Source: Croceivirga sp.
Lineage (GTDB): Bacteria; Bacteroidota; Bacteroidia; Flavobacteriales; Flavobacteriaceae
Assembly (NCBI GenBank): GCA_028284285.1
Contig: JANQSA010000061.1
Location: forward strand, 1-64,000
DNA length: 64,000 bases
Reading direction: 5' to 3'
In this document: in pieces, positions 1 through 64,000 of the stretch
Numbering within the stretch: position 1 is the stretch's first letter
Layout: every line of letters starts with the position of its first letter
The notes under the pieces: model-generated
Database searches by the model: none
What the model was told of the DNA's origin: nothing
The model's input: the letters and a program-made list of their open reading frames with translations, nothing else
Translations under genes and position numbers: made by a program

Positions 1-184
1 TTTTGAATGTGAAATGACCAAGGGCTGTCTGTTCGAGTGATTTTGAGTGGTTACTGAGCTTGTCGAAGTAATACGAAAAATCGTATCGAGAACCAATCTG
101 AAAGATAAAACTCTTGCCTGTCTGCATACCAAAGGCATGTAAACCGACGGGTAGATTTTCGATACAAATTTCATTCATTTTAAT
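1..184 (-). other. Possible 3'-truncated ORF with a small palindrome; otherwise no gene
   Basis: An open frame runs leftwards from an ATG at 184 off the window edge (61 codons, starting MNEICIENLP). It resembles no family I know. It crosses a perfect palindrome at 71-86 (ATACGA, four A, TCGTAT) embedded in sequence typical of short dispersed intergenic repeats of flavobacteria, so it may be non-coding. No second copy of the repeat is present in this window. The stretch 185-290, up to the panB stop codon, shows nothing recognisable. Confidence 0.2.
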
Positions 185-290
185 CGTAAAATTCACTCAA
201 ACTGACGAGTTTATCTCAAAATACACAACGAGTTATTTTTTTATACCCATTTCAATAGCTAAGCGTCCGGCTATCCAAAAATCAAATGAT

Positions 291-1109
291 CTAATAGGAC
301 TCATCCTCATTAGGGAAGTCCTTGCTTTTAACGTCAGCAACGTATTGCGAAATGGCTTCGCCCATCTCTTCATAGAGATTCATATAGCGTCGTAGAAACC
401 TGGGATTGAACTCATGGGTCATCCCCAAAAGGTCGTGCACCACCAACACCTGTCCGTCCACACCACCACCTGCTCCTATGCCGATAAGGGGAATAGTAAG
501 GCTTTCGGCTACCTCCTGCGCGAGTTGGGCAGGGATCTTTTCCAATACAATACCAAAACAACCTAATTTTTCAAGCATTTTGGCGTCTTTTTTTAGTTTT
601 TCCGCTTCCGCGTCTTCCTTGGCACGTACCGTGTACGTCCCAAACTTGTAAATGGATTGAGGAGTTAATCCCAAATGTCCCATTACCGGTATCCCGGCTT
701 GAATAATTCGTTTTACCGAATCCTTTATTTCTTCACCCCCTTCCACCTTAACGGCGTGGGCACCACTTTCTTTCATGATACGTATGGCAGAGCGAAGGGC
801 TTCCTTTGAATCACTCTGGTACCTTCCAAAAGGAATATCTACTACCACTAAGGCACGTTTGGCGGCTTTAATAACGGACGTGGCGTGATAGATCATTTGA
901 TCCAGGGTAATCGGTAAAGTGGTCTCATGCCCCGCCATGACATTACTGGCAGAATCGCCCACCAGAATAACATCAACGCTGGCAGCATCAACAATTTTGG
1001 CCATGCTGTAATCATAGGCCGTAAGCATAGAGATCTTTTCTCCATTCTGCTTCATTTCTACCAAAGATTTTACGGTAACGCGCTTGTATTCCTTCTTGGC
1101 TGTAGACAT
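291..1109 (-). CDS. panB: 3-methyl-2-oxobutanoate hydroxymethyltransferase (ketopantoate hydroxymethyltransferase)
   Basis: PanB transfers a hydroxymethyl group from 5,10-methylene-tetrahydrofolate to 2-oxoisovalerate, giving ketopantoate, the first committed step of pantothenate and CoA synthesis in the cytoplasm. The 272-residue length is normal. The family signatures are visible: [17 protein letters not shown] near residue 50 with the metal- and substrate-binding Asp and Ser, VVVDIPFG near residue 90, and GHLGLTPQS near residue 145. It is divergent from the gene starting at 1161, with about 50 bp between them. No other pantothenate gene lies in the window, so it stands alone here. The identification is secure. 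Confidence 0.97.
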
Positions 1110-1160
1110 AGAGCTTGTGTTTTGCCCTAAATGTAAACAGTTTTGGTTAATTTGTGCAGT

Positions 1161-1646
1161 ATGTTCAAAATATGCCTTATGCCCGGTAAATTCTTTTTTC
1201 TCATCCTATTCGGTTTAAATGTGGTGTCCTTATGCGCTCAGGAATCCGAAAAAGCAGCGGTTAAAAAAACGGTTGAAAGTTTTTTTGAAGCCTTTCACAA
1301 CCAGGATTCTGTGGCGATGAAACGTTTTGTGGCGGATGGGGTACTCTTACAAACTACGGGACGAAATAAAGAAGGAAAAACGCAATTCAGGACTCAGAAA
1401 ATTGAAAAATTTTATGCGTCTATCGTTAGTATTCCAGACAGTATAACTTTTCAGGAAAAGTTGACCTCCTGGAATATTCTGGTAGACCGGACAATGGCGA
1501 ATGCCTGGATAGGCTATGAGTTTTGGCTGAACGGTAACTTTTCCCACTGCGGTATTAATTCCTTTCAGTTGGTCAATTTTGACGGGGAGTGGAAGATCGT
1601 GTATTTGATTGACACCAGGGGTCGGGTAGGGTGTCTGCAAGATTAG
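1161..1646 (+). CDS. Secreted NTF2-like (SnoaL/DUF4440-type) protein
   Basis: A protein of about 161 residues with a cleavable N-terminal signal peptide (hydrophobic stretch ending SLCAQ) followed by one cone-shaped NTF2-like domain. The domain shows the usual opening helix ([23 protein letters not shown]), a central [13 protein letters not shown] segment and a closing [13 protein letters not shown] strand. Such domains bind small hydrophobic ligands or act as enzymes, and the sequence alone does not say which. ATGs at 1143, 1161 and 1179 are all possible starts; the later two give a compact signal peptide. It is divergent from panB and convergent with the gene ending at 1664, so it is probably a single-gene unit. 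Confidence 0.7.
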
Positions 1647-1663
1647 TCAGCTAAAGTACTACG

Positions 1664-2155
1664 TTAACTCAATTTCCCGAATTCCAGTTCTAAGATTTCG
1701 CCTACGGCAAGCGTTTGCCATTGTTGCAGGAGTTTTAGAAACAACTCCCAGATTTCTGTCATTTTTTGTTCGTTCAATGTCGTTGGAAACGGAATAGCAT
1801 TGTCTTTAAGTATCTTTTGGAGGGAGGGCAGCAACCGTATAGCTTCCGGTTGTTGCGCTTTTACCATGAGCAGATTGACCAAATGCTCCGAGATCAAGGC
1901 CTCCGCAGAAAGGTTGTCAGGTACTACCTCTGTAGGCCGCTCTTCCCTGGGTAGCTCAAAATCTTCAATGTTACTGCCTTTAGCCACTAACCCATAGAAT
2001 GCGTTTTGAAATTTCATTGTCGTTTCCACGGCATAATGGCCCAAATCATGAGCCTCGATCCCCGGATACATTGATGTCCAGGTAAGGGAGCCATCCGCTC
2101 TGATACAGGACAAGGTATTGGCTTTGGAACGGTGCTTTTTAAATTGAATGATCAT
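1664..2155 (-). CDS. Conserved hypothetical protein downstream of sdaA
   Basis: A 163-residue, apparently cytoplasmic protein without a signal peptide or membrane segment. I do not recognise a named domain. The N-terminal part carries an AHDLGHYAVE motif (residues about 35-44) that resembles a metal-binding HD-like or HxxxH element but lacks the rest of an HD domain. The C-terminal half is helical. Its start lies 3 bp after the stop of sdaA on the same strand, so the two are almost certainly cotranscribed. That position gives no function by itself. Confidence 0.75.
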   Translation of the reverse strand: MIIQFKKHRSKANTLSCIRADGSLTWTSMYPGIEAHDLGHYAVETTMKFQNAFYGLVAKGSNIEDFELPREERPTEVVPDNLSAEALISEHLVNLLMVKAQQPEAIRLLPSLQKILKDNAIPFPTTLNEQKMTEIWELFLKLLQQWQTLAVGEILELEFGKLS

Positions 2156-2158
2156 CTC

Positions 2159-3583
2159 TTAGCAATCGCTTAAATTCACTCCCACCGCCAGTCCGCCTTC
2201 GGAGGTTTCCTTGTATTTACTGTTCATGTCCTTAGCGGTCTCCCACATGGTGTTCACCACTTTGTCAAACGGTACCTTGGCCTCTGACGGATCGGTATCC
2301 AAAGCCAGTTCTGAGGCATTGATGGCTTTGATAGCCCCCATACAGTTGCGTTCTATACAGGGTACCTGTACCAGCCCTGCGATGGGATCACAGGTCAGCC
2401 CCAAATGGTGCTCCATAGCAATTTCGGCGGCCATCAACACCTGCTCCGGAGAACCACCCAGAAGTTCCGTAAGTCCGGCTGCGGCCATTGCGGAGGATAC
2501 CCCTATTTCTGCCTGGCAACCCCCCATTGCTGCGGAAATGGTAGCTCCCTTTTTAAAAATACTCCCTATTTCGCTGGCGGTCATTAAAAACCGTTTGATG
2601 TCATCAAAATCACCATCGTGGTTTTCAATTACCAGGTAATACATCAAGACTGCAGGAATTACCCCGGCACTCCCGTTAGTGGGTGCGGTTACCACTCTTC
2701 CCAGGGCGGCATTTACCTCATTAACTGCGAGGGCAAAACAGCTCACCCATTTAAGGATTTGCCGGAATTTTACCTCGGTTTCCCGAATGCTTTCCAGCCA
2801 TTCCAGTGGGTTGGAGTAGGGGAAGGTACCAATCAGTTTTTGATGTAGCTCAAAAGCGCGACGTTTTACGTTAAGTCCACCGGGTAATTTTCCTTCGGTA
2901 TGACAACCCAGGTACATGCATTCCAGCATGGTATCCCAAATTCTACGAATTCCCGCATCAATTTTTCCGGGGGCAAGCAAGGACAATTCGTTTTCCCATA
3001 CTACTTCGGATATGGTTTTGCCTTCTTTGTGGCAATAATATAAGAGTTCATCACCGGTTTGGATAGGGTAAGGGAACGTTTTAAAGAGGGCTTTGTTTTC
3101 TTTGGTGTGTTGCAGGGCTTCTTTAACTACAAATCCCCCACCGATGGAATAATAGGTCTCCGAAATGGCATCCCCGTTGGAGCGTAAGGCCTCAAATTTA
3201 AGGGCATTGGCGTGAAAAGGCAAGAACTCTTTTAAGAAGACAATGTCGTTATCAAAGTCGAAAACGATTTGGTGTTCCCCTCCCAATAGCAGTGTTTTGG
3301 TTTTTTTTAAGGTGGTGATCTTAGCTTCAATACTATCACAATCCACTTGCTCCGGGTCTTCGCCCATTAGTCCCAGGGCAACAGCAGTATCCGTAGCATG
3401 ACCTTTTCCAGTTAAGGACAAAGAGCCGTAAAGTTGCACCTTTACTTTGTCAACAGTATGCAGTTCATAGTTTGCTGTGAACTCGGAAAGCCATCGTTCC
3501 GCCGCCCGCCAGGGGCCCAGGGTATGCGAACTGGAGGGGCCCACCCCAATTTTAAGCATATCAAAAACGCTAATGCATTCCAT
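2159..3583 (-). CDS. sdaA: L-serine ammonia-lyase, iron-sulfur dependent, single chain
   Basis: The enzyme deaminates L-serine to pyruvate and ammonia using a [4Fe-4S] cluster. The 474-residue chain contains the beta domain first ([18 protein letters not shown] at about 8-25) and the catalytic alpha domain second ([15 protein letters not shown] near 305). Conserved cluster cysteines are visible in [16 protein letters not shown] and the [11 protein letters not shown] segment, so the enzyme should be active. The single-chain arrangement and length match the proteobacterial and Bacteroidota type. It heads a two-gene unit with the small hypothetical gene at 1664-2155. Confidence 0.96.
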
Positions 3584-3666
3584 AGTAATTTATTTCGCGC
3601 TAAAGATAAACCCTATGGTGGAGTCTATTGAAATTTGTGATTTGATTTTTGTTTTTTCCTTCAGAC

Positions 3667-3708
3667 TGTCAGCTTGTCATATTTTTTTTGCGTGGCATAG
3701 TCATTGAC
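3667..3708 (+). promoter_or_regulatory. Candidate stress or sigma-54-like promoter of dnaK
   Basis: Two TGTCA half-sites, at 3667-3671 and 3675-3679, are followed by a run of eight T and then TGGCAT at 3693-3698 and TTGAC at 3704-3708. This resembles the sigma-54 consensus TGGCAYRNNNNTTGCW, with one mismatch at the essential GC of the -12 box. The dnaK ATG is 42 bp further on. That the site controls heat-shock expression is inference from its position only. Confidence 0.35.
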
Positions 3709-3750
3709 ATATGAAGGGGAAACGAATTGAAAACGATTTAACTATAAAAG

Positions 3751-5667
3751 ATGAGTAAAATTATAGGTATTGATTTGGGTACAACCAACTCCTGTGTCTC
3801 CGTAATGGAAGGTAATGAGCCGGTAGTTATCCCAAATGCAGAAGGAAAGCGCACTACACCTTCGGTAATTGCATTTGTTGAAGGCGGTGAAATAAAAGTT
3901 GGTGATCCTGCCAAACGCCAGGCAGTGACCAATCCTCACAAGACCATTTATTCCATAAAGCGATTCATGGGGAACAAATACTCAGAATCCCAAAAGGAGG
4001 CGGATCGGGTACCCTACAAAGTAGTAAAAGGGGACAATAATACCCCTCGGGTAGATATTGACGGACGCTTGTATACTCCACAGGAACTTTCGGCCATGAT
4101 CCTTCAGAAGATGAAGAAAACCGCTGAAGACTATCTGGGTCAGGACGTAACACGTGCTGTAGTTACGGTCCCTGCCTATTTTAACGATTCGCAACGTCAG
4201 GCTACCAAAGAAGCCGGTGAGATAGCAGGTTTGACCGTAGAGCGAATTATAAATGAGCCTACTGCCGCCTCTTTGGCGTATGGCCTGGACAAAAAAGATA
4301 CCGATCAGAAAATTGTGGTATTCGATTTTGGTGGGGGTACCCATGACGTGTCTATTTTAGAACTGGGAGATGGCGTTTTTGAAGTACTGGCTACAGATGG
4401 AGATACCCACCTGGGAGGTGATGATGTAGATCAAAAAGTGATCGACTGGTTGGCAGAAGAGTTTAAGAAAGATGAAAGCATAGACCTTAGAGAAGATCCC
4501 ATGGCGTTGCAACGATTAAAAGAGGCGGCCGAGAAAGCGAAGATAGAATTGTCTTCCTCATCTCAAACAGAGATCAACCTGCCCTATGTCACCGCAACGG
4601 CATCCGGACCCAAGCACCTGGTGCGCAGCCTTACACGATCCAAGTTTGAGCAATTGATCGCGGATTTAGTGAAACGCACCATTGAGCCTTGCGCAAGTGC
4701 ATTAAAATCTGCCGGATTGTCAAAAAGTGATATCGATGAAATTATTTTGGTAGGAGGTTCTACCCGAATCCCTGCAGTTCAGGAAGCAGTAGAAAAGTTC
4801 TTTGGCAAAAAACCTTCTAAAGGGGTAAACCCGGACGAGGTAGTAGCCGTAGGTGCAGCCATTCAGGGAGGGGTATTGACCGGAGATGTAAAGGATGTAT
4901 TGTTGTTAGATGTTACGCCACTTTCTTTAGGTATTGAAACCATGGGGAGTGTCAACACGAAATTGATTGAGGCAAACACTACTATCCCGACCAAGAAATC
5001 ACAGATTTTCTCTACTGCAGCGGACAATCAACCCTCAGTGGAAATCCATGTGTTGCAAGGGGAGCGCCCTATGGCGGCAGATAATAAAACCATTGGCCGG
5101 TTCCATTTGGATGGGATCCCACCCGCACCAAGGGGGACACCTCAAATTGAGGTAACCTTTGATATTGATGCCAATGGTATCATTAAGGTTTCTGCTACGG
5201 ATAAGGCCACAGGGAAATCTCAAGATATCCGCATAGAGGCTTCTTCAGGGTTGACTGAGGAGGAAATCAACAAGATGAAGGCGGAAGCTGAAGCCAATGC
5301 CGAGGCTGATAAAAAAGCCAAGGAAACAGCGGATAAATTGAATGAGGCAGATAGCATGATCTTCCAAACAGAGAAGCAGTTAAAGGAATTTGGCGACAAA
5401 CTCTCTGAGGATAAGAAAAAGCCTATTGAAGCCGCGTTAGAAGAGTTGAAGAAAGCCTATGAATCCAAAGATGTTGCGGTGATTGAGCCGGCTTTGACTA
5501 AAATCAATGAAGCGTGGAAAACGGCTTCTGAAGAAATGTACAAAGCACAAGCTGAGGCGCAAGGCGCCGCAGGAGACGCATCTCCAAATGGCCAGGACTC
5601 CGCTTCCGGAGGAGATGGCAAGGAAGGTGATAATGTAGAAGATGTGGATTTTGAGGAAGTGAAATAA
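3751..5667 (+). CDS. dnaK: Molecular chaperone DnaK (Hsp70)
   Basis: A cytoplasmic ATP-dependent chaperone that works with DnaJ and GrpE in protein folding. The 638 residues show the N-terminal ATPase domain ([14 protein letters not shown] at 4-17, [14 protein letters not shown] near 195, [13 protein letters not shown] near 332), the substrate-binding beta domain ([14 protein letters not shown] near 385) and a C-terminal helical lid. The tail is Gly/Ser-rich and ends in the acidic [10 protein letters not shown]. No dnaJ or grpE is adjacent, so it is monocistronic. It is flanked by a possible stress promoter upstream and a strong hairpin terminator downstream. Confidence 0.99.
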
Positions 5668-5687
5668 TCCATCTTCCAGGGATATAC

Positions 5688-5718
5688 AAAAACCGCAAAA
5701 TGACTTTGCGGTTTTTTT
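5688..5718. terminator. Bidirectional intrinsic terminator between dnaK and the GH65 gene
   Basis: A 12-bp perfect stem (AAAAACCGCAAA pairing with TTTGCGGTTTTT), a five-base loop and T/A tracts on both flanks. It sits 20 bp after dnaK and 12 bp past the end of the converging GH65 gene, so it can stop transcription in both directions. Confidence 0.85.
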
Positions 5719-5729
5719 ATGCCCGATTT

Positions 5730-8036
5730 TTAAGCGGTTACACGTTTTCCCGGCTCCAGGAACGCTGGTTTGCCTTTAAGAGTTACCGTTATCCCTTTTT
5801 CATTGGAAGGATCGCTTGAAACAGTGATATTGTTTTTAGTTATGGAAATTTCCAACAGACACTGTTTTACCATTAGGGTAAACGAAAGGCCTTCCCAGGT
5901 TTTGGGTAATGCAGGGGAAAAAGCTACCCCTTCCCGGGTCACCTTAAATCCTCCGAACCCTTCTACAAGTATTCGCCAAACCCCTCCTGCTGCCGCGGTG
6001 TGAATTCCACCAAGAAAGGACCCGCCGCTCATCACTTTTTTACTCGCATTGTAGAGATCAATAGTAGAAGATTCCATAAAATAGCGGTAGGCTTCTTCGT
6101 AATGTTGGGCCTTGCAGGCTACCAGGGCATGTACGCTGGGACTCAGGGAGGAACCATGTTCAGTGCGCGGTTCGTAGTACTCATAGTTGGCAGTGAGTAC
6201 CTCATTGGAAAAACCATCCAAAAGCGCAAGTAGTTGCACCACATCGGCTTGTTTTAACACCTGAGTATTAACGGCTATGCCGTTGGGCCAACCCCAATAT
6301 TCCCCCGGATCGATCAACCTTTTTCGGAGTTCCCCGGGTGCAATGTCTTCCAGTTGAAAATAGCCGTCAAACTGTTCCATCACCTTGGTGTGTTCATCAG
6401 GTTTCGGTAAATAGATATCTTGTGCAATTTCGTTCCAATGGTCCCGTGCCTCATCCTGAATACCTACCGTATGCATGATCCGGACCAGTTTTTCCGGGTC
6501 TTGTTCCTTTAGTGTGTCAAATACCCAACACGCTTTTTCCATAGCGAATTGGGTTAAATAATTGGTGTAGGCATTGTTGTCAACATTTTCGTGATATTCA
6601 TCCGGCCCCAGTAGGCGTATCAGCTCAAAACGGTTTTTATCTTTTTTGAAATGCACCCTTGATACCAGGAATTGGGCCACCTCAAAGAGCACTTCCGCAC
6701 CGTGATCCCTCATAAAATCCCAGTCCAAAGAAGCTTCGTAATACAACCAGATGCCGTAGACCACATCCGGGGAAATATGGATTTGCCAACAATTAAAGTG
6801 ATTCCGGATTTTTCGCCCGGTAAGTACATCGGTAAAGAAGTAATCCGGGAAAAGCTCATCCCCGGTTTTTCCACTGGTCCAGGCGTAGAAGGCACCATAA
6901 TAGCCCAGTCGTTTGGCTTTCCTTTTCGCGCCCGCTAAGGTTTCATGGCGATAGGTCACCAGGTTTTTGGCGATGTCCGGATGGGTATAGCAATACATAG
7001 GGAGGTTAAAGGTTTCCTGATCCCAGAAAGCCGCACCTTGATACACCTGACAGGACAGGCCTCTGGCTCCAATAGGAAGGTTATCATGGACCGGGGTGGC
7101 AATGTAGGCCTGGTATATATTGAAACGAGCGAGTACCTGCGCTTCCACATTGCCTTTGATCCGGATATCGGAACGCTCCCAGAAATCCTTCCATTTTTTT
7201 TGATGCTCTTCCTTTAAGCGTTCATATCCCTGGGCTAAGCCTGAAATTACTTCTTGTTTGCTCAGGGCCAAAGGATGGTCCACTTCATTGCTATGGGTAA
7301 TGGATACCACTTTCTGAAAAGACACTTTTTCTCCTTCCTTAAGGCTAAAGGTCAGCTCATGAAGACAACGTTTGTTTTCTTTTAACACACCAACAGTATC
7401 CGGCGCTTTTCCGGAAAGGGTAATGCCCTCTGTTATCACAATATGCGTACTGTTTTCAGAAGTATGCAATGATAACCCCAACATCCCATCCTCCTCAAAA
7501 GAGGTATACGATCTAAAATGCTCTCCGTTAATACTCCACATTTCCCCATCAATACCGGTGATCAGGCGGTATTCCCCGTTTTGTAGCGCAGTAAAACCGT
7601 AGCGCATGACCAAAAGATGATGATTGGCTTTACTGGCAAACTTTTCCACATCCAATTGTATCGATTTTCCTCCCGGAGACCTCCAGGAGATGCTTCGTTG
7701 ATTTATTCCATGGCGCAGGTCCAGTGCGCGATAGTAGTCTGTAGTTTCTCCGGCAAAGGCGGAAACCATTTCCCCATCCACAAACAATTGTGTAAATAAG
7801 CCATTGGGGACATTACAGAGTTCGCTCCATCGGCTTCCCGGGGCTTTATCCCAGGTATCGGTAACAATGCAGGCTACGTATTCTTTGGCTTTCCATTCTT
7901 CAAAGGTCCCGCGATATCCCATATATCCGTTACCGATCATAAAGTTGCTTCCGGTTGTGATCAATTGATCCGGATCAAAAGTGTTTTCAATGATTTCCCA
8001 TTCGGTAGAAGTGCGAAGGTTATTTTTCAAGTCCAT
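5730..8036 (-). CDS. Glycoside hydrolase family 65 disaccharide phosphorylase (maltose/kojibiose/trehalose-type)
   Basis: A GH65 enzyme, which reversibly phosphorolyses alpha-linked glucose disaccharides to beta-glucose 1-phosphate and glucose. The start chosen is the ATG at 8036 (MDLKNNLRTS), because the 34 upstream codons look non-coding; this gives 768 residues, a normal length. The N-terminal beta-sandwich shows GNGYMGYRGTFEEW, and the (alpha/alpha)6 barrel shows GPDEYHENVDNNAYTNY at about 475-490 with the general-acid Glu. There is no signal peptide, so it is cytoplasmic. The usual partner beta-phosphoglucomutase is absent from the window. Linkage specificity (maltose, trehalose, kojibiose, nigerose) cannot be read from the sequence. 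Confidence 0.9.
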   Translation of the reverse strand: MDLKNNLRTSTEWEIIENTFDPDQLITTGSNFMIGNGYMGYRGTFEEWKAKEYVACIVTDTWDKAPGSRWSELCNVPNGLFTQLFVDGEMVSAFAGETTDYYRALDLRHGINQRSISWRSPGGKSIQLDVEKFASKANHHLLVMRYGFTALQNGEYRLITGIDGEMWSINGEHFRSYTSFEEDGMLGLSLHTSENSTHIVITEGITLSGKAPDTVGVLKENKRCLHELTFSLKEGEKVSFQKVVSITHSNEVDHPLALSKQEVISGLAQGYERLKEEHQKKWKDFWERSDIRIKGNVEAQVLARFNIYQAYIATPVHDNLPIGARGLSCQVYQGAAFWDQETFNLPMYCYTHPDIAKNLVTYRHETLAGAKRKAKRLGYYGAFYAWTSGKTGDELFPDYFFTDVLTGRKIRNHFNCWQIHISPDVVYGIWLYYEASLDWDFMRDHGAEVLFEVAQFLVSRVHFKKDKNRFELIRLLGPDEYHENVDNNAYTNYLTQFAMEKACWVFDTLKEQDPEKLVRIMHTVGIQDEARDHWNEIAQDIYLPKPDEHTKVMEQFDGYFQLEDIAPGELRKRLIDPGEYWGWPNGIAVNTQVLKQADVVQLLALLDGFSNEVLTANYEYYEPRTEHGSSLSPSVHALVACKAQHYEEAYRYFMESSTIDLYNASKKVMSGGSFLGGIHTAAAGGVWRILVEGFGGFKVTREGVAFSPALPKTWEGLSFTLMVKQCLLEISITKNNITVSSDPSNEKGITVTLKGKPAFLEPGKRVTA

Positions 8037-8223
8037 AGTTGGCTTTCTGGAATTAGCACTGCAATTTGCGTCAATGCAAAAAGTCACCAAAATAGGAATT
8101 AATGCGAAGCGCTCAAAACAATTTTGGTCTGCTATCAAGCCATAAAAGTTTGTGTTGCGCTTACCTTTCCAGGCTAAGGAATGACCACGAAAAAGTATCT
8201 TCTACTTGAGAAGTAGGAGAAAT

Positions 8224-8250
8224 AAAAAAGCCTGACCCTAAGGTCAGGCT
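8224..8250 (-). terminator. Intrinsic terminator of the response-regulator gene
   Basis: A 9-bp perfect stem (AGCCTGACC/GGTCAGGCT) with loop CTAA, followed on the minus strand by a run of T. It lies 7 bp after the response-regulator stop codon. Confidence 0.85.
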
Positions 8251-8256
8251 CTTGCA

Positions 8257-8892
8257 TCAGGCAGCAAGGATCTCTCCTTGTTTGAGTTTAGTCAATGCTT
8301 CGGATTTAGAATTCACATTCAACTTAAGATAGATGTTTTGAATATGGAAGTTTACCGTACTTGGAGTAATAAATAGTTTTCTTGCGATGTCCTTGTACGT
8401 AGCTCCCTGCTCCAGAAGTGCAATGATCTCGTTTTCCCTTTGCGAAAGCTGTTCGTATTTTTTCTGCCGAAATACGGAAACGATTTTTCGGGAAACGTCA
8501 TTGCTTAGTGGTGTTCCTTCCTCCCGGATAGTTTTCAAAGCTATCGCTAAGCGTTCCTGGGTCAAGGGTTTTGTCAAATAGCCATTAACGCCAATTTTGA
8601 ACGCTTGTTTTATACGATCAAAATCGTTTTCGGTACTAACGATGAGTACTTTTGGTGCAGGTACTTTTTGCAAAAACAAATCTACGGTTCGTAATCCGGA
8701 GGCCCCCTGGACCAAAGTCTCTGAGATAATTAGATCCGGATTGTACCGGGCAAAACTACGAAGTGCATCTCTGGAGGAGTGGCAAACTGCAGCCAGCTGA
8801 TATTCCGGGTTGAGCGAAAAAACCGCCCTGCATAGTTTTTCGGTGTGGGGATCGTAATCCACTAACATCACCGTAATAGGAGTTGTTGTCAT
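8257..8892 (-). CDS. NarL/FixJ-family response regulator with Glu at the phospho-acceptor site
   Basis: A 211-residue DNA-binding regulator with an N-terminal receiver domain (about 5-120) and a C-terminal LuxR-type helix-turn-helix (about 145-205, with SQRENEIIALLEQGATYKDIA and STVNFHIQNIY). The receiver keeps the acidic pair (VDYD at 11-14) and the switch Lys (LTKP), but the phospho-acceptor Asp is Glu58 in PDLIISETL. Glu often mimics a phosphorylated Asp, so the protein may be active without a kinase. No histidine kinase is encoded nearby. Its own terminator follows, and a long upstream region with inverted repeats precedes it. Confidence 0.9.
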   Translation of the reverse strand: MTTTPITVMLVDYDPHTEKLCRAVFSLNPEYQLAAVCHSSRDALRSFARYNPDLIISETLVQGASGLRTVDLFLQKVPAPKVLIVSTENDFDRIKQAFKIGVNGYLTKPLTQERLAIALKTIREEGTPLSNDVSRKIVSVFRQKKYEQLSQRENEIIALLEQGATYKDIARKLFITPSTVNFHIQNIYLKLNVNSKSEALTKLKQGEILAA

Positions 8893-9480
8893 AATATGTC
8901 TGATTTGGGGTTAATTCTGTAGAAACCAACAACAATGGCAGCCATCAGAAGGACAGCATGCAATGGTATGGCTATTGCGAATAGCCAATACTGCACATAA
9001 CTATCCTAAGCGAAATACATTTCGCCTTTCAAGGTGTCGCTATTATTGTTGGAATGTTAAGGACGTGTTACTTAAGAAAAACCAGTATTCAGGTCATCGG
9101 GAAAGTGTTCCGGGACCTTTATTTGAGGTAACAATACCTTGTTTTTTGTGTTGGGCCAAAGCCCGTTCAATTGAGTGTAGTAGTAGGTTATCATATAATG
9201 GAATTTTCGGGGTTTCTTCTATTATATGATGGTAATATACCCCTTTTTTAGATTTTGGGGACAGCCATGTAGGTTTTTTCGTCCAAATGCATGTTTTGTT
9301 TCCGGTTTTTTCGACACGGAAAGATCTAGATCCGAAGGACTGTTCTTCTTTTTTAATAAGCACAAAGTTGTGTTTAGGATACCAGGATAGGCCTTTTTAG
9401 TAAGATCCTATCCGGTATCCAAAAACCACTACTCAGCACAATTACATTTTAATGAGTATTCGGATATTCAACACATGGAG
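8893..9480. promoter_or_regulatory. 590-bp intergenic region with three inverted repeats
   Basis: No convincing gene. It holds three perfect inverted repeats: 8970-8986 (GGCTATT, GCG, AATAGCC), 9010-9025 (GCGAAAT, AC, ATTTCGC) and 9190-9230 (ten-base arms ATCATATAAT and ATTATATGAT around a 21-base centre). The first two lie 80-130 bp upstream of the response-regulator start and could be operators. The third lies downstream of the PorP-like gene. An 89-codon minus-strand frame at 9094-9363 has no recognisable features. Confidence 0.45.
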
Positions 9481-11139
9481 CTATTCCATCTCATAACTAA
9501 TATCCGCAGTTTGGTGTGTGTTGTATACTTGCATAATCCACTTGTCTTCCTGGTAGGCACCATCAAGATTGGACACGATAGCGGAGTCCGCATCGTTTTT
9601 TGATTTAAAATCGGCCAGATAGACATAATGTAACCCGTTTTCCTTGTTGTAAAATTGCCTTGCCTCTAAACCTTTTTTGCTTAAGTCCTCCATAAATGAC
9701 TTTAGATAGGATTTGTTCTTAAAGACATTGGCAATTAAGTAGAAACCAGAATCAACCCCGATTGCTTCTGACCGATTTTTAGCTCTTATAGGAATCTCAT
9801 TGAATTGTTCATATTGTTTTTCCTTTTTAGTGGTGTTGTTTTTAGAGGTATTTTGCGCTACCCCGGTACCGTAGTTAAATAATTTTCGTTTTGCCTTAGG
9901 TTGTTCTTCCCTTTTTTCTTGCTTCAGCTCCTGCCGAATTAACCGTACCATGGTCTCAAATCGCCTTTCAAAAAGTTGGCTTCGCATTTGCTCAATAGAA
10001 TCCTGGCGAAGAATAAGCTCATCGATGAGCATCCTGTTCTGATAGGCCAGAGAGGTTTCGTCTATTGTTGTGGGCGTCGTATTACTATCCATCTGCTGGC
10101 GTAGATCGTGTAGTTGTTCTTCATAATTCCGGACAATTTCATCAATGCGTTCCTCCTCCTCGTTGGCGGCAATATTCACATTGATACCCATACCCCTGAG
10201 TTCATCGTTTATGGTGTAGGCCAAGGACAGTTCATGGTTCCATCCAAGGTTTTCTCCTTCCTGGGTTACCCCTTTTTCCATGAGGTAGCCTAGGGATAGT
10301 TTTTTATTCAGGTTAAAACCCAGCCCTCCCGATATACCATATTCCTGGTCATAACTGGCCTGTAGCCAACCCATTTTTGGCAAGTCCATAAGCATGGAAC
10401 CGGTTAAGGACCATTCTCCATTTTGATCCATGCCTACCTGGGCTAAGGGAAGCAATCTTGCCTCTTTGAAAATACCGGTGCCGTTTTTGAAAGTATGCGT
10501 GTACTGCACAGTAGATAGCAGGTGTTCCAACCCCAGATTAGTGGAAATGAGGTCCTGCGTTTGATTGTATTGTACCAAATTGGTGAAATACACCCCAAAA
10601 TCCCACCTTCCTAATGACAAATTCATACCAGGTTCTATGGCTAGAGAATTGACCTTTTCTACTTCATCAAGTGTAGGATCCGCTTCATTTACCACAACCC
10701 TGTTTCTGTCAAGGCCTTCGCTCCGGTAGGAAACATTAGCACCAAAGGTTAGCGCGCTGCGTTCGCCAAGTCGTACTCCGGTAGCATAGTTAGCATTAAA
10801 ACCAAATTCTTGCATTACGCCCGACCACTGCCCGTAAATTCCCAGGCCTAAGGCCGTGTTTTCATCCAATTTATTACTAAAGCCCAGAAAATAGTTTTGA
10901 TTGTTGTCTTCAAAAGCAGCGTACTGATTGCGTAAGAGGACATTGAGATAGGACTTGTTTTCCCGTACCAGGGAAAATGTCGGGTTGATCAAAAATCTAT
11001 TGAAAAACAATTGATTGTGAAACGGATTACGTGCTCTGGTACTTTGATCCGCTTCCTGAGCAAATGTTGGGACGCTTACTACCGCCAATACGATCAGCAG
11101 CAAGAGTTTATGTTGTAAGGTTTGAGTAAAACAGTTCAT
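9481..11139 (-). CDS. PorP/SprF-family outer-membrane protein with C-terminal SPOR-like domain
   Basis: PorP/SprF-family proteins are outer-membrane partners of type IX secreted, gliding-associated proteins in Bacteroidota. The chain has 552 residues: a signal peptide (ending VPTFAQ), a PorP/SprF beta-barrel (about 35-320, including RNPFHNQLFFNRFLINPTFS) and a charged coiled-coil linker (about 325-420). A C-terminal domain of about 75 residues (from SGFYLIANVFKNKSYL) looks like a SPOR repeat, which in other proteins binds denuded peptidoglycan. Ordinary family members are about 300-340 residues and end after the barrel. The tail is therefore unusual. It is cotranscribed with the PD40 protein upstream, 121 bp away. 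Confidence 0.82.
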   Translation of the reverse strand: MNCFTQTLQHKLLLLIVLAVVSVPTFAQEADQSTRARNPFHNQLFFNRFLINPTFSLVRENKSYLNVLLRNQYAAFEDNNQNYFLGFSNKLDENTALGLGIYGQWSGVMQEFGFNANYATGVRLGERSALTFGANVSYRSEGLDRNRVVVNEADPTLDEVEKVNSLAIEPGMNLSLGRWDFGVYFTNLVQYNQTQDLISTNLGLEHLLSTVQYTHTFKNGTGIFKEARLLPLAQVGMDQNGEWSLTGSMLMDLPKMGWLQASYDQEYGISGGLGFNLNKKLSLGYLMEKGVTQEGENLGWNHELSLAYTINDELRGMGINVNIAANEEEERIDEIVRNYEEQLHDLRQQMDSNTTPTTIDETSLAYQNRMLIDELILRQDSIEQMRSQLFERRFETMVRLIRQELKQEKREEQPKAKRKLFNYGTGVAQNTSKNNTTKKEKQYEQFNEIPIRAKNRSEAIGVDSGFYLIANVFKNKSYLKSFMEDLSKKGLEARQFYNKENGLHYVYLADFKSKNDADSAIVSNLDGAYQEDKWIMQVYNTHQTADISYEME

Positions 11140-11260
11140 CTTTTCGGGGTTAAAGTGAAACGTTATAAAATTGTCTAACTACGATCAGCGTATCGTGTTT
11201 AAGGTCATAAAGCTATCGCTGCTATTTCAGCCCTGCTTTTTGTTTTCTGTTGGTAATGGA

Positions 11261-12463
11261 CTACTGGTCTTCATATAGGGTAGAAGATACCTCTATCTGC
11301 TTATCATTATTTAAGGTGCGCAACAGTTCTTCCTCATCTTTCTCCACCAGCAAGGGTTCTGATGTTTTTGGATTGGAAATGGCATATTGGCTCACGGTGT
11401 GCTTATTTCCACGGTTAGACAACACAAAACCCATTCCTTTACTTGGTGATACCGAGATGGCAAAATCATCGTACCTACTATTTACACCACTTCCCAGATT
11501 TTTGGAAGTAGACAATCGGTTTCCTTTCACTTTTACAGCAAAAAGGTCCAGGCCTCCGTGTCCTTTTCTTCCCTCGGAAGCAAACAAGAGTGTTGTGCCA
11601 CCCATTACGCTGGGGTACAATTCGTTTTTCTTGGTATTTACCTTTGGCCCAAGATTTTTAGCTATGCCTAAATTTCCATTGGCTTCAATCTCTGCAACAT
11701 AGATATCATATTTACCATAAGACCCCGGCATATTAGAGGCAAAGAACAGACGTTTTCCATCAGCCGCCACAGTAGGGTGAATGGCAGAGTAATATTTTGG
11801 GCACACCTCAACTTTCCGGATATTTTTCCATTCTCCATTGCTATTTTCTGCCCGGTAGAGTTCGTAAATAACTTCCTTCTTTGAAAAAATACCGTACTCC
11901 GGTTTTTGTGCGACCGCCCTGCTGAAAAAGGCTGTCTTTCCGTCTGGAGTAATGGCTAATTTAGGGGCATAAGCGCTCTCTAAAGTGTGTTGGGCTGCGG
12001 TTTTAGTGGACTTTAGTGCGTCTTTGCCTTCTATGGCAACGGCAGCAACCTCGGTGTACTGATAAGACTTTCCTACATGGTGATAATCTTGCATTACCAC
12101 GCTAGTCCAATCCTTATCTACTTCATTTACCTTGCTCCCATTGGCACGCATTAGGGCATACTCATACCGATCCAAATACCGTTCTTTTTCTTTGGGATCA
12201 GGGGTTTTGGCAATTAGTTTTTCGAACCAAAACGCGGCAGTTTCATAATTTTTACTCAACAGGTTGACATTCCCCAAGTCCTGGAAAATTTCCAATTCAG
12301 AATACCCTTCCTGGAGTAATCGCAGATAATCATCTATTCTTTTAGTAGCTTCTTCATCACCGAATAAAGCACTTGGGCTGGCATTGCCTTGGGCTACAAC
12401 TTTTGCAACCCCACCGCAAATCAAGAATGCCCATAGCATAAAAATTGTAGCAGTTCGTATCAT
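11261..12463 (-). CDS. TPR plus PD40-repeat periplasmic protein (PorE/OmpA-family relative without OmpA domain)
   Basis: A 400-residue exported protein: signal peptide (ending AKVVAQ), a short TPR-like helical region (about 35-105, with YETAAFWFEKLIA) and then a WD40-like beta-propeller built of PD40 repeats. Repeat signatures are APKLAITPDGKTAFFSR, HPTVAADGKRLFFASNMPGSYGKYDIY and YPSVMGGTTLLFASEGRKG. In most Bacteroidota the gene next to porP/sprF carries TPR, PD40 and a C-terminal OmpA peptidoglycan-binding domain; here the OmpA domain is missing. That loss coincides with a SPOR-like tail on the partner. The exact role is unknown; a link to T9SS or gliding is inferred from the pairing. Confidence 0.78.
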   Translation of the reverse strand: MIRTATIFMLWAFLICGGVAKVVAQGNASPSALFGDEEATKRIDDYLRLLQEGYSELEIFQDLGNVNLLSKNYETAAFWFEKLIAKTPDPKEKERYLDRYEYALMRANGSKVNEVDKDWTSVVMQDYHHVGKSYQYTEVAAVAIEGKDALKSTKTAAQHTLESAYAPKLAITPDGKTAFFSRAVAQKPEYGIFSKKEVIYELYRAENSNGEWKNIRKVEVCPKYYSAIHPTVAADGKRLFFASNMPGSYGKYDIYVAEIEANGNLGIAKNLGPKVNTKKNELYPSVMGGTTLLFASEGRKGHGGLDLFAVKVKGNRLSTSKNLGSGVNSRYDDFAISVSPSKGMGFVLSNRGNKHTVSQYAISNPKTSEPLLVEKDEEELLRTLNNDKQIEVSSTLYEDQ

Positions 12464-13123
12464 AATGTAAGATTTTGGACGTTTTACACATACAAATTTG
12501 CATAATCTCCTTTTTCATGCACCTATGAAAAATTCACAGGTTTTGCTACTTATCGATGAAATACGTCCGTTCAGCGAGAATTTCAAGGCTACTTAACGTA
12601 TTGATAAACAGAAGAAAACCATTAATAAGATGCTTGTTTATCGGGATGTAAAAGAATGGGGTTTCTCAGGCTTTGTGATCGAAAGAAATAGAGGTATCCT
12701 TTTCTTTCCTACGGATTTTCCCCACTGCTATTCGTATATATACGGCCTGAAAAAAACAAAAACTTCACAGGATTGAAATTTTTAATTGAGGAAGAAAGAT
12801 CCACTTTGGGCTCCCTTGGCCGTTGATATGATACCGATACGATCGAAAATAACATCCCAGACACCGGTATCCCTTCGTCACATCTTAAAAAACAATATAT
12901 CAATACTACTTCTTTTTGGTTTTACCTATCTCAAAAGATAATTTTTAGACTAGATAAAACATCAATGAAATAGGGCTTTTTCAGCCGGTTATTCGTATTG
13001 ATGTAGTTTTAATGTAGTATTATACCTACAAATTATAGAGCTGTTTTTCTACTTTTAAGAGATTCAATTACGCAGCTGGTACCAGCGATTTTCGAAACAC
13101 AGAAATGGTTAATATTAGCAAGG
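12464..13123. other. 660-bp intergenic region with no clear gene
   Basis: AT-rich spacer between the divergent PD40 gene and the peptide-maturation gene at 13124. It should hold both promoters, but I could not assign convincing Bacteroidota -33/-7 boxes. A modest inverted repeat lies at 12603-12642 (arms GATAAACA and TGTTTATC). A 64-codon minus-strand frame at 12709-12903 has no supporting features. Confidence 0.4.
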
Positions 13124-14707
13124 ATGGACAATGCCCTACCAATCTTTCAGTACTTAAAAGCCAAACAGATTGCCATTGACCAAGAAGAATTTAGTTTTCA
13201 ATTTAAATCACATCCGGATTACCCTTCCTTATTGGCCATAAGTGATACTTTACATTTTTTTAATGTTGCCAGCCTGGCAGTCAAGGTAGCTTCATCGGAC
13301 CTCGAATTATTGCCAGACGCTTTTGTAGCCCATTTGAAAAGAGACAATAAGAGTTTCCTATCTTTTCTTAAAAGGAAAGGAGATTCCTATCGCTTTTTGG
13401 ATGAAGCGACCCAAAAGGTAGTTTCGGTATCAAAAGAAAAAATTACGCCAATATGGGGGGAAGTGGTCTTGTTGTTAGAAAACGAAGGTGACGTTATCAC
13501 TGACAAAACGAAAAAAGGCCCTAATTTTTTTCTTACGGCCCTCTTTATCTCCCTGCTTGCCATGCTGTTGTATGGCACCTTTTCTAACTTTTGGATACTT
13601 TCATTTTACGTTTTTCCGATTATCGGGTTCCTGCTTTCAATCGCAGCCTTAAAGGATTTGTTCAATACAAAAAATGAGCTATTAAAGAAGTTATGCCATG
13701 CCACACTATCTTCCGGTTGTGAGACCCTTGCCCATTCTTCAAAATGGAAAATATTGGAAAAGGTTAGTTTCAGCGACCTGAGCATAACTTTTTTTGCTAC
13801 CCAAATCGTTTCCCTAGTTCTTATGGGGCTCACCAGGAGCTATTCAGAATATTTTACGGTCCAGGCAGTACTATTGCTTTTGTCGGTTCCCGTAATTGCG
13901 CTTTCCCTGTACTATCAAAAGTTTGTAGAAAAAAAATGGTGCCCCATTTGCCTGTCAATAATCGCAGTAGTGCTCCTTGAGTTGCTTTATGTTTTTGCGT
14001 TCAGCACTTTTTTGATCGCAGAAATAAGGGGGTTTCCCATACTACTGTATCTTTTTGTTTATGTAGCTATACTAATGTTTTGGTATCCGCTACGAACCCT
14101 CTTTGAAAGGATCAATCACTTAAAAAAAGAGCAGCTTAAAGCAAATCGTTTTAAAAGAAACTATGCGCTTTTCAAGAATACTTTAATTTCAAAACAAAAA
14201 TATAGCATACCTCAAAACCCCATTGTACTGGGGAACAAAAGTGCCCCCATAAGGATTGACATTATTACAAGTCCTTATTGCAGCCATTGTACCGAACCTT
14301 ACTATCTCCTAAAAAGACTTCTAAAAAAATACGAGGAACACCTGGCTGTGGCTGTCATGTACAATGTGAATATGAGACAAGGCAAAGGGGAGAATCTAAA
14401 GTCTTTGCTTAGAAATCTGTTACATACAAAACTGAAAAAAGGGGACGATGCTTTTAACACGGCAATGGAAGACTGGCTCCAACATAAGAATCATGAAAAA
14501 TGGCTGGCAAAACACAATGGAGTAACCCATTCCGGAGAAATAGATTTGATCCTGGACACCCAATACAAATGGTGCAACGACAATAGCTTTCATTTCACCC
14601 CTTGTGTATTTATTAATGGATTTCAATATCCCGATACTTACGAAATCTCCGATTTACCATTTTTTATAGATGAATTAATAGAAGACCCCAGCCTTCAAAA
14701 TAGATAG
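13124..14707 (+). CDS. Fused C39-like / vitamin K epoxide reductase / thioredoxin-fold protein, predicted disulfide maturase
   Basis: Three modules in 527 residues. The N-terminus (1-120) resembles a C39 peptidase-like domain but lacks the catalytic Cys. Residues 135-330 are a multi-pass VKOR-like membrane domain with a Cys191/Cys199 pair (CHATLSSGC) and a C273-P-I-C276 active site. Residues 355-520 are a DsbA/thioredoxin-like domain with C386-S-H-C389 and a TP turn (FTPCVFING). VKOR passes electrons from newly made disulfides to quinone, and the thioredoxin domain oxidises the substrate. It opens the locus, 52 bp before the first six-cysteine peptide gene, so the peptides are the obvious substrates. 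This resembles the BdbA/BdbB role in sublancin operons, here in one chain. The substrate assignment is inference. Confidence 0.88.
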   Translation: MDNALPIFQYLKAKQIAIDQEEFSFQFKSHPDYPSLLAISDTLHFFNVASLAVKVASSDLELLPDAFVAHLKRDNKSFLSFLKRKGDSYRFLDEATQKVVSVSKEKITPIWGEVVLLLENEGDVITDKTKKGPNFFLTALFISLLAMLLYGTFSNFWILSFYVFPIIGFLLSIAALKDLFNTKNELLKKLCHATLSSGCETLAHSSKWKILEKVSFSDLSITFFATQIVSLVLMGLTRSYSEYFTVQAVLLLLSVPVIALSLYYQKFVEKKWCPICLSIIAVVLLELLYVFAFSTFLIAEIRGFPILLYLFVYVAILMFWYPLRTLFERINHLKKEQLKANRFKRNYALFKNTLISKQKYSIPQNPIVLGNKSAPIRIDIITSPYCSHCTEPYYLLKRLLKKYEEHLAVAVMYNVNMRQGKGENLKSLLRNLLHTKLKKGDDAFNTAMEDWLQHKNHEKWLAKHNGVTHSGEIDLILDTQYKWCNDNSFHFTPCVFINGFQYPDTYEISDLPFFIDELIEDPSLQNR

Positions 14708-14759
14708 CGGAAGTCGAAAAGCTAAAATAGAGTAGACATAACGTAATCAATGTTTTATC

Positions 14760-14978
14760 ATGAAAAAAATCAGTTTTAAGCAGTTAAAGGAATCCTTGAC
14801 CAGAAGTGAAATGCGAATGATTGTCGGTGGCGGCAGTACGGGAAGGGATTACTATGAAATGAGATGTGCCGATGGATTCAACTGGCGGGGTTTGAACGAT
14901 TGTGGTCCGTCCTATGACCACCTATGTAGCGGTCGCGGGGGTGTAGTATGCTGCGCCGTTGAGGACACCGGTTGTTAA
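14760..14978 (+). CDS. Double-glycine leader peptide precursor 1, six-cysteine core
   Basis: A 72-residue precursor. Residues 1-24 form a leader (MKKISFKQLKESLTRSEM, then a GG at 23-24) of the type cut by C39 peptidases; the LKESLTRSEMRMIVGG segment resembles Bacteroidota natural-product precursor leaders. The core of about 48 residues has cysteines at 36, 48, 56, 64, 65 and 72, giving spacing C-x11-C-x7-C-x7-CC-x6-C, and ends in Cys. The even number suggests three disulfides. It lies between the maturase and the second copy and is matched by an exporter with a C39 domain downstream. The biological activity (bacteriocin, signal or toxin) is unknown. Confidence 0.85.
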   Translation: MKKISFKQLKESLTRSEMRMIVGGGSTGRDYYEMRCADGFNWRGLNDCGPSYDHLCSGRGGVVCCAVEDTGC

Positions 14979-15149
14979 TAGTAGTTCTGGGTATTTCAAA
15001 TGTAAACTGCACTGCCATATTAAAGCCTCATCTACTTTAAAGAAACTACCTCCAAATAGATGAATTACTAGCAAACCGCAGTATTTAAGATGAATAGCGG
15101 AAGCCGAAAAGCTAGAATAGAGTAGGCATAATGTAATCAATGTTTTATC

Positions 15150-15368
15150 ATGAGAAAGATCAGTTTTAAGCTGTTAAAGGAATCCTTAACCCGAAATGAA
15201 ATGAGATCCATTGCCGGTGGTGGCAGTACCGGTATGGATGTTTATGAGATCAGATGTGCCGATGGAACGCTCTCGCGGGGTTTATCCAGCTGTAGCCCAT
15301 CCTTTTACCATATCTGTGATGGTCGTGGGGGAGTAGTATGCTGTGCCCTGGAGGACACTATTTGTTAG
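15150..15368 (+). CDS. Double-glycine leader peptide precursor 2, six-cysteine core
   Basis: A tandem paralogue of the previous gene, 72 residues, with 52 identical positions in a gapless alignment. Leader (MRKISFKLLKESLTRNEM with GG at 23-24) and all six cysteines (36, 48, 56, 64, 65, 72) are conserved, as is the GRGGVVCC segment. Differences cluster at residues 40-57, between Cys36 and just after Cys56, as expected if the loops set target specificity. The same 60-bp leader precedes its ATG. A hairpin at 15376-15405 follows directly, so the two peptides may end a short transcript that is read through at low level into the genes below. Confidence 0.85.
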   Translation: MRKISFKLLKESLTRNEMRSIAGGGSTGMDVYEIRCADGTLSRGLSSCSPSFYHICDGRGGVVCCALEDTIC

Positions 15369-15375
15369 GGATAGT

Positions 15376-15405
15376 ATAGGGCACTTTACTTTTAAAGCGC
15401 CCTAT
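15376..15405 (+). terminator. Hairpin after the precursor genes (terminator or attenuator)
   Basis: Stem ATAGGGC/GCCCTAT continued by CTTTA/TAAAG across one A-C mismatch, with a four-base loop CTTT. The following T tract is short (TTTA), so termination may be partial. That would give high peptide expression relative to the downstream glycosyltransferase and exporter genes. Confidence 0.6.
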
Positions 15406-15477
15406 TTACGCCTGATTCATTCTAATAAAACAATTAACAAATCATTTATTGAATACTAAAGGCAACACTACTTTGTT

Positions 15478-16668
15478 ATGCAAAAAATACTTTTAATAAC
15501 ATGTTACTTCGGTAAATTTCCCTGGTATTTTGGCTTGTTCTTAAAATCATGCCGCTACAACCCAACCGTAGATTTTATCATTTTTTCGGATTGTGCGGTA
15601 CCCGATCATCTCCCCGAAAATGTCAAAATAGTTCCGTTTACCCTGAAGGAATTCAACCTTCTGGCCACAGAAAAACTCGGCTTTGAGGTAAACATTAGCA
15701 GTGCCTATAAGCTATGCGATTTTAAGCCGGCGTACGGCGTAATTTTTTCGGAGCAAATAGAGGCCTACGCTTTTTGGGGCATGACCGATATTGATATTGT
15801 ATTTGGAAGGATACGGGAGTTTATGACCGATGATCTACTCACTACCTATGATGTTATCTCGGTTAGAAATGATTATCCTACGGGATCTTTTATGTTGTTC
15901 AAAAATAACAGCAAGAACAATACGCTTTTTATGAAAAGTAAAGACTATAAAAAAGTATTTATGACGGACACACATTATTGTTTTGATGAGTGCAATTTCC
16001 GTCATCGTCTTCTACAGGAAGGGGAAGATATTTTTGCTGTTGATTGTGAAATAGAAAGTATGCACCATGTGATTAAGAAAGAGGAAAAGAAAAACAATTT
16101 GAAAGCCCATTTCGATTTTTTGGTCATTGAGGGGTTACCCGGTCAGATGAAGTGGGATAAGGGCATACTCTCATTTAAAAACGAGTTTGAAGTTTTGTTG
16201 TATCACTTAATTCTTTACAAGGCGAACAGGTATACCAGAAAAAAGGAATGGGAATGTATTCCCGATACATTTTATATTGATAGTTATCTGATCAGGCGAA
16301 ACAAGCCCAATCGACTAACAGGGTATTTTTTGAATACCTGGTACAATCGCATAGGCCCCCGTTTAAAGAAATCGCTCTTTAAATGGGATCATTACTTCTC
16401 TAAGAAGCTGAATATTAAAGCAAAAGGAATAAAAACCGGTACCTATGAATTAAGTAGATTTAGTATCGAAATTTGCGAAAACTCAGTACATGAAAATCAG
16501 GTGTACTACAAAAATTCGGAATTTTTAGAGATGGTCAAATCCATAGTATTCCGAAACAGTTTTTTTATTCAATCGTTCCCTACCCGAAGATATCGGTTCA
16601 ATGAAAAGAAAAACCGCCTGGCTGAGTATTGTGTGAGTGGGGATATTCGCATTTTAAGTAAGGCCTGA
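15478..16668 (+). CDS. DUF6625-like putative glycosyltransferase
   Basis: A 396-residue cytoplasmic protein without signal peptide. It begins with a Rossmann-like strand (KILLITCYFGKFPWYFGLFL) and carries an acidic FWGMTDIDIVFG motif at about 100-110, resembling the DxD metal and nucleotide-sugar motif of GT-A enzymes; DECNF near 182 could supply a further acidic residue. I recall this arrangement from proteins labelled DUF6625, often in polysaccharide or peptide loci, but cannot confirm it. Here it lies between the peptide genes and the exporter. Glycosylation of the six-cysteine peptides before export would be the glycocin logic. That role is inference; it might instead act on a cell-surface glycan. 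Confidence 0.65.
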   Translation: MQKILLITCYFGKFPWYFGLFLKSCRYNPTVDFIIFSDCAVPDHLPENVKIVPFTLKEFNLLATEKLGFEVNISSAYKLCDFKPAYGVIFSEQIEAYAFWGMTDIDIVFGRIREFMTDDLLTTYDVISVRNDYPTGSFMLFKNNSKNNTLFMKSKDYKKVFMTDTHYCFDECNFRHRLLQEGEDIFAVDCEIESMHHVIKKEEKKNNLKAHFDFLVIEGLPGQMKWDKGILSFKNEFEVLLYHLILYKANRYTRKKEWECIPDTFYIDSYLIRRNKPNRLTGYFLNTWYNRIGPRLKKSLFKWDHYFSKKLNIKAKGIKTGTYELSRFSIEICENSVHENQVYYKNSEFLEMVKSIVFRNSFFIQSFPTRRYRFNEKKNRLAEYCVSGDIRILSKA

Positions 16669-16752
16669 AAACGTTTCCAACACGTCACCACCTTTGAACA
16701 TCTTTACAACATATCATGACCCTTGATATCAGGTGTATTTGTTAAAATTGGA

Positions 16753-16845
16753 ATGGCCGCAAGTCTGGTGATCTTGAACCCCTCGGTTATGTTCTATTTG
16801 CGGTACTACAACTTCAGAACTATGATCAAACTCTTTTTGAATTAA
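16753..16845 (+). other. Possible 30-residue hydrophobic micro-ORF between the GT-like gene and the exporter
   Basis: An ATG-initiated frame of 30 codons reads as one short hydrophobic helix followed by basic residues (MAASLVILNPSVMFYLRYYN, then FRTMIKLFLN). It ends 47 bp before the exporter start. It could be a tiny membrane or immunity peptide, a relic, or chance. No ribosome-binding site is evident. The rest of the 16669-16892 gap shows nothing. Confidence 0.2.
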
Positions 16846-16892
16846 TAAAACAAGAATCGATTAATCCGCCCTATTTAAAAGTAACAGGTGAT

Positions 16893-19094
16893 ATGTTTCG
16901 CAATAACTTTTTTCCTTTTTACAAACAGACAGAAAGCAAAGATTGCGGACCTACTTGTATAAAAATAGTGGCCAAGCACTATAACCGGAATATTCCTATC
17001 CAGGAACTACGAGGGTTAAGTGAAACTACACGGCAAGGCAGTAATTTATTAGGGTTGAGTGATGCTGCAGAAAAAATAGGTTTTCGCACCCTGGGCGTGA
17101 AAATCACTTTGAAGAAGTTATGGGAGACGCCTTTACCCTGTATTTTACACTGGAACAAAAACCATTATGTTGTTCTATATAAAATAGGCAAGGACACCCT
17201 TTTCACTTCGGATCCGGCACACGGGCTGCTAAAATTTACCAAAGAGGAATTTCTTAAATCCTGGATTGGTAATAATGCAAACGAACACACAAAAGAGGGT
17301 GTAGCCCTAATTATGGAGCCCACCCCAAAATTTTATGATACAGATTTTGATACTGGGAAAACCAAAAATCTAGGGTTTTCCTATTTGTCAAAATATGTGT
17401 TACGCTATAAGTCCTTTCTATGGCAATTGGTCATTGGTCTTAGTACCGCAAGTCTATTGCAGCTCATTTTTCCATTTTTAACCCAAAATATTGTTGACGT
17501 TGGCATAAAGAATCAGGACATCCATTTTATTTATTTGATTCTTTTCGCCCAATTGGCACTTTTTATAGGAAGAACCGCCATTGAGGTATTGCGAAGCTGG
17601 ATTCTGCTGCATTTGAGCATGCGAATTAGTATTTCTTTGGTTTCTGATTTTTTTATAAAGCTGATGAATCTTCCTATCTCGTTTTTTGATGTGCGGTTGA
17701 CCGGAGATATTTTACAACGCATTAACGATCACGGGCGTATAGAGAGCATTCTGACGACCTCGTCATTGAACGTGTTATTTTCTATGGTAAACCTAATTGT
17801 TTTTAGCATTGTCCTAATATATTACAGCGTTCAGATTTTCGGAATATTCCTTATCGGGAGTGTATTGTATCTCCTTTGGATTGTCATTTTCTTAAAGAAA
17901 CGCAGGGATTTGGATTATAAACGTTTCTCGCAAGTAAGTCAGGAACAAAGTAAGGTTATAGAACTTATTAACGGGATGCAGGAAATAAAACTGCACAATG
18001 CGGAAAAACAAAAACGATGGAACTGGGAATTTTTACAAGCAAGATTGTTTAAAATCTCTATTGAAGGCCTGGCCCTGGAACAGTATCAAAGCGTGGGCTC
18101 AGGATTTATCAATGAGTTTAAGAATATTCTTATTACGGTCCTGTCTGCCAAATTGGTGATTGATGGCGAGATAACACTGGGTATGATGCTGGCTATCTCC
18201 TACATCGTGGGGCAATTAAACTCTCCCATCGCGCAACTTATAGGTTTCGTTCGGCAATTGCAGGACGCAAAAATTTCACTGGACCGGCTTTCGGAAATAC
18301 ACAACAAAGAAGATGAAGAACGGGTAGGGGACGAAAAGATCACGGAATTACCTAAGAATTCAGACATTACACTTCGTAACCTATCCTACAGATATCCCGG
18401 ATCCGATCAATTGGTTTTAAAAGATGTCAACCTACATATTCCCGCCAATAAGGTTACCGCCGTGGTTGGTGTAAGCGGAAGCGGTAAGACTACTTTGATG
18501 AAGCTATTATTGCGGTTTTACGACGCTTTTACAGGAGAGATTAAAATTGGGAGCAATACATTGACCAATGTATCTCAAAAGAAATGGAGGAGTGTCTGTG
18601 GCGTGGTAATGCAGGAGGGGTATGTTTTTAATGATACCATTGCCAATAACATTGCCGTTGGAGTGGATCATGTGGATAAAAAGAAAATGGCCCATGCCGT
18701 GGATATTGCCAATATCCGGGAGTTTATTGAATCCTTGCCGCTATCGTATAACACAAAAATAGGGATGGAAGGTGTTGGATTAAGCACCGGTCAAAAACAA
18801 CGTTTGTTGATTGCAAGGGCGGTATATAAAAATCCGGACTTTTTATTTTTTGATGAAGCAACAAGCGCATTGGATGCTAACAATGAAAGAGAGATTATGG
18901 AAAAACTGGACTTTTTTTTCAGAAACAAGACCGTTGTTGTTATTGCGCACCGCTTGAGTACTGTTAGAAATGCGCACCAAATAGTAGTGTTGGATGAAGG
19001 AAAAATAGTAGAAGTTGGCCACCATTGTCAGTTGGTTGAACAAAAAGGGGCTTACTTCGATTTGGTTAAAAATCAATTGGAACTTGGGAAATAA
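16893..19094 (+). CDS. Peptidase-containing ABC exporter (C39 peptidase, membrane domain, ATPase)
   Basis: A bacteriocin-type exporter that removes double-glycine leaders and pumps the core across the inner membrane. The 733 residues contain a C39 peptidase (1-140; catalytic Cys18 in KDCGPTC, His in KNHYVVLY, DPAHG), a six-helix transmembrane domain (about 165-450) and a nucleotide-binding domain (from about 490). The latter has Walker A GVSGSGKTTL, signature LSTGQKQR and Walker B FLFFDEATSALD. All catalytic residues are present. Its end overlaps the HlyD adaptor gene. The two peptides with GG leaders upstream are the evident substrates. Confidence 0.95.
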   Translation: MFRNNFFPFYKQTESKDCGPTCIKIVAKHYNRNIPIQELRGLSETTRQGSNLLGLSDAAEKIGFRTLGVKITLKKLWETPLPCILHWNKNHYVVLYKIGKDTLFTSDPAHGLLKFTKEEFLKSWIGNNANEHTKEGVALIMEPTPKFYDTDFDTGKTKNLGFSYLSKYVLRYKSFLWQLVIGLSTASLLQLIFPFLTQNIVDVGIKNQDIHFIYLILFAQLALFIGRTAIEVLRSWILLHLSMRISISLVSDFFIKLMNLPISFFDVRLTGDILQRINDHGRIESILTTSSLNVLFSMVNLIVFSIVLIYYSVQIFGIFLIGSVLYLLWIVIFLKKRRDLDYKRFSQVSQEQSKVIELINGMQEIKLHNAEKQKRWNWEFLQARLFKISIEGLALEQYQSVGSGFINEFKNILITVLSAKLVIDGEITLGMMLAISYIVGQLNSPIAQLIGFVRQLQDAKISLDRLSEIHNKEDEERVGDEKITELPKNSDITLRNLSYRYPGSDQLVLKDVNLHIPANKVTAVVGVSGSGKTTLMKLLLRFYDAFTGEIKIGSNTLTNVSQKKWRSVCGVVMQEGYVFNDTIANNIAVGVDHVDKKKMAHAVDIANIREFIESLPLSYNTKIGMEGVGLSTGQKQRLLIARAVYKNPDFLFFDEATSALDANNEREIMEKLDFFFRNKTVVVIAHRLSTVRNAHQIVVLDEGKIVEVGHHCQLVEQKGAYFDLVKNQLELGK

Positions 19095-20376
19095 ATTAAA
19101 AGATATTGAATTGCGAAGTGAAGAAGTTCAGGAGATCTTGACCAATGTTCCCCATTGGATGATACGCTGGGGCAATCTGCTGTTTCTTTCACTGGTGATA
19201 CTGCTGCTCGCTATTTCATGGTTTGTTAAATATCCCGATGTTATTCAGTCAGAGGCACTGATCACCACTCAAACTCCTCCGCAAAGGGAATACGCCAAGA
19301 TCACCGGAAAAATAGATGCTATACTCGTTGAGAACAATGAGCAAGTAGGTGTCAATCAGCCTCTGGCGATAATTGAAAACACGGCAAATCATCATGATGT
19401 GTTTACATTAAAAGCCATCGTGGATACCATTAGGATAAACAACAAATACTTCAGTTTTCCAATGGATAGTTTGCCTGTTCTGTTTTTAGGGGATATTGAA
19501 TCGCATTATGCTCTATTTGAGAACAGTTATATTCAATATCAACTTAACAGAGAATTAGAACCTTTTTCCAATGAAGTATCGGCCAATACATATGCTATCT
19601 CGGAGTTGCATAGAAGACTAAAAAGCCTTCAATCCCAAAAGGAGATCTATACAACGGAATTGGATTTTATAAACAAAGATTTAGCCCGTAATCAAACGCT
19701 GTATGAAAAGGGAATAATATCTGCCCAGGAATATGAGAACAAACAATTAGCGTATGCTCAGGCCAAGCGGAATTTTGAAGATTTTGAGGCTTCCATTTCT
19801 CAAATTCGGGAGGCCATAAGTAATGCCCAAAAAACAGCAAGAGGAACCGAAATTGATAGAGTGAAGGAGGAGATGACACTACTTAAAAATGTTATTCAAT
19901 CCTTCAATCAGCTCAAAAAAGCCATTAGGGATTGGGAAAACCAGTATGTGCTGCAATCCAGGGTAAACGGAAGGGTATCCTTCCTGAATTACTGGAATGT
20001 GAACCAAACCGTAAATCAGGGAGATTTGGTATTTACCATTGTATCATACGATAATTCCTCTTTTATGGCCAGATTAAAAACGCCTCCGGAGAATTCGGGT
20101 AAAATAAAAATAGGGCAGAAGGTGAATATCAAACTGGAAAATTACCCGGATGCTGAATTTGGGGTATTAACAGGAAGCATAAAAAGCATCTCTTTAATTC
20201 CGGATAATGAAGGATTCTATCATATCGATGTAAAATTGCCCGTGGAACTTGTTACCTCCTACGATAAGAAGCTCGATTTCAGACAGGAAATGACCGGTGT
20301 TGCAGAAATCATTACAGAGGATCTACGGCTTATTGAACGTTTCTTCTATCAACTTAGCCAAGTGTTACAACGATAG
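19084..20376 (+). CDS. HlyD-family periplasmic adaptor of the peptide exporter
   Basis: The membrane-fusion subunit that links the ABC exporter to an outer-membrane channel. A TTG at 19084 gives a chain of about 430 residues starting (M)GNKLKDIELRSEEVQ, which looks more natural than the ATG at 19015 inside the exporter gene. An N-terminal transmembrane helix (LLFLSLVILLLAISWFV) is followed by a biotinyl-lipoyl half-motif, a long coiled-coil hairpin (about 160-290) and a beta-barrel (VNGRVSFLN, FTIVSYDN). It overlaps the exporter by 11 bp, so the two are translationally coupled. The outer-membrane factor is not encoded here. Confidence 0.92.
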   Translation: MGNKLKDIELRSEEVQEILTNVPHWMIRWGNLLFLSLVILLLAISWFVKYPDVIQSEALITTQTPPQREYAKITGKIDAILVENNEQVGVNQPLAIIENTANHHDVFTLKAIVDTIRINNKYFSFPMDSLPVLFLGDIESHYALFENSYIQYQLNRELEPFSNEVSANTYAISELHRRLKSLQSQKEIYTTELDFINKDLARNQTLYEKGIISAQEYENKQLAYAQAKRNFEDFEASISQIREAISNAQKTARGTEIDRVKEEMTLLKNVIQSFNQLKKAIRDWENQYVLQSRVNGRVSFLNYWNVNQTVNQGDLVFTIVSYDNSSFMARLKTPPENSGKIKIGQKVNIKLENYPDAEFGVLTGSIKSISLIPDNEGFYHIDVKLPVELVTSYDKKLDFRQEMTGVAEIITEDLRLIERFFYQLSQVLQR

Positions 20377-20439
20377 GTAAGCGGGTGTTAAACTCATTTG
20401 GACTTTTCCACAACAAGGGGGGTGGGAATGATATTTGGC

Positions 20440-20814
20440 TTATTTCAGAAACAATTTGTTCCTGATGTAAAAAAGACCCGTCCCCAAAAAATAGCATAGT
20501 ACATCAATCCAATCCGCAGTGTAACGAGGATTGACCTTGGGCAAATACCATTCAAAATAATAACAAAACAAAAGGGTTAAACATAATTGAAGCGGTAAAG
20601 GAAGGATAATACTTGGATCGGACCTTAGGTAACGTACACCTAGTTGAGCGATACCGAGCACAATGGGCATACAGAGCAGGTCATTGAGATGATTGTTTAT
20701 AACATTGGGCAATTCCACATTAAATCTTTGCAAAAGATAAACAGTTGTGGCGACCAGAACTAGCCATAAAATGTATCGCCTGCCCAAATGATATAATAGA
20801 TATTTAATGTCCAT
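20440..20814 (-). CDS. Small four-helix membrane protein
   Basis: A 124-residue inner-membrane protein with about four hydrophobic segments (YILWLVLVATTVYLL, LLCMPIVLGIAQLGVRYL, LQLCLTLLFCYYFEWYLP and a final VLCYFLGTGLFYI). The CxYFEWYLPKVNPRYTADWIDVL stretch looks VanZ-like. It may be one of the short Bacteroidota proteins sometimes labelled magnesium-citrate transporter, but no function is established from the sequence. It converges on hlyD and lies 10 bp after the zinc-ribbon gene at 20825-21136, so the pair is probably cotranscribed. Confidence 0.65.
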   Translation of the reverse strand: MDIKYLLYHLGRRYILWLVLVATTVYLLQRFNVELPNVINNHLNDLLCMPIVLGIAQLGVRYLRSDPSIILPLPLQLCLTLLFCYYFEWYLPKVNPRYTADWIDVLCYFLGTGLFYIRNKLFLK

Positions 20815-20824
20815 TGGAGTTTTC

Positions 20825-21136
20825 CTATGCCGCTACATAACCGAATAAAAAGGCTAGAAAAGAACCTATGGCAATCACTACCACCCAAATGGAGTAAAAG
20901 AGTCCGGCAAAAAGCCGGATAAGGAAGTTCGGATGCTGCTGTGCATTTTCAAAGAAGGTGGTAATCCTAATTTTACCGCTCTCCTTTGCCAGACGCCTTT
21001 TTTGATCTTCCTGCTGTCTTCGCTCCAGCTTCCTTTTTAAATATACATTGATAATTGTACCACAATGTTCACAATAATCACGGTTAATGTTGGCTTTTTT
21101 ACAGTTTGGGCATATTTTATAAGTGGAGTCCGTCAT
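20825..21136 (-). CDS. Zinc-ribbon membrane protein
   Basis: A 103-residue protein with an N-terminal zinc ribbon (CPNCKKANINRDYCEHCG, two CxxC knuckles), a highly basic helix (about 33-52, KRKLERRQQEDQKRR) and one C-terminal transmembrane segment (FYSIWVVVIAIGSFLAFLFG). The ribbon would face the cytoplasm. Similar small DUF-type proteins are common in Bacteroidota with no assigned role. It is followed closely by the four-helix membrane protein gene. Confidence 0.75.
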   Translation of the reverse strand: MTDSTYKICPNCKKANINRDYCEHCGTIINVYLKRKLERRQQEDQKRRLAKESGKIRITTFFENAQQHPNFLIRLFAGLFYSIWVVVIAIGSFLAFLFGYVAA

Positions 21137-21389
21137 GTCATCATATCAATAGTAGCTGCTCGGTATAAAGCTAATTCTAAAATCGGAGAATCAGGGGATC
21201 GATTAAGAACTCTGTTTAGATGAAGAGATCCAAAGTGCGTATCTAAATACTATTTCCAGTTTGCAATAAAAGCAACTACTACTCCTTTGCACACAGTCGT
21301 ATCGGGTTTTTCTACTGTTAATATTATGATAAACAAAAATGATACGTTTAATCTTTTTTTAAATTCGTTAAACATTAATGCAGACATTC

Positions 21390-22223
21390 ATGAAATCCTT
21401 TCTCCTCAAGTTAAGTTGCCTTGCTTTCATTTTTTTGATGTCCTTTACATCAAATGCCCCGGAATTTCAAGGTCAGGCTATCTACTTTTCAAAATCTACA
21501 CTTGAATTAGGCAGATGGGGCGCACGAATGAGTGAAGCACAGAAAAAACAGGTGAAAGAGCGATTAAAGAACCGTCTGGAAAAGACCTATATCCTTAATT
21601 TTAATAAAGAAGCTTCCGTCTTCAATGAAGAAGAAAAACTAGATGCGATGTCCGGTGCTACCGACTCATGGGGTAAGAATTTCGCGCGTGGGGAACAATA
21701 TAAGAATGTCAAAGAAGACGCTTTGGTTCAAACCCAGGAATTTTATGGAAAACGATTTTTGGTGAAGGATAGGTTACAAACATTTAACTGGAATATGGGT
21801 TCGGAGACCAAGCAAATTGGTACGTATACCTGCTTCAAGGCATCTGCTTTGGTGCCCACTGATGAGCTAAGCTGGTTTGATTTTTCATGGGGTAAGTTGA
21901 GAAGGCAACAAGCGCAACAAACAGATACTACAACTACCGGGGAACCACAGTTTGATATGACCCAGGTGGTGGCCTGGTACACCCCGCAAATACCTGTGGC
22001 CCATGGCCCGGCTGAATTTTGGGGTTTACCCGGACTCATTTTGGAGGTGAATACCGAAACCACCACAATTCTTTGTTCCAAAATTATCATGAACCCTGAC
22101 AAAGTCCTTAAAATTGAAGCTCCGGACAAAGGGAAAATAGTGTCAAAGGCGGAGTACCAGACTACGGTTATGGGGAAGATGAAGGAAATGCTCGAAAACC
22201 GTGGCCGGCGAAGAAGCCGATAG
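21390..22223 (+). CDS. GLPGLI family protein
   Basis: A periplasmic or outer-membrane-associated protein of a Bacteroidota-specific family named for its motif, here WGLPGLILEV at about 215. The start at 21390 gives a clean signal peptide (MKSFLLKLSCLAFIFLMSFTSNA). The family function is unknown; members are usually followed by a TonB-receptor-like beta-barrel with a carboxypeptidase-regulatory domain, exactly as seen here. The gene ends 75 bp before the frame of that barrel as marked, and the true gap may be smaller because the barrel's signal peptide extends upstream. Confidence 0.88.
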   Translation: MKSFLLKLSCLAFIFLMSFTSNAPEFQGQAIYFSKSTLELGRWGARMSEAQKKQVKERLKNRLEKTYILNFNKEASVFNEEEKLDAMSGATDSWGKNFARGEQYKNVKEDALVQTQEFYGKRFLVKDRLQTFNWNMGSETKQIGTYTCFKASALVPTDELSWFDFSWGKLRRQQAQQTDTTTTGEPQFDMTQVVAWYTPQIPVAHGPAEFWGLPGLILEVNTETTTILCSKIIMNPDKVLKIEAPDKGKIVSKAEYQTTVMGKMKEMLENRGRRRSR

Positions 22224-22297
22224 ATCTACCTTGAGTTCTGATCTCCACTAAGCACATACGACTTTTTTTAGGTGCCTGCACCTTCTTTTTAACTGTA

Positions 22298-24970
22298 TTG
22301 GGTTATGGCCAAATCAAATTGGAAGGGGTGGTTCGCGACAGCCTTAACAATCCCCTGGAACTGGCCAATATTATTGCCATTAATCAGGCCACTAATGCCA
22401 TGACCTCTTATGGCATTACCAATGATTCCGGTACCTTTCAAATTCAATTAGAGAACAACGGTACCTTTCAAATTCAAGTGAGTTACGTGGGCATGAAGAC
22501 CTTAAAGGAGGTGATAACCACTACAACGGAAGACATTTACAAAGAGTTTACGTTGTCCCCGGAAAATGCTCTTGAGGGAGTAGAATTAGTATATGACATG
22601 CCTGTCCAAATCAAGGGAGATACCTTGATATACAATGCTGATTCTTTCCAGGACGGCACAGAGCGAAAACTGGAAGATGTACTGGAAAAACTCCCCGGTG
22701 TTGAAATTAATGAAGACGGTCAAATTGAAGTAGAAGGGAAGGTGGTGAATAAATTAATGGTCAACGGCAAGGATTTTTTTGACGGCGATACCAAATTGGC
22801 CTCAAAGAACATTCCGTCAAAAGCAGTGGATAAAATTCAGGTGTTACGCAATTATGCCGAAGTAGGGCAGTTGCGAAATGTGCGAAACAACCAGGATAAT
22901 GTAGCGTTGAATATAAAGCTAAAGGAAGGGAAGGAAAATTTCTGGTTCGGAGATATCACTGCCGGGGCGGGGGCCTCTCCGGACGACGCGCTCTATGTCT
23001 TGCAACCGAAGCTTTTTTATTACAGTCCTAAATACACCATAAATTTCATCGGAGATTTTAACAATACAGGAGAAGTTGCCTTGAATAGGAGGGATATCCG
23101 GAATTTTAGCGGGGGATTTCGTGTACCAAGCAGCAATAGCGGAACAGACCTAAGCCTTGGAAACAATGATCTGAATTTCCTTACCGATCAAAACAACACC
23201 CTGGAAATTGAAAGCAAACTGGCTACGGCAAACTTTAGTTATTCACCCACTGCTGCTTTAGATATCAGTGGCTTTCTCATTTACAGTAGCAGCAGGATAT
23301 TATCACGGGAAACCAGTTTTATCCAGTATACCGATCCCGATTTGGGTATACCTGACGAGGCCACCGAGCAATTGGGCCGCGAACGTTCTGAGGAAGGTTT
23401 ACTGAAACTTAGCGCATCCTTTCAGCCCAATTTTAATAATCAATTGGATTATGATGTGCTGGCCAGGTTATCTGATGACAGGCAGACGCAATTGGTAGCC
23501 TCATCGGTACTGGGAAATACCAGTCGCAGGGACGATTTTACCCCGGTAAGTATCCGTCAAAACCTGAATTATTACTACACTCTAAACGAAAACAACATTT
23601 TTGCTTTGGAGGCACAACATCTTGTAAAGGATGAGGATCCTTTTTACAATGCTATTGTAATCAACACTCCTGATACTACTGATGCTTTTGATGCTACTGC
23701 GGAAGCCTTGGGATTTGATAGCACACAGGCAGAATACAATTACGACCAGAACAGAAGGGTAAGATCTAACCAACTGGATGCAAAATTGGACTACTACAAT
23801 ATCCTTAATAAAAAGAGCAATTTAAACGTGACCTTAGGGGTAATTTTAAGCAGGCAAGAATTCAACTCCTCTATTTTTCAGTTTTTGGATGACGACGGTG
23901 TCCTGGCACCCACTCCAACGATTAATGAAGGAAGGGCGGAAAATGATACGGAATATAATTTCAGTGATTTTTATCTGGGGGTGCGCTATCGCGTAAAGAT
24001 GGGAAAGTTTACGCTCACTCCTGGGCTGTCTGCGCATGTATACGGGAATCAAAACACCCAGTTTGGGGTGACTTTTGAAGATAACTTTTTCAGACTACTG
24101 CCGGAATTCGAATCGCGAATTGATTTAAAGAAAAGCGAATCACTGACCTTACGATATACTATGCGGAACACCTTCACTGATGTTACCAGAATTGCCGAAG
24201 GATTGGTATTGAACAATTTTAACAATATCCAGTTTGGAGAGTCCGAATTGGAAAATGCGCTCTCACACAACATTAGCCTTTTGTACAACAGCTTTAATCT
24301 ATTCAATTATACCAATGTCTTTGCCCGGGCGGCGTATTCCAACAATATTGATCAAATCCGGAGTTTGACAGATTTTGAAAATGTGATCCGTACCGGTACG
24401 TTTTTTAATTCCAGCTTTGCAGATGAAACACTAAGCTTCTTTGGAAGGGTGCAGCGTACTTTTGGTAAAATTCAAGGCACCTTAAATGCAAGTTTTAACT
24501 ACAGTAAGATCAATCAATTCATTCAAGGACAGCGGTCGTTAAACGAAGGATTTACGCAAACCTATACACCAGGCATACGCACTAATTTTAAAGTGGCTCC
24601 CAATGTTACCTTCAGGTATCGTTACAGCATCACCAACAACAATCAGGGCGGTGGGGAAACCCGGTTCGTGACCAATGCACCATCCGTAGATTTTGACGCC
24701 TATATCTGGAAATCAGTAACGCTGCGTTCAAACTACACCTTCACTAACCAGGACCTGGGCGATGGCAATTCACAATCTTTCCAAAACTGGGACGCTTCTT
24801 TGGCTTATAGAAAAGACCGGGATGCCAAATGGGAATATGAGATCAGGGCCACCAATATTTTGGATATTGATGCTCAGGTGAGGAACAGCGCCAACGACAT
24901 ATCCGTATTCACCTCGGAAACTTTTATCCAACCCAGGTTTCTGACGTTTAGAATCATCTACACGCTATAA
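22298..24970 (+). CDS. Outer-membrane beta-barrel with carboxypeptidase-like regulatory domain (TonB-receptor-like)
   Basis: About 890 residues: an N-terminal CarboxypepD-regulatory beta-sandwich (KLEGVVRDSLNNPLELANI), a plug-like region (LEDVLEKLPGVEINEDGQIEVEGKVV) and a long C-terminal beta-barrel ending in the aromatic FRIIYTL. It belongs to the SusC-like outer-membrane group usually paired with GLPGLI proteins; the substrate is unknown. The marked start is a TTG inside the signal peptide. The frame is open further upstream and encodes a good signal peptide (RLFLGACTFFLTVLGYGQ), yet has no ATG, GTG or TTG there. A rare start (CTG or ATC near 22240) or a start-codon mutation is possible. 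Confidence 0.88.
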   Translation: MGYGQIKLEGVVRDSLNNPLELANIIAINQATNAMTSYGITNDSGTFQIQLENNGTFQIQVSYVGMKTLKEVITTTTEDIYKEFTLSPENALEGVELVYDMPVQIKGDTLIYNADSFQDGTERKLEDVLEKLPGVEINEDGQIEVEGKVVNKLMVNGKDFFDGDTKLASKNIPSKAVDKIQVLRNYAEVGQLRNVRNNQDNVALNIKLKEGKENFWFGDITAGAGASPDDALYVLQPKLFYYSPKYTINFIGDFNNTGEVALNRRDIRNFSGGFRVPSSNSGTDLSLGNNDLNFLTDQNNTLEIESKLATANFSYSPTAALDISGFLIYSSSRILSRETSFIQYTDPDLGIPDEATEQLGRERSEEGLLKLSASFQPNFNNQLDYDVLARLSDDRQTQLVASSVLGNTSRRDDFTPVSIRQNLNYYYTLNENNIFALEAQHLVKDEDPFYNAIVINTPDTTDAFDATAEALGFDSTQAEYNYDQNRRVRSNQLDAKLDYYNILNKKSNLNVTLGVILSRQEFNSSIFQFLDDDGVLAPTPTINEGRAENDTEYNFSDFYLGVRYRVKMGKFTLTPGLSAHVYGNQNTQFGVTFEDNFFRLLPEFESRIDLKKSESLTLRYTMRNTFTDVTRIAEGLVLNNFNNIQFGESELENALSHNISLLYNSFNLFNYTNVFARAAYSNNIDQIRSLTDFENVIRTGTFFNSSFADETLSFFGRVQRTFGKIQGTLNASFNYSKINQFIQGQRSLNEGFTQTYTPGIRTNFKVAPNVTFRYRYSITNNNQGGGETRFVTNAPSVDFDAYIWKSVTLRSNYTFTNQDLGDGNSQSFQNWDASLAYRKDRDAKWEYEIRATNILDIDAQVRNSANDISVFTSETFIQPRFLTFRIIYTL

Positions 24971-24995
24971 ATAACAGATTCAAATGTCATACATC

Positions 24996-25769
24996 TTACC
25001 TGGCAATTCGCAAAGCCTCGGCATAGGCGTTGGGCAATAGGCTTTCCTCAACAGCTTTAGCGGCCTTTTCAACATCATATTCAAAACGGATAAAGTCTAC
25101 GGAGATACTGTTCTTCTTGCTTCTTGCCAAATTCTCATCGACATGTATAAGGACATAACACCCTCTTGGGTCGCCATCCTTTGGTTTACCAATAGAACCT
25201 ATGTTAACCGCATGACGATAAATGGAATGCTCGTTAGCATAGTCCAGCAATGTTTTATGGTAGGGCTTGTGGGTATGCCCAAAACACATAATATCGGCAT
25301 TGGCATCCTTCATAATGCGCAGCATGCTCTTGTCCGCCCTGTCTTCAAAAAGATACTCGTTGATACGTCTGGGGCTGCCGTGTACCAACAGGATATTGAT
25401 CTTTTCTTCGTCCGATTGAAACTCCAGGTTGATATGTGCCGGCAGTGTTCTTAAATAGTCTCTTTCCTTGTCCTTGACTATTTGGTTAGTGAAAGAAATG
25501 GAAACGGCCCCATTAGCCTTTTCTTCATCGCTTTTGTAAGCACATCCACAGTCGTCGCTTCTCCTGCCAATACCAAAATCATAGTTGCCCGCAATCGTAG
25601 GGATCTGGCGTTCACGGATGGCGTTGATTACTTCGTTAGGCCAAATGTTATATCCCACCAGGTCCCCCAGACAGTAGGTGGCATCCGGTTGATGTTTTTT
25701 TAAATCTTCAAAAAAAGCGTCCAACGCGGGGAGATTGGCATGAATATCAGAGAATAGTGCAATTTTCAT
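24996..25769 (-). CDS. Metallophosphoesterase (YfcE/MJ0936-like phosphodiesterase)
   Basis: A 257-residue cytoplasmic calcineurin-like phosphoesterase with all metal-binding motifs: FSDIHAN at 6-12, GDLVGY near 38, GNYD near 62, VHGSPR near 130 and GHTHKP near 165. A DDCGCAYKSDEE insertion after the GNYD motif carries two Cys. Substrates of such proteins are phosphodiesters or phosphoproteins, and this one cannot be narrowed. It closes the ArsR-led operon, 164 bp after the DUF6428 gene. Confidence 0.88.
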   Translation of the reverse strand: MKIALFSDIHANLPALDAFFEDLKKHQPDATYCLGDLVGYNIWPNEVINAIRERQIPTIAGNYDFGIGRRSDDCGCAYKSDEEKANGAVSISFTNQIVKDKERDYLRTLPAHINLEFQSDEEKINILLVHGSPRRINEYLFEDRADKSMLRIMKDANADIMCFGHTHKPYHKTLLDYANEHSIYRHAVNIGSIGKPKDGDPRGCYVLIHVDENLARSKKNSISVDFIRFEYDVEKAAKAVEESLLPNAYAEALRIAR

Positions 25770-25933
25770 ATTGGTTGTTTTTCAGGGCGATGATTTTCCA
25801 TATACAAATGTTCGAAATAGCTTCCCAAAAGGGAACAACAGTATACCTCCACAGAGGATTCAAATTCCCTTCATTTCTAATTTGGGTATGTACTTTACAA
25901 TATAAATTGTCTTTCACCGGTAGGATGCGTTGA

Positions 25934-26407
25934 TCAACAGCAACCGGAACCGGGTTCACAGCCATTGGTCTTGGCCATAGAAAGCTGGGACAGCCTTATC
26001 CTGGGTTTCTCCTGGGGGATACCACATTTGTCCCTAGCGAGACAATCTGTCTGCTTGGACATGAGCAAGAAATGCTTCCCGTCGAAGTCCAGACCAAACT
26101 TGCCAATGGTGTCGCCCTGGTACTCCACTTCGATTTCTGCATCGGGCAACCCAAGGACTTTTTCCGAAAGTTCGATGATATCTACCAATTTTTCAGGATG
26201 TAGCCTGTGGTCATAATCATTCGCTTCCCATAACTGGAAACTGACCACCACCTCGTTTCTTACAGTGCCACCACAATCAATAAATGACTTGTTTATTTTA
26301 CCTACCTCCGTTACATGAAAGTGTCGGGGTACCATTTGACCATTGGGAAGTTCGAATCCTATGGTGTCAAGATTTGAAAGTTGCGCTTTGATTTCTGATA
26401 ATCGCAT
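25934..26407 (-). CDS. DUF6428 family protein
   Basis: A 157-residue cytoplasmic protein with motifs I associate with DUF6428: LPNGQMVPRHFHVTEVG near 20, FIDCGGTVRNEVVVSFQLW near 42 and a Cys-rich tail (CLARDKCGIP, then CEPGSGCC at the very end). The paired cysteines hint at thiol or metal(loid) binding. In flavobacteria the family sits with ArsR regulators and ArsC-like phosphatases, as here. The biochemical role is unknown. It starts 11 bp after the end of the phosphatase-like gene. Confidence 0.8.
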   Translation of the reverse strand: MRLSEIKAQLSNLDTIGFELPNGQMVPRHFHVTEVGKINKSFIDCGGTVRNEVVVSFQLWEANDYDHRLHPEKLVDIIELSEKVLGLPDAEIEVEYQGDTIGKFGLDFDGKHFLLMSKQTDCLARDKCGIPQEKPRIRLSQLSMAKTNGCEPGSGCC

Positions 26408-26418
26408 CGGTCGTTTAT

Positions 26419-27048
26419 TTATGTCTTTAAAAGATTACTGATTTTGCCGGCAACATACACCATTTGCCCGGGAATCACCGCTCTGTTTTGGAATAAAATT
26501 TCCATCTTGTTTTCACCATCGCTTTCCAATAGCCCTTCCTGTACAAAAACCTGCAAGGTCTTTCCAATATCAAGCGTAAGGGATTCCAATTCTTTTCTAT
26601 AAACCTTCCAACTGTCAGAACCATATCTGACATTGTAGTTGAATAGTTTTTTGTCTCCGGTTTGGCTCACATTAAAGCCATATTTTCTCAATCTGCTAAG
26701 CCCACTTAGGTTTTTGTTATTTGTTTTAATGCCTGCAGATTCCACCCTTATCTTATCGGCAATCCCATAGTGGATAAGACCTGTTCGCAACCAAATCATA
26801 GCAGATTGGCTGATGTCATCATTTGCATGGTCTATGAATACCAGGTTAAAATCGGATTTATGGGCATGTTCCGAAATTTTGGCGGCCAGTTTGTCCAATA
26901 GTAGCACCTTTTCTTGAGGAATCTGTTTAGAAACACCCTTTAATTCCAAAACTGATTTTTTGATACTGTTTTTGAGGTCCTGTGAATGAACAAATGAAAG
27001 TATGCCCCAAAAAGCCAGAGCCAGCGGAATTATTCGCGTTGTTTTCAT
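26419..27048 (-). CDS. Exported LMW-phosphatase/ArsC-like pseudoenzyme
   Basis: The 209 residues align in outline with the about 200-residue Bacteroidota LMW tyrosine-phosphatase/arsenate-reductase family: an opening helix pair, then NLVFIDHANDDIS, WLRTGLIHYGI, KIRVESAGIKTN and RLRKYGFNVS. Two features are abnormal. The CX5R loop (normally FICTHNSRRS) reads FIDHANDDIS at 71-80, so the nucleophilic Cys and the Arg are gone. And the protein carries a signal peptide (LAFWGILSFVHSQ), whereas the family is cytoplasmic. It may be a repurposed binding protein. It keeps the family's gene context, between ArsR and DUF6428. Confidence 0.7.
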   Translation of the reverse strand: MKTTRIIPLALAFWGILSFVHSQDLKNSIKKSVLELKGVSKQIPQEKVLLLDKLAAKISEHAHKSDFNLVFIDHANDDISQSAMIWLRTGLIHYGIADKIRVESAGIKTNNKNLSGLSRLRKYGFNVSQTGDKKLFNYNVRYGSDSWKVYRKELESLTLDIGKTLQVFVQEGLLESDGENKMEILFQNRAVIPGQMVYVAGKISNLLKT

Positions 27049-27111
27049 TTTTAGTGGTTTAAGATTAATATTATATTATCGCAATAAAACGATTAATTGG
27101 TTTAAATTTTT

Positions 27112-27444
27112 TTAGCAGCATTCTTCATCCTGGGGAAGATCCTGGTCAAGAAAATCTCCCATTACTTCCTTCATGGCCGTCCAATTTTCCTTATCAATGC
27201 AGTAGCACACACTTGTTCCCTCAACATTTCCTTTTATCAGGCCTAAATTCCGAAGCTCTTTTAAGTGTTGCGATATGGTAGGTTGTGCCAGGCCAATTTC
27301 ATCCACCAGGTTACCGCAGTAACAGCTATCCATTTTGAACAACTGTTGCAAAATAGCCACCCGGGCAGGATGCCCGAAAGCCTTGGCAAAAACCGCTACC
27401 TGGTTTTGGAGGTCGGTGAATATTTCTGTCTTTGCCAGTCCCAT
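27112..27444 (-). CDS. ArsR-family winged-helix repressor
   Basis: A 110-residue metal(loid)- or signal-responsive repressor with the ArsR winged helix (FGHPARVAILQQLFK, then LAQPTISQHLKELRNLGLIKG as recognition helix). Candidate sensing cysteines are CYCGNL near residue 38 in helix 3 and the C-terminal CC; the CYC site occupies the place of the ELCVCDL motif in ArsR. It heads the operon running to 24996 and probably represses it. It is divergent from the Crp/Fnr gene at 27560, with a 115-bp AT-rich spacer that should contain the operator. Confidence 0.92.
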   Translation of the reverse strand: MGLAKTEIFTDLQNQVAVFAKAFGHPARVAILQQLFKMDSCYCGNLVDEIGLAQPTISQHLKELRNLGLIKGNVEGTSVCYCIDKENWTAMKEVMGDFLDQDLPQDEECC

Positions 27445-27559
27445 ATTAATTATTTAATTGCAATATTACGATTAATATTTCATTCGGACAAGGACGGATT
27501 TTAAAAAGCCACTAAATAGTTCCATTTGGGCTAACTTCGTCTGTGAAAAACTAAAGAAA

Positions 27560-28153
27560 ATGGATTCCCCTTCTCAGGAAGATCATATACGCTCGTATCT
27601 AAGTCAATTGCATACTTTGACTTCGGCGGAGATCGCATTTTTTAAAACCGACCTGAAAGTTACTTCATATTCCAAGAAAGAGTTTTTTTTGAAAGAAGGA
27701 GAGGTCCAGAAGGCGATGGGGTTTATATCAGAAGGTTTAATTCGCAGGTATTATGTCAACCAAAAGGGCAATGAAATCACTACAGGCTTTAACAAAGAGA
27801 ATGAGTATATCACGGATTATCCTGCGTTCATAAGACAAAAGCCAACAAAATATTTTATGCAATGCCTAGAGCCTTCCACAGTGGTTAATCTGCCTTATAA
27901 AGTGATTCACGAGGCGTATGAAAAATTTGATAAAGGGCAGCTATATGGTAGATTAATGGCCGAACAGACCCTCACTACTTTGAACGATAGGATAGAGGGA
28001 TTTTTATTCCATACTGCCGAAGAACGATATCTTAAATTCGTTGAGGAAAATTCCGATTTGATCAACCGAATCAGTCTTACTCACTTGTCTTCCTTCCTTG
28101 GAATTGAACGGCAGTCCTTAAGCAGGATCAGAAAAAGAATTGCCGGCAAATGA
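27560..28153 (+). CDS. Crp/Fnr-family transcriptional regulator
   Basis: A 197-residue regulator with an N-terminal cyclic-nucleotide-binding jelly roll (KKEFFLKEGEVQKAMGFISEGLIRRYY) and a C-terminal helix-turn-helix (LTHLSSFLGIERQSLSRIRKR). There are no N-terminal iron-sulfur cysteines, and the phosphate-binding Arg motif of true Crp is not obvious, so the ligand is unknown. It is 76 bp upstream of the amidohydrolase on the same strand and could regulate it. Confidence 0.88.
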   Translation: MDSPSQEDHIRSYLSQLHTLTSAEIAFFKTDLKVTSYSKKEFFLKEGEVQKAMGFISEGLIRRYYVNQKGNEITTGFNKENEYITDYPAFIRQKPTKYFMQCLEPSTVVNLPYKVIHEAYEKFDKGQLYGRLMAEQTLTTLNDRIEGFLFHTAEERYLKFVEENSDLINRISLTHLSSFLGIERQSLSRIRKRIAGK

Positions 28154-28229
28154 ATTTTGTCGCAAATGTGTCAGATATACATTGGATAGGGACATCATCT
28201 TTGCATAGTATACTTAAAACAATCGGGAT

Positions 28230-29780
28230 ATGAACCGGAAGAAATTACTTAAGTTAATATTACTTCTGATTACCGTATTGATTATTGTTGCCTGGGTAGT
28301 ATCGGAACGCGAAATAACCAAGATATTCGGAGGGCTTACCAAAGAAGTTACCCATGAAAAATTTCTTTCTGTTGCCGAACCAATATTTCTTGAAAACATC
28401 AACGTTTTAGTTCAGGATGGGACTAAATTCAGGCCAAATCAATCGGTGCTCATCCAAGACGGTTTGATCACACGAATTGATTCTTTGGCGAAACCTACCA
28501 AAGACGCAAAATTGGTGAATGGGGAAGGTAAGTTTTTAATCCCGGGTCTGATAGACTCCCATGTCCATTTATTCAAAAGTCCTAATGATTTGCTATTGTA
28601 TTTGGCTAATGGGGTAACCGAAATACGTGAGATGGACGGGCGCAAAGAGCATTTGACCTGGCGCAGAGAGATCGATGAAGGGGTTAGAGTGGGACCGGAG
28701 ATGTACATTACTTCACCAAGGACAGGTAGTTATGGAAAACCGCAAGGGTGGTTCTTGAATTGGACTCAGGGCCTTCGATCTATCAATGATCAAGAGGACG
28801 CTCAGAAATTTATTGATGAGATGGCGGAAAAGGGCTATGATGCCATCAAAGTATACAGTGACTTAAATGTAGAGGCGTATAATGCAATTAGCAGACTAGC
28901 CCCTAATAAGGGATTAGATGTGGTAGGACATATCCCCTTTACTATAAGCGATAAAGCGTTTTTAGCCTCCAACCAGAAAGAAGTCGCACATTTAGAAGAG
29001 TTGATGAAGCGTACTTTATGGGATACGGACGGATATGCAGGTATCCGAAACCAGGAAGAGGCTGATCGGTTTTTGGGGCTTTTGGATACCCGAATGAAAG
29101 TGCTGGCACCGAAATTGGCAGAGAAGGATGTAGTGGTAACCACTACGCTATGGCTCATGGAAACATTTGTTGCTCAAAAGTTTGATTTGGATACGATACT
29201 TGGTAAAGTAGAGCTGGCTTACGAAAACCCCGGCATCAGTGAATGGAACGAAAATATTCCCGGTCTTGGTTGGCTTCCCAAAGTGAATCGGTATCAGAAC
29301 CGGGTGGACCCGGATAAAACCCCGGAGGAGTTGGAAGAACTACGTGCCTTTTGGAAGGCCTATGCGGAAGGTTGTAAAGTGGTTTTGAGAAACTTAAAGG
29401 CCAGTGGCGTTAAAATACTGGCCGGAACAGATGCCAATGTACCCGTTGCGGTACCGGGCTTTTCATTGCATGACGAACTAATAAGTCTGCAAGATGCCGG
29501 AATGACTCCAATCGAAGCGCTACGATCCGCCACCCGAATCCCCGGGGAATGGCTTGGGAACAATACAGGTAGTATCAAGGAGGGGGCAAAAGCGAATCTG
29601 GTAGTGCTGGATAAAAATCCACTTGAAGTCATTAGCAACACGAAAAGCATTCATGCGGTGATATCAAATGGCCGGTTTTACCATCGTGATCTATTGGATG
29701 CCATGTTAGACGCCGTTAAAAAAGCCAATGATCAGAGCCGGACGGTTCCCATTGATCAGTACACAGGAATAACGAACTAA
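28230..29780 (+). CDS. Membrane-anchored amidohydrolase (imidazolonepropionase-like)
   Basis: A 516-residue metal-dependent hydrolase. An N-terminal hydrophobic helix (LLKLILLLITVLIIVAWVV) anchors or exports it. The TIM-barrel metal ligands are visible: IPGLIDSHVHLF near 110, VVGHIPF near 233, AHLEELM near 253 and LAGTDANVP near 395; the closing GSIKEGAKANLVVLDKNPL strand is typical of the composite beta-domain. Substrates in this group range from imidazolones to dipeptides and cannot be told apart here. A good terminator follows. Confidence 0.88.
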   Translation: MNRKKLLKLILLLITVLIIVAWVVSEREITKIFGGLTKEVTHEKFLSVAEPIFLENINVLVQDGTKFRPNQSVLIQDGLITRIDSLAKPTKDAKLVNGEGKFLIPGLIDSHVHLFKSPNDLLLYLANGVTEIREMDGRKEHLTWRREIDEGVRVGPEMYITSPRTGSYGKPQGWFLNWTQGLRSINDQEDAQKFIDEMAEKGYDAIKVYSDLNVEAYNAISRLAPNKGLDVVGHIPFTISDKAFLASNQKEVAHLEELMKRTLWDTDGYAGIRNQEEADRFLGLLDTRMKVLAPKLAEKDVVVTTTLWLMETFVAQKFDLDTILGKVELAYENPGISEWNENIPGLGWLPKVNRYQNRVDPDKTPEELEELRAFWKAYAEGCKVVLRNLKASGVKILAGTDANVPVAVPGFSLHDELISLQDAGMTPIEALRSATRIPGEWLGNNTGSIKEGAKANLVVLDKNPLEVISNTKSIHAVISNGRFYHRDLLDAMLDAVKKANDQSRTVPIDQYTGITN

Positions 29781-29811
29781 GAAGAGGCTATAGGTTACCG
29801 ACAGAAATTCA

Positions 29812-29842
29812 AAACTCCGGAAATTCTACCGGGGTTTCTTTT
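29812..29842 (+). terminator. Intrinsic terminator after the amidohydrolase gene
   Basis: Nine-base stem AAACTCCGG/CCGGGGTTT (one G-T pair), eight-base loop, then CTTTT. The remaining 240 bp to the next gene at 30083 holds no feature I can support; it presumably contains the permease promoter. Confidence 0.8.
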
Positions 29843-30082
29843 GCAGAGGAAGCGGGTCTTTTTCAAATGAAACCAACTGTCCATTTTCTGGACAGAATCC
29901 GTCAATTTTTTTTACATTATACACGTTTGTCAAGAGTAGAATAAAGCCTAACAAAATGATTATTAAAAGATTATAAGTATGGCACGATTTCGGTGCAATT
30001 TTTTGTACCATCACTTTTTCAGTAAGAGTTAAGCTTGTCGGGTAGTGGGCCTCTACCCTAGAGCATTCCAAAAACAAACGCC

Positions 30083-32488
30083 ATGTTGCGGCACTACTTC
30101 CTATTGTCCTTCAGGAACATCAAAAGACATAAAATAACGTTGATGATAAACATTATCGGGATGTCCTCCGGATTGGCCTGTGCATTATTGATAACATTAT
30201 GGGTCCGGGACGAACTCAGTGTTGATCAATTCTATGAAAACAAAGCCCAACTTTATCAAATACTGTACAATATCCCGACCGGAAATGGCATAAGTACAGA
30301 TGTACATACTCCGGGGGGATTGGCAAATGCCTTAAAAGATGAAATTCCGGAGGTAGTTCGTTCCACAGCGGTCATCCCTCCCACATGGTTTGATAGTGGT
30401 AAAGGCATTATCTCCTCGAAAAAAGCCAACATAAAAGCGAATGGACAATTTGTAGACGAAAATTATTTTGATGTTTTTCCGTGGAAAATCTTAGAAGGTA
30501 GCCAACCTTATACTATGAGGGACAAATCCGGCATACTTATTTCGGACGAACTGGCCAATAAATTGTTCCAGGGAACTGAAAACAGTTTGGGAAAAACTGT
30601 AAGTTGGGCACACGAGGAGTTTAGTGGAAAATATGTGGTTTCAGGTGTTTTTGAGAAACCGCCCTTACAATCCAGTATCCAATTCGATATTTTATTCGAC
30701 TATCGATTGTTCACAGAAGCGTATGCCAGGAATTTATCGAATTGGGGCAATAGCAATCCCAGCACTTTTGTGCTGTTAAGAGAAGATACAGACCCTAAAG
30801 CGTTTAGAGATAAGATAAAGAACGTGGTTATTGATAAGTACAAAAGCATAACCGGGACCGAGCATCCTGAATATATTGGCACCCTATCGGCACAAAGGGT
30901 CTCAGATAGTTACTTATATGGCAATTTCGAGAACGGCGTACAATCAGGCGGCCGAATAACATATGTAAGATTGTTCATCTTAATTGCCATCTTTATTTTA
31001 ATACTAGCCGCCGTCAATTTTATGAACCTCTCAACGGCAATGGCTTCAAAAAGGTGGAAGGAAATCGGTATAAAAAAAGCTATCGGTGCGAAGCGAAAAA
31101 GTCTCATATTGCAATTTTTCAACGAATCGCTCTTAATCACTATCATTTCGCTCATTTTGGCCATAGTTCTGGTTGTATTGGTGCTTCCGGAATTCAATAG
31201 TATAACCAGCAAACAACTTCATTTGGAAGTAACTCCTGAACTCATTTTGTACATATTGGGGATAACAGTGGCTACAGGCTTACTCTCCGGGAGTTACCCT
31301 GCGTTCTATCTATCGAATTTTCAAGCGATAAAAGTTCTTAAAGGAACTCCGATATCCTCAAAGAAAACCGTTTTTATAAGAAAAGGACTGGTAATCTTTC
31401 AGTTTGTCATATCTATTTTACTAATAATGGCGGTCTTAGTAATATCCGAACAGATCGCGTACATCCACCATAAAAATTTAGGATACTCTAAAGACAATAT
31501 CATCACCTTTAAAAAAGAAGGAAAGTTAAACACGTCAATGTCATCTTTTATAGAAGAGTTAAAAGCTATTCCCGGAGTTGTCAACGTATCGGGTTTTGCG
31601 CACGATCTTGTAGGGGAACATGGGTCTACAGGTGGTTTATGGTGGAAAGGGAAAAATCCGGAAACGCGTATCGATTTCGTTAACCTGGAAGGAGGTTACG
31701 ATCTTATAGAGATGCTGGAAATCAAATTACTACAGGGTAGAACATTTTCAACAGCATATGGATCTGATAAGGAGGACGAGAACATCATCTTTAACAGGGC
31801 GGCCATCGAAACTATGGGGCTTGAAGATCCTATTGGTAAAACTGTTCGGCTTTGGGGAAAAGAGAGGCGTATTGTTGGCGTAGTAGAAAACTTTCATTTT
31901 GAATCGCTTTACGAGAAAGTACAGCCCTGTTTTCTGAGATATTATGGAGAAGGACAGAATATTTTGGTGAAAGTCAGCGCTGGGGAAGAAAAGAATACCA
32001 TTAACAGGATAAAGGAGACTTACGAGGTTTTTACGGATGGTCTAACATTTGATTTCGAATTTTTGGACGATGCTTATCAGAGACTTTATGTAGCTGAGAA
32101 ACGGATAGCCACTTTGTCAAATTATTTTGCTGTTCTGGCAATTATTATTTCTTGTTTGGGCTTGTTTGGGTTGGCCACTTTTACTGCAGAGCGAAGAAAG
32201 AAAGAAGTCAGTATTCGAAAGGTATTGGGACAGAGTGTAGTAGAAGTAACCGTGATGCTTTCTGGCGAGTTCGCAAAATTGGTTGTAACAGCTGCCGTGA
32301 TAGCATTGCCTACAGCCTATCTTTTGGCCAACAATTGGCTATCGGGTTTTGCCTATCGTGTCCCGTTACGGGTTGGGTATTTTTTGTTTGCCGGGTTTGC
32401 TGCCTTGGGCATTGCGCTATTGACCGTAGGTGGACAAGCGCTTCGGGCAGCGAATAGGAATCCGGTGGAAGCCTTGAAACAGGAATAG
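30083..32488 (+). CDS. MacB/FtsX-type ABC transporter permease
   Basis: An 801-residue permease built of two repeats of transmembrane helix, periplasmic MacB_PCD domain and FtsX core. The start MLRHYFLLSFRNIKRHK is typical of the Bacteroidota family. The first FtsX core has LSTAMASKRWKEIGIKKAIGA and the second LATFTAERRKKEVSIRKVLGQ; the chain ends NRNPVEALKQE. The ATPase is not encoded nearby. Such permeases act in lipoprotein or toxic-compound export or as mechanotransmission proteins, and the cargo is unknown. Confidence 0.92.
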   Translation: MLRHYFLLSFRNIKRHKITLMINIIGMSSGLACALLITLWVRDELSVDQFYENKAQLYQILYNIPTGNGISTDVHTPGGLANALKDEIPEVVRSTAVIPPTWFDSGKGIISSKKANIKANGQFVDENYFDVFPWKILEGSQPYTMRDKSGILISDELANKLFQGTENSLGKTVSWAHEEFSGKYVVSGVFEKPPLQSSIQFDILFDYRLFTEAYARNLSNWGNSNPSTFVLLREDTDPKAFRDKIKNVVIDKYKSITGTEHPEYIGTLSAQRVSDSYLYGNFENGVQSGGRITYVRLFILIAIFILILAAVNFMNLSTAMASKRWKEIGIKKAIGAKRKSLILQFFNESLLITIISLILAIVLVVLVLPEFNSITSKQLHLEVTPELILYILGITVATGLLSGSYPAFYLSNFQAIKVLKGTPISSKKTVFIRKGLVIFQFVISILLIMAVLVISEQIAYIHHKNLGYSKDNIITFKKEGKLNTSMSSFIEELKAIPGVVNVSGFAHDLVGEHGSTGGLWWKGKNPETRIDFVNLEGGYDLIEMLEIKLLQGRTFSTAYGSDKEDENIIFNRAAIETMGLEDPIGKTVRLWGKERRIVGVVENFHFESLYEKVQPCFLRYYGEGQNILVKVSAGEEKNTINRIKETYEVFTDGLTFDFEFLDDAYQRLYVAEKRIATLSNYFAVLAIIISCLGLFGLATFTAERRKKEVSIRKVLGQSVVEVTVMLSGEFAKLVVTAAVIALPTAYLLANNWLSGFAYRVPLRVGYFLFAGFAALGIALLTVGGQALRAANRNPVEALKQE

Positions 32489-32540
32489 CTATCTATTCAA
32501 TGGCTTCATAAAACGGCGAATTAACGGGGCAAATGAAGGA

Positions 32541-32975
32541 TTGAGAAGGAATTCCCAAGAAATGTCGGTGGCTGTTGCAATTTCATCCATGGCAGAATTC
32601 AGGGCTCAAATGCAAGCGGTATCATCAGGAGCAGCAATACCTGTCGTAGTGGATAGCGTCACTGAAACATATTCCGAAGGTTCTAAAAACACAAATGTTG
32701 AAACTTTGAACCTTACAATTTCCACTGAAGCCCTTTTACCAGACTTAACGTCAAGTGGTCAAGAATTTTTGGAAGCTATATGGCATGAAAGAAGGGTGAA
32801 ATTGGCCATGGAACAACATCGCCTTTTTGATATCAGGAGACAAGGTCGTGTTGGTGATCTTCTTCGTGCCCAAAGAAAAGATTTTGTGGATGGAAAACAT
32901 GAACTTTTTCCCATTCCAAGGATTGAGCTTAACCGTAATTCTTTGCTTGAACAAAATCCGGGTTATAACCAGTAG
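32541..32975 (+). pseudogene. C-terminal relic of a SusD/RagB-family lipoprotein
   Basis: A 144-codon frame whose last 75 residues are a clear SusD/RagB C-terminus (FLEAIWHERRVKLAMEQHRL, FDIRRQGR, ELFPIPRIELNRNSLLEQNPGY). Full SusD proteins have about 450-600 residues and a lipoprotein signal; here the N-terminal 80% and the signal are missing and the first 65 residues match nothing I know. No SusC partner is present. It lies directly upstream of a VCBS/ASPIC lipoprotein, the normal third member of such loci. I read it as the remains of a nutrient-uptake locus. It starts with a TTG and may no longer be translated. Confidence 0.8.
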
Positions 32976-33044
32976 AAGAGTTAGATGAAATTACGCATGG
33001 CGCAAATAGATTAACAAATAAGAAGAAATACCGATCAAAAAGAT

Positions 33045-33067
33045 AAGACCTCCATAAGTGAGGTTTT
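33045..33067 (+). terminator. Hairpin terminator after the SusD relic
   Basis: Stem AAGACCTC/GAGGTTTT (one G-T pair) with a seven-base loop and T-rich flank, 70 bp after the relic and 46 bp before the VCBS gene. Confidence 0.55.
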
Positions 33068-33112
33068 GTCTATATTAGGGTGTAAAATCTTGATTAGTTG
33101 AAATTGTTTACC

Positions 33113-36100
33113 ATGGGATATGATTTAAAACAGGAAATATCGAAGATTGGCAGCTGCATTTTAGCAACCCTTTCATTGACCATATCAGGTTGTTCTGACA
33201 ATGCCGGTTCGTATAGGGAAGGGAAAACCGGAATGCGGTTATTGTCTGGGAAAACTACGGGTATAACTTTCAACAATAAGATCATGGAAACCCCCCAAAA
33301 AAACCACTTATACTACAGCCAAATCTACAACGGGGCCGGTGTGGCAATAGGGGATATCAATAATGATGGATTGGCTGATGTGTTTTTTTGCGGCAATATG
33401 GTCAATGATAGGCTCTATCTTAATAAAGGTGATTTCAAATTTGAGGACATAAGCCAAACATCTGGAATAGGGAAGAAAAAAGGATGGTCTTGGGGGGTTG
33501 CTATGGCAGATGTTAACGCAGACGGTTATCTTGATATTTATGTAAGCAGAAATGGCGATTCCATGGATCCAAATGAAAGAGTCAATCTGTTATACATTAA
33601 CAATCAGGATCTCACATTTACCGAATCTGCCCAAAAATACGGGCTGGCAGACAAAGGGTTTTCTACCCAGGCCGTTTTTTTTGATATGGATAATGACGGG
33701 GATATTGACATGTATCAAGTCAATCAACCGCCCGATCCCAGACTGTTCATGCGATATAAAATTCCCCGGGAAAGAGCAGTATACCACAGGGATAAACTGT
33801 ACAAAAACGAAGGTGGAGTCTATCATGATGTTTCCGCAGCATCTGCGATCTCCAGATCATTGGCCCATGGCCTTGGGGTTAGTGCCAGTGATTTTAACAA
33901 TGATGGATGGATGGATCTGTACGTGAGCAATGATTATGACGAACCCGATTTTCTATATTACAACAATGGAAACGGAACTTTCAAGAACGTAATCGATCAG
34001 AAATTGAAACACATCTCCCGATTTAGCATGGGCGTGGATGCAGGTGACGTGAATAATGACGGTTATACCGATATTATAACCTTGGACATGGCGGCTGAAG
34101 ACCATTATCGTTCCAAGACCAATATGGGCTCCATGAACACAGAGGAGTTTTATCAACTGGTGAATTGGGGGAAACACCACCAGTATATGTTCAATACCTT
34201 ACAAATAAATTCAGGCCTGGGCACTTTCTATGATGTAGGCCATCTTGCAGGAATGGCTAAGACCGATTGGAGTTGGGCGGGTTTACTTGTAGACCTGGAC
34301 AACAATGGCCGCAGGGATATGGTGGTGACCAATGGTATAAAAAGAGACATTCGCAACAATGATTTTCTGATCCAGGTAAATAAGAAAATTCAAAAAGGAC
34401 CTATTGACTTTTTAGCGTTTAGCAAGCAAGCTCCTTCAGTAGCGTTACCTAACTATATTTTTAAGAATGAGGGGGATTTTGAGTTTAAAAAAGTTTCGAA
34501 AGATTGGGGATTCGATACCCCCGGGTTTTCTACGGGAATTGCTTATGGAGATTTGGACAATGATGGTGATCTGGACGTAATAACAAACAATATAGACGCC
34601 CCGGCATTTGTGTACGAAAATAGAACGGGGGGTAATTTTCTGAAGATCAAGTTGGAAGGCCCTGAAAAAAACCCCTTTGGTTATGGGGCACGTGCCATAA
34701 TCACTTACAAAGACGGAAAGCAAATAGCTGAAAACTTGGTGACACGGGGCTATCTTTCCTCTATTGAACCCGGACTTTTTTTCGGGTTAGGAAAAGAAAA
34801 CACTATAGATCGCCTGGAGGTTTTATGGCCTGGCGGAAAGCGCAATGTATTCAAAAATTTGGGCGCTAATACAACCGTAGTTGCAAAATATGAGGATGCC
34901 CAAAAGATTGAACCAAAAGATAAAATAGCACGGGGATTGCTCTCCGAAGTTAGTGCATCAACGATAGGCATCACTTTTAAGCACAAAGAAAATGAGTACA
35001 ATGATTTTTTAGTGGAAACGCTTTTACCACATAAATTATCGGAAAACGGTCCCTTCTCAGCTGTTGCCGATGTAAATGGTGATGGATTGGAAGATTTTTT
35101 TATTGGCGGGGCCAGCGGTCAATCAGGGGTGTTGTACCTGCAAGAACAAGACGGGTCGTTTACAAAAAATGCCTCCCAACCATGGGAGAAAGATAAACAT
35201 TCAGAAGATTTGGGATGTGTTTTTCTCGATGTGGACGGAGACAATGATAAAGATCTTTTTGTGGCAAGTGGTGGCAATGCGTTTGTTAAAGGATCCAAAC
35301 TGCTTGAAGATAGGATCTACCTAAATGACGGCAAAGGTGATTTTATAAAAGACCATACTGTTTTACCTTCCATCTACGAGAGTTCACAATGTGTGATATC
35401 TGCTGATATTGACAATGACGGAGACCTCGATTTGTTTGTAGGAGGGCGGATGCTATCTGGCAAGTACCCTTATCCGGCAAGCAGCTATTTTCTAATCAAT
35501 ACAAATGGAAAATACATCGACAAAACATCGGATATCGCGTCTGCACTATCAAATATTGGATTGGTAACCGATGCCGTATTTACTGATATTGATGGTGATA
35601 GGGACAAGGATTTGATCATTGTGGGCGAATGGATGGATATAATATTGATGATCAACGAGAATGGAAAATACACCAATGCTTTCAAAAAGTGGGGGCTTGA
35701 AAATACTAAAGGGTTGTGGTGGTCCATCACTGCGGGCGATTTAGACAATGATGGGGATGAAGATTACGTAATTGGCAATCTGGGTAAAAACAATAAGTTC
35801 AAGCCCAGTAAAGAGAGCCCGTTTAAAATATATGCGAATGATTTTGATGATAATGGTACCAATGACATTGTTTTGGCCAAATCGTACAAAGAGGCTTACG
35901 TACCATTGAGGGGAAGGGAGTGCATGAGTCTGCAGATGCCCTATGTCGGAGAAAAATATAAAGACTACCATAGTTACGCCTCTTCAGAATTGCTCGATAT
36001 ATTGCCCGAAGAAAAAATTGAAAACGCAGTTCTGCACGAAATCAGTAGCTTGGAAAGCATCCTTTTAATCAATGATGACGGCAAGTTCACTATTAAAAAA

Positions 36101-36409
36101 CTACCCATAGAAGCCCAGGTTTTTCCAATCAAATCATCTGTTATCAAGGATTTCAACGGAGATGGTCATGTTGACATACTCATGGCAGGGAACCACTACG
36201 GGGTAGAAGTAGAAACGGTTCGTTACGATTCAGGAGTGGGTTGCCTGTTTCTTGGGGACGGTTCAGGAAATTTTAGGGCCATACCACCTACTGAGTCCGG
36301 ATGGCACGTACCCTTTGACAGCAGGGATATCCAAGTCCTCAAAAGGAGTGAAGATGAACTTATTTTGGTTACCAACAACAATACAGGGCCTTCCTTCTTT
36401 AAATCGTGA
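33113..36409 (+). CDS. VCBS/FG-GAP repeat lipoprotein with ASPIC/UnbV domain (CRTAC1-like)
   Basis: A secreted lipoprotein of 1,098 residues from the ATG at 33113, with lipobox TISGC about 28 residues in. Many FG-GAP/VCBS calcium-binding blades follow (for example VAIGDINNDGLADVFF, FFDMDNDGDIDMYQV, ASDFNNDGWMDLYVSNDYD), forming one or two beta-propellers. A central ASPIC/UnbV segment lies at about 505-595 (GYGARAIITYKDGK, FFGLGKENTIDRLEVLWPGG). In Bacteroidota such proteins accompany SusC/SusD pairs and are thought to bind extracellular polymers. Here only a SusD fragment remains upstream, so its partner is lost or elsewhere. Confidence 0.92.
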   Translation: MGYDLKQEISKIGSCILATLSLTISGCSDNAGSYREGKTGMRLLSGKTTGITFNNKIMETPQKNHLYYSQIYNGAGVAIGDINNDGLADVFFCGNMVNDRLYLNKGDFKFEDISQTSGIGKKKGWSWGVAMADVNADGYLDIYVSRNGDSMDPNERVNLLYINNQDLTFTESAQKYGLADKGFSTQAVFFDMDNDGDIDMYQVNQPPDPRLFMRYKIPRERAVYHRDKLYKNEGGVYHDVSAASAISRSLAHGLGVSASDFNNDGWMDLYVSNDYDEPDFLYYNNGNGTFKNVIDQKLKHISRFSMGVDAGDVNNDGYTDIITLDMAAEDHYRSKTNMGSMNTEEFYQLVNWGKHHQYMFNTLQINSGLGTFYDVGHLAGMAKTDWSWAGLLVDLDNNGRRDMVVTNGIKRDIRNNDFLIQVNKKIQKGPIDFLAFSKQAPSVALPNYIFKNEGDFEFKKVSKDWGFDTPGFSTGIAYGDLDNDGDLDVITNNIDAPAFVYENRTGGNFLKIKLEGPEKNPFGYGARAIITYKDGKQIAENLVTRGYLSSIEPGLFFGLGKENTIDRLEVLWPGGKRNVFKNLGANTTVVAKYEDAQKIEPKDKIARGLLSEVSASTIGITFKHKENEYNDFLVETLLPHKLSENGPFSAVADVNGDGLEDFFIGGASGQSGVLYLQEQDGSFTKNASQPWEKDKHSEDLGCVFLDVDGDNDKDLFVASGGNAFVKGSKLLEDRIYLNDGKGDFIKDHTVLPSIYESSQCVISADIDNDGDLDLFVGGRMLSGKYPYPASSYFLINTNGKYIDKTSDIASALSNIGLVTDAVFTDIDGDRDKDLIIVGEWMDIILMINENGKYTNAFKKWGLENTKGLWWSITAGDLDNDGDEDYVIGNLGKNNKFKPSKESPFKIYANDFDDNGTNDIVLAKSYKEAYVPLRGRECMSLQMPYVGEKYKDYHSYASSELLDILPEEKIENAVLHEISSLESILLINDDGKFTIKKLPIEAQVFPIKSSVIKDFNGDGHVDILMAGNHYGVEVETVRYDSGVGCLFLGDGSGNFRAIPPTESGWHVPFDSRDIQVLKRSEDELILVTNNNTGPSFFKS

Positions 36410-36472
36410 GTTCAGATTTCGGATCATGCTGTCACAGGGTAACCATCGATTTAGAAACTATAAAATACAATC

Positions 36473-37099
36473 GTGAAGTTGATCTAAAAATTAAACCTAT
36501 TCATCATAGCGGGAACTTTATTGTTTTCATTCGTCATTGCAGGATGTTCGACGGAGGATGCATCTGAAAGCGGACAGGAAACCGTAACCAACATCCCTTC
36601 CATAAAAGTGACAAAGGATACGGTGTATAGCGGATAGGACAAACGTTTCTCCGTGGATGTACAGTTTCAACATTTTGACCAACTGGGAAAATTATTAGTC
36701 ACTAAGATATCGGGAAATACAACCGATGTTGTTTCGGAGCTGACGATAAGTGAACTTACCAACCCTTATTCTTTTTCTTATGAAGTTGACACAGATGACC
36801 ATGAAACCTTTATCATGTCATTTGAAGTATCCGACACAAAGGGGGATTCTGGTATATCGGACAACTTGTATGTGGATACAAGGGTCGGTCTATTGACCAC
36901 TTTCACGAAACGGTTAGCCCGGATGACTGGTGCGTCCATGAGCGGAGAGTTGTTTCCCAATCCCAATCAAACCCATACCAACTATAACGTTGGTGGCACG
37001 GATTTGGGTATTTTTTGGGAAATGGCCAATGGCAGCACAGGCAGCTTTTATGGTGATACTTATGTCGCTTGGAAGAAACTGCTGTCCTTCACCGCTTAA
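36473..37099 (+). pseudogene. Broken lipoprotein gene with two in-frame stops and a truncated DUF4185-like end
   Basis: A single frame beginning GTG at 36473 encodes a lipoprotein signal (LFIIAGTLLFSFVIAGC) and a 200-residue ectodomain, but is interrupted by TAA at 36485-36487 and TAG at 36635-36637. The only intact stretch is 36653-37099. Its end (NVGGTDLGIFWEMANGS, YGDTYVAW) looks like the opening of a DUF4185 beta-propeller that then stops abruptly. Three lesions in one gene make a sequencing error unlikely. Confidence 0.75.
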
Positions 37100-37100
37100 A

Positions 37101-37682
37101 TCAACTGTATATGTTGGAGATCTTCACCTTTTTGGGTTCTAAAATATTCTTCCCATAGGCGGTAAAATAGCTGTGATCCTGCAAAAACGTATTGTTGTTT
37201 GTTATCCATTCCTCATCCGTAAAGGTCCATCCGAGCTCCATTTCCCATTCAGAGCGCAGCATTTCCCGATATATAGGATAGCTCTCAAAAGATAAATGAA
37301 TAAGGTCTGCATCGCAGATAACCTCCTCCAAAATATGTTTGGGACGCTGAGGTATTCTTGTTGCCCCGATGCAGTCCAAAATGATAGTGATCTTATCTTC
37401 GGGATACTCTTGTTCCGACAACCATTTTTTAGCCAAACGCATACTTACTTCTTCATGACCGCTATAGCATTCTATATGTCCCAAATCATGAAAAGCTGCC
37501 CCAAGCAAAACCATTTCCAATTCACCTTCGGCTAAATTCTCAGCTCTACCGATTCTTCCTGCACCTTCCAATACCGTTAAGGTATGATGTAGGTTGTGAA
37601 ATACTCTGTTTTTTGGCTGTTCTGCTATGATTCGCTGCGCTACATAGACAGCAGCGCGAAGTACGATATGTTGATTGCTCAT
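37101..37682 (-). CDS. HD-domain metal-dependent phosphohydrolase
   Basis: A 193-residue cytoplasmic protein from the ATG at 37682 (a start 54 bp further upstream is also open). It shows the HD superfamily ligands: FHNLHHTLTVLEGA near 27, LLGAAFHDLGHIE near 57 and VICDADLIHL near 120. The stand-alone HD fold suggests a nucleotide phosphohydrolase or phosphodiesterase; the substrate is not evident. It ends directly against the convergent lipoprotein pseudogene and follows the DUF481-like gene by 110 bp. Confidence 0.85.
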   Translation of the reverse strand: MSNQHIVLRAAVYVAQRIIAEQPKNRVFHNLHHTLTVLEGAGRIGRAENLAEGELEMVLLGAAFHDLGHIECYSGHEEVSMRLAKKWLSEQEYPEDKITIILDCIGATRIPQRPKHILEEVICDADLIHLSFESYPIYREMLRSEWEMELGWTFTDEEWITNNNTFLQDHSYFTAYGKNILEPKKVKISNIYS

Positions 37683-37792
37683 TTTGTTTGTTTTTATCTT
37701 GTTAATCCTTTCAGATTGTTTACTATCCATACCCAACCAGAAATCCCATTTTAAGGTAATGGGTATCCAATAGTTTACCCCCCTGCGTTAGG

Positions 37793-38686
37793 TTACCATT
37801 CCCACCCAATTCCGGTTCTTACAATATAATCTGTTTCACTTGCATTCTCTGCCGGTCGGTTATCATAATTAAGCGAAACGCCAAGTCTTACGAAAAGGTC
37901 CAAAGGGAGTTCATACTTTGTGTCAAAATTAATATCTGTCCGGTATCGCCCGGTCTCGGTCAGACCGGAGTATCCCATAAAATTCAATACCAACTCCAGA
38001 TCCCCCGTATCATAAAGATTCAATTCGCTGCCCAAATATCCTTCCCAGGTGTTGCGGTTTGATGTTTCGTTGGCGAACCGCTCCAGGTTGTTGTTAAAGC
38101 CCACTTTCACCCCCCAGTACGCCTTGTTGGAACTAATAATGAATTTACCCATTCCCACCTGGGAGTTGGCGCGCAGGTCAATGAGTTGTTCGGTGTTCGA
38201 AAGTGCAGCAATAGTACCGATCAAATACCAGTTTTTGGTTAAAATACGACGGTAGTTAAAAAGACCGTCTGTTCGGCTTACGGGCTCTACATCATTTTGA
38301 CTGGATCGTATGATGTTATAGGAGAGATCTGCCTCCCATTTATCGGTTTTGTAGCCCATTGAACTGCGCAAGGAAAATTGACGTAAGTTCTGGGCCTTTG
38401 TCAAATTGAAACCTACTTCTATGGCTGCACTGAAACGGTTAGCAAACCCTTCCTTAAACGGTACCAAATAGACGATCTCATTCTTAAAACAGCTAATATA
38501 AACAGAGTCACGATCAAAGACCTTTATCCTTTGATCGGGAAGGGAAGCAATTCGCCCGTGATACAGGGCTTCCTCAATGCTTACTACAAATTTTGACTCC
38601 GTAAAGATCTCTTTGATGTCTAACCACTTCACCCTAAAGTTTTCGTCGCCATAGGGAGCATCAATCTCGAGCACCCCTTTGTCCAT
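37793..38686 (-). CDS. DUF481-type outer-membrane beta-barrel, signal peptide upstream of the first usual start codon
   Basis: The 297 residues from the first ATG form a DUF481-like barrel (SLRSSMGYKTDKWEADLSYN, LFNYRRILTKNWYLIGTI, GYLGSELNLYDTGDLEL), ending in the aromatic GWEW. The N-terminus is incomplete: the same frame continues upstream to about 38809 and encodes an excellent signal peptide (HLALLLLFLCCCETWGQSDT), followed by a strand leading into the annotated start. No ATG, GTG or TTG occurs in that extension before the stop; ATA at 38809 is the nearest non-standard candidate. Either a rare start is used or the start was lost. It appears to be the last gene of the operon from 42014. 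Confidence 0.75.
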   Translation of the reverse strand: MDKGVLEIDAPYGDENFRVKWLDIKEIFTESKFVVSIEEALYHGRIASLPDQRIKVFDRDSVYISCFKNEIVYLVPFKEGFANRFSAAIEVGFNLTKAQNLRQFSLRSSMGYKTDKWEADLSYNIIRSSQNDVEPVSRTDGLFNYRRILTKNWYLIGTIAALSNTEQLIDLRANSQVGMGKFIISSNKAYWGVKVGFNNNLERFANETSNRNTWEGYLGSELNLYDTGDLELVLNFMGYSGLTETGRYRTDINFDTKYELPLDLFVRLGVSLNYDNRPAENASETDYIVRTGIGWEW

Positions 38687-38855
38687 TTTTTTTATTTCAC
38701 CAATGATGGTATTTCCCGAATCAAAAACAAGCGTATCGGACTGCCCCCATGTTTCACAACAACAAAGAAATAGTAGTAACAGCGCTAAATGACTTCTTTG
38801 TAAACCTATTTCCTCAACTTTTTAATGTTCCTACCGGATTCTTATTTGAACAGAC

Positions 38856-39952
38856 TTAATATAAAAACTCAAAATTATTTATCCAAAGTTCACTGCCAAC
38901 GGCCCCTGTGAAAAAATCGCCCAAGGCACTGGAAGAAAATACCACGGTAACATGGGTGGGTGTTTCTGTTGCATCTCCCCATGACTCTCCTTCACGAATA
39001 TTGGCGTACTCAAATTCCGGTTCAGAGGCCGATAGCTCCCCATATTTTATCTCAACTTCAAGATTACTCCAGTCGGCTACTTCCGTTCCACTTCTAAACC
39101 ATCCCGTTCCTATTCGCTCTATAGCGTCCCCATCCCTTTTTTCCAATAATACATAGACATCACATTGGTCCCCGCCAGGAAGCACATTACCGTCAGCATC
39201 TTCATAAGACGTTCCCGGGAAATATCTAAAATCAACACGAAATGCCCTGGGTCGTCCATTAAATGGGGTGCCGAAATCTATGTTTGACCTGGGGTCGGTC
39301 GGATTGGGAAATCCTTCCGTGAACTTCCCTGTAAAAAGCGTAGCTGCGGCCATTCGGACTAATAAGGGTGCTGCTACACTGGTCAGGCGTGCCGCCAGAT
39401 CCCCACCTCCCAGATCCTCCGAATTAGTGTTGGCATCCCCTGCTATGGCTACCGCTCTGTTAGCCGTGCCCCAAACCGTACTTTCCGCATTTTCTCCCGG
39501 TTGTTGATAATTACCCACAGCATACCAAAGATCAAAATCGCTATTCGGAAGTTGTGGATTAGGCAAAGCAGGAACAGCATTCACCGACCAGACGGCTATT
39601 GAGCCGTCTTCTGCAGTTACCGTGTATTGCACCGGAACCAGGAAGTCCTGCGGTTCCTCTCCGGAAGGAGAAATCTCTGCCAGGGGGATATTTGAATATC
39701 TGAGGGAACCAGGCCGGTAAGGTCAGCGCCTTCACTCATGGGGATCAATATGCTAAGTTCTTCATTATTTATAGTGGTTACCCCTGCCTGACCTGGCAAT
39801 TGAAAGGTTCTGATCTCTTTAAACCAGGAAAGACCAAATGTATCTTCCTCTATACACGATTCCAGCCCGATAAGGCAGAATGCCAAAATAATAAGTAGCA
39901 GTCTATTCCGCTCTGTTCTTTTTAGATTAAAGTTCTCTTTTTTCGTGATCAT
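38856..39952 (-). pseudogene. PCMD-type lipoprotein, split by a one-base frameshift
   Basis: Two overlapping frames make one protein of about 365 residues. The first (39952 down to about 39685) has a lipobox (LIGLESC) and a beta-domain ending LVPSDIQIS. The second resumes as LAEISPSGEEPQDFLVPVQY, then TVTAEDGS, and continues into a beta-sandwich with FDLWYAVGNYQQPGENAEST resembling the putative carbohydrate-binding PCMD domain. The break is at a run of five G (39683-39687); one extra base restores the frame. It may be a real mutation, slipped-strand switching or an assembly error. It lies 25 bp after the barrel gene at 39978. Confidence 0.75.
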
Positions 39953-39977
39953 AACATGACTTTACGAATTAATGGGT

Positions 39978-40697
39978 TTAGAAATAGTAGGCTACACCTA
40001 GGTTGAGCTGAAGCAGGTTAAGTCTCAAATCTATATCGGATTCCACAACCCGTTGACGGTTCTCTTCATCGTCATTTACCACCTCTTCTTCAATACGGGT
40101 GGAAAAACCCGCAATATCAACCGTGGTTTCAAATGCCCAATGCCGGTCAAAGAACAAAATGAGTCCCGGACTTACCCCAAGGTCAATATCAATGAAATCA
40201 CCTTCTGTTTTGTTTATTTCATTCTCCAGGAATTCCCGTTGCAATGACTCGCCCAGGGTCAATCCCAATTCTGTTTGGATCAATATTTGTAATTGTCCTT
40301 TTCCGACGGGAATATAGTTACGCATATTGGGGGCAAATGATATGCCCTGTTCCAAACGCTTAGACGTAACATTTTCCCCATTTTCATCCAGAAAGGTTAT
40401 TTCTTCTCGCTCCCTGCCGTAAGCGACTGACATACCGATAGTCATGTTATCTTTTAATGCATAACCTCCGTTCCCAATTACTCTGTAATTATATCTATCC
40501 TGGTCAAGGACCTGCCTAAAGAGTTGGTCTTCATTTTCGGCATTACGTGAACTGAATGCAAAGGTGAGGGAGCTGTAAAACCGACCTTTAGTTATCCTGA
40601 AATTATCGGTATTATCCTCTAATGTGGCTTGTGAATACCCAAAGGTGGTATGGAGTAGCACAATTAGTACAGCGAATCGTATCGTATAGTTTTTCAT
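39978..40697 (-). CDS. Outer-membrane beta-barrel protein (OMP_b-brl type)
   Basis: A 239-residue protein with signal peptide (FAVLIVLLHTTFGYSQ), a series of amphipathic strands (KGRFYSSLTFAFSSRN, NMTIGMSVAYGREREEI, GKGQLQILIQTELGLTLGE) and a C-terminal aromatic end (LNLGVAYYF), as expected for a small eight- to ten-stranded barrel. The ligand is unknown. It lies 12 bp after the serine-hydrolase gene and 25 bp before the PCMD-type lipoprotein gene, so the group probably forms one envelope operon. Confidence 0.8.
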   Translation of the reverse strand: MKNYTIRFAVLIVLLHTTFGYSQATLEDNTDNFRITKGRFYSSLTFAFSSRNAENEDQLFRQVLDQDRYNYRVIGNGGYALKDNMTIGMSVAYGREREEITFLDENGENVTSKRLEQGISFAPNMRNYIPVGKGQLQILIQTELGLTLGESLQREFLENEINKTEGDFIDIDLGVSPGLILFFDRHWAFETTVDIAGFSTRIEEEVVNDDEENRQRVVESDIDLRLNLLQLNLGVAYYF

Positions 40698-40709
40698 GGA
40701 TACAAGAAA

Positions 40710-42014
40710 TTATTTGGAAATTAGGTATTTAGCTATGGCGTGATAGGCTGGTAATGATGTAGGGTCAATCCTGGCGTTTTTTGCTTGCGGATGTGAGGCA
40801 AACCGAACGAGTACCATCTCGGCCAAAGGATCAATGTAGATGGTTTGTCCGTGTACACCCCTTGCGGCAAAAGCACCGTGTTCGTTATGGGTAATCCACC
40901 ACATGTTCCGGTAACTCCAATTCTTTAATGATGTACCATAAATGGATTGATTGAATGCTTCTCGATTTCCTCCATTTCTAATGTCCGCTACAACACGGGA
41001 AGGCAATATTTGTTGTTTGTTGAACTTCCCGTTCTTGCGGATCATTTCGCCAAACAGCGCCATATCTCTCATGTTTGCACTAAATCCACCCCCGGCGAAA
41101 GCAATTCCAGCGCCGTCCACCTGGAAATAGCCATCCACATGGGTGCCAAGTGGTTTCCAAATGCGCTCCGACAATAATTCGGAAAGGCTCTTTCCGGTCG
41201 TCCGGGAAATGATCCAGCCCATTACATCCGTATTGATCGTTTTATAGCCAAAGACTTCCCCATGCTCCCCTTCTTTTTGGACTGTTACCAAATAATCGTA
41301 GTAGTTTGTAGGGCCATCATAAGAGGAGGGTTTCGGAAAGGGATTGCCAGCCGCAGAAAATGCCCAGATTTCAGCATTGGGGTCGGAATAGTCCTCGCTG
41401 TATTTTAGACCTGTGGTCATATCCAGGATCTGTCGGATTGTAGCATCACCGAATGCGGAATTCTTTAATTCAGGGATATAGTTCGTTCCTGTTTTGTTTT
41501 CATCCAACAAACCTTCTTCGATAAGCAAAGCCCCAAGGGTTCCGGTAAATGTTTTGCTGACCGACATCGCAGCATGAACACCATCAGGTTTTAACTCACC
41601 AAAATACTTTTCGTAGATGATTTTTCCTTTGTGTAAAATCAAGATACCATCGGTATAGTTCCTTAAAAGGGATTCCTTCCAGGTCATGGTTTTTTCACTA
41701 TTCCATGGAAGGAACGTTATTGCATCAATGTTCGGGTCAAGCTTTACTTGAAGTTCATATTGATTGGTGGCTGCTGCATTCACCACTGTCGTCGGCAGAA
41801 ATTGTCGCATATGACAAACACTGTAGCGCAAGGCCGGAAACCTAAAGAAACTTCCGTCAATGGCCGATATTACCTTATCCTTTGGGGGTGGGAACCCCTG
41901 CATCCATCCCATTTCAACAGGATTTGACTGCTCCGCTGTCACTATTTCCTGGGCGTTGGTCTTAACGCAAATCAATGTCAAAAACATCAGTCCAATACCA
42001 ATTTTCATATTCAT
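40710..42014 (-). CDS. Exported serine hydrolase of the beta-lactamase/class C family
   Basis: A 434-residue hydrolase with a signal peptide (IGLMFLTLICVKTNAQ) and the serine beta-lactamase/DD-peptidase fold. The nucleophile motif is S151-V-S-K154, a Tyr-containing motif follows near residue 190 (LDMTTGLKYSEDYSD), and HGVHGQTIYI near 388 supplies the KTG-equivalent. These features fit the 6-aminohexanoate-dimer hydrolase/esterase branch more than true beta-lactamases, so resistance should not be assumed. It heads the envelope operon running to 37793. Confidence 0.85.
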   Translation of the reverse strand: MNMKIGIGLMFLTLICVKTNAQEIVTAEQSNPVEMGWMQGFPPPKDKVISAIDGSFFRFPALRYSVCHMRQFLPTTVVNAAATNQYELQVKLDPNIDAITFLPWNSEKTMTWKESLLRNYTDGILILHKGKIIYEKYFGELKPDGVHAAMSVSKTFTGTLGALLIEEGLLDENKTGTNYIPELKNSAFGDATIRQILDMTTGLKYSEDYSDPNAEIWAFSAAGNPFPKPSSYDGPTNYYDYLVTVQKEGEHGEVFGYKTINTDVMGWIISRTTGKSLSELLSERIWKPLGTHVDGYFQVDGAGIAFAGGGFSANMRDMALFGEMIRKNGKFNKQQILPSRVVADIRNGGNREAFNQSIYGTSLKNWSYRNMWWITHNEHGAFAARGVHGQTIYIDPLAEMVLVRFASHPQAKNARIDPTSLPAYHAIAKYLISK

Positions 42015-42745
42015 AGCTTCTTTTTTAATTACAAATGCCTGTATTTGGCAATAGGGACATTTTCAGGTTTTGAATACCATTGCCAAAACCGACAACCGAC
42101 GTTGTTACTAAATTGACCAATTCATCATATTGCCGCCTACGGGGACCACATTTCCAAGGTCTTGCTGTATTTTGTGGGCGTGCTTTCCCAATGCCGTTTC
42201 CTCTACCTGTGCTATTGCAGATTGTTACTACAATCAAAAAGTGTATCATGATGCATCGGTCTTAATTTTGCCTATTAAAAGATAAGAAAAATCACACGGA
42301 ACACTGTGATATATGTATTACTTCTGACACCTGACCTGAATTTGAAAAAGCAGTATGGGTCGAGACAAAAAGGGGAGACGTTCAGGAATCCTAAAATACC
42401 ATTATATATAACTAACAAGAAGTACTGATTTTTAGGGGAATACATTACAACTATGCCTTGGTTAACAAGCTGTAATAGAGACCAAAGACCGGATTATTAA
42501 AACCCCGAAAGTAGTAATCCAGGTTGATCTTAAATGGATTTTGCCTAACACACCCGCATAAACTTCCCTGAAAGCCTGAAATGCCGGCTTGAATATGAAA
42601 AGGACGCCTTATTGACCATAGTCGTTTAGGGTGAACTAATGGAATGCGACACGTTGAACTGCTTCAAATACAAATGGAATTATTAAATTGACAAGCATTA
42701 TTCAGTACAGTAATTGGAATAGTTCCAAGCTTTTTTGCATCAGGT
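42015..42745. other. 730-bp intergenic region with a possible 38-codon relic
   Basis: No intact gene. On the minus strand 42108-42224 encodes a protein-like stretch (AQVEETALGKHAHKIQQ, then VVPVGGNMMNWSI and a stop) preceded by a stop and lacking a start, so it may be the end of a lost gene; I could not assign a family. The rest (42250-42745) is AT-rich and shows no recognisable feature. It should contain the hemG promoter. Confidence 0.3.
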
Positions 42746-43273
42746 ATGGCCAGAAAAATTGCAATACTCTATTCTTCGGTAGACGGGCAAACATTAAAAA
42801 TTTGCAAGGCGCTTAGCGACCAACTGCAACAAAACGACCAAAGTGTTGAAGTATTTTCCGTGAATGATTTTAACGGAGAGGTGGCGGCTTATGACGTATT
42901 TGTCATTGGCGCAAGTATTCGATATGGGGTCCACAACGACAAAATAATTGACTTTATTGCTACCCAAAAAGCGCAACTGGATTCCGTAAAAACAGCCTTC
43001 TTTTCTGTAAATCTTGTGGCCAGAAAGCCTGAAAAGAATGCTCCTGATACAAATCCTTACGTTATAAAGTTCTTTAAGTCCATACATTGGAAACCCACCC
43101 TGGTTGAAGTATTTGCCGGGAAACTTGACTACAAAAAATACCCTTTTTTCGATAGGATCATGATTCAATTCATTATGTGGATGACCAAGGGCCCCACAAA
43201 TGCAAATGCGGAAATTGAATATACGGATTGGAGTAAAGTAAAGGAGTTCGGAAAGCAATTGAGTGCGCTTTGA
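42746..43273 (+). CDS. hemG: Menaquinone-dependent protoporphyrinogen IX dehydrogenase
   Basis: A flavodoxin-fold enzyme that oxidises protoporphyrinogen IX to protoporphyrin IX, passing electrons to menaquinone at the inner membrane. The 175 residues match E. coli-type HemG closely: FMN loop SSVDGQTLKI at 10-19, VIGASIRYG near 53, the hallmark FFSVNLVARKPEKN near 88 and the long-chain insertion typical of the family (YPFFDRIMIQFIMWM), then YTDWSKV. Bacteroidota more often use other oxidases, so its presence next to ccsBA and near hemA suggests a local heme-supply group for the cytochrome genes. Confidence 0.93.
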   Translation: MARKIAILYSSVDGQTLKICKALSDQLQQNDQSVEVFSVNDFNGEVAAYDVFVIGASIRYGVHNDKIIDFIATQKAQLDSVKTAFFSVNLVARKPEKNAPDTNPYVIKFFKSIHWKPTLVEVFAGKLDYKKYPFFDRIMIQFIMWMTKGPTNANAEIEYTDWSKVKEFGKQLSAL

Positions 43274-43606
43274 AAAAACGATTAAACCCACCGATATCCC
43301 CATTGTACTTATTACCACTATGCATGACTTTAAAATACAAGTAGGGTTACCCAAGGGCAAACGAAATTCCCTGCCCCTTTTTCTTTACATAATGGTTTTA
43401 TACCTGGATTGTGTTCATAGGGTACTATCCCGTATGAGGTAGCCATGACAATTATCATTATAATTCAATTGACTTTTGACTAGCTTACCACTTAGTTTTT
43501 GCGCATATGAAACGAACATGAATTTTTTTAATCAAAAACTTCAAACGGAGCAATGATTAAAACAAATTCATGAGAGAACGAGTGCAACGAGTGGTCGCAT
43601 CGGTTC

Positions 43607-43650
43607 TTAAATTTTTAAGTATGCTATTTTCAAATAGTTAAAAATTTTAA
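43607..43650 (+). promoter_or_regulatory. AT-rich hairpin overlapping the ribosome-binding region of ccsBA
   Basis: Outer arms TTAAATTTTTAA (43607-43618) and TTAAAAATTTTAA (43638-43650) pair over 12 bp with one bulge, and inside them CTATTT/AAATAG forms a second stem. The structure ends five bases before the ATG at 43655, so it could mask the ribosome-binding region. The rest of the 43274-43606 gap shows nothing recognisable. Confidence 0.4.
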
Positions 43651-43654
43651 ACAG

Positions 43655-46600
43655 ATGAAAAAAGTATTTGATACAATTACAAGGTCTTTGTATCCCTTTT
43701 TCAACACAAAGGCCGCAGCAGTTTATTTATTGGTATTTGCAGCGTCCATAGGAGTAGCCACCTTCATTGAAAATGATTACGGAACAAGCGCTGCCCAAAA
43801 AATGGTCTACCAGGCCTGGTGGTTTGAATTACTACTTCTCCTTTTTGGGATAACCGTAATCACAAATATCCGGACTTTCAGAATGATCAAACAGAAAAAA
43901 TGGGCATTGCTTGTTATCCATATTGCGATCATCGTGATTTTAATCGGTGCTGCCTTGACCCGTTATCTCGGATACGAAGGAATGATGCATATCCGGGAAA
44001 ACAGTTCATCTAACAGTTTTTTATCATCCAACAACTACTTGAAGTTCCATGTAAAGAAGAATGGGCGGGACTATTATTTTGACGAACCGGTACTGTTCGC
44101 TTCTTTGGGGAGCAACAAGTGGGAAGAATCCTATCTGATTGATGAAAGCCTCATAACCGCAAGGGTGACACACTTTATCCCCAACCCAAAGCGCGTGTTG
44201 AGTGAAGCAAGTGATGGGAAGCCTACATTGCAAATGGCAGTGGGAGGCCTTGAGGGTCGTGAAAATCACTTTATAATGGAAGGGGAAACCCAACGTTTTG
44301 GGAATGTGTTGTTCAATTTTAAGGATAGCCCGTTGTCCAGGGCAATAAACATTCGCTATCAGAATGAATCCTTAGAAATCAAACCTGTTATAGCCCTGAC
44401 CCAAACCAATATGACCACCCAGCAGAGGGATACGCTGCTTCCTGACCGTTATAGTCCTTTACTACTAAATGTTTTGTACTCCGATGGGTTAACTACTTTT
44501 GTTTTTACCGATTTTAAGAAAAAAGGACAATTCCAAATACAGTCGGAAGACCCCAAGGTCAAAAATGAAAGCATTGTTGGCCTGGCCCTTGATATCTCTG
44601 TAAACGATGAGAACAAAAAGACCTATATATTCGGCAGGAAAGGTAGCCCGGGAAATCCCCAGGCCCTGAAGATGAATGATATGGTACTGTCAGTTTCATA
44701 CGGTGCCAAAGAAATGACCGTGCCCTTTTCCATACGATTAAATGATTTTATCATGGATAAATATCCGGGTACCAACAGTGCCTCTTCTTATGCCAGTGAG
44801 GTGACCTTGATAGATAGCGAAAACAACGTAAACCTGGAGTATAGGATTTATATGAACAACATCCTAAATTATGGCGGCCATCGGTTTTTTCAGTCTTCTT
44901 TTGATACCGATGAAAAAGGAACCTATCTAAGTGTGAATAGTGATTTTTGGGGCACACTGGTCTCTTACATAGGCTATGGGTTATTAACCTTGGGGATGCT
45001 CATGACGCTTTTCAGTAAAAAGACACGATTCTATCAGGTTTCCCAAAAAATCAAAAAAATAAGGACTAACAGGCCGGCGCTTGCCCTTTTGGTTTTTCTG
45101 GTTACTCTCCCCGGCTATACGCAACCGGCAGAAAACATAGACTATACTGCCCATGCAGTACAATTGTCCCACGCCGAGAAATTTAGCAGCTTGGTAGTAC
45201 AGGATTTCAAGGGAAGGATGAAACCGGTCCATACCTTGTCCAGGGAAATCTTTCGAAAAGTGGCCCGTAAAGAAAGTTTATTTGGATTGACGGCCGATCA
45301 ACTCTTGTTGAGCCTTTTTGCAGATAAGGAAACCTGGCAGACCGTTCCCCTGGTCAAATTAGGCAAACACGAGGACTTGAAGGAAAAGCTAGGGCTCCAA
45401 GGTGAATTTGCAGCCTATAGGGACTTTTTTGATGAAAATGGAAAATACAGATTGCTGGATGAGGTTCGTAAGGCGTATGCTATGGAACCTGCGGACAGGG
45501 GTGTGTATGAAAAGGAACTGCTTAAAATAGATGAACGGGTAAATGTACTTAGAATGGCCTTCTCGGGTCGTTTGCTGAAGCTGGTTCCCGCTCCCGATGA
45601 TCCCAATGATACCTGGGTTCCTATTACCGCTAATGTCCCCGGCTCCAATGCCACACACGGTTCTTCCGATCCTCTAACAGATGGGTTTACCTCCTATGAA
45701 AATATCCTTAAGAAGGCTATGACTACGGGAGACTATACGGAGGCCAATGGTGTTTTGGACAAACTCCACGAGTATCAACAGGAATATGGGCGTGAGATCA
45801 TTCCGTCGGAATCAAGGATCAAGGCGGAAATAACGCTTAACCAATCCAAAGTATTCACCCGTTTGGCTGTATTTTACATTTTGCTTGGTATGGTGCTTTT
45901 GGGGTTGCTATTTCTTTCGGTCTTTAAACCCAAGTGGAATCTTAAAGGCGTGTATAGACTTCTCTTAGTATTGATTTTCCTTGGTTTTATTGTACATACT
46001 GTAGGTCTTGGGTTACGTTGGTATGTTTCGGAGAGAGCCCCTTGGAGCAATGGATACGAATCCATGATCTACATTGCATGGACCGCAACCCTGGCCGGAC
46101 TGATTTTTACCCGAAAGTCTTTGGGCGGCCTTGCGGCCACTACGGTATTGGCAGCTATCATCCTTTTTGTGGCCACATTGAGTTTTCTTGATCCGGAAAT
46201 AACCCCTTTAGTCCCCGTTTTAAAATCGTATTGGCTTACCATTCATGTGTCTCTTGTGGCAGGCAGCTATGGTTTTTTGATGCTTGGTGCCATCATTGGG
46301 CTGATCAATCTGACCCTAATGATCTTTATACGGAAATCCAATAGGGACAGGGTGAAAAGAATCGTCAAAGAAATGTCATATATCAGTGAGCTCACTCTGG
46401 TGGGAGGTTTGTTTATGTTAAGTGTGGGCACCTATCTTGGAGGCATCTGGGCCAATGAATCCTGGGGAAGGTATTGGGGCTGGGATGCCAAGGAAACCTG
46501 GGCTCTGGTGACGATACTGATTTATGCTTTTATCTTGCATATGAGGTTGATTCCCAAATTCAGGGGACTCTTTGCCTATAATCTGGCCAGTCTTTTTGGT

Positions 46601-46777
46601 CTGGCTTCCGTAATTATGACCTATTATGGGGTAAACTACTACTTATCCGGGCTACACTCTTATGCCTCCGGGGACCCTGTCCCCATTCCTAATTGGGTCT
46701 ATATTGTTGTCATTTCCATTATTACCCTTAGTAGCCTGGCCTATTTTAAGAATAGAAAATATCCAATAGTATACTAG
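43655..46777 (+). CDS. ccsBA: Fused cytochrome c biogenesis protein CcsB-CcsA (ResB-ResC)
   Basis: System II cytochrome c synthase, which exports heme and attaches it to CxxCH motifs in the periplasm. The 1,040 residues contain a ResB/CcsB part (about 1-470, four helices and a large periplasmic domain), a poorly conserved periplasmic linker (about 480-740) and CcsA (about 745-1040). CcsA carries the WWD heme-handling motif WGWDAKETWALV at about 941-952. The fusion is the normal form in Bacteroidota and epsilonproteobacteria. It lies downstream of hemG and is needed by the cytochromes at 53-60 kb. Confidence 0.95.
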   Translation: MKKVFDTITRSLYPFFNTKAAAVYLLVFAASIGVATFIENDYGTSAAQKMVYQAWWFELLLLLFGITVITNIRTFRMIKQKKWALLVIHIAIIVILIGAALTRYLGYEGMMHIRENSSSNSFLSSNNYLKFHVKKNGRDYYFDEPVLFASLGSNKWEESYLIDESLITARVTHFIPNPKRVLSEASDGKPTLQMAVGGLEGRENHFIMEGETQRFGNVLFNFKDSPLSRAINIRYQNESLEIKPVIALTQTNMTTQQRDTLLPDRYSPLLLNVLYSDGLTTFVFTDFKKKGQFQIQSEDPKVKNESIVGLALDISVNDENKKTYIFGRKGSPGNPQALKMNDMVLSVSYGAKEMTVPFSIRLNDFIMDKYPGTNSASSYASEVTLIDSENNVNLEYRIYMNNILNYGGHRFFQSSFDTDEKGTYLSVNSDFWGTLVSYIGYGLLTLGMLMTLFSKKTRFYQVSQKIKKIRTNRPALALLVFLVTLPGYTQPAENIDYTAHAVQLSHAEKFSSLVVQDFKGRMKPVHTLSREIFRKVARKESLFGLTADQLLLSLFADKETWQTVPLVKLGKHEDLKEKLGLQGEFAAYRDFFDENGKYRLLDEVRKAYAMEPADRGVYEKELLKIDERVNVLRMAFSGRLLKLVPAPDDPNDTWVPITANVPGSNATHGSSDPLTDGFTSYENILKKAMTTGDYTEANGVLDKLHEYQQEYGREIIPSESRIKAEITLNQSKVFTRLAVFYILLGMVLLGLLFLSVFKPKWNLKGVYRLLLVLIFLGFIVHTVGLGLRWYVSERAPWSNGYESMIYIAWTATLAGLIFTRKSLGGLAATTVLAAIILFVATLSFLDPEITPLVPVLKSYWLTIHVSLVAGSYGFLMLGAIIGLINLTLMIFIRKSNRDRVKRIVKEMSYISELTLVGGLFMLSVGTYLGGIWANESWGRYWGWDAKETWALVTILIYAFILHMRLIPKFRGLFAYNLASLFGLASVIMTYYGVNYYLSGLHSYASGDPVPIPNWVYIVVISIITLSSLAYFKNRKYPIVY

Positions 46778-46944
46778 GATTACCCACCTTGTGCATCATA
46801 AGTCCCTGTGTATACATAACCGGGGGCTAGGTAGGGTATTTTCCCTGATTGTTAGTATTTACGTTAAATTTCAAATAGCGTCATAACTTTTTATAGATAT
46901 TATCGTAATTTCAAGGAATAGCTAATAAATTCAACTGTAGTCGT

Positions 46945-47580
46945 ATGGAAAAAAAAGACCAGGACCCGAAATCCAAATCGGCAAAAACGATAAGTAGGCG
47001 GGGCTTTATCCGAGGCGCAGGATTGTCTACTGCTGGCAGTGTATTGCTTACTTCAAATGTGCTTGCCTTGGATTACAAGGAACAACCTGCAGTAGGGGCA
47101 GCATTTGGCCCGGGAACCATGACCATAAAAATGAAGGTCAACGGTACAACAAAATCGCTTCGAGTGGAACCCAGAACAACATTGGCTTCTGCCTTGCGGG
47201 ACCATTTGGAGCTTACGGGAACCAAGGTCGTTTGTGATCGGGGTGCTTGCTCGGCATGTACGGTCTATTTGGACGGTAAACCTGTGAACGCCTGTATGAT
47301 GTCTGCCCTTGATGTTGGTGACAAAGAGGTTACCACGATAGAAGGCATTGCAAAGAACGGTGAACTACATCCGGTACAAGCAGCTTTTATCGAGCATGAT
47401 GCTTCCCAATGCGGGTATTGTACCCCGGGGATGGTCATGTCGTGTGTACACCTTCTGGAACATAATCCCAACCCTAACTTGGAAGATGTGAAAGACGCTA
47501 CTCGAGGAAATCTTTGCCGTTGTGGCACCTATCCTCATGTATTTAAGGCCACTTTGGCTGCAGCCAAAAAAACAATTTAG
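46945..47580 (+). CDS. Periplasmic aldehyde-oxidoreductase-like [2Fe-2S] subunit (PaoA/YagT type)
   Basis: The 211-residue small subunit of a molybdenum hydroxylase of the xanthine oxidase family. A twin-arginine signal (SRRGFIRGAGLSTAGS) sends the folded complex to the periplasm. The plant-ferredoxin-type cluster motif is CDRGACSACTVYLDGKPVNAC, and the all-helical second cluster domain has CGYCTPGMVMSC and NLCRCGTYPH. It is followed by the Mo subunit with no gap (1 bp) and then the FAD subunit, so the three form one operon. In E. coli PaoA is likewise the only subunit with a Tat signal and carries the others across. Confidence 0.93.
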   Translation: MEKKDQDPKSKSAKTISRRGFIRGAGLSTAGSVLLTSNVLALDYKEQPAVGAAFGPGTMTIKMKVNGTTKSLRVEPRTTLASALRDHLELTGTKVVCDRGACSACTVYLDGKPVNACMMSALDVGDKEVTTIEGIAKNGELHPVQAAFIEHDASQCGYCTPGMVMSCVHLLEHNPNPNLEDVKDATRGNLCRCGTYPHVFKATLAAAKKTI

Positions 47581-47581
47581 G

Positions 47582-49927
47582 ATGGATACTAGAAAAGAAA
47601 AATTCCCATACGGTATTCCCGGGCATAATTTAGGCGAAGTAGAACGGGAAATCCCTGTTGAAGAGCCACCGGTATGGCCCATCAACGATAAACTAAAAGT
47701 AATTGGAAAGCGAGTGGCAAGAATTGATGCCCTCGAAAAAGTGACCGGCAAGGCAATTTACACTTCGGACATTAAATTGCCGGGAATGCTATACGCGAAG
47801 ATGCTGCGTTCAAATGTGCCGCATGCCACCATTTCATCCATAGATATATCCAAAGCAAAAAGCCTGCCTGGTGTACACGCTATCCACCTTATAGAGAATA
47901 CTCCAAAGGAGGGAGAAGAAAATAGCTCCAATAAGTACCCTATGGTGAAATATGTGGGTCAACCCTTGGGAGGTGTCGCAGCCGAAAGCCTGGAAATTGC
48001 CAAAGATGCCATCTCCTTGATTACCGTGAATTACGAGGAAAAACCTTTTGTCGTAGACATGGAAAGGGCTATGGAAATCAATGCACCTATCGTATTTGAT
48101 ACCCCAATTACGCAACGACAAGATGGGGGAGACGTAGGCGAAACACATGATGGCAGCAAAGGAGAAGGTAATGTAAGGGGACCCTCTACCAGCAGTTTTT
48201 TTGGTGGGCCTAGAGGCAATCTGGAAGAAGGTTTCAATGAAGCGGATGTTATCGTGGAAAGAACGTATCGCACTCAGGTGCATACACATATGCCTTTGGA
48301 AACCCATGGGGTGGTGGTCGATTGGAATGCCGATGCTATGACGGTATACGCCTCCACACAAAATACGGCCGCGGTCAGGAATGAAATGGCCAGTATCTTC
48401 AATTTGCCAAAAAGCAAGGTACGGGTCATCTGCGATTTTATGGGTGGTGGATTTGGTGCCAAGCACAGTGCCGGAAGTTTTGGACCTATGGCAGGAAATT
48501 TGGCCAAAAAAACAGGGAGGCCCGTTTGGCTGATGTTGGATAGACAGGAAGAGCATTTGGCAGAGGGAAATCGTCCCAACTCAATGCAATACCTAAAGAT
48601 TGGGGCCAAGAAAGATGGGACCTTAACCGGTATACAGCAACGCTCCCATGGAACGGCAGGGGTAGGGCTTGGTGCCGGGGTAGGGCGCATAGCCCAAATC
48701 CTTTACCCATGTCCCAATTTTGCCACTGAACAGTACGATGTATTGACCAATGCCGGGCCCGGAGCCGCATGGCGCGCACCCGGTAACGTGCAAGGTGCTT
48801 TTGGGCTGGAACAGGCCATTGATGAAATGGCGGAAAAACTAAATGTAGACCCCCTAAGCTATAGAGATCGGATTGATCCGAGTGAGGTAAGAAAGGTAGA
48901 GCGCCAAAGGGGAGCGGAACTTTTTGGCTGGTCTCGTCGTCAAGCTCCGGGAAGTAGTAAAGGCTTGGTTAAGAAAGGACTTGGAGTAGGCCAATCTACA
49001 TGGCCAAGATTTGTAACCCTGGATTCTTCCGTAGAAGTTAAAATCCATAAAGGCGGAGGCGTAGAGATACGATCCAGTGTTCAGGATATAGGAACGGGAA
49101 CAAAGACCATTCTTGCCCAGGTAGTTGCCGAAGAATTGGGCTTACAGGTCAATGATATCAAAGTAAATATTGGGGATACGTTTTTTCCGGTCGGACCAGG
49201 TTCGGGCGGGAGTGTGGTCACAGGTTCCATTACCCCACCCACACGCAATGCAACCTTTGAAGCAAAAACAGTTTTGCTGAAGCTTGTTGCCAAAAAATGG
49301 GAAACGGATTCCTCTGAGTTGTTTATGGCCGATGGTCAGGTGAGCCATAAAACGAATGCGAGCCTTAAAATGTCCTTTAAGGAGGCTACCCAATTAATGC
49401 GAACCAGTCAAATCAGTAAAATAGCCAGCCGATCGGATGATTATGGTGGTTTTCAACAACCCTGGGGTCTGGCCTATGGTGATTTGGGATCGGTACAATT
49501 TGCGGAGGTCAGTGTCAATACCGATACGGGATTTGTAAAGGTAGATCGCATAGTAGCGGCTCACAGTTGTGGCAGACCACTTAATATCGGGCAATTGGAA
49601 AGTCAGATCAATGGAGGGGTCATCCAGGGAGTATCCTACGCACTCTATGAGAACAGGGTGATGGACATTGGCACCGGCCACATGATGAATGCCAATGTAC
49701 ATCAGTACAAAGTACCCTTATCCATGGAGATCCCCGAGATTGAAACTATAATTGTGGAAGAATATTCCGGGCGTTCCTCTACGGATGCGTACGGTATAGG
49801 AGAGCCTGCAAATATTGCCACGGCTGCAGCGATTGCTAACGCCGTTTACAACGCCATTGGAGTACGGCTTTATGAAATACCCATTACGCCCTCCAGCATT
49901 CTTAAAGCATTAGGTAAAGTCTCTTAA
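47582..49927 (+). CDS. Molybdopterin-binding subunit of a PaoC/XdhA-type aldehyde oxidoreductase
   Basis: The 781-residue catalytic subunit carrying the molybdopterin cytosine dinucleotide cofactor. The start is the ATG at 47582, one base after the previous stop; an upstream in-frame ATG lies inside that gene. The N-terminal hammerhead domain (ARIDALEKVTGKAIYTSDI, KLPGMLYAKML) is followed by cofactor-binding segments DFMGGGFGAKH, GPGAAWRAPGNVQGAF and SGGSVVTGSITPPTRNA. The active-site Glu is in YGIGEPANIATAAAIANAV near the C-terminus. There is no signal peptide; export is presumably with the Tat-bearing small subunit. The aldehyde or heterocycle substrate is unknown. Confidence 0.92.
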   Translation: MDTRKEKFPYGIPGHNLGEVEREIPVEEPPVWPINDKLKVIGKRVARIDALEKVTGKAIYTSDIKLPGMLYAKMLRSNVPHATISSIDISKAKSLPGVHAIHLIENTPKEGEENSSNKYPMVKYVGQPLGGVAAESLEIAKDAISLITVNYEEKPFVVDMERAMEINAPIVFDTPITQRQDGGDVGETHDGSKGEGNVRGPSTSSFFGGPRGNLEEGFNEADVIVERTYRTQVHTHMPLETHGVVVDWNADAMTVYASTQNTAAVRNEMASIFNLPKSKVRVICDFMGGGFGAKHSAGSFGPMAGNLAKKTGRPVWLMLDRQEEHLAEGNRPNSMQYLKIGAKKDGTLTGIQQRSHGTAGVGLGAGVGRIAQILYPCPNFATEQYDVLTNAGPGAAWRAPGNVQGAFGLEQAIDEMAEKLNVDPLSYRDRIDPSEVRKVERQRGAELFGWSRRQAPGSSKGLVKKGLGVGQSTWPRFVTLDSSVEVKIHKGGGVEIRSSVQDIGTGTKTILAQVVAEELGLQVNDIKVNIGDTFFPVGPGSGGSVVTGSITPPTRNATFEAKTVLLKLVAKKWETDSSELFMADGQVSHKTNASLKMSFKEATQLMRTSQISKIASRSDDYGGFQQPWGLAYGDLGSVQFAEVSVNTDTGFVKVDRIVAAHSCGRPLNIGQLESQINGGVIQGVSYALYENRVMDIGTGHMMNANVHQYKVPLSMEIPEIETIIVEEYSGRSSTDAYGIGEPANIATAAAIANAVYNAIGVRLYEIPITPSSILKALGKVS

Positions 49928-49937
49928 ACACGAAGCC

Positions 49938-50954
49938 ATGAATAAATTTAGTTGGTACGAAGCAAAATCTGTTGAGGATGCCCTTGAGCAAGTTAATTCG
50001 ACGGTATCCGATGAACTATATCAATCTTCCGAAAATGCCACGATCTTTAAATCCGGTGGTGTTGATGTATTCGACTGGGTAAAGGAAGGTTTGCTTAAGC
50101 CGCAAATGATTGTCAATATCCGGAACATTCCCGGCCTTGACAAGATCAGTTATGACCCTAAGAAGGGGTTGCGAATTGGGAGCAACGTTACCTTAGCGGA
50201 AATTGGGTCAGATCCGGAGATTAAGAATCAGTATTTGGCGCTCCATCAAGCGGTAAACCATGCTGCTACTCCCCAACTTCGCAACGTATCCACCTTGGGA
50301 GGGAATATCGCTCAGCGCAACCGCTGCTGGTATTTTCGTTCTGCCGATCACAATTGCTACCGTAAAGGGGGTGACCGCTGTTTTGCACGCCATTCCAAAA
50401 CCGGCGAAAATGAAAACCACGCCATACTGGATAATGGTTCTTGTGTAAGTGTTCATGCTTCCTCCATAGCTACCGCACTTATGGCCTTTAACGCCAATGT
50501 GGTTATTGTGAATGCCGAAGGAAAGCAGAAAACCGTTCCAATGGATGATTTTTTTGTGTCTGCAGGCGAGGATATGGCTATGGAAAATATCCTTCAGGCG
50601 AAGGAAATCATTACGGAAATTGTTCTCCCCCCACCTTCAAAAAATACCAAAAGCTCCTATATTAAACAGGTAGCCCGGGAATCTTATGATTGGTCCCTGG
50701 CAGATGTGGCGGTAGTTATGGAAGTTTCTGGAAATACCTGCAAATCGGCAAGTATTGTCCTTGGGGCTGCCGCTCCGGTACCTTACCGCTCCGTTGAAGC
50801 TCAGCAGGCTATTGAAAATAAGACCATAAATAGTGAAAATGCCACGGCTGCGGCAAAAGCCGCAATGGCAAAGGCACGTCCACTTTCTAAAAATGATTAT
50901 AAAGTACCGCTATTTGTATCCACTATTACGCAAACCATTTTAGACATTTCTTAG
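49938..50954 (+). CDS. FAD-binding subunit with extra [4Fe-4S] cluster (PaoB/YagS type)
   Basis: A 338-residue medium subunit that binds FAD and passes electrons from the iron-sulfur clusters to the acceptor. FAD-contact motifs FKSGGVDVFDW and STLGGNIAQRNR are visible. Between them and the CO-dehydrogenase C-terminal domain lie Cys130, Cys140, Cys148 and Cys169 (RNRCWYFRSADHNC, RCFARH, NGSCVSVH). These match the [4Fe-4S] insertion of PaoB and 4-hydroxybenzoyl-CoA reductase beta subunits. Gene order here is small, large, medium, unlike the small-medium-large order of E. coli. No PaoD/XdhC-type chaperone is seen. Confidence 0.92.
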   Translation: MNKFSWYEAKSVEDALEQVNSTVSDELYQSSENATIFKSGGVDVFDWVKEGLLKPQMIVNIRNIPGLDKISYDPKKGLRIGSNVTLAEIGSDPEIKNQYLALHQAVNHAATPQLRNVSTLGGNIAQRNRCWYFRSADHNCYRKGGDRCFARHSKTGENENHAILDNGSCVSVHASSIATALMAFNANVVIVNAEGKQKTVPMDDFFVSAGEDMAMENILQAKEIITEIVLPPPSKNTKSSYIKQVARESYDWSLADVAVVMEVSGNTCKSASIVLGAAAPVPYRSVEAQQAIENKTINSENATAAAKAAMAKARPLSKNDYKVPLFVSTITQTILDIS

Positions 50955-50956
50955 AT

Positions 50957-51214
50957 ATGGAAAATAGTAGTCCGAACAAAAAAAACATTTGCAAGTTCCT
51001 TAGGGCCAGAAATCCATATGGCATGATGGAAGGAGGGGACAATCCCTGGCTCTTACTGGATGATGCCAATACTATTTGTTGGTGCATTACTTCTGCCGGA
51101 GCCGTCGGGCCTGATAATGGTTTGGTTTCCCCCATGCATTGCGTGGAAGGTAGGAGTTGTTTCGTTCCCGAAACCATTGATGATGGAATGGACGGGGAAG
51201 CTCCCGTAGTATAG
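50957..51214 (+). CDS. Small five-cysteine protein of the molybdenum-hydroxylase operon
   Basis: An 85-residue soluble protein that begins two bases after the FAD-subunit stop. It has cysteines at 12, 41, 43, 62 and 68 (NICKF, TICWCIT, MHCVEG, SCFVP) in a Gly/Asn/Asp-rich context (YGMMEGGDNPWLLLDDAN). I do not recognise a domain. The cysteine set could ligate a metal or iron-sulfur centre. Tight coupling to the oxidoreductase suggests an accessory or maturation role. There is no signal peptide, so it should act in the cytoplasm unless carried out with the complex. Confidence 0.72.
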   Translation: MENSSPNKKNICKFLRARNPYGMMEGGDNPWLLLDDANTICWCITSAGAVGPDNGLVSPMHCVEGRSCFVPETIDDGMDGEAPVV

Positions 51215-51311
51215 GGAAAATACCAGAGACGTTGATTATGTAATCGGAATGCTTTCTTTAGGGATGGGAAACTGGAATGGCAAATAGGCCTATTCCATGA
51301 TAACCAATGGT

Positions 51312-52085
51312 TTACTCTATTAAAGTGCCATTTTCCAGTATAAGATCATAGGAATACCCCGCGCCGAAATCCCGATTCAGAGCTACAATGGCGCGCATGG
51401 TAATATTTGAACCTTCGGAGACCAATGTATTGGAGGTTACCACAAGGTCAAAATCGTCTTGAGTGCCATCCTGAACATGTATCCAGTTTCGATCCATGAT
51501 GTTAGGGTTTACTTTTACGCAGGTACCGCTGATCTCCACGGAATGTCCTTCGTACTTTCCAGGATCTTTCAACAATTCGGCTATTGTAATAGCTCCTTTA
51601 TGTAGAATCTCCTTTTCGGTATGCGTAGGGATATTCTCTTTTTGTGTTATCCTCTTATCGGCGACCGAATTGCTCTTGGGTTCGGTCTTTGCCAAGTTGG
51701 TGTGATCTCCCTTGGAAATTAGATTGGAAACCAGGTAAATCTTTTCAAATACCCTATTGTGCTCCTCGCTTCTAAAGTTGGTCTTCAACAATCCACCGCT
51801 ATACAAATAGGTCTCCCCTTTTTTTACCTCCTTTTTTCCAGTGGCAATCCAAAACTCCTCTCTCCCTTCCCTGACTTTAAGATATATATATTTTGTTGTA
51901 GGAAGTATTTCGGTTACTACCACGGAATGGAATTTGGTGTTAGACGATATATCTGTAGGAGTAGATGGATCCTGGGAACTTTCCGTTGTAGTAGTGGGCG
52001 CAATAGACTTTGGGCGGTTATGGCAAGCTGTCATAAGCATCAAAATCCCTATAAAATATAGCGTGTATTTAAACCTTGAGATCAT
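51312..52085 (-). CDS. Lipoprotein with NrfJ/tRNA_anti-like OB-fold domain
   Basis: About 257 residues from the ATG at 52085, giving a lipoprotein signal with lipobox LMTAC. After a low-complexity Ser/Thr linker there is a GW/SH3-like strand region (TTKYIYLKVREGREEFWIA) and a C-terminal OB fold of about 90 residues (ITIAELLKDPGKYEGHSVEI, NPNIMDRNWIHVQDGTQDDF, DFGAGYSYDLILENG). The OB fold resembles NrfJ-type proteins found beside multiheme cytochromes. Its position between the aldehyde-oxidoreductase and hemA/cytochrome genes fits that association. The biochemical role is unknown. Confidence 0.75.
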   Translation of the reverse strand: MISRFKYTLYFIGILMLMTACHNRPKSIAPTTTTESSQDPSTPTDISSNTKFHSVVVTEILPTTKYIYLKVREGREEFWIATGKKEVKKGETYLYSGGLLKTNFRSEEHNRVFEKIYLVSNLISKGDHTNLAKTEPKSNSVADKRITQKENIPTHTEKEILHKGAITIAELLKDPGKYEGHSVEISGTCVKVNPNIMDRNWIHVQDGTQDDFDLVVTSNTLVSEGSNITMRAIVALNRDFGAGYSYDLILENGTLIE

Positions 52086-52145
52086 TATTTTACTTTTTGA
52101 AAAGCACTTACTCATCCTAAACATAATGGTATAACCGAAAGATCT

Positions 52146-53366
52146 TTATAAAAAAGAAACCTGTTCGGCAATTGCGGCCTCCATTTCCTCAAGGGACATC
52201 GCCGGACTCGTCTGTCTTTTTACCTTTCGTATAACACGATCCGTAACCGTTTTGATCATTTGAAGGTCATATTCCTCAGAATCCGTTTCCAGATAGTCTA
52301 TTACCTTTTGATTTACGAGAATCTTATACTCCGCCAAAAAAGCCCTCAACGGAGCGCTTTGAAGCCATTGGGTATACACTAAAAGTTCCTCTACGATAAT
52401 TTCTTTTACCTTTCCGATAGCCGCCATTCTTTTTTCTCTGGTGTCCTCCAAATCCATGGAAATGGTATCCAAATCATAAAGTAAGACGTTTTCATTGCGG
52501 GATAGATCTTTATTGATGTTACACGGTACGGCTAAATCTATCAGGAGCACCGGATCTATTTTCGAAGCGGGTAGGGTTTTTACAAGGTCGGTACAGTTGC
52601 TGGCCGCACCAATAATAACATCAAAATCCATAAAATCATTGGCCAACACTTTCTTCCAACTATATACCTTAGCCCGGTATTTTTTTGCCAGGGTTATTGC
52701 CTTTTTCTCCGTTCTGTTGCCGACGTAAATATTGGTAAAATTGAATTTTGAATTATACTTAAACAGTTGTTTCACAATATCCCCGGCACCTATAAACAGT
52801 ATCTTTTTTTCTTTAGCCGAAGATGTATCGTAGGTATGAGAAATCATTTTTAGGGCTTTATAGGCTACGGATGTAGTGCCATCCCTAAAAAGCGTTTCAT
52901 TGCTTATACGTTTATGACTTTTGAATACGGTCTGCATGGCCCGTTCCAACAGGGAACCCTGTAAATTACAACCAATGGAAAACTGATAGGCCTTTTTTAT
53001 TTGATGTATGATTTCCACATCACCTAAGACCGATGAATCCAGTCCCGAGGCAACTTTTAACAGATGCTTTACGGTCTTTTCGGTAGTATCGCCACAACTG
53101 AACAATTGCTCAGATGTCTCGCCTTTCCCCACTGTTTTTGATATCAGAAAATTACGTAGGGAACCGGAGGTAGTGTGCACAGATTCAAAATAAATTTCCG
53201 TCCTATTGCAGGTAACCAAAAGAAGTAGCCCTGTAATGTCCGAAAAGGTAGCACGAATCATGGAAACCAAATTTTCCTTTTCTTCCTCAGGAATATGGTA
53301 AACCTCTCTTTGGACAACCGAAGCGGTTTTGTGCGAAATGCTAATATAACGAAGTAATTTGTCCAT
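52146..53366 (-). CDS. hemA: Glutamyl-tRNA reductase
   Basis: Reduces glutamyl-tRNA(Glu) with NADPH to glutamate-1-semialdehyde, the first step of C5 heme synthesis. The 406 residues have the catalytic domain with nucleophile Cys53 in VTCNRTEIYF, the signature GLDSSVLGDVEIIHQIKKAY near 110 and a Rossmann NADPH motif FIGAGDIVKQL near 193. The C-terminal dimerisation helix is present. It stands next to the cytochrome cluster rather than with other hem genes, so it could be a second copy dedicated to high heme demand; a genome-wide count would settle that. Confidence 0.95.
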   Translation of the reverse strand: MDKLLRYISISHKTASVVQREVYHIPEEEKENLVSMIRATFSDITGLLLLVTCNRTEIYFESVHTTSGSLRNFLISKTVGKGETSEQLFSCGDTTEKTVKHLLKVASGLDSSVLGDVEIIHQIKKAYQFSIGCNLQGSLLERAMQTVFKSHKRISNETLFRDGTTSVAYKALKMISHTYDTSSAKEKKILFIGAGDIVKQLFKYNSKFNFTNIYVGNRTEKKAITLAKKYRAKVYSWKKVLANDFMDFDVIIGAASNCTDLVKTLPASKIDPVLLIDLAVPCNINKDLSRNENVLLYDLDTISMDLEDTREKRMAAIGKVKEIIVEELLVYTQWLQSAPLRAFLAEYKILVNQKVIDYLETDSEEYDLQMIKTVTDRVIRKVKRQTSPAMSLEEMEAAIAEQVSFL

Positions 53367-53457
53367 AATACATCATATTATATTACAATCCAGGCCTTGC
53401 TAATACCCATTCTAGGCCCTTTTTAGTACTTCCCCATAGGGGATGAGGTCAACGGTG

Positions 53458-53862
53458 TTATTCCTCCAGCATGGTCTTCATATAGTTGATGACCAACCAC
53501 ATGTCTTCCTCATCAGGAATCTTTTTCTCATAGTTTGGCATATCATTCCTGCCAATGTAACTCTTGTAAAAAATGACGCCATCTGATTGGGCGTGAAATT
53601 CCGCCGTGGAAAAGTCCCCTAAAAATCCCTCTACCTCATCAGCCTTTGGGCCATCCCCATAGCCTTCTTTGCCGTGGCAAGACTTACAATGCTTATTATA
53701 AAGGGATTTTCCAATATCCAGGTCCACTGTGGGATCGGTAGGATTTTTCATGTCCAGGTACTCCTGAGGAATGTCCCACTCTTCCTGATAATCTTCATAA
53801 GTGAAGGAATGGAATACGAACGATGCCAATCCGATAATTGCCAATAATCTAACTGTTTTCAT
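53458..53862 (-). CDS. Small monoheme cytochrome c
   Basis: A 134-residue periplasmic class I cytochrome c with signal peptide (LLAIIGLASFVFHSFTY), one heme-binding CKSCH motif at about 60-64 and candidate axial Met in YIGRNDMPNYEKK. It closes the seven-gene redox operon running from 59771 and would carry electrons between the NrfCD module and a terminal acceptor. Confidence 0.9.
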   Translation of the reverse strand: MKTVRLLAIIGLASFVFHSFTYEDYQEEWDIPQEYLDMKNPTDPTVDLDIGKSLYNKHCKSCHGKEGYGDGPKADEVEGFLGDFSTAEFHAQSDGVIFYKSYIGRNDMPNYEKKIPDEEDMWLVINYMKTMLEE

Positions 53863-53940
53863 TTTTGATACTATTGTTTTAATTCCAACTTTTTATACAT
53901 AGGGCCGATCTGTCAGTTGTTGATAGGCTATATCTTCAAT

Positions 53941-54834
53941 CTACAAACTCTGTTCCAGTTTTTGTCCTTCTTTTTTTATTTTGAACAGGTTGCTAATCGT
54001 ATAGGCGAAGTTGGCCCAGATACCCGCCAATAAAATGGTCAACACCACATACATCCAAATGGGGGCCACTTCTGACCATAAATGGTTTTTGTTTTCCTGG
54101 TTCGATATATTGGTAACTTCCCATTTCACCGTTTTTTTCTGGACCACATCCCCGTAATCCTCATGGTCTTCAATGGTGGCAAATACCGTCATATTTCCGT
54201 CCATATCTCCCGGAAGGTCAATGGGCATCTTATATTCATACATTCCGTCCTCAAGAGTGCCTTCGTCCATAACCATCCTTGATAGCATTCCCTGTACGGA
54301 AATAATTACATCGGCTTCTTCCAATGGGATTGCCACTCCCAGGCTATCTAAAGTATGTGCGTTGACCTGTACGGTCTGTACACTGTCCTTTTCTGATAAT
54401 TCCACCGATAGTTGTACATCTTTTACAGTGATTTCCCTCTCCTCCATATCCATTTCGTCAGTACCTTCAAAGACCGCTTTTAAGGTAACCTTGCCTTCTT
54501 CGTCTCTCAAATAGGACTGATCTTTGGGCAGGAGGATCCGGGCAATGCCTTCTTTGGAAGTTTTGGTTGTACCCAACGCTACCTTTTCTTCTTCCAATAT
54601 ATTGAAAAAGCTTATCTCGGCACCATATACGGGTAACCTGTCCTTTCTGTCTTTCTTATTTGCGGCTATAAAGCTGGCTTCCAGCATTCGGGACTGATCG
54701 GGTTGTTTTACGGTTTTAAAACGGAAGCGCATCCGGTAATCACGAAGATTCATTTCCTGTGCCATGACATTTGGTGCCAAAAACAGGCCGAATAGCAAGA
54801 TGTATGCGATATATGTGAACAAATTGAACTTCAT
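53941..54834 (-). CDS. Periplasmic Ig-like protein with C-terminal membrane anchor
   Basis: The 297 residues comprise a signal peptide (LLFGLFLAPNVMAQ), about 230 residues of beta-rich periplasmic sequence that looks like two Ig-like domains (EGIARILLPKDQSYLR, DGMYEYKMPIDLPGDMDGNM), and one transmembrane helix near the end (IWMYVVLTILLAGIWANFAY) with a basic tail. It has no heme or iron-sulfur motif. Its start overlaps the nrfD-like gene by 4 bp, so it is coupled to that subunit and may be a structural partner of the quinone-linked complex. I know no named family. Confidence 0.72.
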   Translation of the reverse strand: MKFNLFTYIAYILLFGLFLAPNVMAQEMNLRDYRMRFRFKTVKQPDQSRMLEASFIAANKKDRKDRLPVYGAEISFFNILEEEKVALGTTKTSKEGIARILLPKDQSYLRDEEGKVTLKAVFEGTDEMDMEEREITVKDVQLSVELSEKDSVQTVQVNAHTLDSLGVAIPLEEADVIISVQGMLSRMVMDEGTLEDGMYEYKMPIDLPGDMDGNMTVFATIEDHEDYGDVVQKKTVKWEVTNISNQENKNHLWSEVAPIWMYVVLTILLAGIWANFAYTISNLFKIKKEGQKLEQSL

Positions 54835-56174
54835 GGCTGCTGTTGTTGAGTTAATCCCTTACGTCGTGCCTTTCCTTTCTTTTCATAATCGATGATTCCG
54901 GACATGGGAATTATGGGCACCAATCGCATCAAAAGCATAAAGAACAGTACAAATGCCGCGACCCCGGCAAAACTTAAGGCCCATTCCACCCAGGTAGCAG
55001 AGTAGTGCACAAATTCAGGTCGGGTATCTTGTATAGGTAAATAAGGGGTTTCTTGAGTGGGTACGACAATCAGATAACGATTAAACCACAACCCTACAAC
55101 GGCGATGACTGCTGCAAAAGTGATGGTCTTTATGGTTCTAAGTTTTTTAAAGAACACGATAGCGATAGGCACTAATATGCCGATATAATTGGCAAGGATA
55201 AACATCCAGAAATAGTCGTTGAACAAAGTATCCAACAAATTAGCGTCATGTGTTTTATGGCTGAACCATCGTGCAAAATATTCGCTAAACGTAAAGTAAC
55301 CGTAAAGCAATGCGGTAATCAGTAAGATCACGCCCGCACTCAGGAAATGGGCTTTTCGGATATAGTGGTCCAGTTTAAAATATTTGCGAATAAGATACAT
55401 GGCAATAATGATGACCCCTACACCGGAATACAGGCCGGCCACAATAAAGTAGGGGGCAAAGATAGTACTGTTCCAACCAGGTTGTAGCGTAAGGCTAAAT
55501 ATCCAGGCCAGGACGGAATAGGTAATTATGGCCAGGGCAATAACCATAGCAGACATGATCTTGGTAATTTTATGAAGCCTCCTGCGTTGCGAAGGGGTAT
55601 CACGATATCCAATGGCCAGGGAGGTGTAGAGCTTTTTTCTCCATTTTGGTAATCCTTCACTATTGTCCCTGAGGATAGCAAAATCCGGAATAAAGGTGAG
55701 GTACAGATAGAGAAGACAACCTATTAAATCAGTGGTTATGGCTATTACATCCCAGGTAATCGGAGACTGGATCCTTGGGTATATAAACAGATAGTGAAGC
55801 CTATCCAATCGCGCCATGCACAGTATAATGAATATAGGTCCAACGATCAAGGATACCACGGTAATGATTTCTACTATCCTGGAGACCGCATTTTTCCATG
55901 GCGTATTAAAGAAATGCAAAACACCGGAAGCAAATGCCCCCGAATAACTCAGACATAGAAAGAAAATGAAGTTAATGGTGTAAATACCCCATACCACATT
56001 ATCCCGCATTCCGGTAACCTCTTGTCCCTGGGTTACCTGTACTACAAACGCCACCAGTCCACCTAGAATGAGCGCCAACAAAATAGCGATCCATATTTTG
56101 GACCATTTACCAGGTTTTAGCATCATTGGCGAGAACTCCTTTACCAATTCTTTTTTTCGTAGGGCGATGTCCAT
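54831..56174 (-). CDS. NrfD/PsrC-family quinone-interacting membrane subunit
   Basis: A 447-residue integral membrane protein with about ten helices (for example KIWIAILLALILGGLVAFVV, FIFFLCLSYSGAFASGVLHF, YFWMFILANYIGILVPIAIV). It belongs to the NrfD/PsrC/ActC group that exchanges electrons between menaquinol and a periplasmic ferredoxin-like subunit. The iron-sulfur partner is the next gene upstream, 9 bp away. No molybdopterin catalytic subunit is encoded in the operon, so the electrons presumably go to or from cytochromes. Confidence 0.88.
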   Translation of the reverse strand: MDIALRKKELVKEFSPMMLKPGKWSKIWIAILLALILGGLVAFVVQVTQGQEVTGMRDNVVWGIYTINFIFFLCLSYSGAFASGVLHFFNTPWKNAVSRIVEIITVVSLIVGPIFIILCMARLDRLHYLFIYPRIQSPITWDVIAITTDLIGCLLYLYLTFIPDFAILRDNSEGLPKWRKKLYTSLAIGYRDTPSQRRRLHKITKIMSAMVIALAIITYSVLAWIFSLTLQPGWNSTIFAPYFIVAGLYSGVGVIIIAMYLIRKYFKLDHYIRKAHFLSAGVILLITALLYGYFTFSEYFARWFSHKTHDANLLDTLFNDYFWMFILANYIGILVPIAIVFFKKLRTIKTITFAAVIAVVGLWFNRYLIVVPTQETPYLPIQDTRPEFVHYSATWVEWALSFAGVAAFVLFFMLLMRLVPIIPMSGIIDYEKKGKARRKGLTQQQQP

Positions 56175-56183
56175 AGTTTTGCG

Positions 56184-57167
56184 TTAGATCTTTCCTTTTT
56201 CTTTCATATCCTGTACATAGGGTACGTCCTTGTATCGCTCAATGATCTCTTCATCCACATCAAAGCCACGTTCCAATGGAAACTGTCTGTCCACCGGGGG
56301 CAGATAATACACGTTGGGTTTGGTGCCCAGATGTTCAAGATAGCGATATCCCCCACGGTCGTTGATCAATTCGGAGAATCGTACGGTTTCTTCCCCATTC
56401 GTGACCATATCCTCGTTTTTGTCCCCAAAATAAATGACACCCATTGGACAACCGGATACGCAATGTGGCAATTTCCCTTGCCGGAGCATATCCGGACAAA
56501 AATCACACTTCATTACCGTACCTACTTCTCCGGGAACACCGGTTTCCGGAGAATACGGTTGACTTGTATCGTCGAACTTAGGTTTGTGGCTCCAGTGGAA
56601 CTGGCGAACGGAATAGGGGCAACTGGTGACGCAAAATTTACAGCCGATACAACGCTCATTATCAATCAGAACAATACCGTCCTCCCGCTTAAATGTCGCC
56701 CCGGTGGGACATACCGTTACACAAGGGGGCTCATCACAGTGATAACATGGTTTTGGAAACCAGTAGGGATCAGCTTCCTCATGGTCTTGAAGCAAAAGGA
56801 TCTTCATGTACTCCTCATTATAGTCCAGATGATGTGCTTTTTGGCAGTTCTCCACACAGGTCCGCGCATTTTTGCATTTGGATAGATCAATTACCATGAC
56901 AAACTTACGGCCCGGTATACCCTTTCTGGATTCTTCAGGAGTAATATGCGCTTCGGGATAATTATTAATGCTCTCGGCATCCACTTCTACCATTTTTCCT
57001 TCAGGGGTAAGTACCCTTATCTTCTCACCAGATGCCTTAAGTTCTTCCTCTGACGCCAAGTTGGCCAGTAAACTGGCTCCGGCTACAGTGGTTGCCCCAG
57101 ACAGTAACCCCATTTTCAGGAATTTGCGTCTATTGGTAGCGCTTGGTGTTGTTTTGTCGTCTTTCAT
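56184..57167 (-). CDS. Tat-exported NrfC/PsrB-type 4x[4Fe-4S] ferredoxin subunit
   Basis: A 327-residue electron-transfer subunit with a twin-arginine signal (NRRKFLKMGLLSGATTVAG). Four cluster-binding groups are visible: CKNARTCVENC, CYHCDEPPCVTVC, CIGCKFCVTSC and CDFCPDMLRQGKLPHCVSGC. The first, with a four-residue CKNAR insertion, departs from the standard CxxC start and is typical of alternative-complex-III/HmeA-like relatives. It pairs with the downstream NrfD-like subunit in the periplasm and is preceded by the DUF5777 barrel gene. Confidence 0.92.
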   Translation of the reverse strand: MKDDKTTPSATNRRKFLKMGLLSGATTVAGASLLANLASEEELKASGEKIRVLTPEGKMVEVDAESINNYPEAHITPEESRKGIPGRKFVMVIDLSKCKNARTCVENCQKAHHLDYNEEYMKILLLQDHEEADPYWFPKPCYHCDEPPCVTVCPTGATFKREDGIVLIDNERCIGCKFCVTSCPYSVRQFHWSHKPKFDDTSQPYSPETGVPGEVGTVMKCDFCPDMLRQGKLPHCVSGCPMGVIYFGDKNEDMVTNGEETVRFSELINDRGGYRYLEHLGTKPNVYYLPPVDRQFPLERGFDVDEEIIERYKDVPYVQDMKEKGKI

Positions 57168-57217
57168 ACATTGACCCTTTTAAGGAAACTATGGTTTACG
57201 TTGTCCATTGATCGGGA

Positions 57218-58075
57218 TTAAAAATTATAGTTTCTCGTAATGTTGAATCCGAACAGAATATCACCCGCAAAGAAATCGTTCGTGTTTTTCATATAGTTCT
57301 GCTGTGGCACAATACCATTGGCATTGGAGATGAACAGTTGAAAGGCGTGTGCCGAGGTCGCGATTTCAAATCCCAAACTGAACACAGGCTCCGGATCAAA
57401 ATCCAATCGTACCCCATCCAAATGATGAGTAAAAGGCTGGCTATAATCCCATAGGATTGAAGTCTGATCGCTTATTTTATAGCGACCGCCAAAGGAAACG
57501 GCAATGACATCGTTTCGTTGCCGCTCTTCAACCAGATTAAAATGGGATACACTGGGAGCCACTTGCATGGAAAGCTTGCGATTAAATCTACGGGCAATGA
57601 TCACCTGGTTAAAGTAAGAGTATCTGTGTTGGTCCAGTCTAAAGTTTTCCCTTCTTCTGGCGTCAATGGCAAAATTCCCGTAATAGGAAACGCTTACCGG
57701 CATCCTGTCCGATCGTGTTTGGTTAAGGATACCCACCTTCCAGTTAAAGTCTTGAAGACGATCGAATTTAGTAGTCCCAAAACCGAGGGTAACACGATCA
57801 TGGACCGCATAGGTAATTCCCATGCGGATGTTGGAGGGACCCCAAAATCCCAACATGTCATTGGTGCCTCCGTTGATCAGCCCAAATCTATGCGACATTT
57901 GTACTTCCATGGTATTTTTTGGAAAAAGTACATTATTGGGATTATCAATAATGAAGGAACTTTCAAACGCAGGGCGTGCCGGTTTATCCTCAATGGAATC
58001 CTTTGCTTTTTTTTGAGAAAAGAGACAGAGATGGAAAATCAAAAGGGCAAAACAGAGTATTCTAGAACTTTTCAT
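57218..58075 (-). CDS. DUF5777-type outer-membrane beta-barrel
   Basis: A 285-residue outer-membrane protein with signal peptide (ILCFALLIFHLCLFSQ) and many amphipathic strands (NTMEVQMSHRFGLINGG, NIRMGITYAVHDRVTLGFG, KISDQTSILWDYSQPF), ending in aromatic NITRNYNF. I assign it to DUF5777 from its pattern; the family repeatedly occurs beside cytochrome genes in Bacteroidota. In this operon it could form the pore of a porin-cytochrome conduit, but no heme-binding motif lies in it, so this is inference. Confidence 0.75.
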   Translation of the reverse strand: MKSSRILCFALLIFHLCLFSQKKAKDSIEDKPARPAFESSFIIDNPNNVLFPKNTMEVQMSHRFGLINGGTNDMLGFWGPSNIRMGITYAVHDRVTLGFGTTKFDRLQDFNWKVGILNQTRSDRMPVSVSYYGNFAIDARRRENFRLDQHRYSYFNQVIIARRFNRKLSMQVAPSVSHFNLVEERQRNDVIAVSFGGRYKISDQTSILWDYSQPFTHHLDGVRLDFDPEPVFSLGFEIATSAHAFQLFISNANGIVPQQNYMKNTNDFFAGDILFGFNITRNYNF

Positions 58076-58089
58076 ATTCGATTGTCTTA

Positions 58090-58479
58090 TTAGTTATTCT
58101 CAGCACCGCGGTCTATCCAGCCTTTTATTAGGGCAATTTCTTCTATCGTTAGGGAAAATCCAGCTCCAACAGGGTGGTCGTTTCCCGGTAAAGCTTGAAA
58201 GAAAGCACTGTTTTCCGCATCCCCTGGGACCAGGGATCCGATAATGGCATCATATGAATTCCCCTCCGTCAAATCAGGATTGGCGACGGTACCGTTATGA
58301 CAAGTGATACAATTTCTACCTTCCAGCATAAACAAGGGTTGAATATCATCCTGGAAAGAAATGGTAACGTCTACGGGAATGTCCGGAATCTCTTCTTCTA
58401 TCTCCTGATCGTAGTAACAGGAAAAGCATAATAATAACCCAAGAACGCCTACTAAGAGTGTTTTATGTGGTTTTTTCAT
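58090..58479 (-). CDS. Monoheme cytochrome c lipoprotein
   Basis: About 129 residues from the ATG at 58479 (an upstream start at 58530 is less natural). It has a lipoprotein signal with lipobox LCFSC and then a planctomycete-type cytochrome c-like domain: SFQDDIQPLFMLEGRNCITCHNG with heme motif CITCH, and a conserved end LIKGWIDRGAEN. It is therefore anchored in a membrane and heme-bearing. It lies 14 bp before the DUF5777 barrel gene. Confidence 0.82.
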   Translation of the reverse strand: MKKPHKTLLVGVLGLLLCFSCYYDQEIEEEIPDIPVDVTISFQDDIQPLFMLEGRNCITCHNGTVANPDLTEGNSYDAIIGSLVPGDAENSAFFQALPGNDHPVGAGFSLTIEEIALIKGWIDRGAENN

Positions 58480-58631
58480 TGTATTCATATAAATGATCTT
58501 ACTCCAATATTTCAGGGAAAGAAATCCCAATCATCTGTTGGTTACCTGTTATGGGCAATCCATATAGGTCAAGACACATCGCAACAATACACAGGCTCCA
58601 TTCCCTGTGGGGTTCGGTAGCCTATGTTTTG

Positions 58632-59771
58632 TTAATTCTGTAAGGCTTCAATGGAATTGGTCAACAAAGCCCTGGAATAAGCCGGATTATGGGTTCCGTT
58701 ACTCTGATCCTCCAATAAGGTCATATAATTCCATGCGGCCTGGGCCTCTGCAGTGGTAAAAATACCTTTTCTGGATCGGTTCGTATCACCTGGGTTTGGA
58801 AAGTCATCCACTATAAGACCTACAACGGGTACTCCTGTTCCTACCGGATTCCCATCCATATCAAAAACAGGATTGCCTTCGGAATCCTCTTCAAATTCTT
58901 CACCTACTACCTCGCCCAACAATTGTTTTAAGGTGGCCATGTCTTCTGTAAATCCAGCCAATTCTGAAGGTATGCCATTGGTATGGCATTCCACACAGGA
59001 AGCTTCCGTTACATTCCAGGAGTGAAGGCCTTCATTGATATCGGTAGATTCTCCCATATGGCAACTCACGCAGGAAGCCCCGGTTCTATGTACTGCCGAG
59101 GCAACTCCGGGATACCCTACAGAACCTGCTATATTGGCGCCCATGATACCTTCCAGCATAGTGGATTGTGGCCCGTGGTGAGGGCCAAAGCGATCGGTGG
59201 CAACCACATATGTACCGGTTCCATCCTCGGCGGGTATCACATAACTATCCCTGGGCTGGTGGCAAATGGTACAATTATTACTGGTACCGCCAAAATCAAT
59301 GACCGTATTGGGATCCAGTTCCAGAGCAACTGGCTCAATACTCCTTAAGGCATAATCTATACCATCATTTTCAAAATCGAACGTGTCATGACTGTCGTGA
59401 CAGGTAGCACAGGTAATCGGGGAATTGTTGGTTAAACTGCCCGGATCTACTTCTCCAAAAGCCAGGAAATCCAAATGGCCTAATGTAGAATGGCATGAAG
59501 CACAGTCGTCTCTGGGGCCGGTAAAAGTAAAAACAAAGCCAGCGCCGTGGGAGGACACATCAAAAGAAGCTTCTACCACATCCATAGTGGCGTTGGAGTG
59601 ACAACTTACACAGGAGGCAGTTCCATCAGCGCCGTCAACCCCATCCACACCATCAATTCCATCCATTCCATCTGCTCCTGGTGGTCCGGGAACGGGATCG
59701 CTGGTACAATGAACAAATAGCAGGCTGGATACAACTACTATCAGCAATCGAATTAGCATTAAATTTTTCAT
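58632..59771 (-). CDS. Six-heme c-type cytochrome lipoprotein with collagen-like stalk
   Basis: A 379-residue protein. Lipobox LFVHC ends at Cys22, followed by a collagen-like GPPGADGMDGIDG and GVDGVDGADG stretch (29-50). Six CxxCH heme motifs follow (CVSCH, CASCH, CATCH, CTICH, CVSCH and CVECH). The C-terminal 110 residues lack hemes. Collagen-like stalks after a lipobox occur in OmcA/MtrC-type surface cytochromes, where they raise the heme domain off the membrane. As first gene of the operon, it could be the outer end of an electron path. Surface location is inference. Confidence 0.9.
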   Translation of the reverse strand: MKNLMLIRLLIVVVSSLLFVHCTSDPVPGPPGADGMDGIDGVDGVDGADGTASCVSCHSNATMDVVEASFDVSSHGAGFVFTFTGPRDDCASCHSTLGHLDFLAFGEVDPGSLTNNSPITCATCHDSHDTFDFENDGIDYALRSIEPVALELDPNTVIDFGGTSNNCTICHQPRDSYVIPAEDGTGTYVVATDRFGPHHGPQSTMLEGIMGANIAGSVGYPGVASAVHRTGASCVSCHMGESTDINEGLHSWNVTEASCVECHTNGIPSELAGFTEDMATLKQLLGEVVGEEFEEDSEGNPVFDMDGNPVGTGVPVVGLIVDDFPNPGDTNRSRKGIFTTAEAQAAWNYMTLLEDQSNGTHNPAYSRALLTNSIEALQN

Positions 59772-60050
59772 ATGATTGATAGTTTTACTATTAAAAAAGA
59801 TTGTTTTAGTGTTGGTTCAGAAAGGGAAACATACAAACTGCGGGTAAAAATATGTAAACACCACTCTATGAAATATGATATTTATCAGGGATCCCCCTTT
59901 AAAATGAGAAATCGTTAAAAAAAGAGGTAATTAAGAATGATTCTAAAAAAAAAGAGCGAAATCGTTTAAAAAATGATAATCTTAAACAAAATACAAGCAC
60001 AGGTTAGCGTGCGTAAAGGAGTGCGGAATGGCTATGGTAGTTAGCCTACT

Positions 60051-60929
60051 TTATGAACTCCCCATGGACCGATCGCCCTTACGAATGATCTTCTTGCTTT
60101 CTTTCCCTTTAATGGCCATACCACTGTCATCCAACCAAACAATGGCTCCGGTAGGGCATCGCTGAATGGGTACCTGAGTAGTATGATTTTCAGCGTAATT
60201 GATTACCGGCAAATTGTTCTTTATGGTAATCAATTCCCCCGGGGCGTCCATAGCACATTTACCACAGGCGGTGCAGGCGACCTGGCAATCTTCCAGAATG
60301 GCATCGCCGTGTTCCAGATTTTTGCAGGCTACCCACAAGCGGTGACTTATGGGTTGTAAGGAAAACAGATCTTTGGGGCAGGCTTCCACACAATCCCCAC
60401 AGGCGGTACATTTATCCACATCTACTACGGGTAAGCCATACTCGTTCATGGTAATGGCATCAAAATCACATACCACTTCGCAATCGCCATGCCCGAGGCA
60501 GCCCCAAAAACAGCCTTTACCTCCTCCCGATATTAGAGCAGCCGCCTGGCAACTTTGGATACCCACATACTGCGCCCGATTAATAGCCACATTTGTCCCG
60601 CCGGCACAAGCGAGACGAGCGACTTGCTTTTCTTCGGCGCCAAGGGCAACACCCAGAAATTCGGCTATAGCCTGCCGGCCTTCATCCGAACTCACGGTAC
60701 ACTTCCCCGGTAAGGCCTTTTGTTGGACAAGGGCCTCGGCAAAGGGCCGGCAACCGGGATATCCGCAAGCCCCGCAATTGGCGTGGGGTAACATGTCTTC
60801 CACCGTATCTATTCGCGGATCTTCATAGACATAAAGCTTCCGGTTCGCAATAATCAGCATTACGGCAAGCAGTAGGGTTAACCCTCCCAAAGCAGCTATG
60901 GCGACAAGGATAGACATCTTATTTTGCAA
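60051..60929 (-). CDS. rnfB: Rnf electron-transport complex subunit RnfB
   Basis: A 292-residue ferredoxin-like subunit of the ion-translocating ferredoxin:NAD oxidoreductase. An N-terminal helix (ILVAIAALGGLTLLLAVMLI) anchors it; then comes the RnfB-type cluster ANCGACGYPGCRPFAEAL with its fourth Cys in KCTVSS, a GCFWGCLGHGDCEVVC group and two ferredoxin groups (CTACGDCVEACP, CTACGKCAMDAP). It receives electrons from soluble ferredoxin. In classic operons it is the first gene; here it is last, after the FNR gene, which is 43 bp upstream. Confidence 0.93.
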   Translation of the reverse strand: MQNKMSILVAIAALGGLTLLLAVMLIIANRKLYVYEDPRIDTVEDMLPHANCGACGYPGCRPFAEALVQQKALPGKCTVSSDEGRQAIAEFLGVALGAEEKQVARLACAGGTNVAINRAQYVGIQSCQAAALISGGGKGCFWGCLGHGDCEVVCDFDAITMNEYGLPVVDVDKCTACGDCVEACPKDLFSLQPISHRLWVACKNLEHGDAILEDCQVACTACGKCAMDAPGELITIKNNLPVINYAENHTTQVPIQRCPTGAIVWLDDSGMAIKGKESKKIIRKGDRSMGSS

Positions 60930-60972
60930 ATTTAGTTGAAGGCATGCGTTGCTCTTTTATTTCTCAATACGG

Positions 60973-61830
60973 CTAATAAATGATCTCAGCCCACTTTCTT
61001 CCGGCAATCAATTCCGCTTTGCGAAGCCGCCATTTTTCTTCTGACCCCAGGATATTGGAAAACGCTTTGTTGAGTTTGCTGTGGATGGTTTCATACCCGG
61101 CAACATAGACATAGGTATTAGCACTTCCCAGCAACTCCTTTAGTTCTTTGGTTTGTCCTTCCAACGCTTTATCCAGTGCAATGGGATCGGCCCAATGCGG
61201 CCTGGGGCTCAGCGCGTGAAAAGCTTCAAAAGTGGCTTCGTCATAATAATTGGTAAGATCGCCATCCTTGTCATTTAAGTACAGCAGTTCCAAACCGCTT
61301 CGGGCGCCATAAAACAAGCGGATTTTCCCTTCCCAATCTTTGACATTTTTATAAATATGTTTAATAAACGCCCGGAAAGGGGCAATACCTGTGCCCATAC
61401 CAATGAGTATTAAATTGGCCGTCTTGTCTTCCGGAACGGTAAAGGGCAGCTTAAAGGGTCCGGTAAGCGTGATCTCATCGCCTTTTTTCCGATCGCATAA
61501 ATAGTTGGAAGCGATGCCCGGATATTTTTCCCCACTGAAATCATCCACATAGAAGCAGCGTTTCACCAATAGCGTAAGCTGTGGGTTCCCTTTGATGCGC
61601 TTTGGTAAATCGGCCACACTGTAGAGCCTGTGATGGAGGGTGTTTCCAAAATCACCCGTGGCCTTGGTCAATACGCCGAAGCTTTGGTCCACCTCGCATT
61701 CAAATTCCGGATCTTTTACTTGAAGCACGATCTCGCGTACCTCTTCGGTGTCCGGTGGCGTTAGCCGCGATGTATTTTTAACGACTGCCGTATACCGTTT
61801 TTCAATATCAAAATCTGATAAATGTGCCAT
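60973..61830 (-). CDS. Plant-type ferredoxin-NADP(+) reductase in the Rnf operon
   Basis: A 285-residue cytoplasmic flavoprotein with the FAD domain motif HHRLYSVADLP, the second FAD loop GIASNYLCD, and the NADP domain with GMGTGIAPFRAF, FYGARSGLELLY and TYVYVAGYETIHSKL. The chain ends in Tyr (KWAEIIY), the stacking residue of plant-type FNRs. It would swap electrons between NADP(H) and the ferredoxin that feeds RnfB. Its insertion between the small Cys protein and rnfB is unusual and suggests direct coupling of the NADPH and ferredoxin pools to Rnf. Confidence 0.9.
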   Translation of the reverse strand: MAHLSDFDIEKRYTAVVKNTSRLTPPDTEEVREIVLQVKDPEFECEVDQSFGVLTKATGDFGNTLHHRLYSVADLPKRIKGNPQLTLLVKRCFYVDDFSGEKYPGIASNYLCDRKKGDEITLTGPFKLPFTVPEDKTANLILIGMGTGIAPFRAFIKHIYKNVKDWEGKIRLFYGARSGLELLYLNDKDGDLTNYYDEATFEAFHALSPRPHWADPIALDKALEGQTKELKELLGSANTYVYVAGYETIHSKLNKAFSNILGSEEKWRLRKAELIAGRKWAEIIY

Positions 61831-61881
61831 GGTTACTATTTTATTCTTTTTGTTAGGTGTTGTATAATCGATGTTTATGCA

Positions 61882-62076
61882 TTAGCTGTTTGCCCGGCTT
61901 TTCTTTCCCTCGCAAAAGGTGGTACAACCACAATTTGAGCAGCTTCTTCGGCCGGCCAAAACATCCTCCTCTATATATTCCTCCCGAAACACGTTTTTCC
62001 ATAAGGCCTGTACTACCGTCCACAGTAGTACCAAACCTACCGTCAAACCTATTCCGATGAGAAGTGATTGCAACAT
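61882..62076 (-). CDS. Small membrane-anchored four-cysteine protein, NqrM-like
   Basis: A 64-residue protein: one N-terminal transmembrane helix (LIGIGLTVGLVLLWTVVQAL), an acidic linker and a C-terminal CSNCGCTTFC cluster. It starts 14 bp after rnfA ends. NqrM, a small one-helix four-Cys protein, is required in Na+-NQR for building the iron centre between NqrD and NqrE, the homologues of RnfA and RnfE. Size, topology, cysteine number and gene position fit an equivalent role for Rnf, although the motif spacing differs. This is inference; homology was not tested. Confidence 0.75.
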   Translation of the reverse strand: MLQSLLIGIGLTVGLVLLWTVVQALWKNVFREEYIEEDVLAGRRSCSNCGCTTFCEGKKSRANS

Positions 62077-62090
62077 ATCTTTTTTTTGTA

Positions 62091-62672
62091 TTAGCCGCCC
62101 AGGCCCGCAAACCCCATAAAGCAGAGTGACAAGATCCCTGCAATAAACAAGGTCAATGCCGTTCCTTTGGAAATTCCGGGGACCTCAGCAAAATTTAATT
62201 GTTCCCGTAGCCCGGCGATCAATAGCAAGGCTATTGTAAAACCGGCTCCGGCTCCCAGGGCATAGACCACACTTTCCAGAAATCCATACCCTTTATTCGT
62301 CTGAAATAATGCCACCCCAAGTATGGCACAATTCGTTGTAATCAGCGGAAGAAAAATCCCCAAAGACCGAAATAATGCCGGACTCATTTTCTTGATGAAC
62401 ATTTCCACCAGCTGTACCGTAGAGGCAATCACCACAATGTAACTGATCAGTTGAAGGTAGGGGGCATTAATGGCCACCAATCCGGCATGAATCCCATACG
62501 CGCACATGGAACTGATCAACATCACGAACATCACAGCACCCCCCATCTTGGAGGCAGTTTCTACTTTCCCCGACACTCCCAAAAAAGGGCAAATACCCAG
62601 GAAGTAGGCCAGGACAAAGTTGTTGACCAGGCAGGCATTGAGAAAAATAGCGCCTAAAGACTCCGTATTCAT
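62091..62672 (-). CDS. rnfA: Rnf complex membrane subunit RnfA
   Basis: A 193-residue, six-helix inner-membrane subunit. It has the hallmark NNFVLAYFLGICPFLGVS near 17-34 and TTNCAILGVALF near 112, each with the Cys that ligates the intramembrane iron centre shared with RnfE. It overlaps rnfE by 4 bp (ATGA). It is part of the ion-pumping membrane core. Confidence 0.96.
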   Translation of the reverse strand: MNTESLGAIFLNACLVNNFVLAYFLGICPFLGVSGKVETASKMGGAVMFVMLISSMCAYGIHAGLVAINAPYLQLISYIVVIASTVQLVEMFIKKMSPALFRSLGIFLPLITTNCAILGVALFQTNKGYGFLESVVYALGAGAGFTIALLLIAGLREQLNFAEVPGISKGTALTLFIAGILSLCFMGFAGLGG

Positions 62673-63301
62673 GTTTTTACTTTTCTGGTTTGTATTGCGT
62701 TAATGATAAGCAACCAGGCGGCGAGGGTGAAAAAACCGCCGGCCGGTAATATCATGACTATCCAATTTTGAAAACCTTCGGGAAAAATGGCCAGATTGAA
62801 AATTGACCCATTTCCCAGTATTTCCCGTACCGCCCCCAGGCAAAAAAGGGCGAATGTAAATCCTACCCCCATCCCCAGGGCATCCAGAATCGATTTCCAG
62901 AGGGTATTTTTAGATGCAAAGGCTTCTGCACGACTTAAGATCAAGCAGTTTACCACTATGAGCGAGATGAACGCCCCCAAACTTTTGTATAGTTCAACAC
63001 TGATGGCCTGGATGGCATAATCCGTTACGGTAACAAAGGTGGCGATGATGAGGATATAGGAGGCGATCCGCACCTGTTTGGGAACAAAGTTGCGAAGTAG
63101 GGAGACCAGGATATTTGACATTAAGAGGACAAAGGCGGTAGCCAAACCCATAGCGAGTGCATTTTCTGCCGTATTTGAGACCGCCAGTACCGGACACATC
63201 CCCAGTACCTGCACAAACACGGGATTGTCCCGCCACAGTCCTTTGATAAATTCATCCGTGGTGGCCGCCTTCTGACCCAATCCGGAATTCTCTTTACTCA
63301 T
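62669..63301 (-). CDS. rnfE: Rnf complex membrane subunit RnfE
   Basis: A 210-residue membrane subunit paired with RnfA, with inverted but related topology. The iron-centre cysteines are in VLGMCPVLAVSNTAENALAM near 34 and IVVNCLILSRAEAFA near 118; further family motifs are GVGFTFALFCLGAVREILG and LPAGGFF. It overlaps rnfG by 8 bp and rnfA by 4 bp, so translation is coupled. Confidence 0.96.
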   Translation of the reverse strand: MSKENSGLGQKAATTDEFIKGLWRDNPVFVQVLGMCPVLAVSNTAENALAMGLATAFVLLMSNILVSLLRNFVPKQVRIASYILIIATFVTVTDYAIQAISVELYKSLGAFISLIVVNCLILSRAEAFASKNTLWKSILDALGMGVGFTFALFCLGAVREILGNGSIFNLAIFPEGFQNWIVMILPAGGFFTLAAWLLIINAIQTRKVKT

Positions 63302-63980
63302 TGCTTTCCATTGTTTTTTGGTTGAGTGTATTCTCCACCTTCTCGTAATTTTCGAACAGTTTAGGAACTACTTCCATTGTGCTTGTCCCTATGATGTTGC
63401 CGATCGCCCTGGAGGTGATCGTAGCTCCTGTAATTCCATCTATCTCCCAGGGGTGTTGTTTCTCCCCTTGCTTTACTGTAATTACCTGGTTCTTGATTTT
63501 TCCGTCATTGTCCAGGCCTACATCCAGTGCTATAAAATTGTCGAGAAATCGCTGCTCCTTTTCAATTTTATCCCCAAGTCCCGGAGTTTCTTTACTTTCC
63601 AGTACCTGAAATCCAATCAGTACTTGTGCATTAGGGTTGTAGCCATATAATATTCTGATAATGTCAGCATATCCCTGACCTGCCGCTTCCACGGCATATC
63701 CCACGAGCTTTTCGTTTTTATCATAGCCTGCATAACAGGTCAATTCAGGGGTAGCGTCGTTTTCTATTTCAATCAACGCTCCATCAGCGTTTATTCCGAA
63801 CGCCTGCGTGCGAACGGTCCCCGGCAACACAGTAAAAATGGCCTTTTCCAAGGCCTCAGCCTTTAACCGCTGTACGCGAGGCAAGGTCAATTCAAAAGCC
63901 AACACAATGAGCAAGGCACTGATGATACCAATCACCAGCATAGCCTGTAGCATCTTCATGCTACTGGAAGGTTTTTTCAT
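63294..63980 (-). CDS. rnfG: Rnf complex subunit RnfG with covalent FMN site
   Basis: A 228-residue periplasm-facing subunit with one N-terminal helix (MLVIGIISALLIVLAFELTL) and an FMN-binding domain. The flavin-attachment motif is DGITGATITSRA near 190, where FMN is joined to Thr by an ApbE-type transferase; no apbE lies in the window. The KETPGLGDKIEKEQRF segment is characteristic of the family. rnfC and rnfD are expected beyond the right edge: 18 bases before this gene read VKLPI then a stop, which could be the end of rnfD. Confidence 0.95.
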   Translation of the reverse strand: MKKPSSSMKMLQAMLVIGIISALLIVLAFELTLPRVQRLKAEALEKAIFTVLPGTVRTQAFGINADGALIEIENDATPELTCYAGYDKNEKLVGYAVEAAGQGYADIIRILYGYNPNAQVLIGFQVLESKETPGLGDKIEKEQRFLDNFIALDVGLDNDGKIKNQVITVKQGEKQHPWEIDGITGATITSRAIGNIIGTSTMEVVPKLFENYEKVENTLNQKTMESNE

Positions 63981-63982
63981 TG

Positions 63983-64000
63983 CTATATTGGCAGCTTCAC
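63983..64000 (-). CDS. Possible C-terminal codons of rnfD (partial)
   Basis: Only six codons are inside the window (VKLPI and a TAG stop), directly upstream of rnfG on the same strand. The position matches rnfD in the usual C-D-G-E-A order. The sequence itself is too short to prove it. Confidence 0.3.
   Translation of the reverse strand: MKLPI

What the first reader, a model, noticed from the sequence alone, without database searches (positions are those of the whole stretch)
13124..20376. Candidate glycocin-like, disulfide-rich secreted peptide system in a Bacteroidota genome
Seen directly: in one 7-kb same-strand block lie a C39-like/VKOR/thioredoxin fusion, two GG-leader peptides with six cysteines, a GT-A-like protein with a DID motif, a C39-peptidase ABC exporter with an intact active site, and an HlyD adaptor. 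Known: sublancin and glycocin F loci contain a precursor, a C39 exporter, a glycosyltransferase and thiol oxidoreductases. Inference: this is a functional counterpart in Bacteroidota, with oxidation and quinone coupling fused in one protein and an HlyD step to cross a second membrane. I know of no described family with this exact make-up.
Basis: partly seen in the sequence, partly recalled or inferred. Interest (0 to 1): 0.9.

Follow-up and report, generated by a model that had tools for sequence, protein, structure and literature searches.

The report
Disulfide-rich peptide maturation and export cassette
A Flavobacteriaceae genome carries a six-gene set that appears to make, cross-link, probably sugar-tag and secrete two small cysteine-rich peptides; the likely sugar-adding enzyme belongs to a family of unknown function that lies beside such peptides in many related genomes.

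Summary
Observation confirmed: a same-strand block (13124-20376) holds a C39-like/VKOR/DsbA-like fusion, two 72-aa GG-leader peptides (48-aa, six-Cys cores, purifying selection), a DUF6625 protein, a peptidase-containing ABC exporter and an HlyD adaptor. DUF6625 models as a GT-A glycosyltransferase (pLDDT 96, invariant DxD). On one branch of the DUF6625 tree, 34 of 41 loci hold a C39 exporter, fusion or matching leader peptide within 10 kb, against 1 of 35 elsewhere. Strong leader matches in five genomes not used for the model have DUF6625 close by in four. Seven branch loci have two to four DUF6625 copies; six hold another glycosyltransferase. Peptide glycosylation is therefore likely, not shown. 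It works like a glycocin locus but is not one: another GT family, even Cys number. New point: in 50 of 50 fusion proteins the positive charges place VKOR active site, DsbA-like and C39-like domains on the cytoplasmic side, predicting leader-guided oxidation before export. Cores of some related cassettes resemble eukaryotic knottins (profile against PDB, E 3.6e-6); the window's own do not. Without DUF6625 the cassette is common. New variant of a known kind.

The parts
13124..14707 (+). Fusion protein, 527 aa: degenerate C39-like domain, extra TM helix, VKOR domain, DsbA-like thioredoxin domain
   Evidence: Pfam, AF2 pLDDT 82, pTM 0.62, low confidence around residues 181-210, Foldseek: DsbA-like proteins and PCAT1/ComA peptidase domain; C191, C199, C273, C276, C386, C389 kept in 50 of 50
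13169..13483 (+). C39-like domain without catalytic Cys/His; proposed leader-binding part
   Evidence: Pfam Peptidase_C39 18 bits, profile 27-130; alignment with the exporter's C39 domain
13610..13993 (+). VKOR domain with C-x7-C pair and CPIC
14216..14671 (+). DsbA-like thioredoxin domain, CSHC
14760..14978 (+). Precursor peptide A: leader 14760-14831, 48-aa six-Cys core 14832-14975
   Evidence: dN/dS
15150..15368 (+). Precursor peptide B (tandem duplicate of A): leader 15150-15221, core 15222-15365
   Evidence: dN/dS and upstream duplication
15478..16668 (+). DUF6625 protein, 396 aa, GT-A-like, long form with C-terminal beta domain; DID motif at 15787-15795
   Evidence: PF20330 E 1.1e-63; D104 and D106 invariant in 54 rows; AF2 pLDDT 96.3; Foldseek GT6/GT8
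16893..19094 (+). Peptidase-containing ABC exporter (C39 domain, TM domain, ATPase)
   Evidence: Pfam, NCBIfam relatives under their cut-offs
19015..20376 (+). HlyD-family adaptor; true start probably TTG 19084 (430 aa)
   Evidence: Pfam HlyD_3 E 2.7e-13, TIGR01843 E 4.9e-33 but under cut-off; homologue lengths

Best explanation
A dedicated maturation and export cassette for two Cys-rich peptides. (1) The leader is held by the degenerate C39-like domain of the membrane fusion protein (inferred). (2) The DsbA-like domain closes three disulfides in the core and passes electrons to VKOR and quinone; the charge distribution says that this face is cytoplasmic, so folding precedes export (inferred from sequence). 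(3) DUF6625, a cytosolic GT-A-type enzyme, puts a sugar on the precursor, most likely by an O-link in the Ser/Thr-Gly segment just after the leader (fold and genomic linkage shown by computation; substrate and site inferred). (4) The exporter's C39 domain cuts after GG and exports the core through ABC and HlyD to an outer-membrane channel coded elsewhere (inferred from the families). (5) The product is probably an antibacterial peptide against related bacteria (weakest step).
For: Recurrence and tree: 34 of 41 branch loci against 1 of 35 outside; 9 label changes against 29.3 in shuffles, 0 of 500 as low. Leader model: strong matches (E <= 1e-6) in 7 of 395 phylum genomes, 6 with DUF6625 within 10 kb on the same contig; without the two genomes whose leaders were in the model, 4 of 5; DUF6625 in 15 of 395; weaker leader matches in 23 genomes, none with DUF6625. 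GT-A fold and DxD; no TM in DUF6625. Two to four DUF6625 copies in 7 of 41 loci, adjacent in five of them; GT of another family over cut-off in L047, L048, L051, L060, L063 and L067. Topology: 50 of 50, one canonical control the other way, TM-free C39-like+DsbA-like proteins in L056 and L059. Ser in the first two core residues: 41 of 47 against 6 of 63; GG type only, 9 of 12 against 0 of 39.
Against: No experiment. SRxEM-type leaders occur without DUF6625: L112, L130-L138, and the genome G594 has one with and one without. Ser after the leader also occurs there: 5 of 7 AG-type (L112 included) and 1 of 9 GG-type peptides (hand count), so part of that signal belongs to the leader or cleavage site. 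The 63 control peptides are mostly one other leader family, so descent confounds. 9 of 15 phylum genomes with DUF6625 have no leader match; three loci outside the branch that were scanned look like polysaccharide loci. The charge rule can fail in VKORs (passages of PMC11208910), the compared loops differ in length, and only one canonical control was counted. No immunity gene or outer-membrane channel was identified in the block.
Confidence: 0.6

Rival explanations
1. DUF6625 does not act on the peptide. It decorates an envelope glycan or lipid, for instance as self-protection against the peptide, or is a bystander.
For: DUF6625 relatives lie beside sugar, acyl and sulfo transferases in L030, L032, L034. 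The fusion/exporter/peptide set exists without it: 3 of 72 listed fusion places in 397 family genomes have DUF6625 close by (compared by hand; at most three candidates per genome were scored).
Against: Link to one leader type in genomes not used for the model; peptide and DUF6625 stay together in L036 where exporter and fusion are absent nearby; DUF6625 also lies beside LanC-like and lantibiotic-dehydratase-type proteins in L046.
Confidence: 0.22
2. The fusion faces the periplasm like known bacterial VKOR-DsbA proteins, and the disulfides form after export.
For: A Clostridium VKOR-DsbA fusion replaces DsbA and DsbB in the E. coli periplasm (passages of PMC12453122). The periplasm is the usual oxidising place.
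Against: Charges in 50 of 50 proteins point the other way and an extra N-terminal TM helix would explain the flip; C39-like and DsbA-like domains also occur together in TM-free proteins; a leader-binding domain would find no leader in the periplasm because the exporter's peptidase cuts inside (family knowledge).
Confidence: 0.3
3. The product is a signal or a peptide aimed at something other than bacteria, not a bacteriocin.
For: No immunity gene seen; purifying rather than diversifying selection between the copies compared; cores of some related loci resemble knottins, which in eukaryotes have many targets.
Against: Bacteroidetocins, the closest functionally tested Bacteroidota system that I saw, kill Bacteroidales (PMC6671954, passages).
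Confidence: 0.35
4. Plain class II bacteriocin-like cassette of the bacteroidetocin kind; the GT has no role.
For: Shared roles: GG-leader peptide, C39 ABC exporter, thiol oxidoreductase.
Against: Different make-up (VKOR fusion, HlyD, DUF6625, 24-aa leader, six Cys) and the linkage data above.
Confidence: 0.1

Closest known systems
Glycocins (sublancin, glycocin F, thermoglycocin)
   Same: Precursor with leader, GT, thioredoxin-like proteins and C39 exporter in one cluster; disulfide-rich core, three disulfides in thermoglycocin (passages of PMC12457901)
   Different: GT here is DUF6625 with GT6/GT8-like fold, not the glycocin type (GT2, recalled); mostly even Cys number; VKOR fusion and HlyD; no relation of the cores found, though glycocin cores were not compared directly
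Bacteroidetocins (class IIf, proposed in PMC6671954)
   Same: Bacteroidota, GG-leader Cys-containing peptide, C39 ABC exporter, thiol oxidoreductase whose deletion weakens activity (passages)
   Different: Their four genes are a five-TM protein, peptide, thiol oxidoreductase and exporter; leaders of 15-16 aa; four Cys in A and B; no GT or HlyD among the four
TIGR04149 (GG_sam_targ_CFB) precursors
   Same: Leader resembles it (22.5 and 16.8 bits)
   Different: Below the 25-bit cut-off; no radical SAM match among the ten proteins scanned around the block
VKOR-DsbA fusions, and the VKORs of Aeropyrum pernix
   Same: VKOR with C-x7-C and CxxC joined to a DsbA-like domain; VKOR-driven disulfide formation in two compartments has a precedent (title seen in a reference list of PMC12453122; the paper itself is not held; that one form is inverted is recalled)
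   Different: Extra TM helix and an N-terminal C39-like domain; part of a peptide cassette
Knottins (inhibitor cystine knot peptides of eukaryotes)
   Same: Cores of related cassettes in Pedobacter and Mucilaginibacter match solved knottins by profile (best E 3.6e-6 over two repeats of one chain; best single-domain chain 7.8e-5) and by Cys spacing
   Different: The window's own cores have another Cys order (C-C-C-CC-C) and no solved relative

Membership tests
Glycocin | GT of the glycocin type (related to SunS/GccA) | tested here: not met
   Pfam finds DUF6625 and a sub-threshold DUF3973 only, at E <= 0.1; fold nearest GT6/GT8. That glycocin GTs are GT2 is recalled; no direct comparison with SunS or GccA was made
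Glycocin | Sugar on the mature peptide | not testable with these tools
   needs mass spectrometry
Glycocin | Leader removed by a C39 exporter of the cluster | tested here: inconclusive
   Exporter with C39 domain present and leader with the usual GG context; cutting itself not tested
Glycocin | Core homologous to a known glycocin | tested here: inconclusive
   Cores of A, B and L036 find one chance match in PDB (E 1.7); Pfam at E <= 0.1: a 12.9-bit Mersacidin match in the leader of A, nothing for B. No direct comparison with glycocin sequences
Bacteroidetocin (class IIf) | Four-gene set with five-TM protein and 15-16 aa leader | tested here: not met
   Leader 24 aa; no separate gene of that kind between 13124 and 20376; definition from passages of PMC6671954
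TIGR04149 | Score over the curated cut-off | tested here: not met
   22.5 and 16.8 bits against 25
DUF6625 (PF20330) | Score over the gathering cut-off | tested here: met
   216 bits against 27
GT-A glycosyltransferase | GT-A fold with DxD | tested here: met
   Predicted only: Foldseek E about 1e-5, prob 0.99-1.00, TM-scores low (0.23-0.33 by query length among the 50 listed); activity not tested
VKOR | Four redox Cys (C-x7-C and CxxC) | tested here: met
   kept in 50 of 50; Pfam VKOR 34.5 bits against 27.5
VKOR of inverted (cytoplasm-facing) topology | Active site and thioredoxin domain in the cytoplasm | tested here: inconclusive
   charge rule in 50 of 50, one control; no experiment
Knottin / inhibitor cystine knot (window cores) | C-C-CC-C-C order with knottin spacing | tested here: not met
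   order is C-C-C-CC-C (sequence)
Knottin / inhibitor cystine knot (L060, L063, L067 cores) | Sequence relation to solved knottins | tested here: met
   best E 3.6e-6; by their names most of the 36 listed chains are knottins, exceptions include hydrophobins; disulfide pairing not tested
PCAT exporter | C39 + ABC membrane + ATPase domains | tested here: met

The most novel reading that the evidence does not exclude
Bacteroidota own a widespread class of secreted, disulfide-knotted peptides that are folded in the cytoplasm by a leader-guided, quinone-coupled inverted VKOR-DsbA enzyme, glycosylated there by a new family of peptide glycosyltransferases (DUF6625, sometimes with further GTs that build a glycan), and exported as folded, sugar-bearing peptides; some of them are bacterial knottins.
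Probability: 0.3. Interest if true: 0.88.

Novelty: new variant of a known kind. Interest (0 to 1): 0.72.

Why it matters
It gives a protein family of unknown function (DUF6625; no paper names it in the library searched) a concrete, testable role as a peptide glycosyltransferase. It predicts disulfide formation on the cytoplasmic side of a bacterial membrane on a leader-bearing peptide, which is unusual and simple to test. It links an export cassette found in 55 of 397 family genomes by its fusion protein to a large pool of six-Cys peptides, some knottin-like, a class for which the searched library gave no bacterial report under the six phrases tried.

Tried and rejected
Glycocin membership: rejected on GT type; Cys parity also speaks against it.

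Cys S-glycosylation: disfavoured, because 42 of 47 peptides of DUF6625 loci have an even Cys number (but so have 53 of 63 controls, so evenness is not special to DUF6625) and L072 and L039 have Cys-free peptides.

Ser at +1 as an exclusive DUF6625 mark: first looked clean (36 of 47 against 5 of 63) but is weakened by loci L130 and L135-L137, which have it without DUF6625.

Knottin nature of the window's cores: rejected. The potato-inhibitor-like spacing (5 of 34, shuffles at most 1) was defined after seeing the sequences, and its profile finds nothing significant in PDB (best E 0.16). The knottin-spacing count includes near-copies and its limits were set after a first look.

Homology of DUF6625 and DUF6734: not detected. 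Relative of DUF6625 by sequence in PDB: none at E <= 0.2.

Rows dropped before counts: peptides are only ORFs of at most 140 aa found by my leader models at 12 bits or more; ORFs overlapping a long ORF by more than 60 bases were dropped. One 600-aa DUF6625 row was left out of the tree. In one search three Chryseobacterium loci (L075, L076, L091) that hang on the branch as its outermost twig were counted with the 35 outside; counted inside, the figures would be 34 of 44 against 1 of 32. L051 is in both groups because it has a copy in each. A locus counts as cassette if an exporter hit of 600 bits, a fusion hit of 100 bits or a leader hit of 14 bits lies within 10 kb.
Full report
WHAT IS THERE. 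The window is contig 24 of a 4.82-Mb genome. Its family is Flavobacteriaceae by kin: the contig lengths of G377 and G133 are those of Ulvibacterium marinum and Yeosuana aromativorans records. On the + strand lie a 527-aa fusion protein, two 72-aa peptides, a 396-aa DUF6625 protein, a 733-aa exporter and an HlyD adaptor. The peptides have a 24-aa leader ending in GG with hydrophobic residues at -4, -7 and -12; -7 and -12 are the places that most substrates of such exporters share (PMC12457901, passages). The two genes look like a tandem duplicate: 60 of 70 upstream bases are identical; dN/dS is 0.26 for A-B and 0.13 for each against the Ulvibacterium copy. They behave as real, constrained genes.

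WHERE IT OCCURS. In 397 genomes of the family the peptide was found in 3, own genome included, DUF6625 in 16 and the fusion protein in 55, at 72 listed places (at most three candidates a genome were scored, so this is a lower bound). Comparing places by hand, DUF6625 lies near the fusion in 3 of the 72. Twenty of the other fusion places were fetched: 14 of 20 have a C39 exporter and HlyD within 7 kb and all 20 have at least one leader-type small ORF, 63 in all, mostly with another leader type (LGKxLxKxEQKxINGG). So the oxidation-export cassette is common in the family and DUF6625 is an addition in a subset. The own genome has two more fusion places: contig 36 (fusion, peptide, exporter, HlyD, and a DUF6734 protein) and contig 82 (fusion and peptide).

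THE DUF6625 LINK. A scan of genome contigs with six long DUF6625 proteins gave 66 named loci from 80 candidate stretches. Their maps show the cassette in Flavobacteriaceae, Weeksellaceae, Chitinophagaceae, Sphingobacteriaceae, Balneolaceae and a Paludibacter bin. I labelled 88 DUF6625 proteins from 75 loci by neighbours within 10 kb and built a tree of 87. 'Cassette' needs 9 changes against 29.3 in shuffles. On the main branch, 41 loci: C39 exporter in 28, fusion in 24, HlyD in 26, leader peptide in 28, any of exporter/fusion/peptide in 34; outside, 1 of 35, a second copy in L051 (three outermost Chryseobacterium loci are counted outside, see Tried and rejected). The 7 branch loci without are L039, L044, L045, L054, L070, L071, L073; of these L054 has a C39 exporter by Pfam and GG peptides, and L039 a Cys-free, Ser-rich GG peptide. 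Outside the branch, three loci were scanned in part and hold sugar, acyl or sulfo transferases (L030, L032, L034), as in polysaccharide loci.

A less circular test: a model of 27 leaders was searched in 395 genomes drawn from the phylum, and DUF6625 in the same sample. Leaders at E <= 1e-6 occur at 13 places in 7 genomes; 11 places in 6 genomes have DUF6625 within 10 kb on the same contig. The two places without are in G635 and, as a second place, in G594; both have a fusion gene beside them. Two of the 7 genomes (own genome, and G587 = L057) had leaders in the model; without them it is 4 of 5 genomes (in G560 the leader heads a 283-aa frame, so that case is weaker). Weaker matches in 23 genomes: none has DUF6625. 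Nine of the 15 DUF6625 genomes have no leader match.

WHAT DUF6625 IS. AlphaFold2 on 54 rows gives pLDDT 96.3, pTM 0.91. Foldseek's best solved matches are human ABO transferases (GT6), glycogenins (GT8), a bacterial histo-blood-group transferase and LARGE1, E about 1e-5, with low TM-scores (GT family numbers recalled). D104 and D106 of the DID motif are invariant in 54 rows. No TM segment. Seven of 41 loci have two to four copies, adjacent in L041, L042, L052, L058 and L074, apart in L061 and L068. Of 60 neighbouring proteins of DUF6625 and comparison loci scanned with Pfam, five hit a glycosyltransferase family over its cut-off (L047, L048, L051, L060, L063); a sixth (L067) was found among the ten. 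Not every neighbour was scanned. In L046 DUF6625 lies beside LanC-like and lantibiotic-dehydratase C-terminal proteins. The simplest reading is a tailoring glycosyltransferase for exported peptides.

WHICH RESIDUE. The cores differ widely, yet Ser is among the first two core residues in 41 of 47 peptides of DUF6625 loci and 6 of 63 of controls; among GG-type leaders, 9 of 12 against 0 of 39. The window cores begin G-S-T-G. Against this, SRxEM-type peptides of loci without DUF6625 (L112, L130-L138) have Ser there in 5 of 7 AG-type and 1 of 9 GG-type cases (hand count). So it is a candidate site, not a proof. Cys-free peptides in L072 and L039 and mostly even Cys numbers speak for O- rather than S-linkage.

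THE FUSION PROTEIN. All six redox Cys (VKOR C191/C199 and C273/C276, DsbA-like C386/C389) are kept in 50 of 50 proteins. The C39-like domain resembles ComA and PCAT1 peptidase domains by fold but lacks the catalytic Cys and His, as expected of a leader-binding domain. An extra TM helix (132-152) precedes the VKOR bundle. Mean K+R in 24 proteins of DUF6625 loci: loop 0-1 0.21 (4 residues), loop 1-2 with the redox pair 4.29 (37), loop 2-3 0.21 (3.6), loop 3-4 before CxxC 2.54 (9), loop 4-5 0.33 (9.4), segment leading to the DsbA domain 5.67 (20). The same holds in 20 proteins of loci without DUF6625 and 6 others; each of the 50 has more positive charge on the redox side. Per residue the redox-side segments hold 0.12-0.28, the other side 0.04-0.06. 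In one canonical VKOR that replaces DsbB in the E. coli periplasm (PMC12453122, passages) the two redox loops carry 1 in 39 and 0 in 10 residues (the printed fragment ends shortly after TM4). L056 and L059 also code C39-like plus DsbA-like proteins with no TM window at the usual threshold and no evident signal peptide (one active-site Cys is lost). I infer that the C39-like domain, the VKOR active site and the DsbA domain all face the cytoplasm. Caution: positive charges also sit outside in human VKOR (PMC11208910, passages), loop lengths differ, and one control is few. Precedent: a title on Aeropyrum pernix VKOR acting in two compartments (reference list of PMC12453122).

KNOTTIN-LIKE RELATIVES. 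Among six-Cys cores, knottin spacing occurs in 7 of 34 (DUF6625 loci) and 7 of 29 (controls); shuffled cores give 0.4 and 0.3 on average, at most 3 in 2000 rounds (near-copies included). A profile of six Pedobacter/Mucilaginibacter cores finds solved knottins in PDB, best E 3.6e-6 over two repeats in one chain, next single-domain chain 7.8e-5; Pfam sees knottin toxin families below cut-off in L060, L063, L067. The window's cores have Cys order C-C-C-CC-C and find nothing. Similarity in sequence says nothing yet about target.

LITERATURE. DUF6625: no paper in the library. Six phrases for bacterial knottins: none. Searches for VKOR with C39 and precursor peptides in Bacteroidetes: none with all four terms. 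Bacteroidetocins and glycocins: passages only. A RiPP survey of Bacteroidales (PMC10352776, passages) names glycosyltransferases in some clusters; the words VKOR, vitamin K, thioredoxin and DUF6625 do not occur in it. The library holds open-licence papers only, so absence there is weak.

VERDICT. Real, recurrent, and close in logic to glycocin and bacteroidetocin loci without being a member of either. Glycosylation of the peptide by DUF6625 is likely (about 0.65), cytoplasm-side oxidation plausible (about 0.6), antibacterial function a guess from kin (about 0.5).

Noticed in passing
L111:3257-10756 (own genome, contig 36): Second cassette of the same genome: fusion, GG peptide with four Cys, exporter (63% identical), HlyD and a 539-aa DUF6734 protein. 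DUF6734 has an H-V-D-G-D-V stretch invariant in 3 rows and also lies near DUF6625 in L042 and L044: another candidate peptide-modifying GT; no homology to DUF6625 detected.
   Followed up: partly
L110:8779-10673 (own genome, contig 82): Third fusion place with a six-Cys peptide of knottin spacing; no exporter hit in the stretch.
   Followed up: no
L046:5619-11212 (Flagellimonas oceanensis): DUF6625 beside LanC-like and lantibiotic dehydratase C-terminal proteins: possible glycosylated lanthipeptide cluster.
   Followed up: partly
L062:9992-17682 (similar layout in L064 and L068; Flavobacterium): DUF6625 with a Tox-MPTase2 protein (found in L062 only), C39 exporter and HlyD: the GT may also serve larger exported proteins. 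In L140 (G560) a leader of this type heads a 283-aa frame.
   Followed up: no
   Followed up: no
L056:11915-12925 and L059:11904-12929: C39-like plus DsbA-like protein without TM helix; one active-site Cys replaced. Possibly a leader-binding chaperone.
   Followed up: partly
L037:8800-9990 and 17 further hits in other stretches (some stretches overlap): TlpA-type thioredoxin protein recurrent near the peptides, also in some loci without DUF6625; not seen in the window's block.
   Followed up: partly
L057, L135-L137, L139, L143: Six-bladed propeller proteins (DUF5128) recur near SRxEM-type peptides in Balneolaceae and other Bacteroidota stretches (L143 is the same region as L057).
   Followed up: no
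window:21378-24970: GLPGLI-family protein followed by an 890-aa protein with CarboxypepD_reg and a sub-threshold TonB-plug match, downstream on the same strand after two minus-strand ORFs.
   Followed up: no
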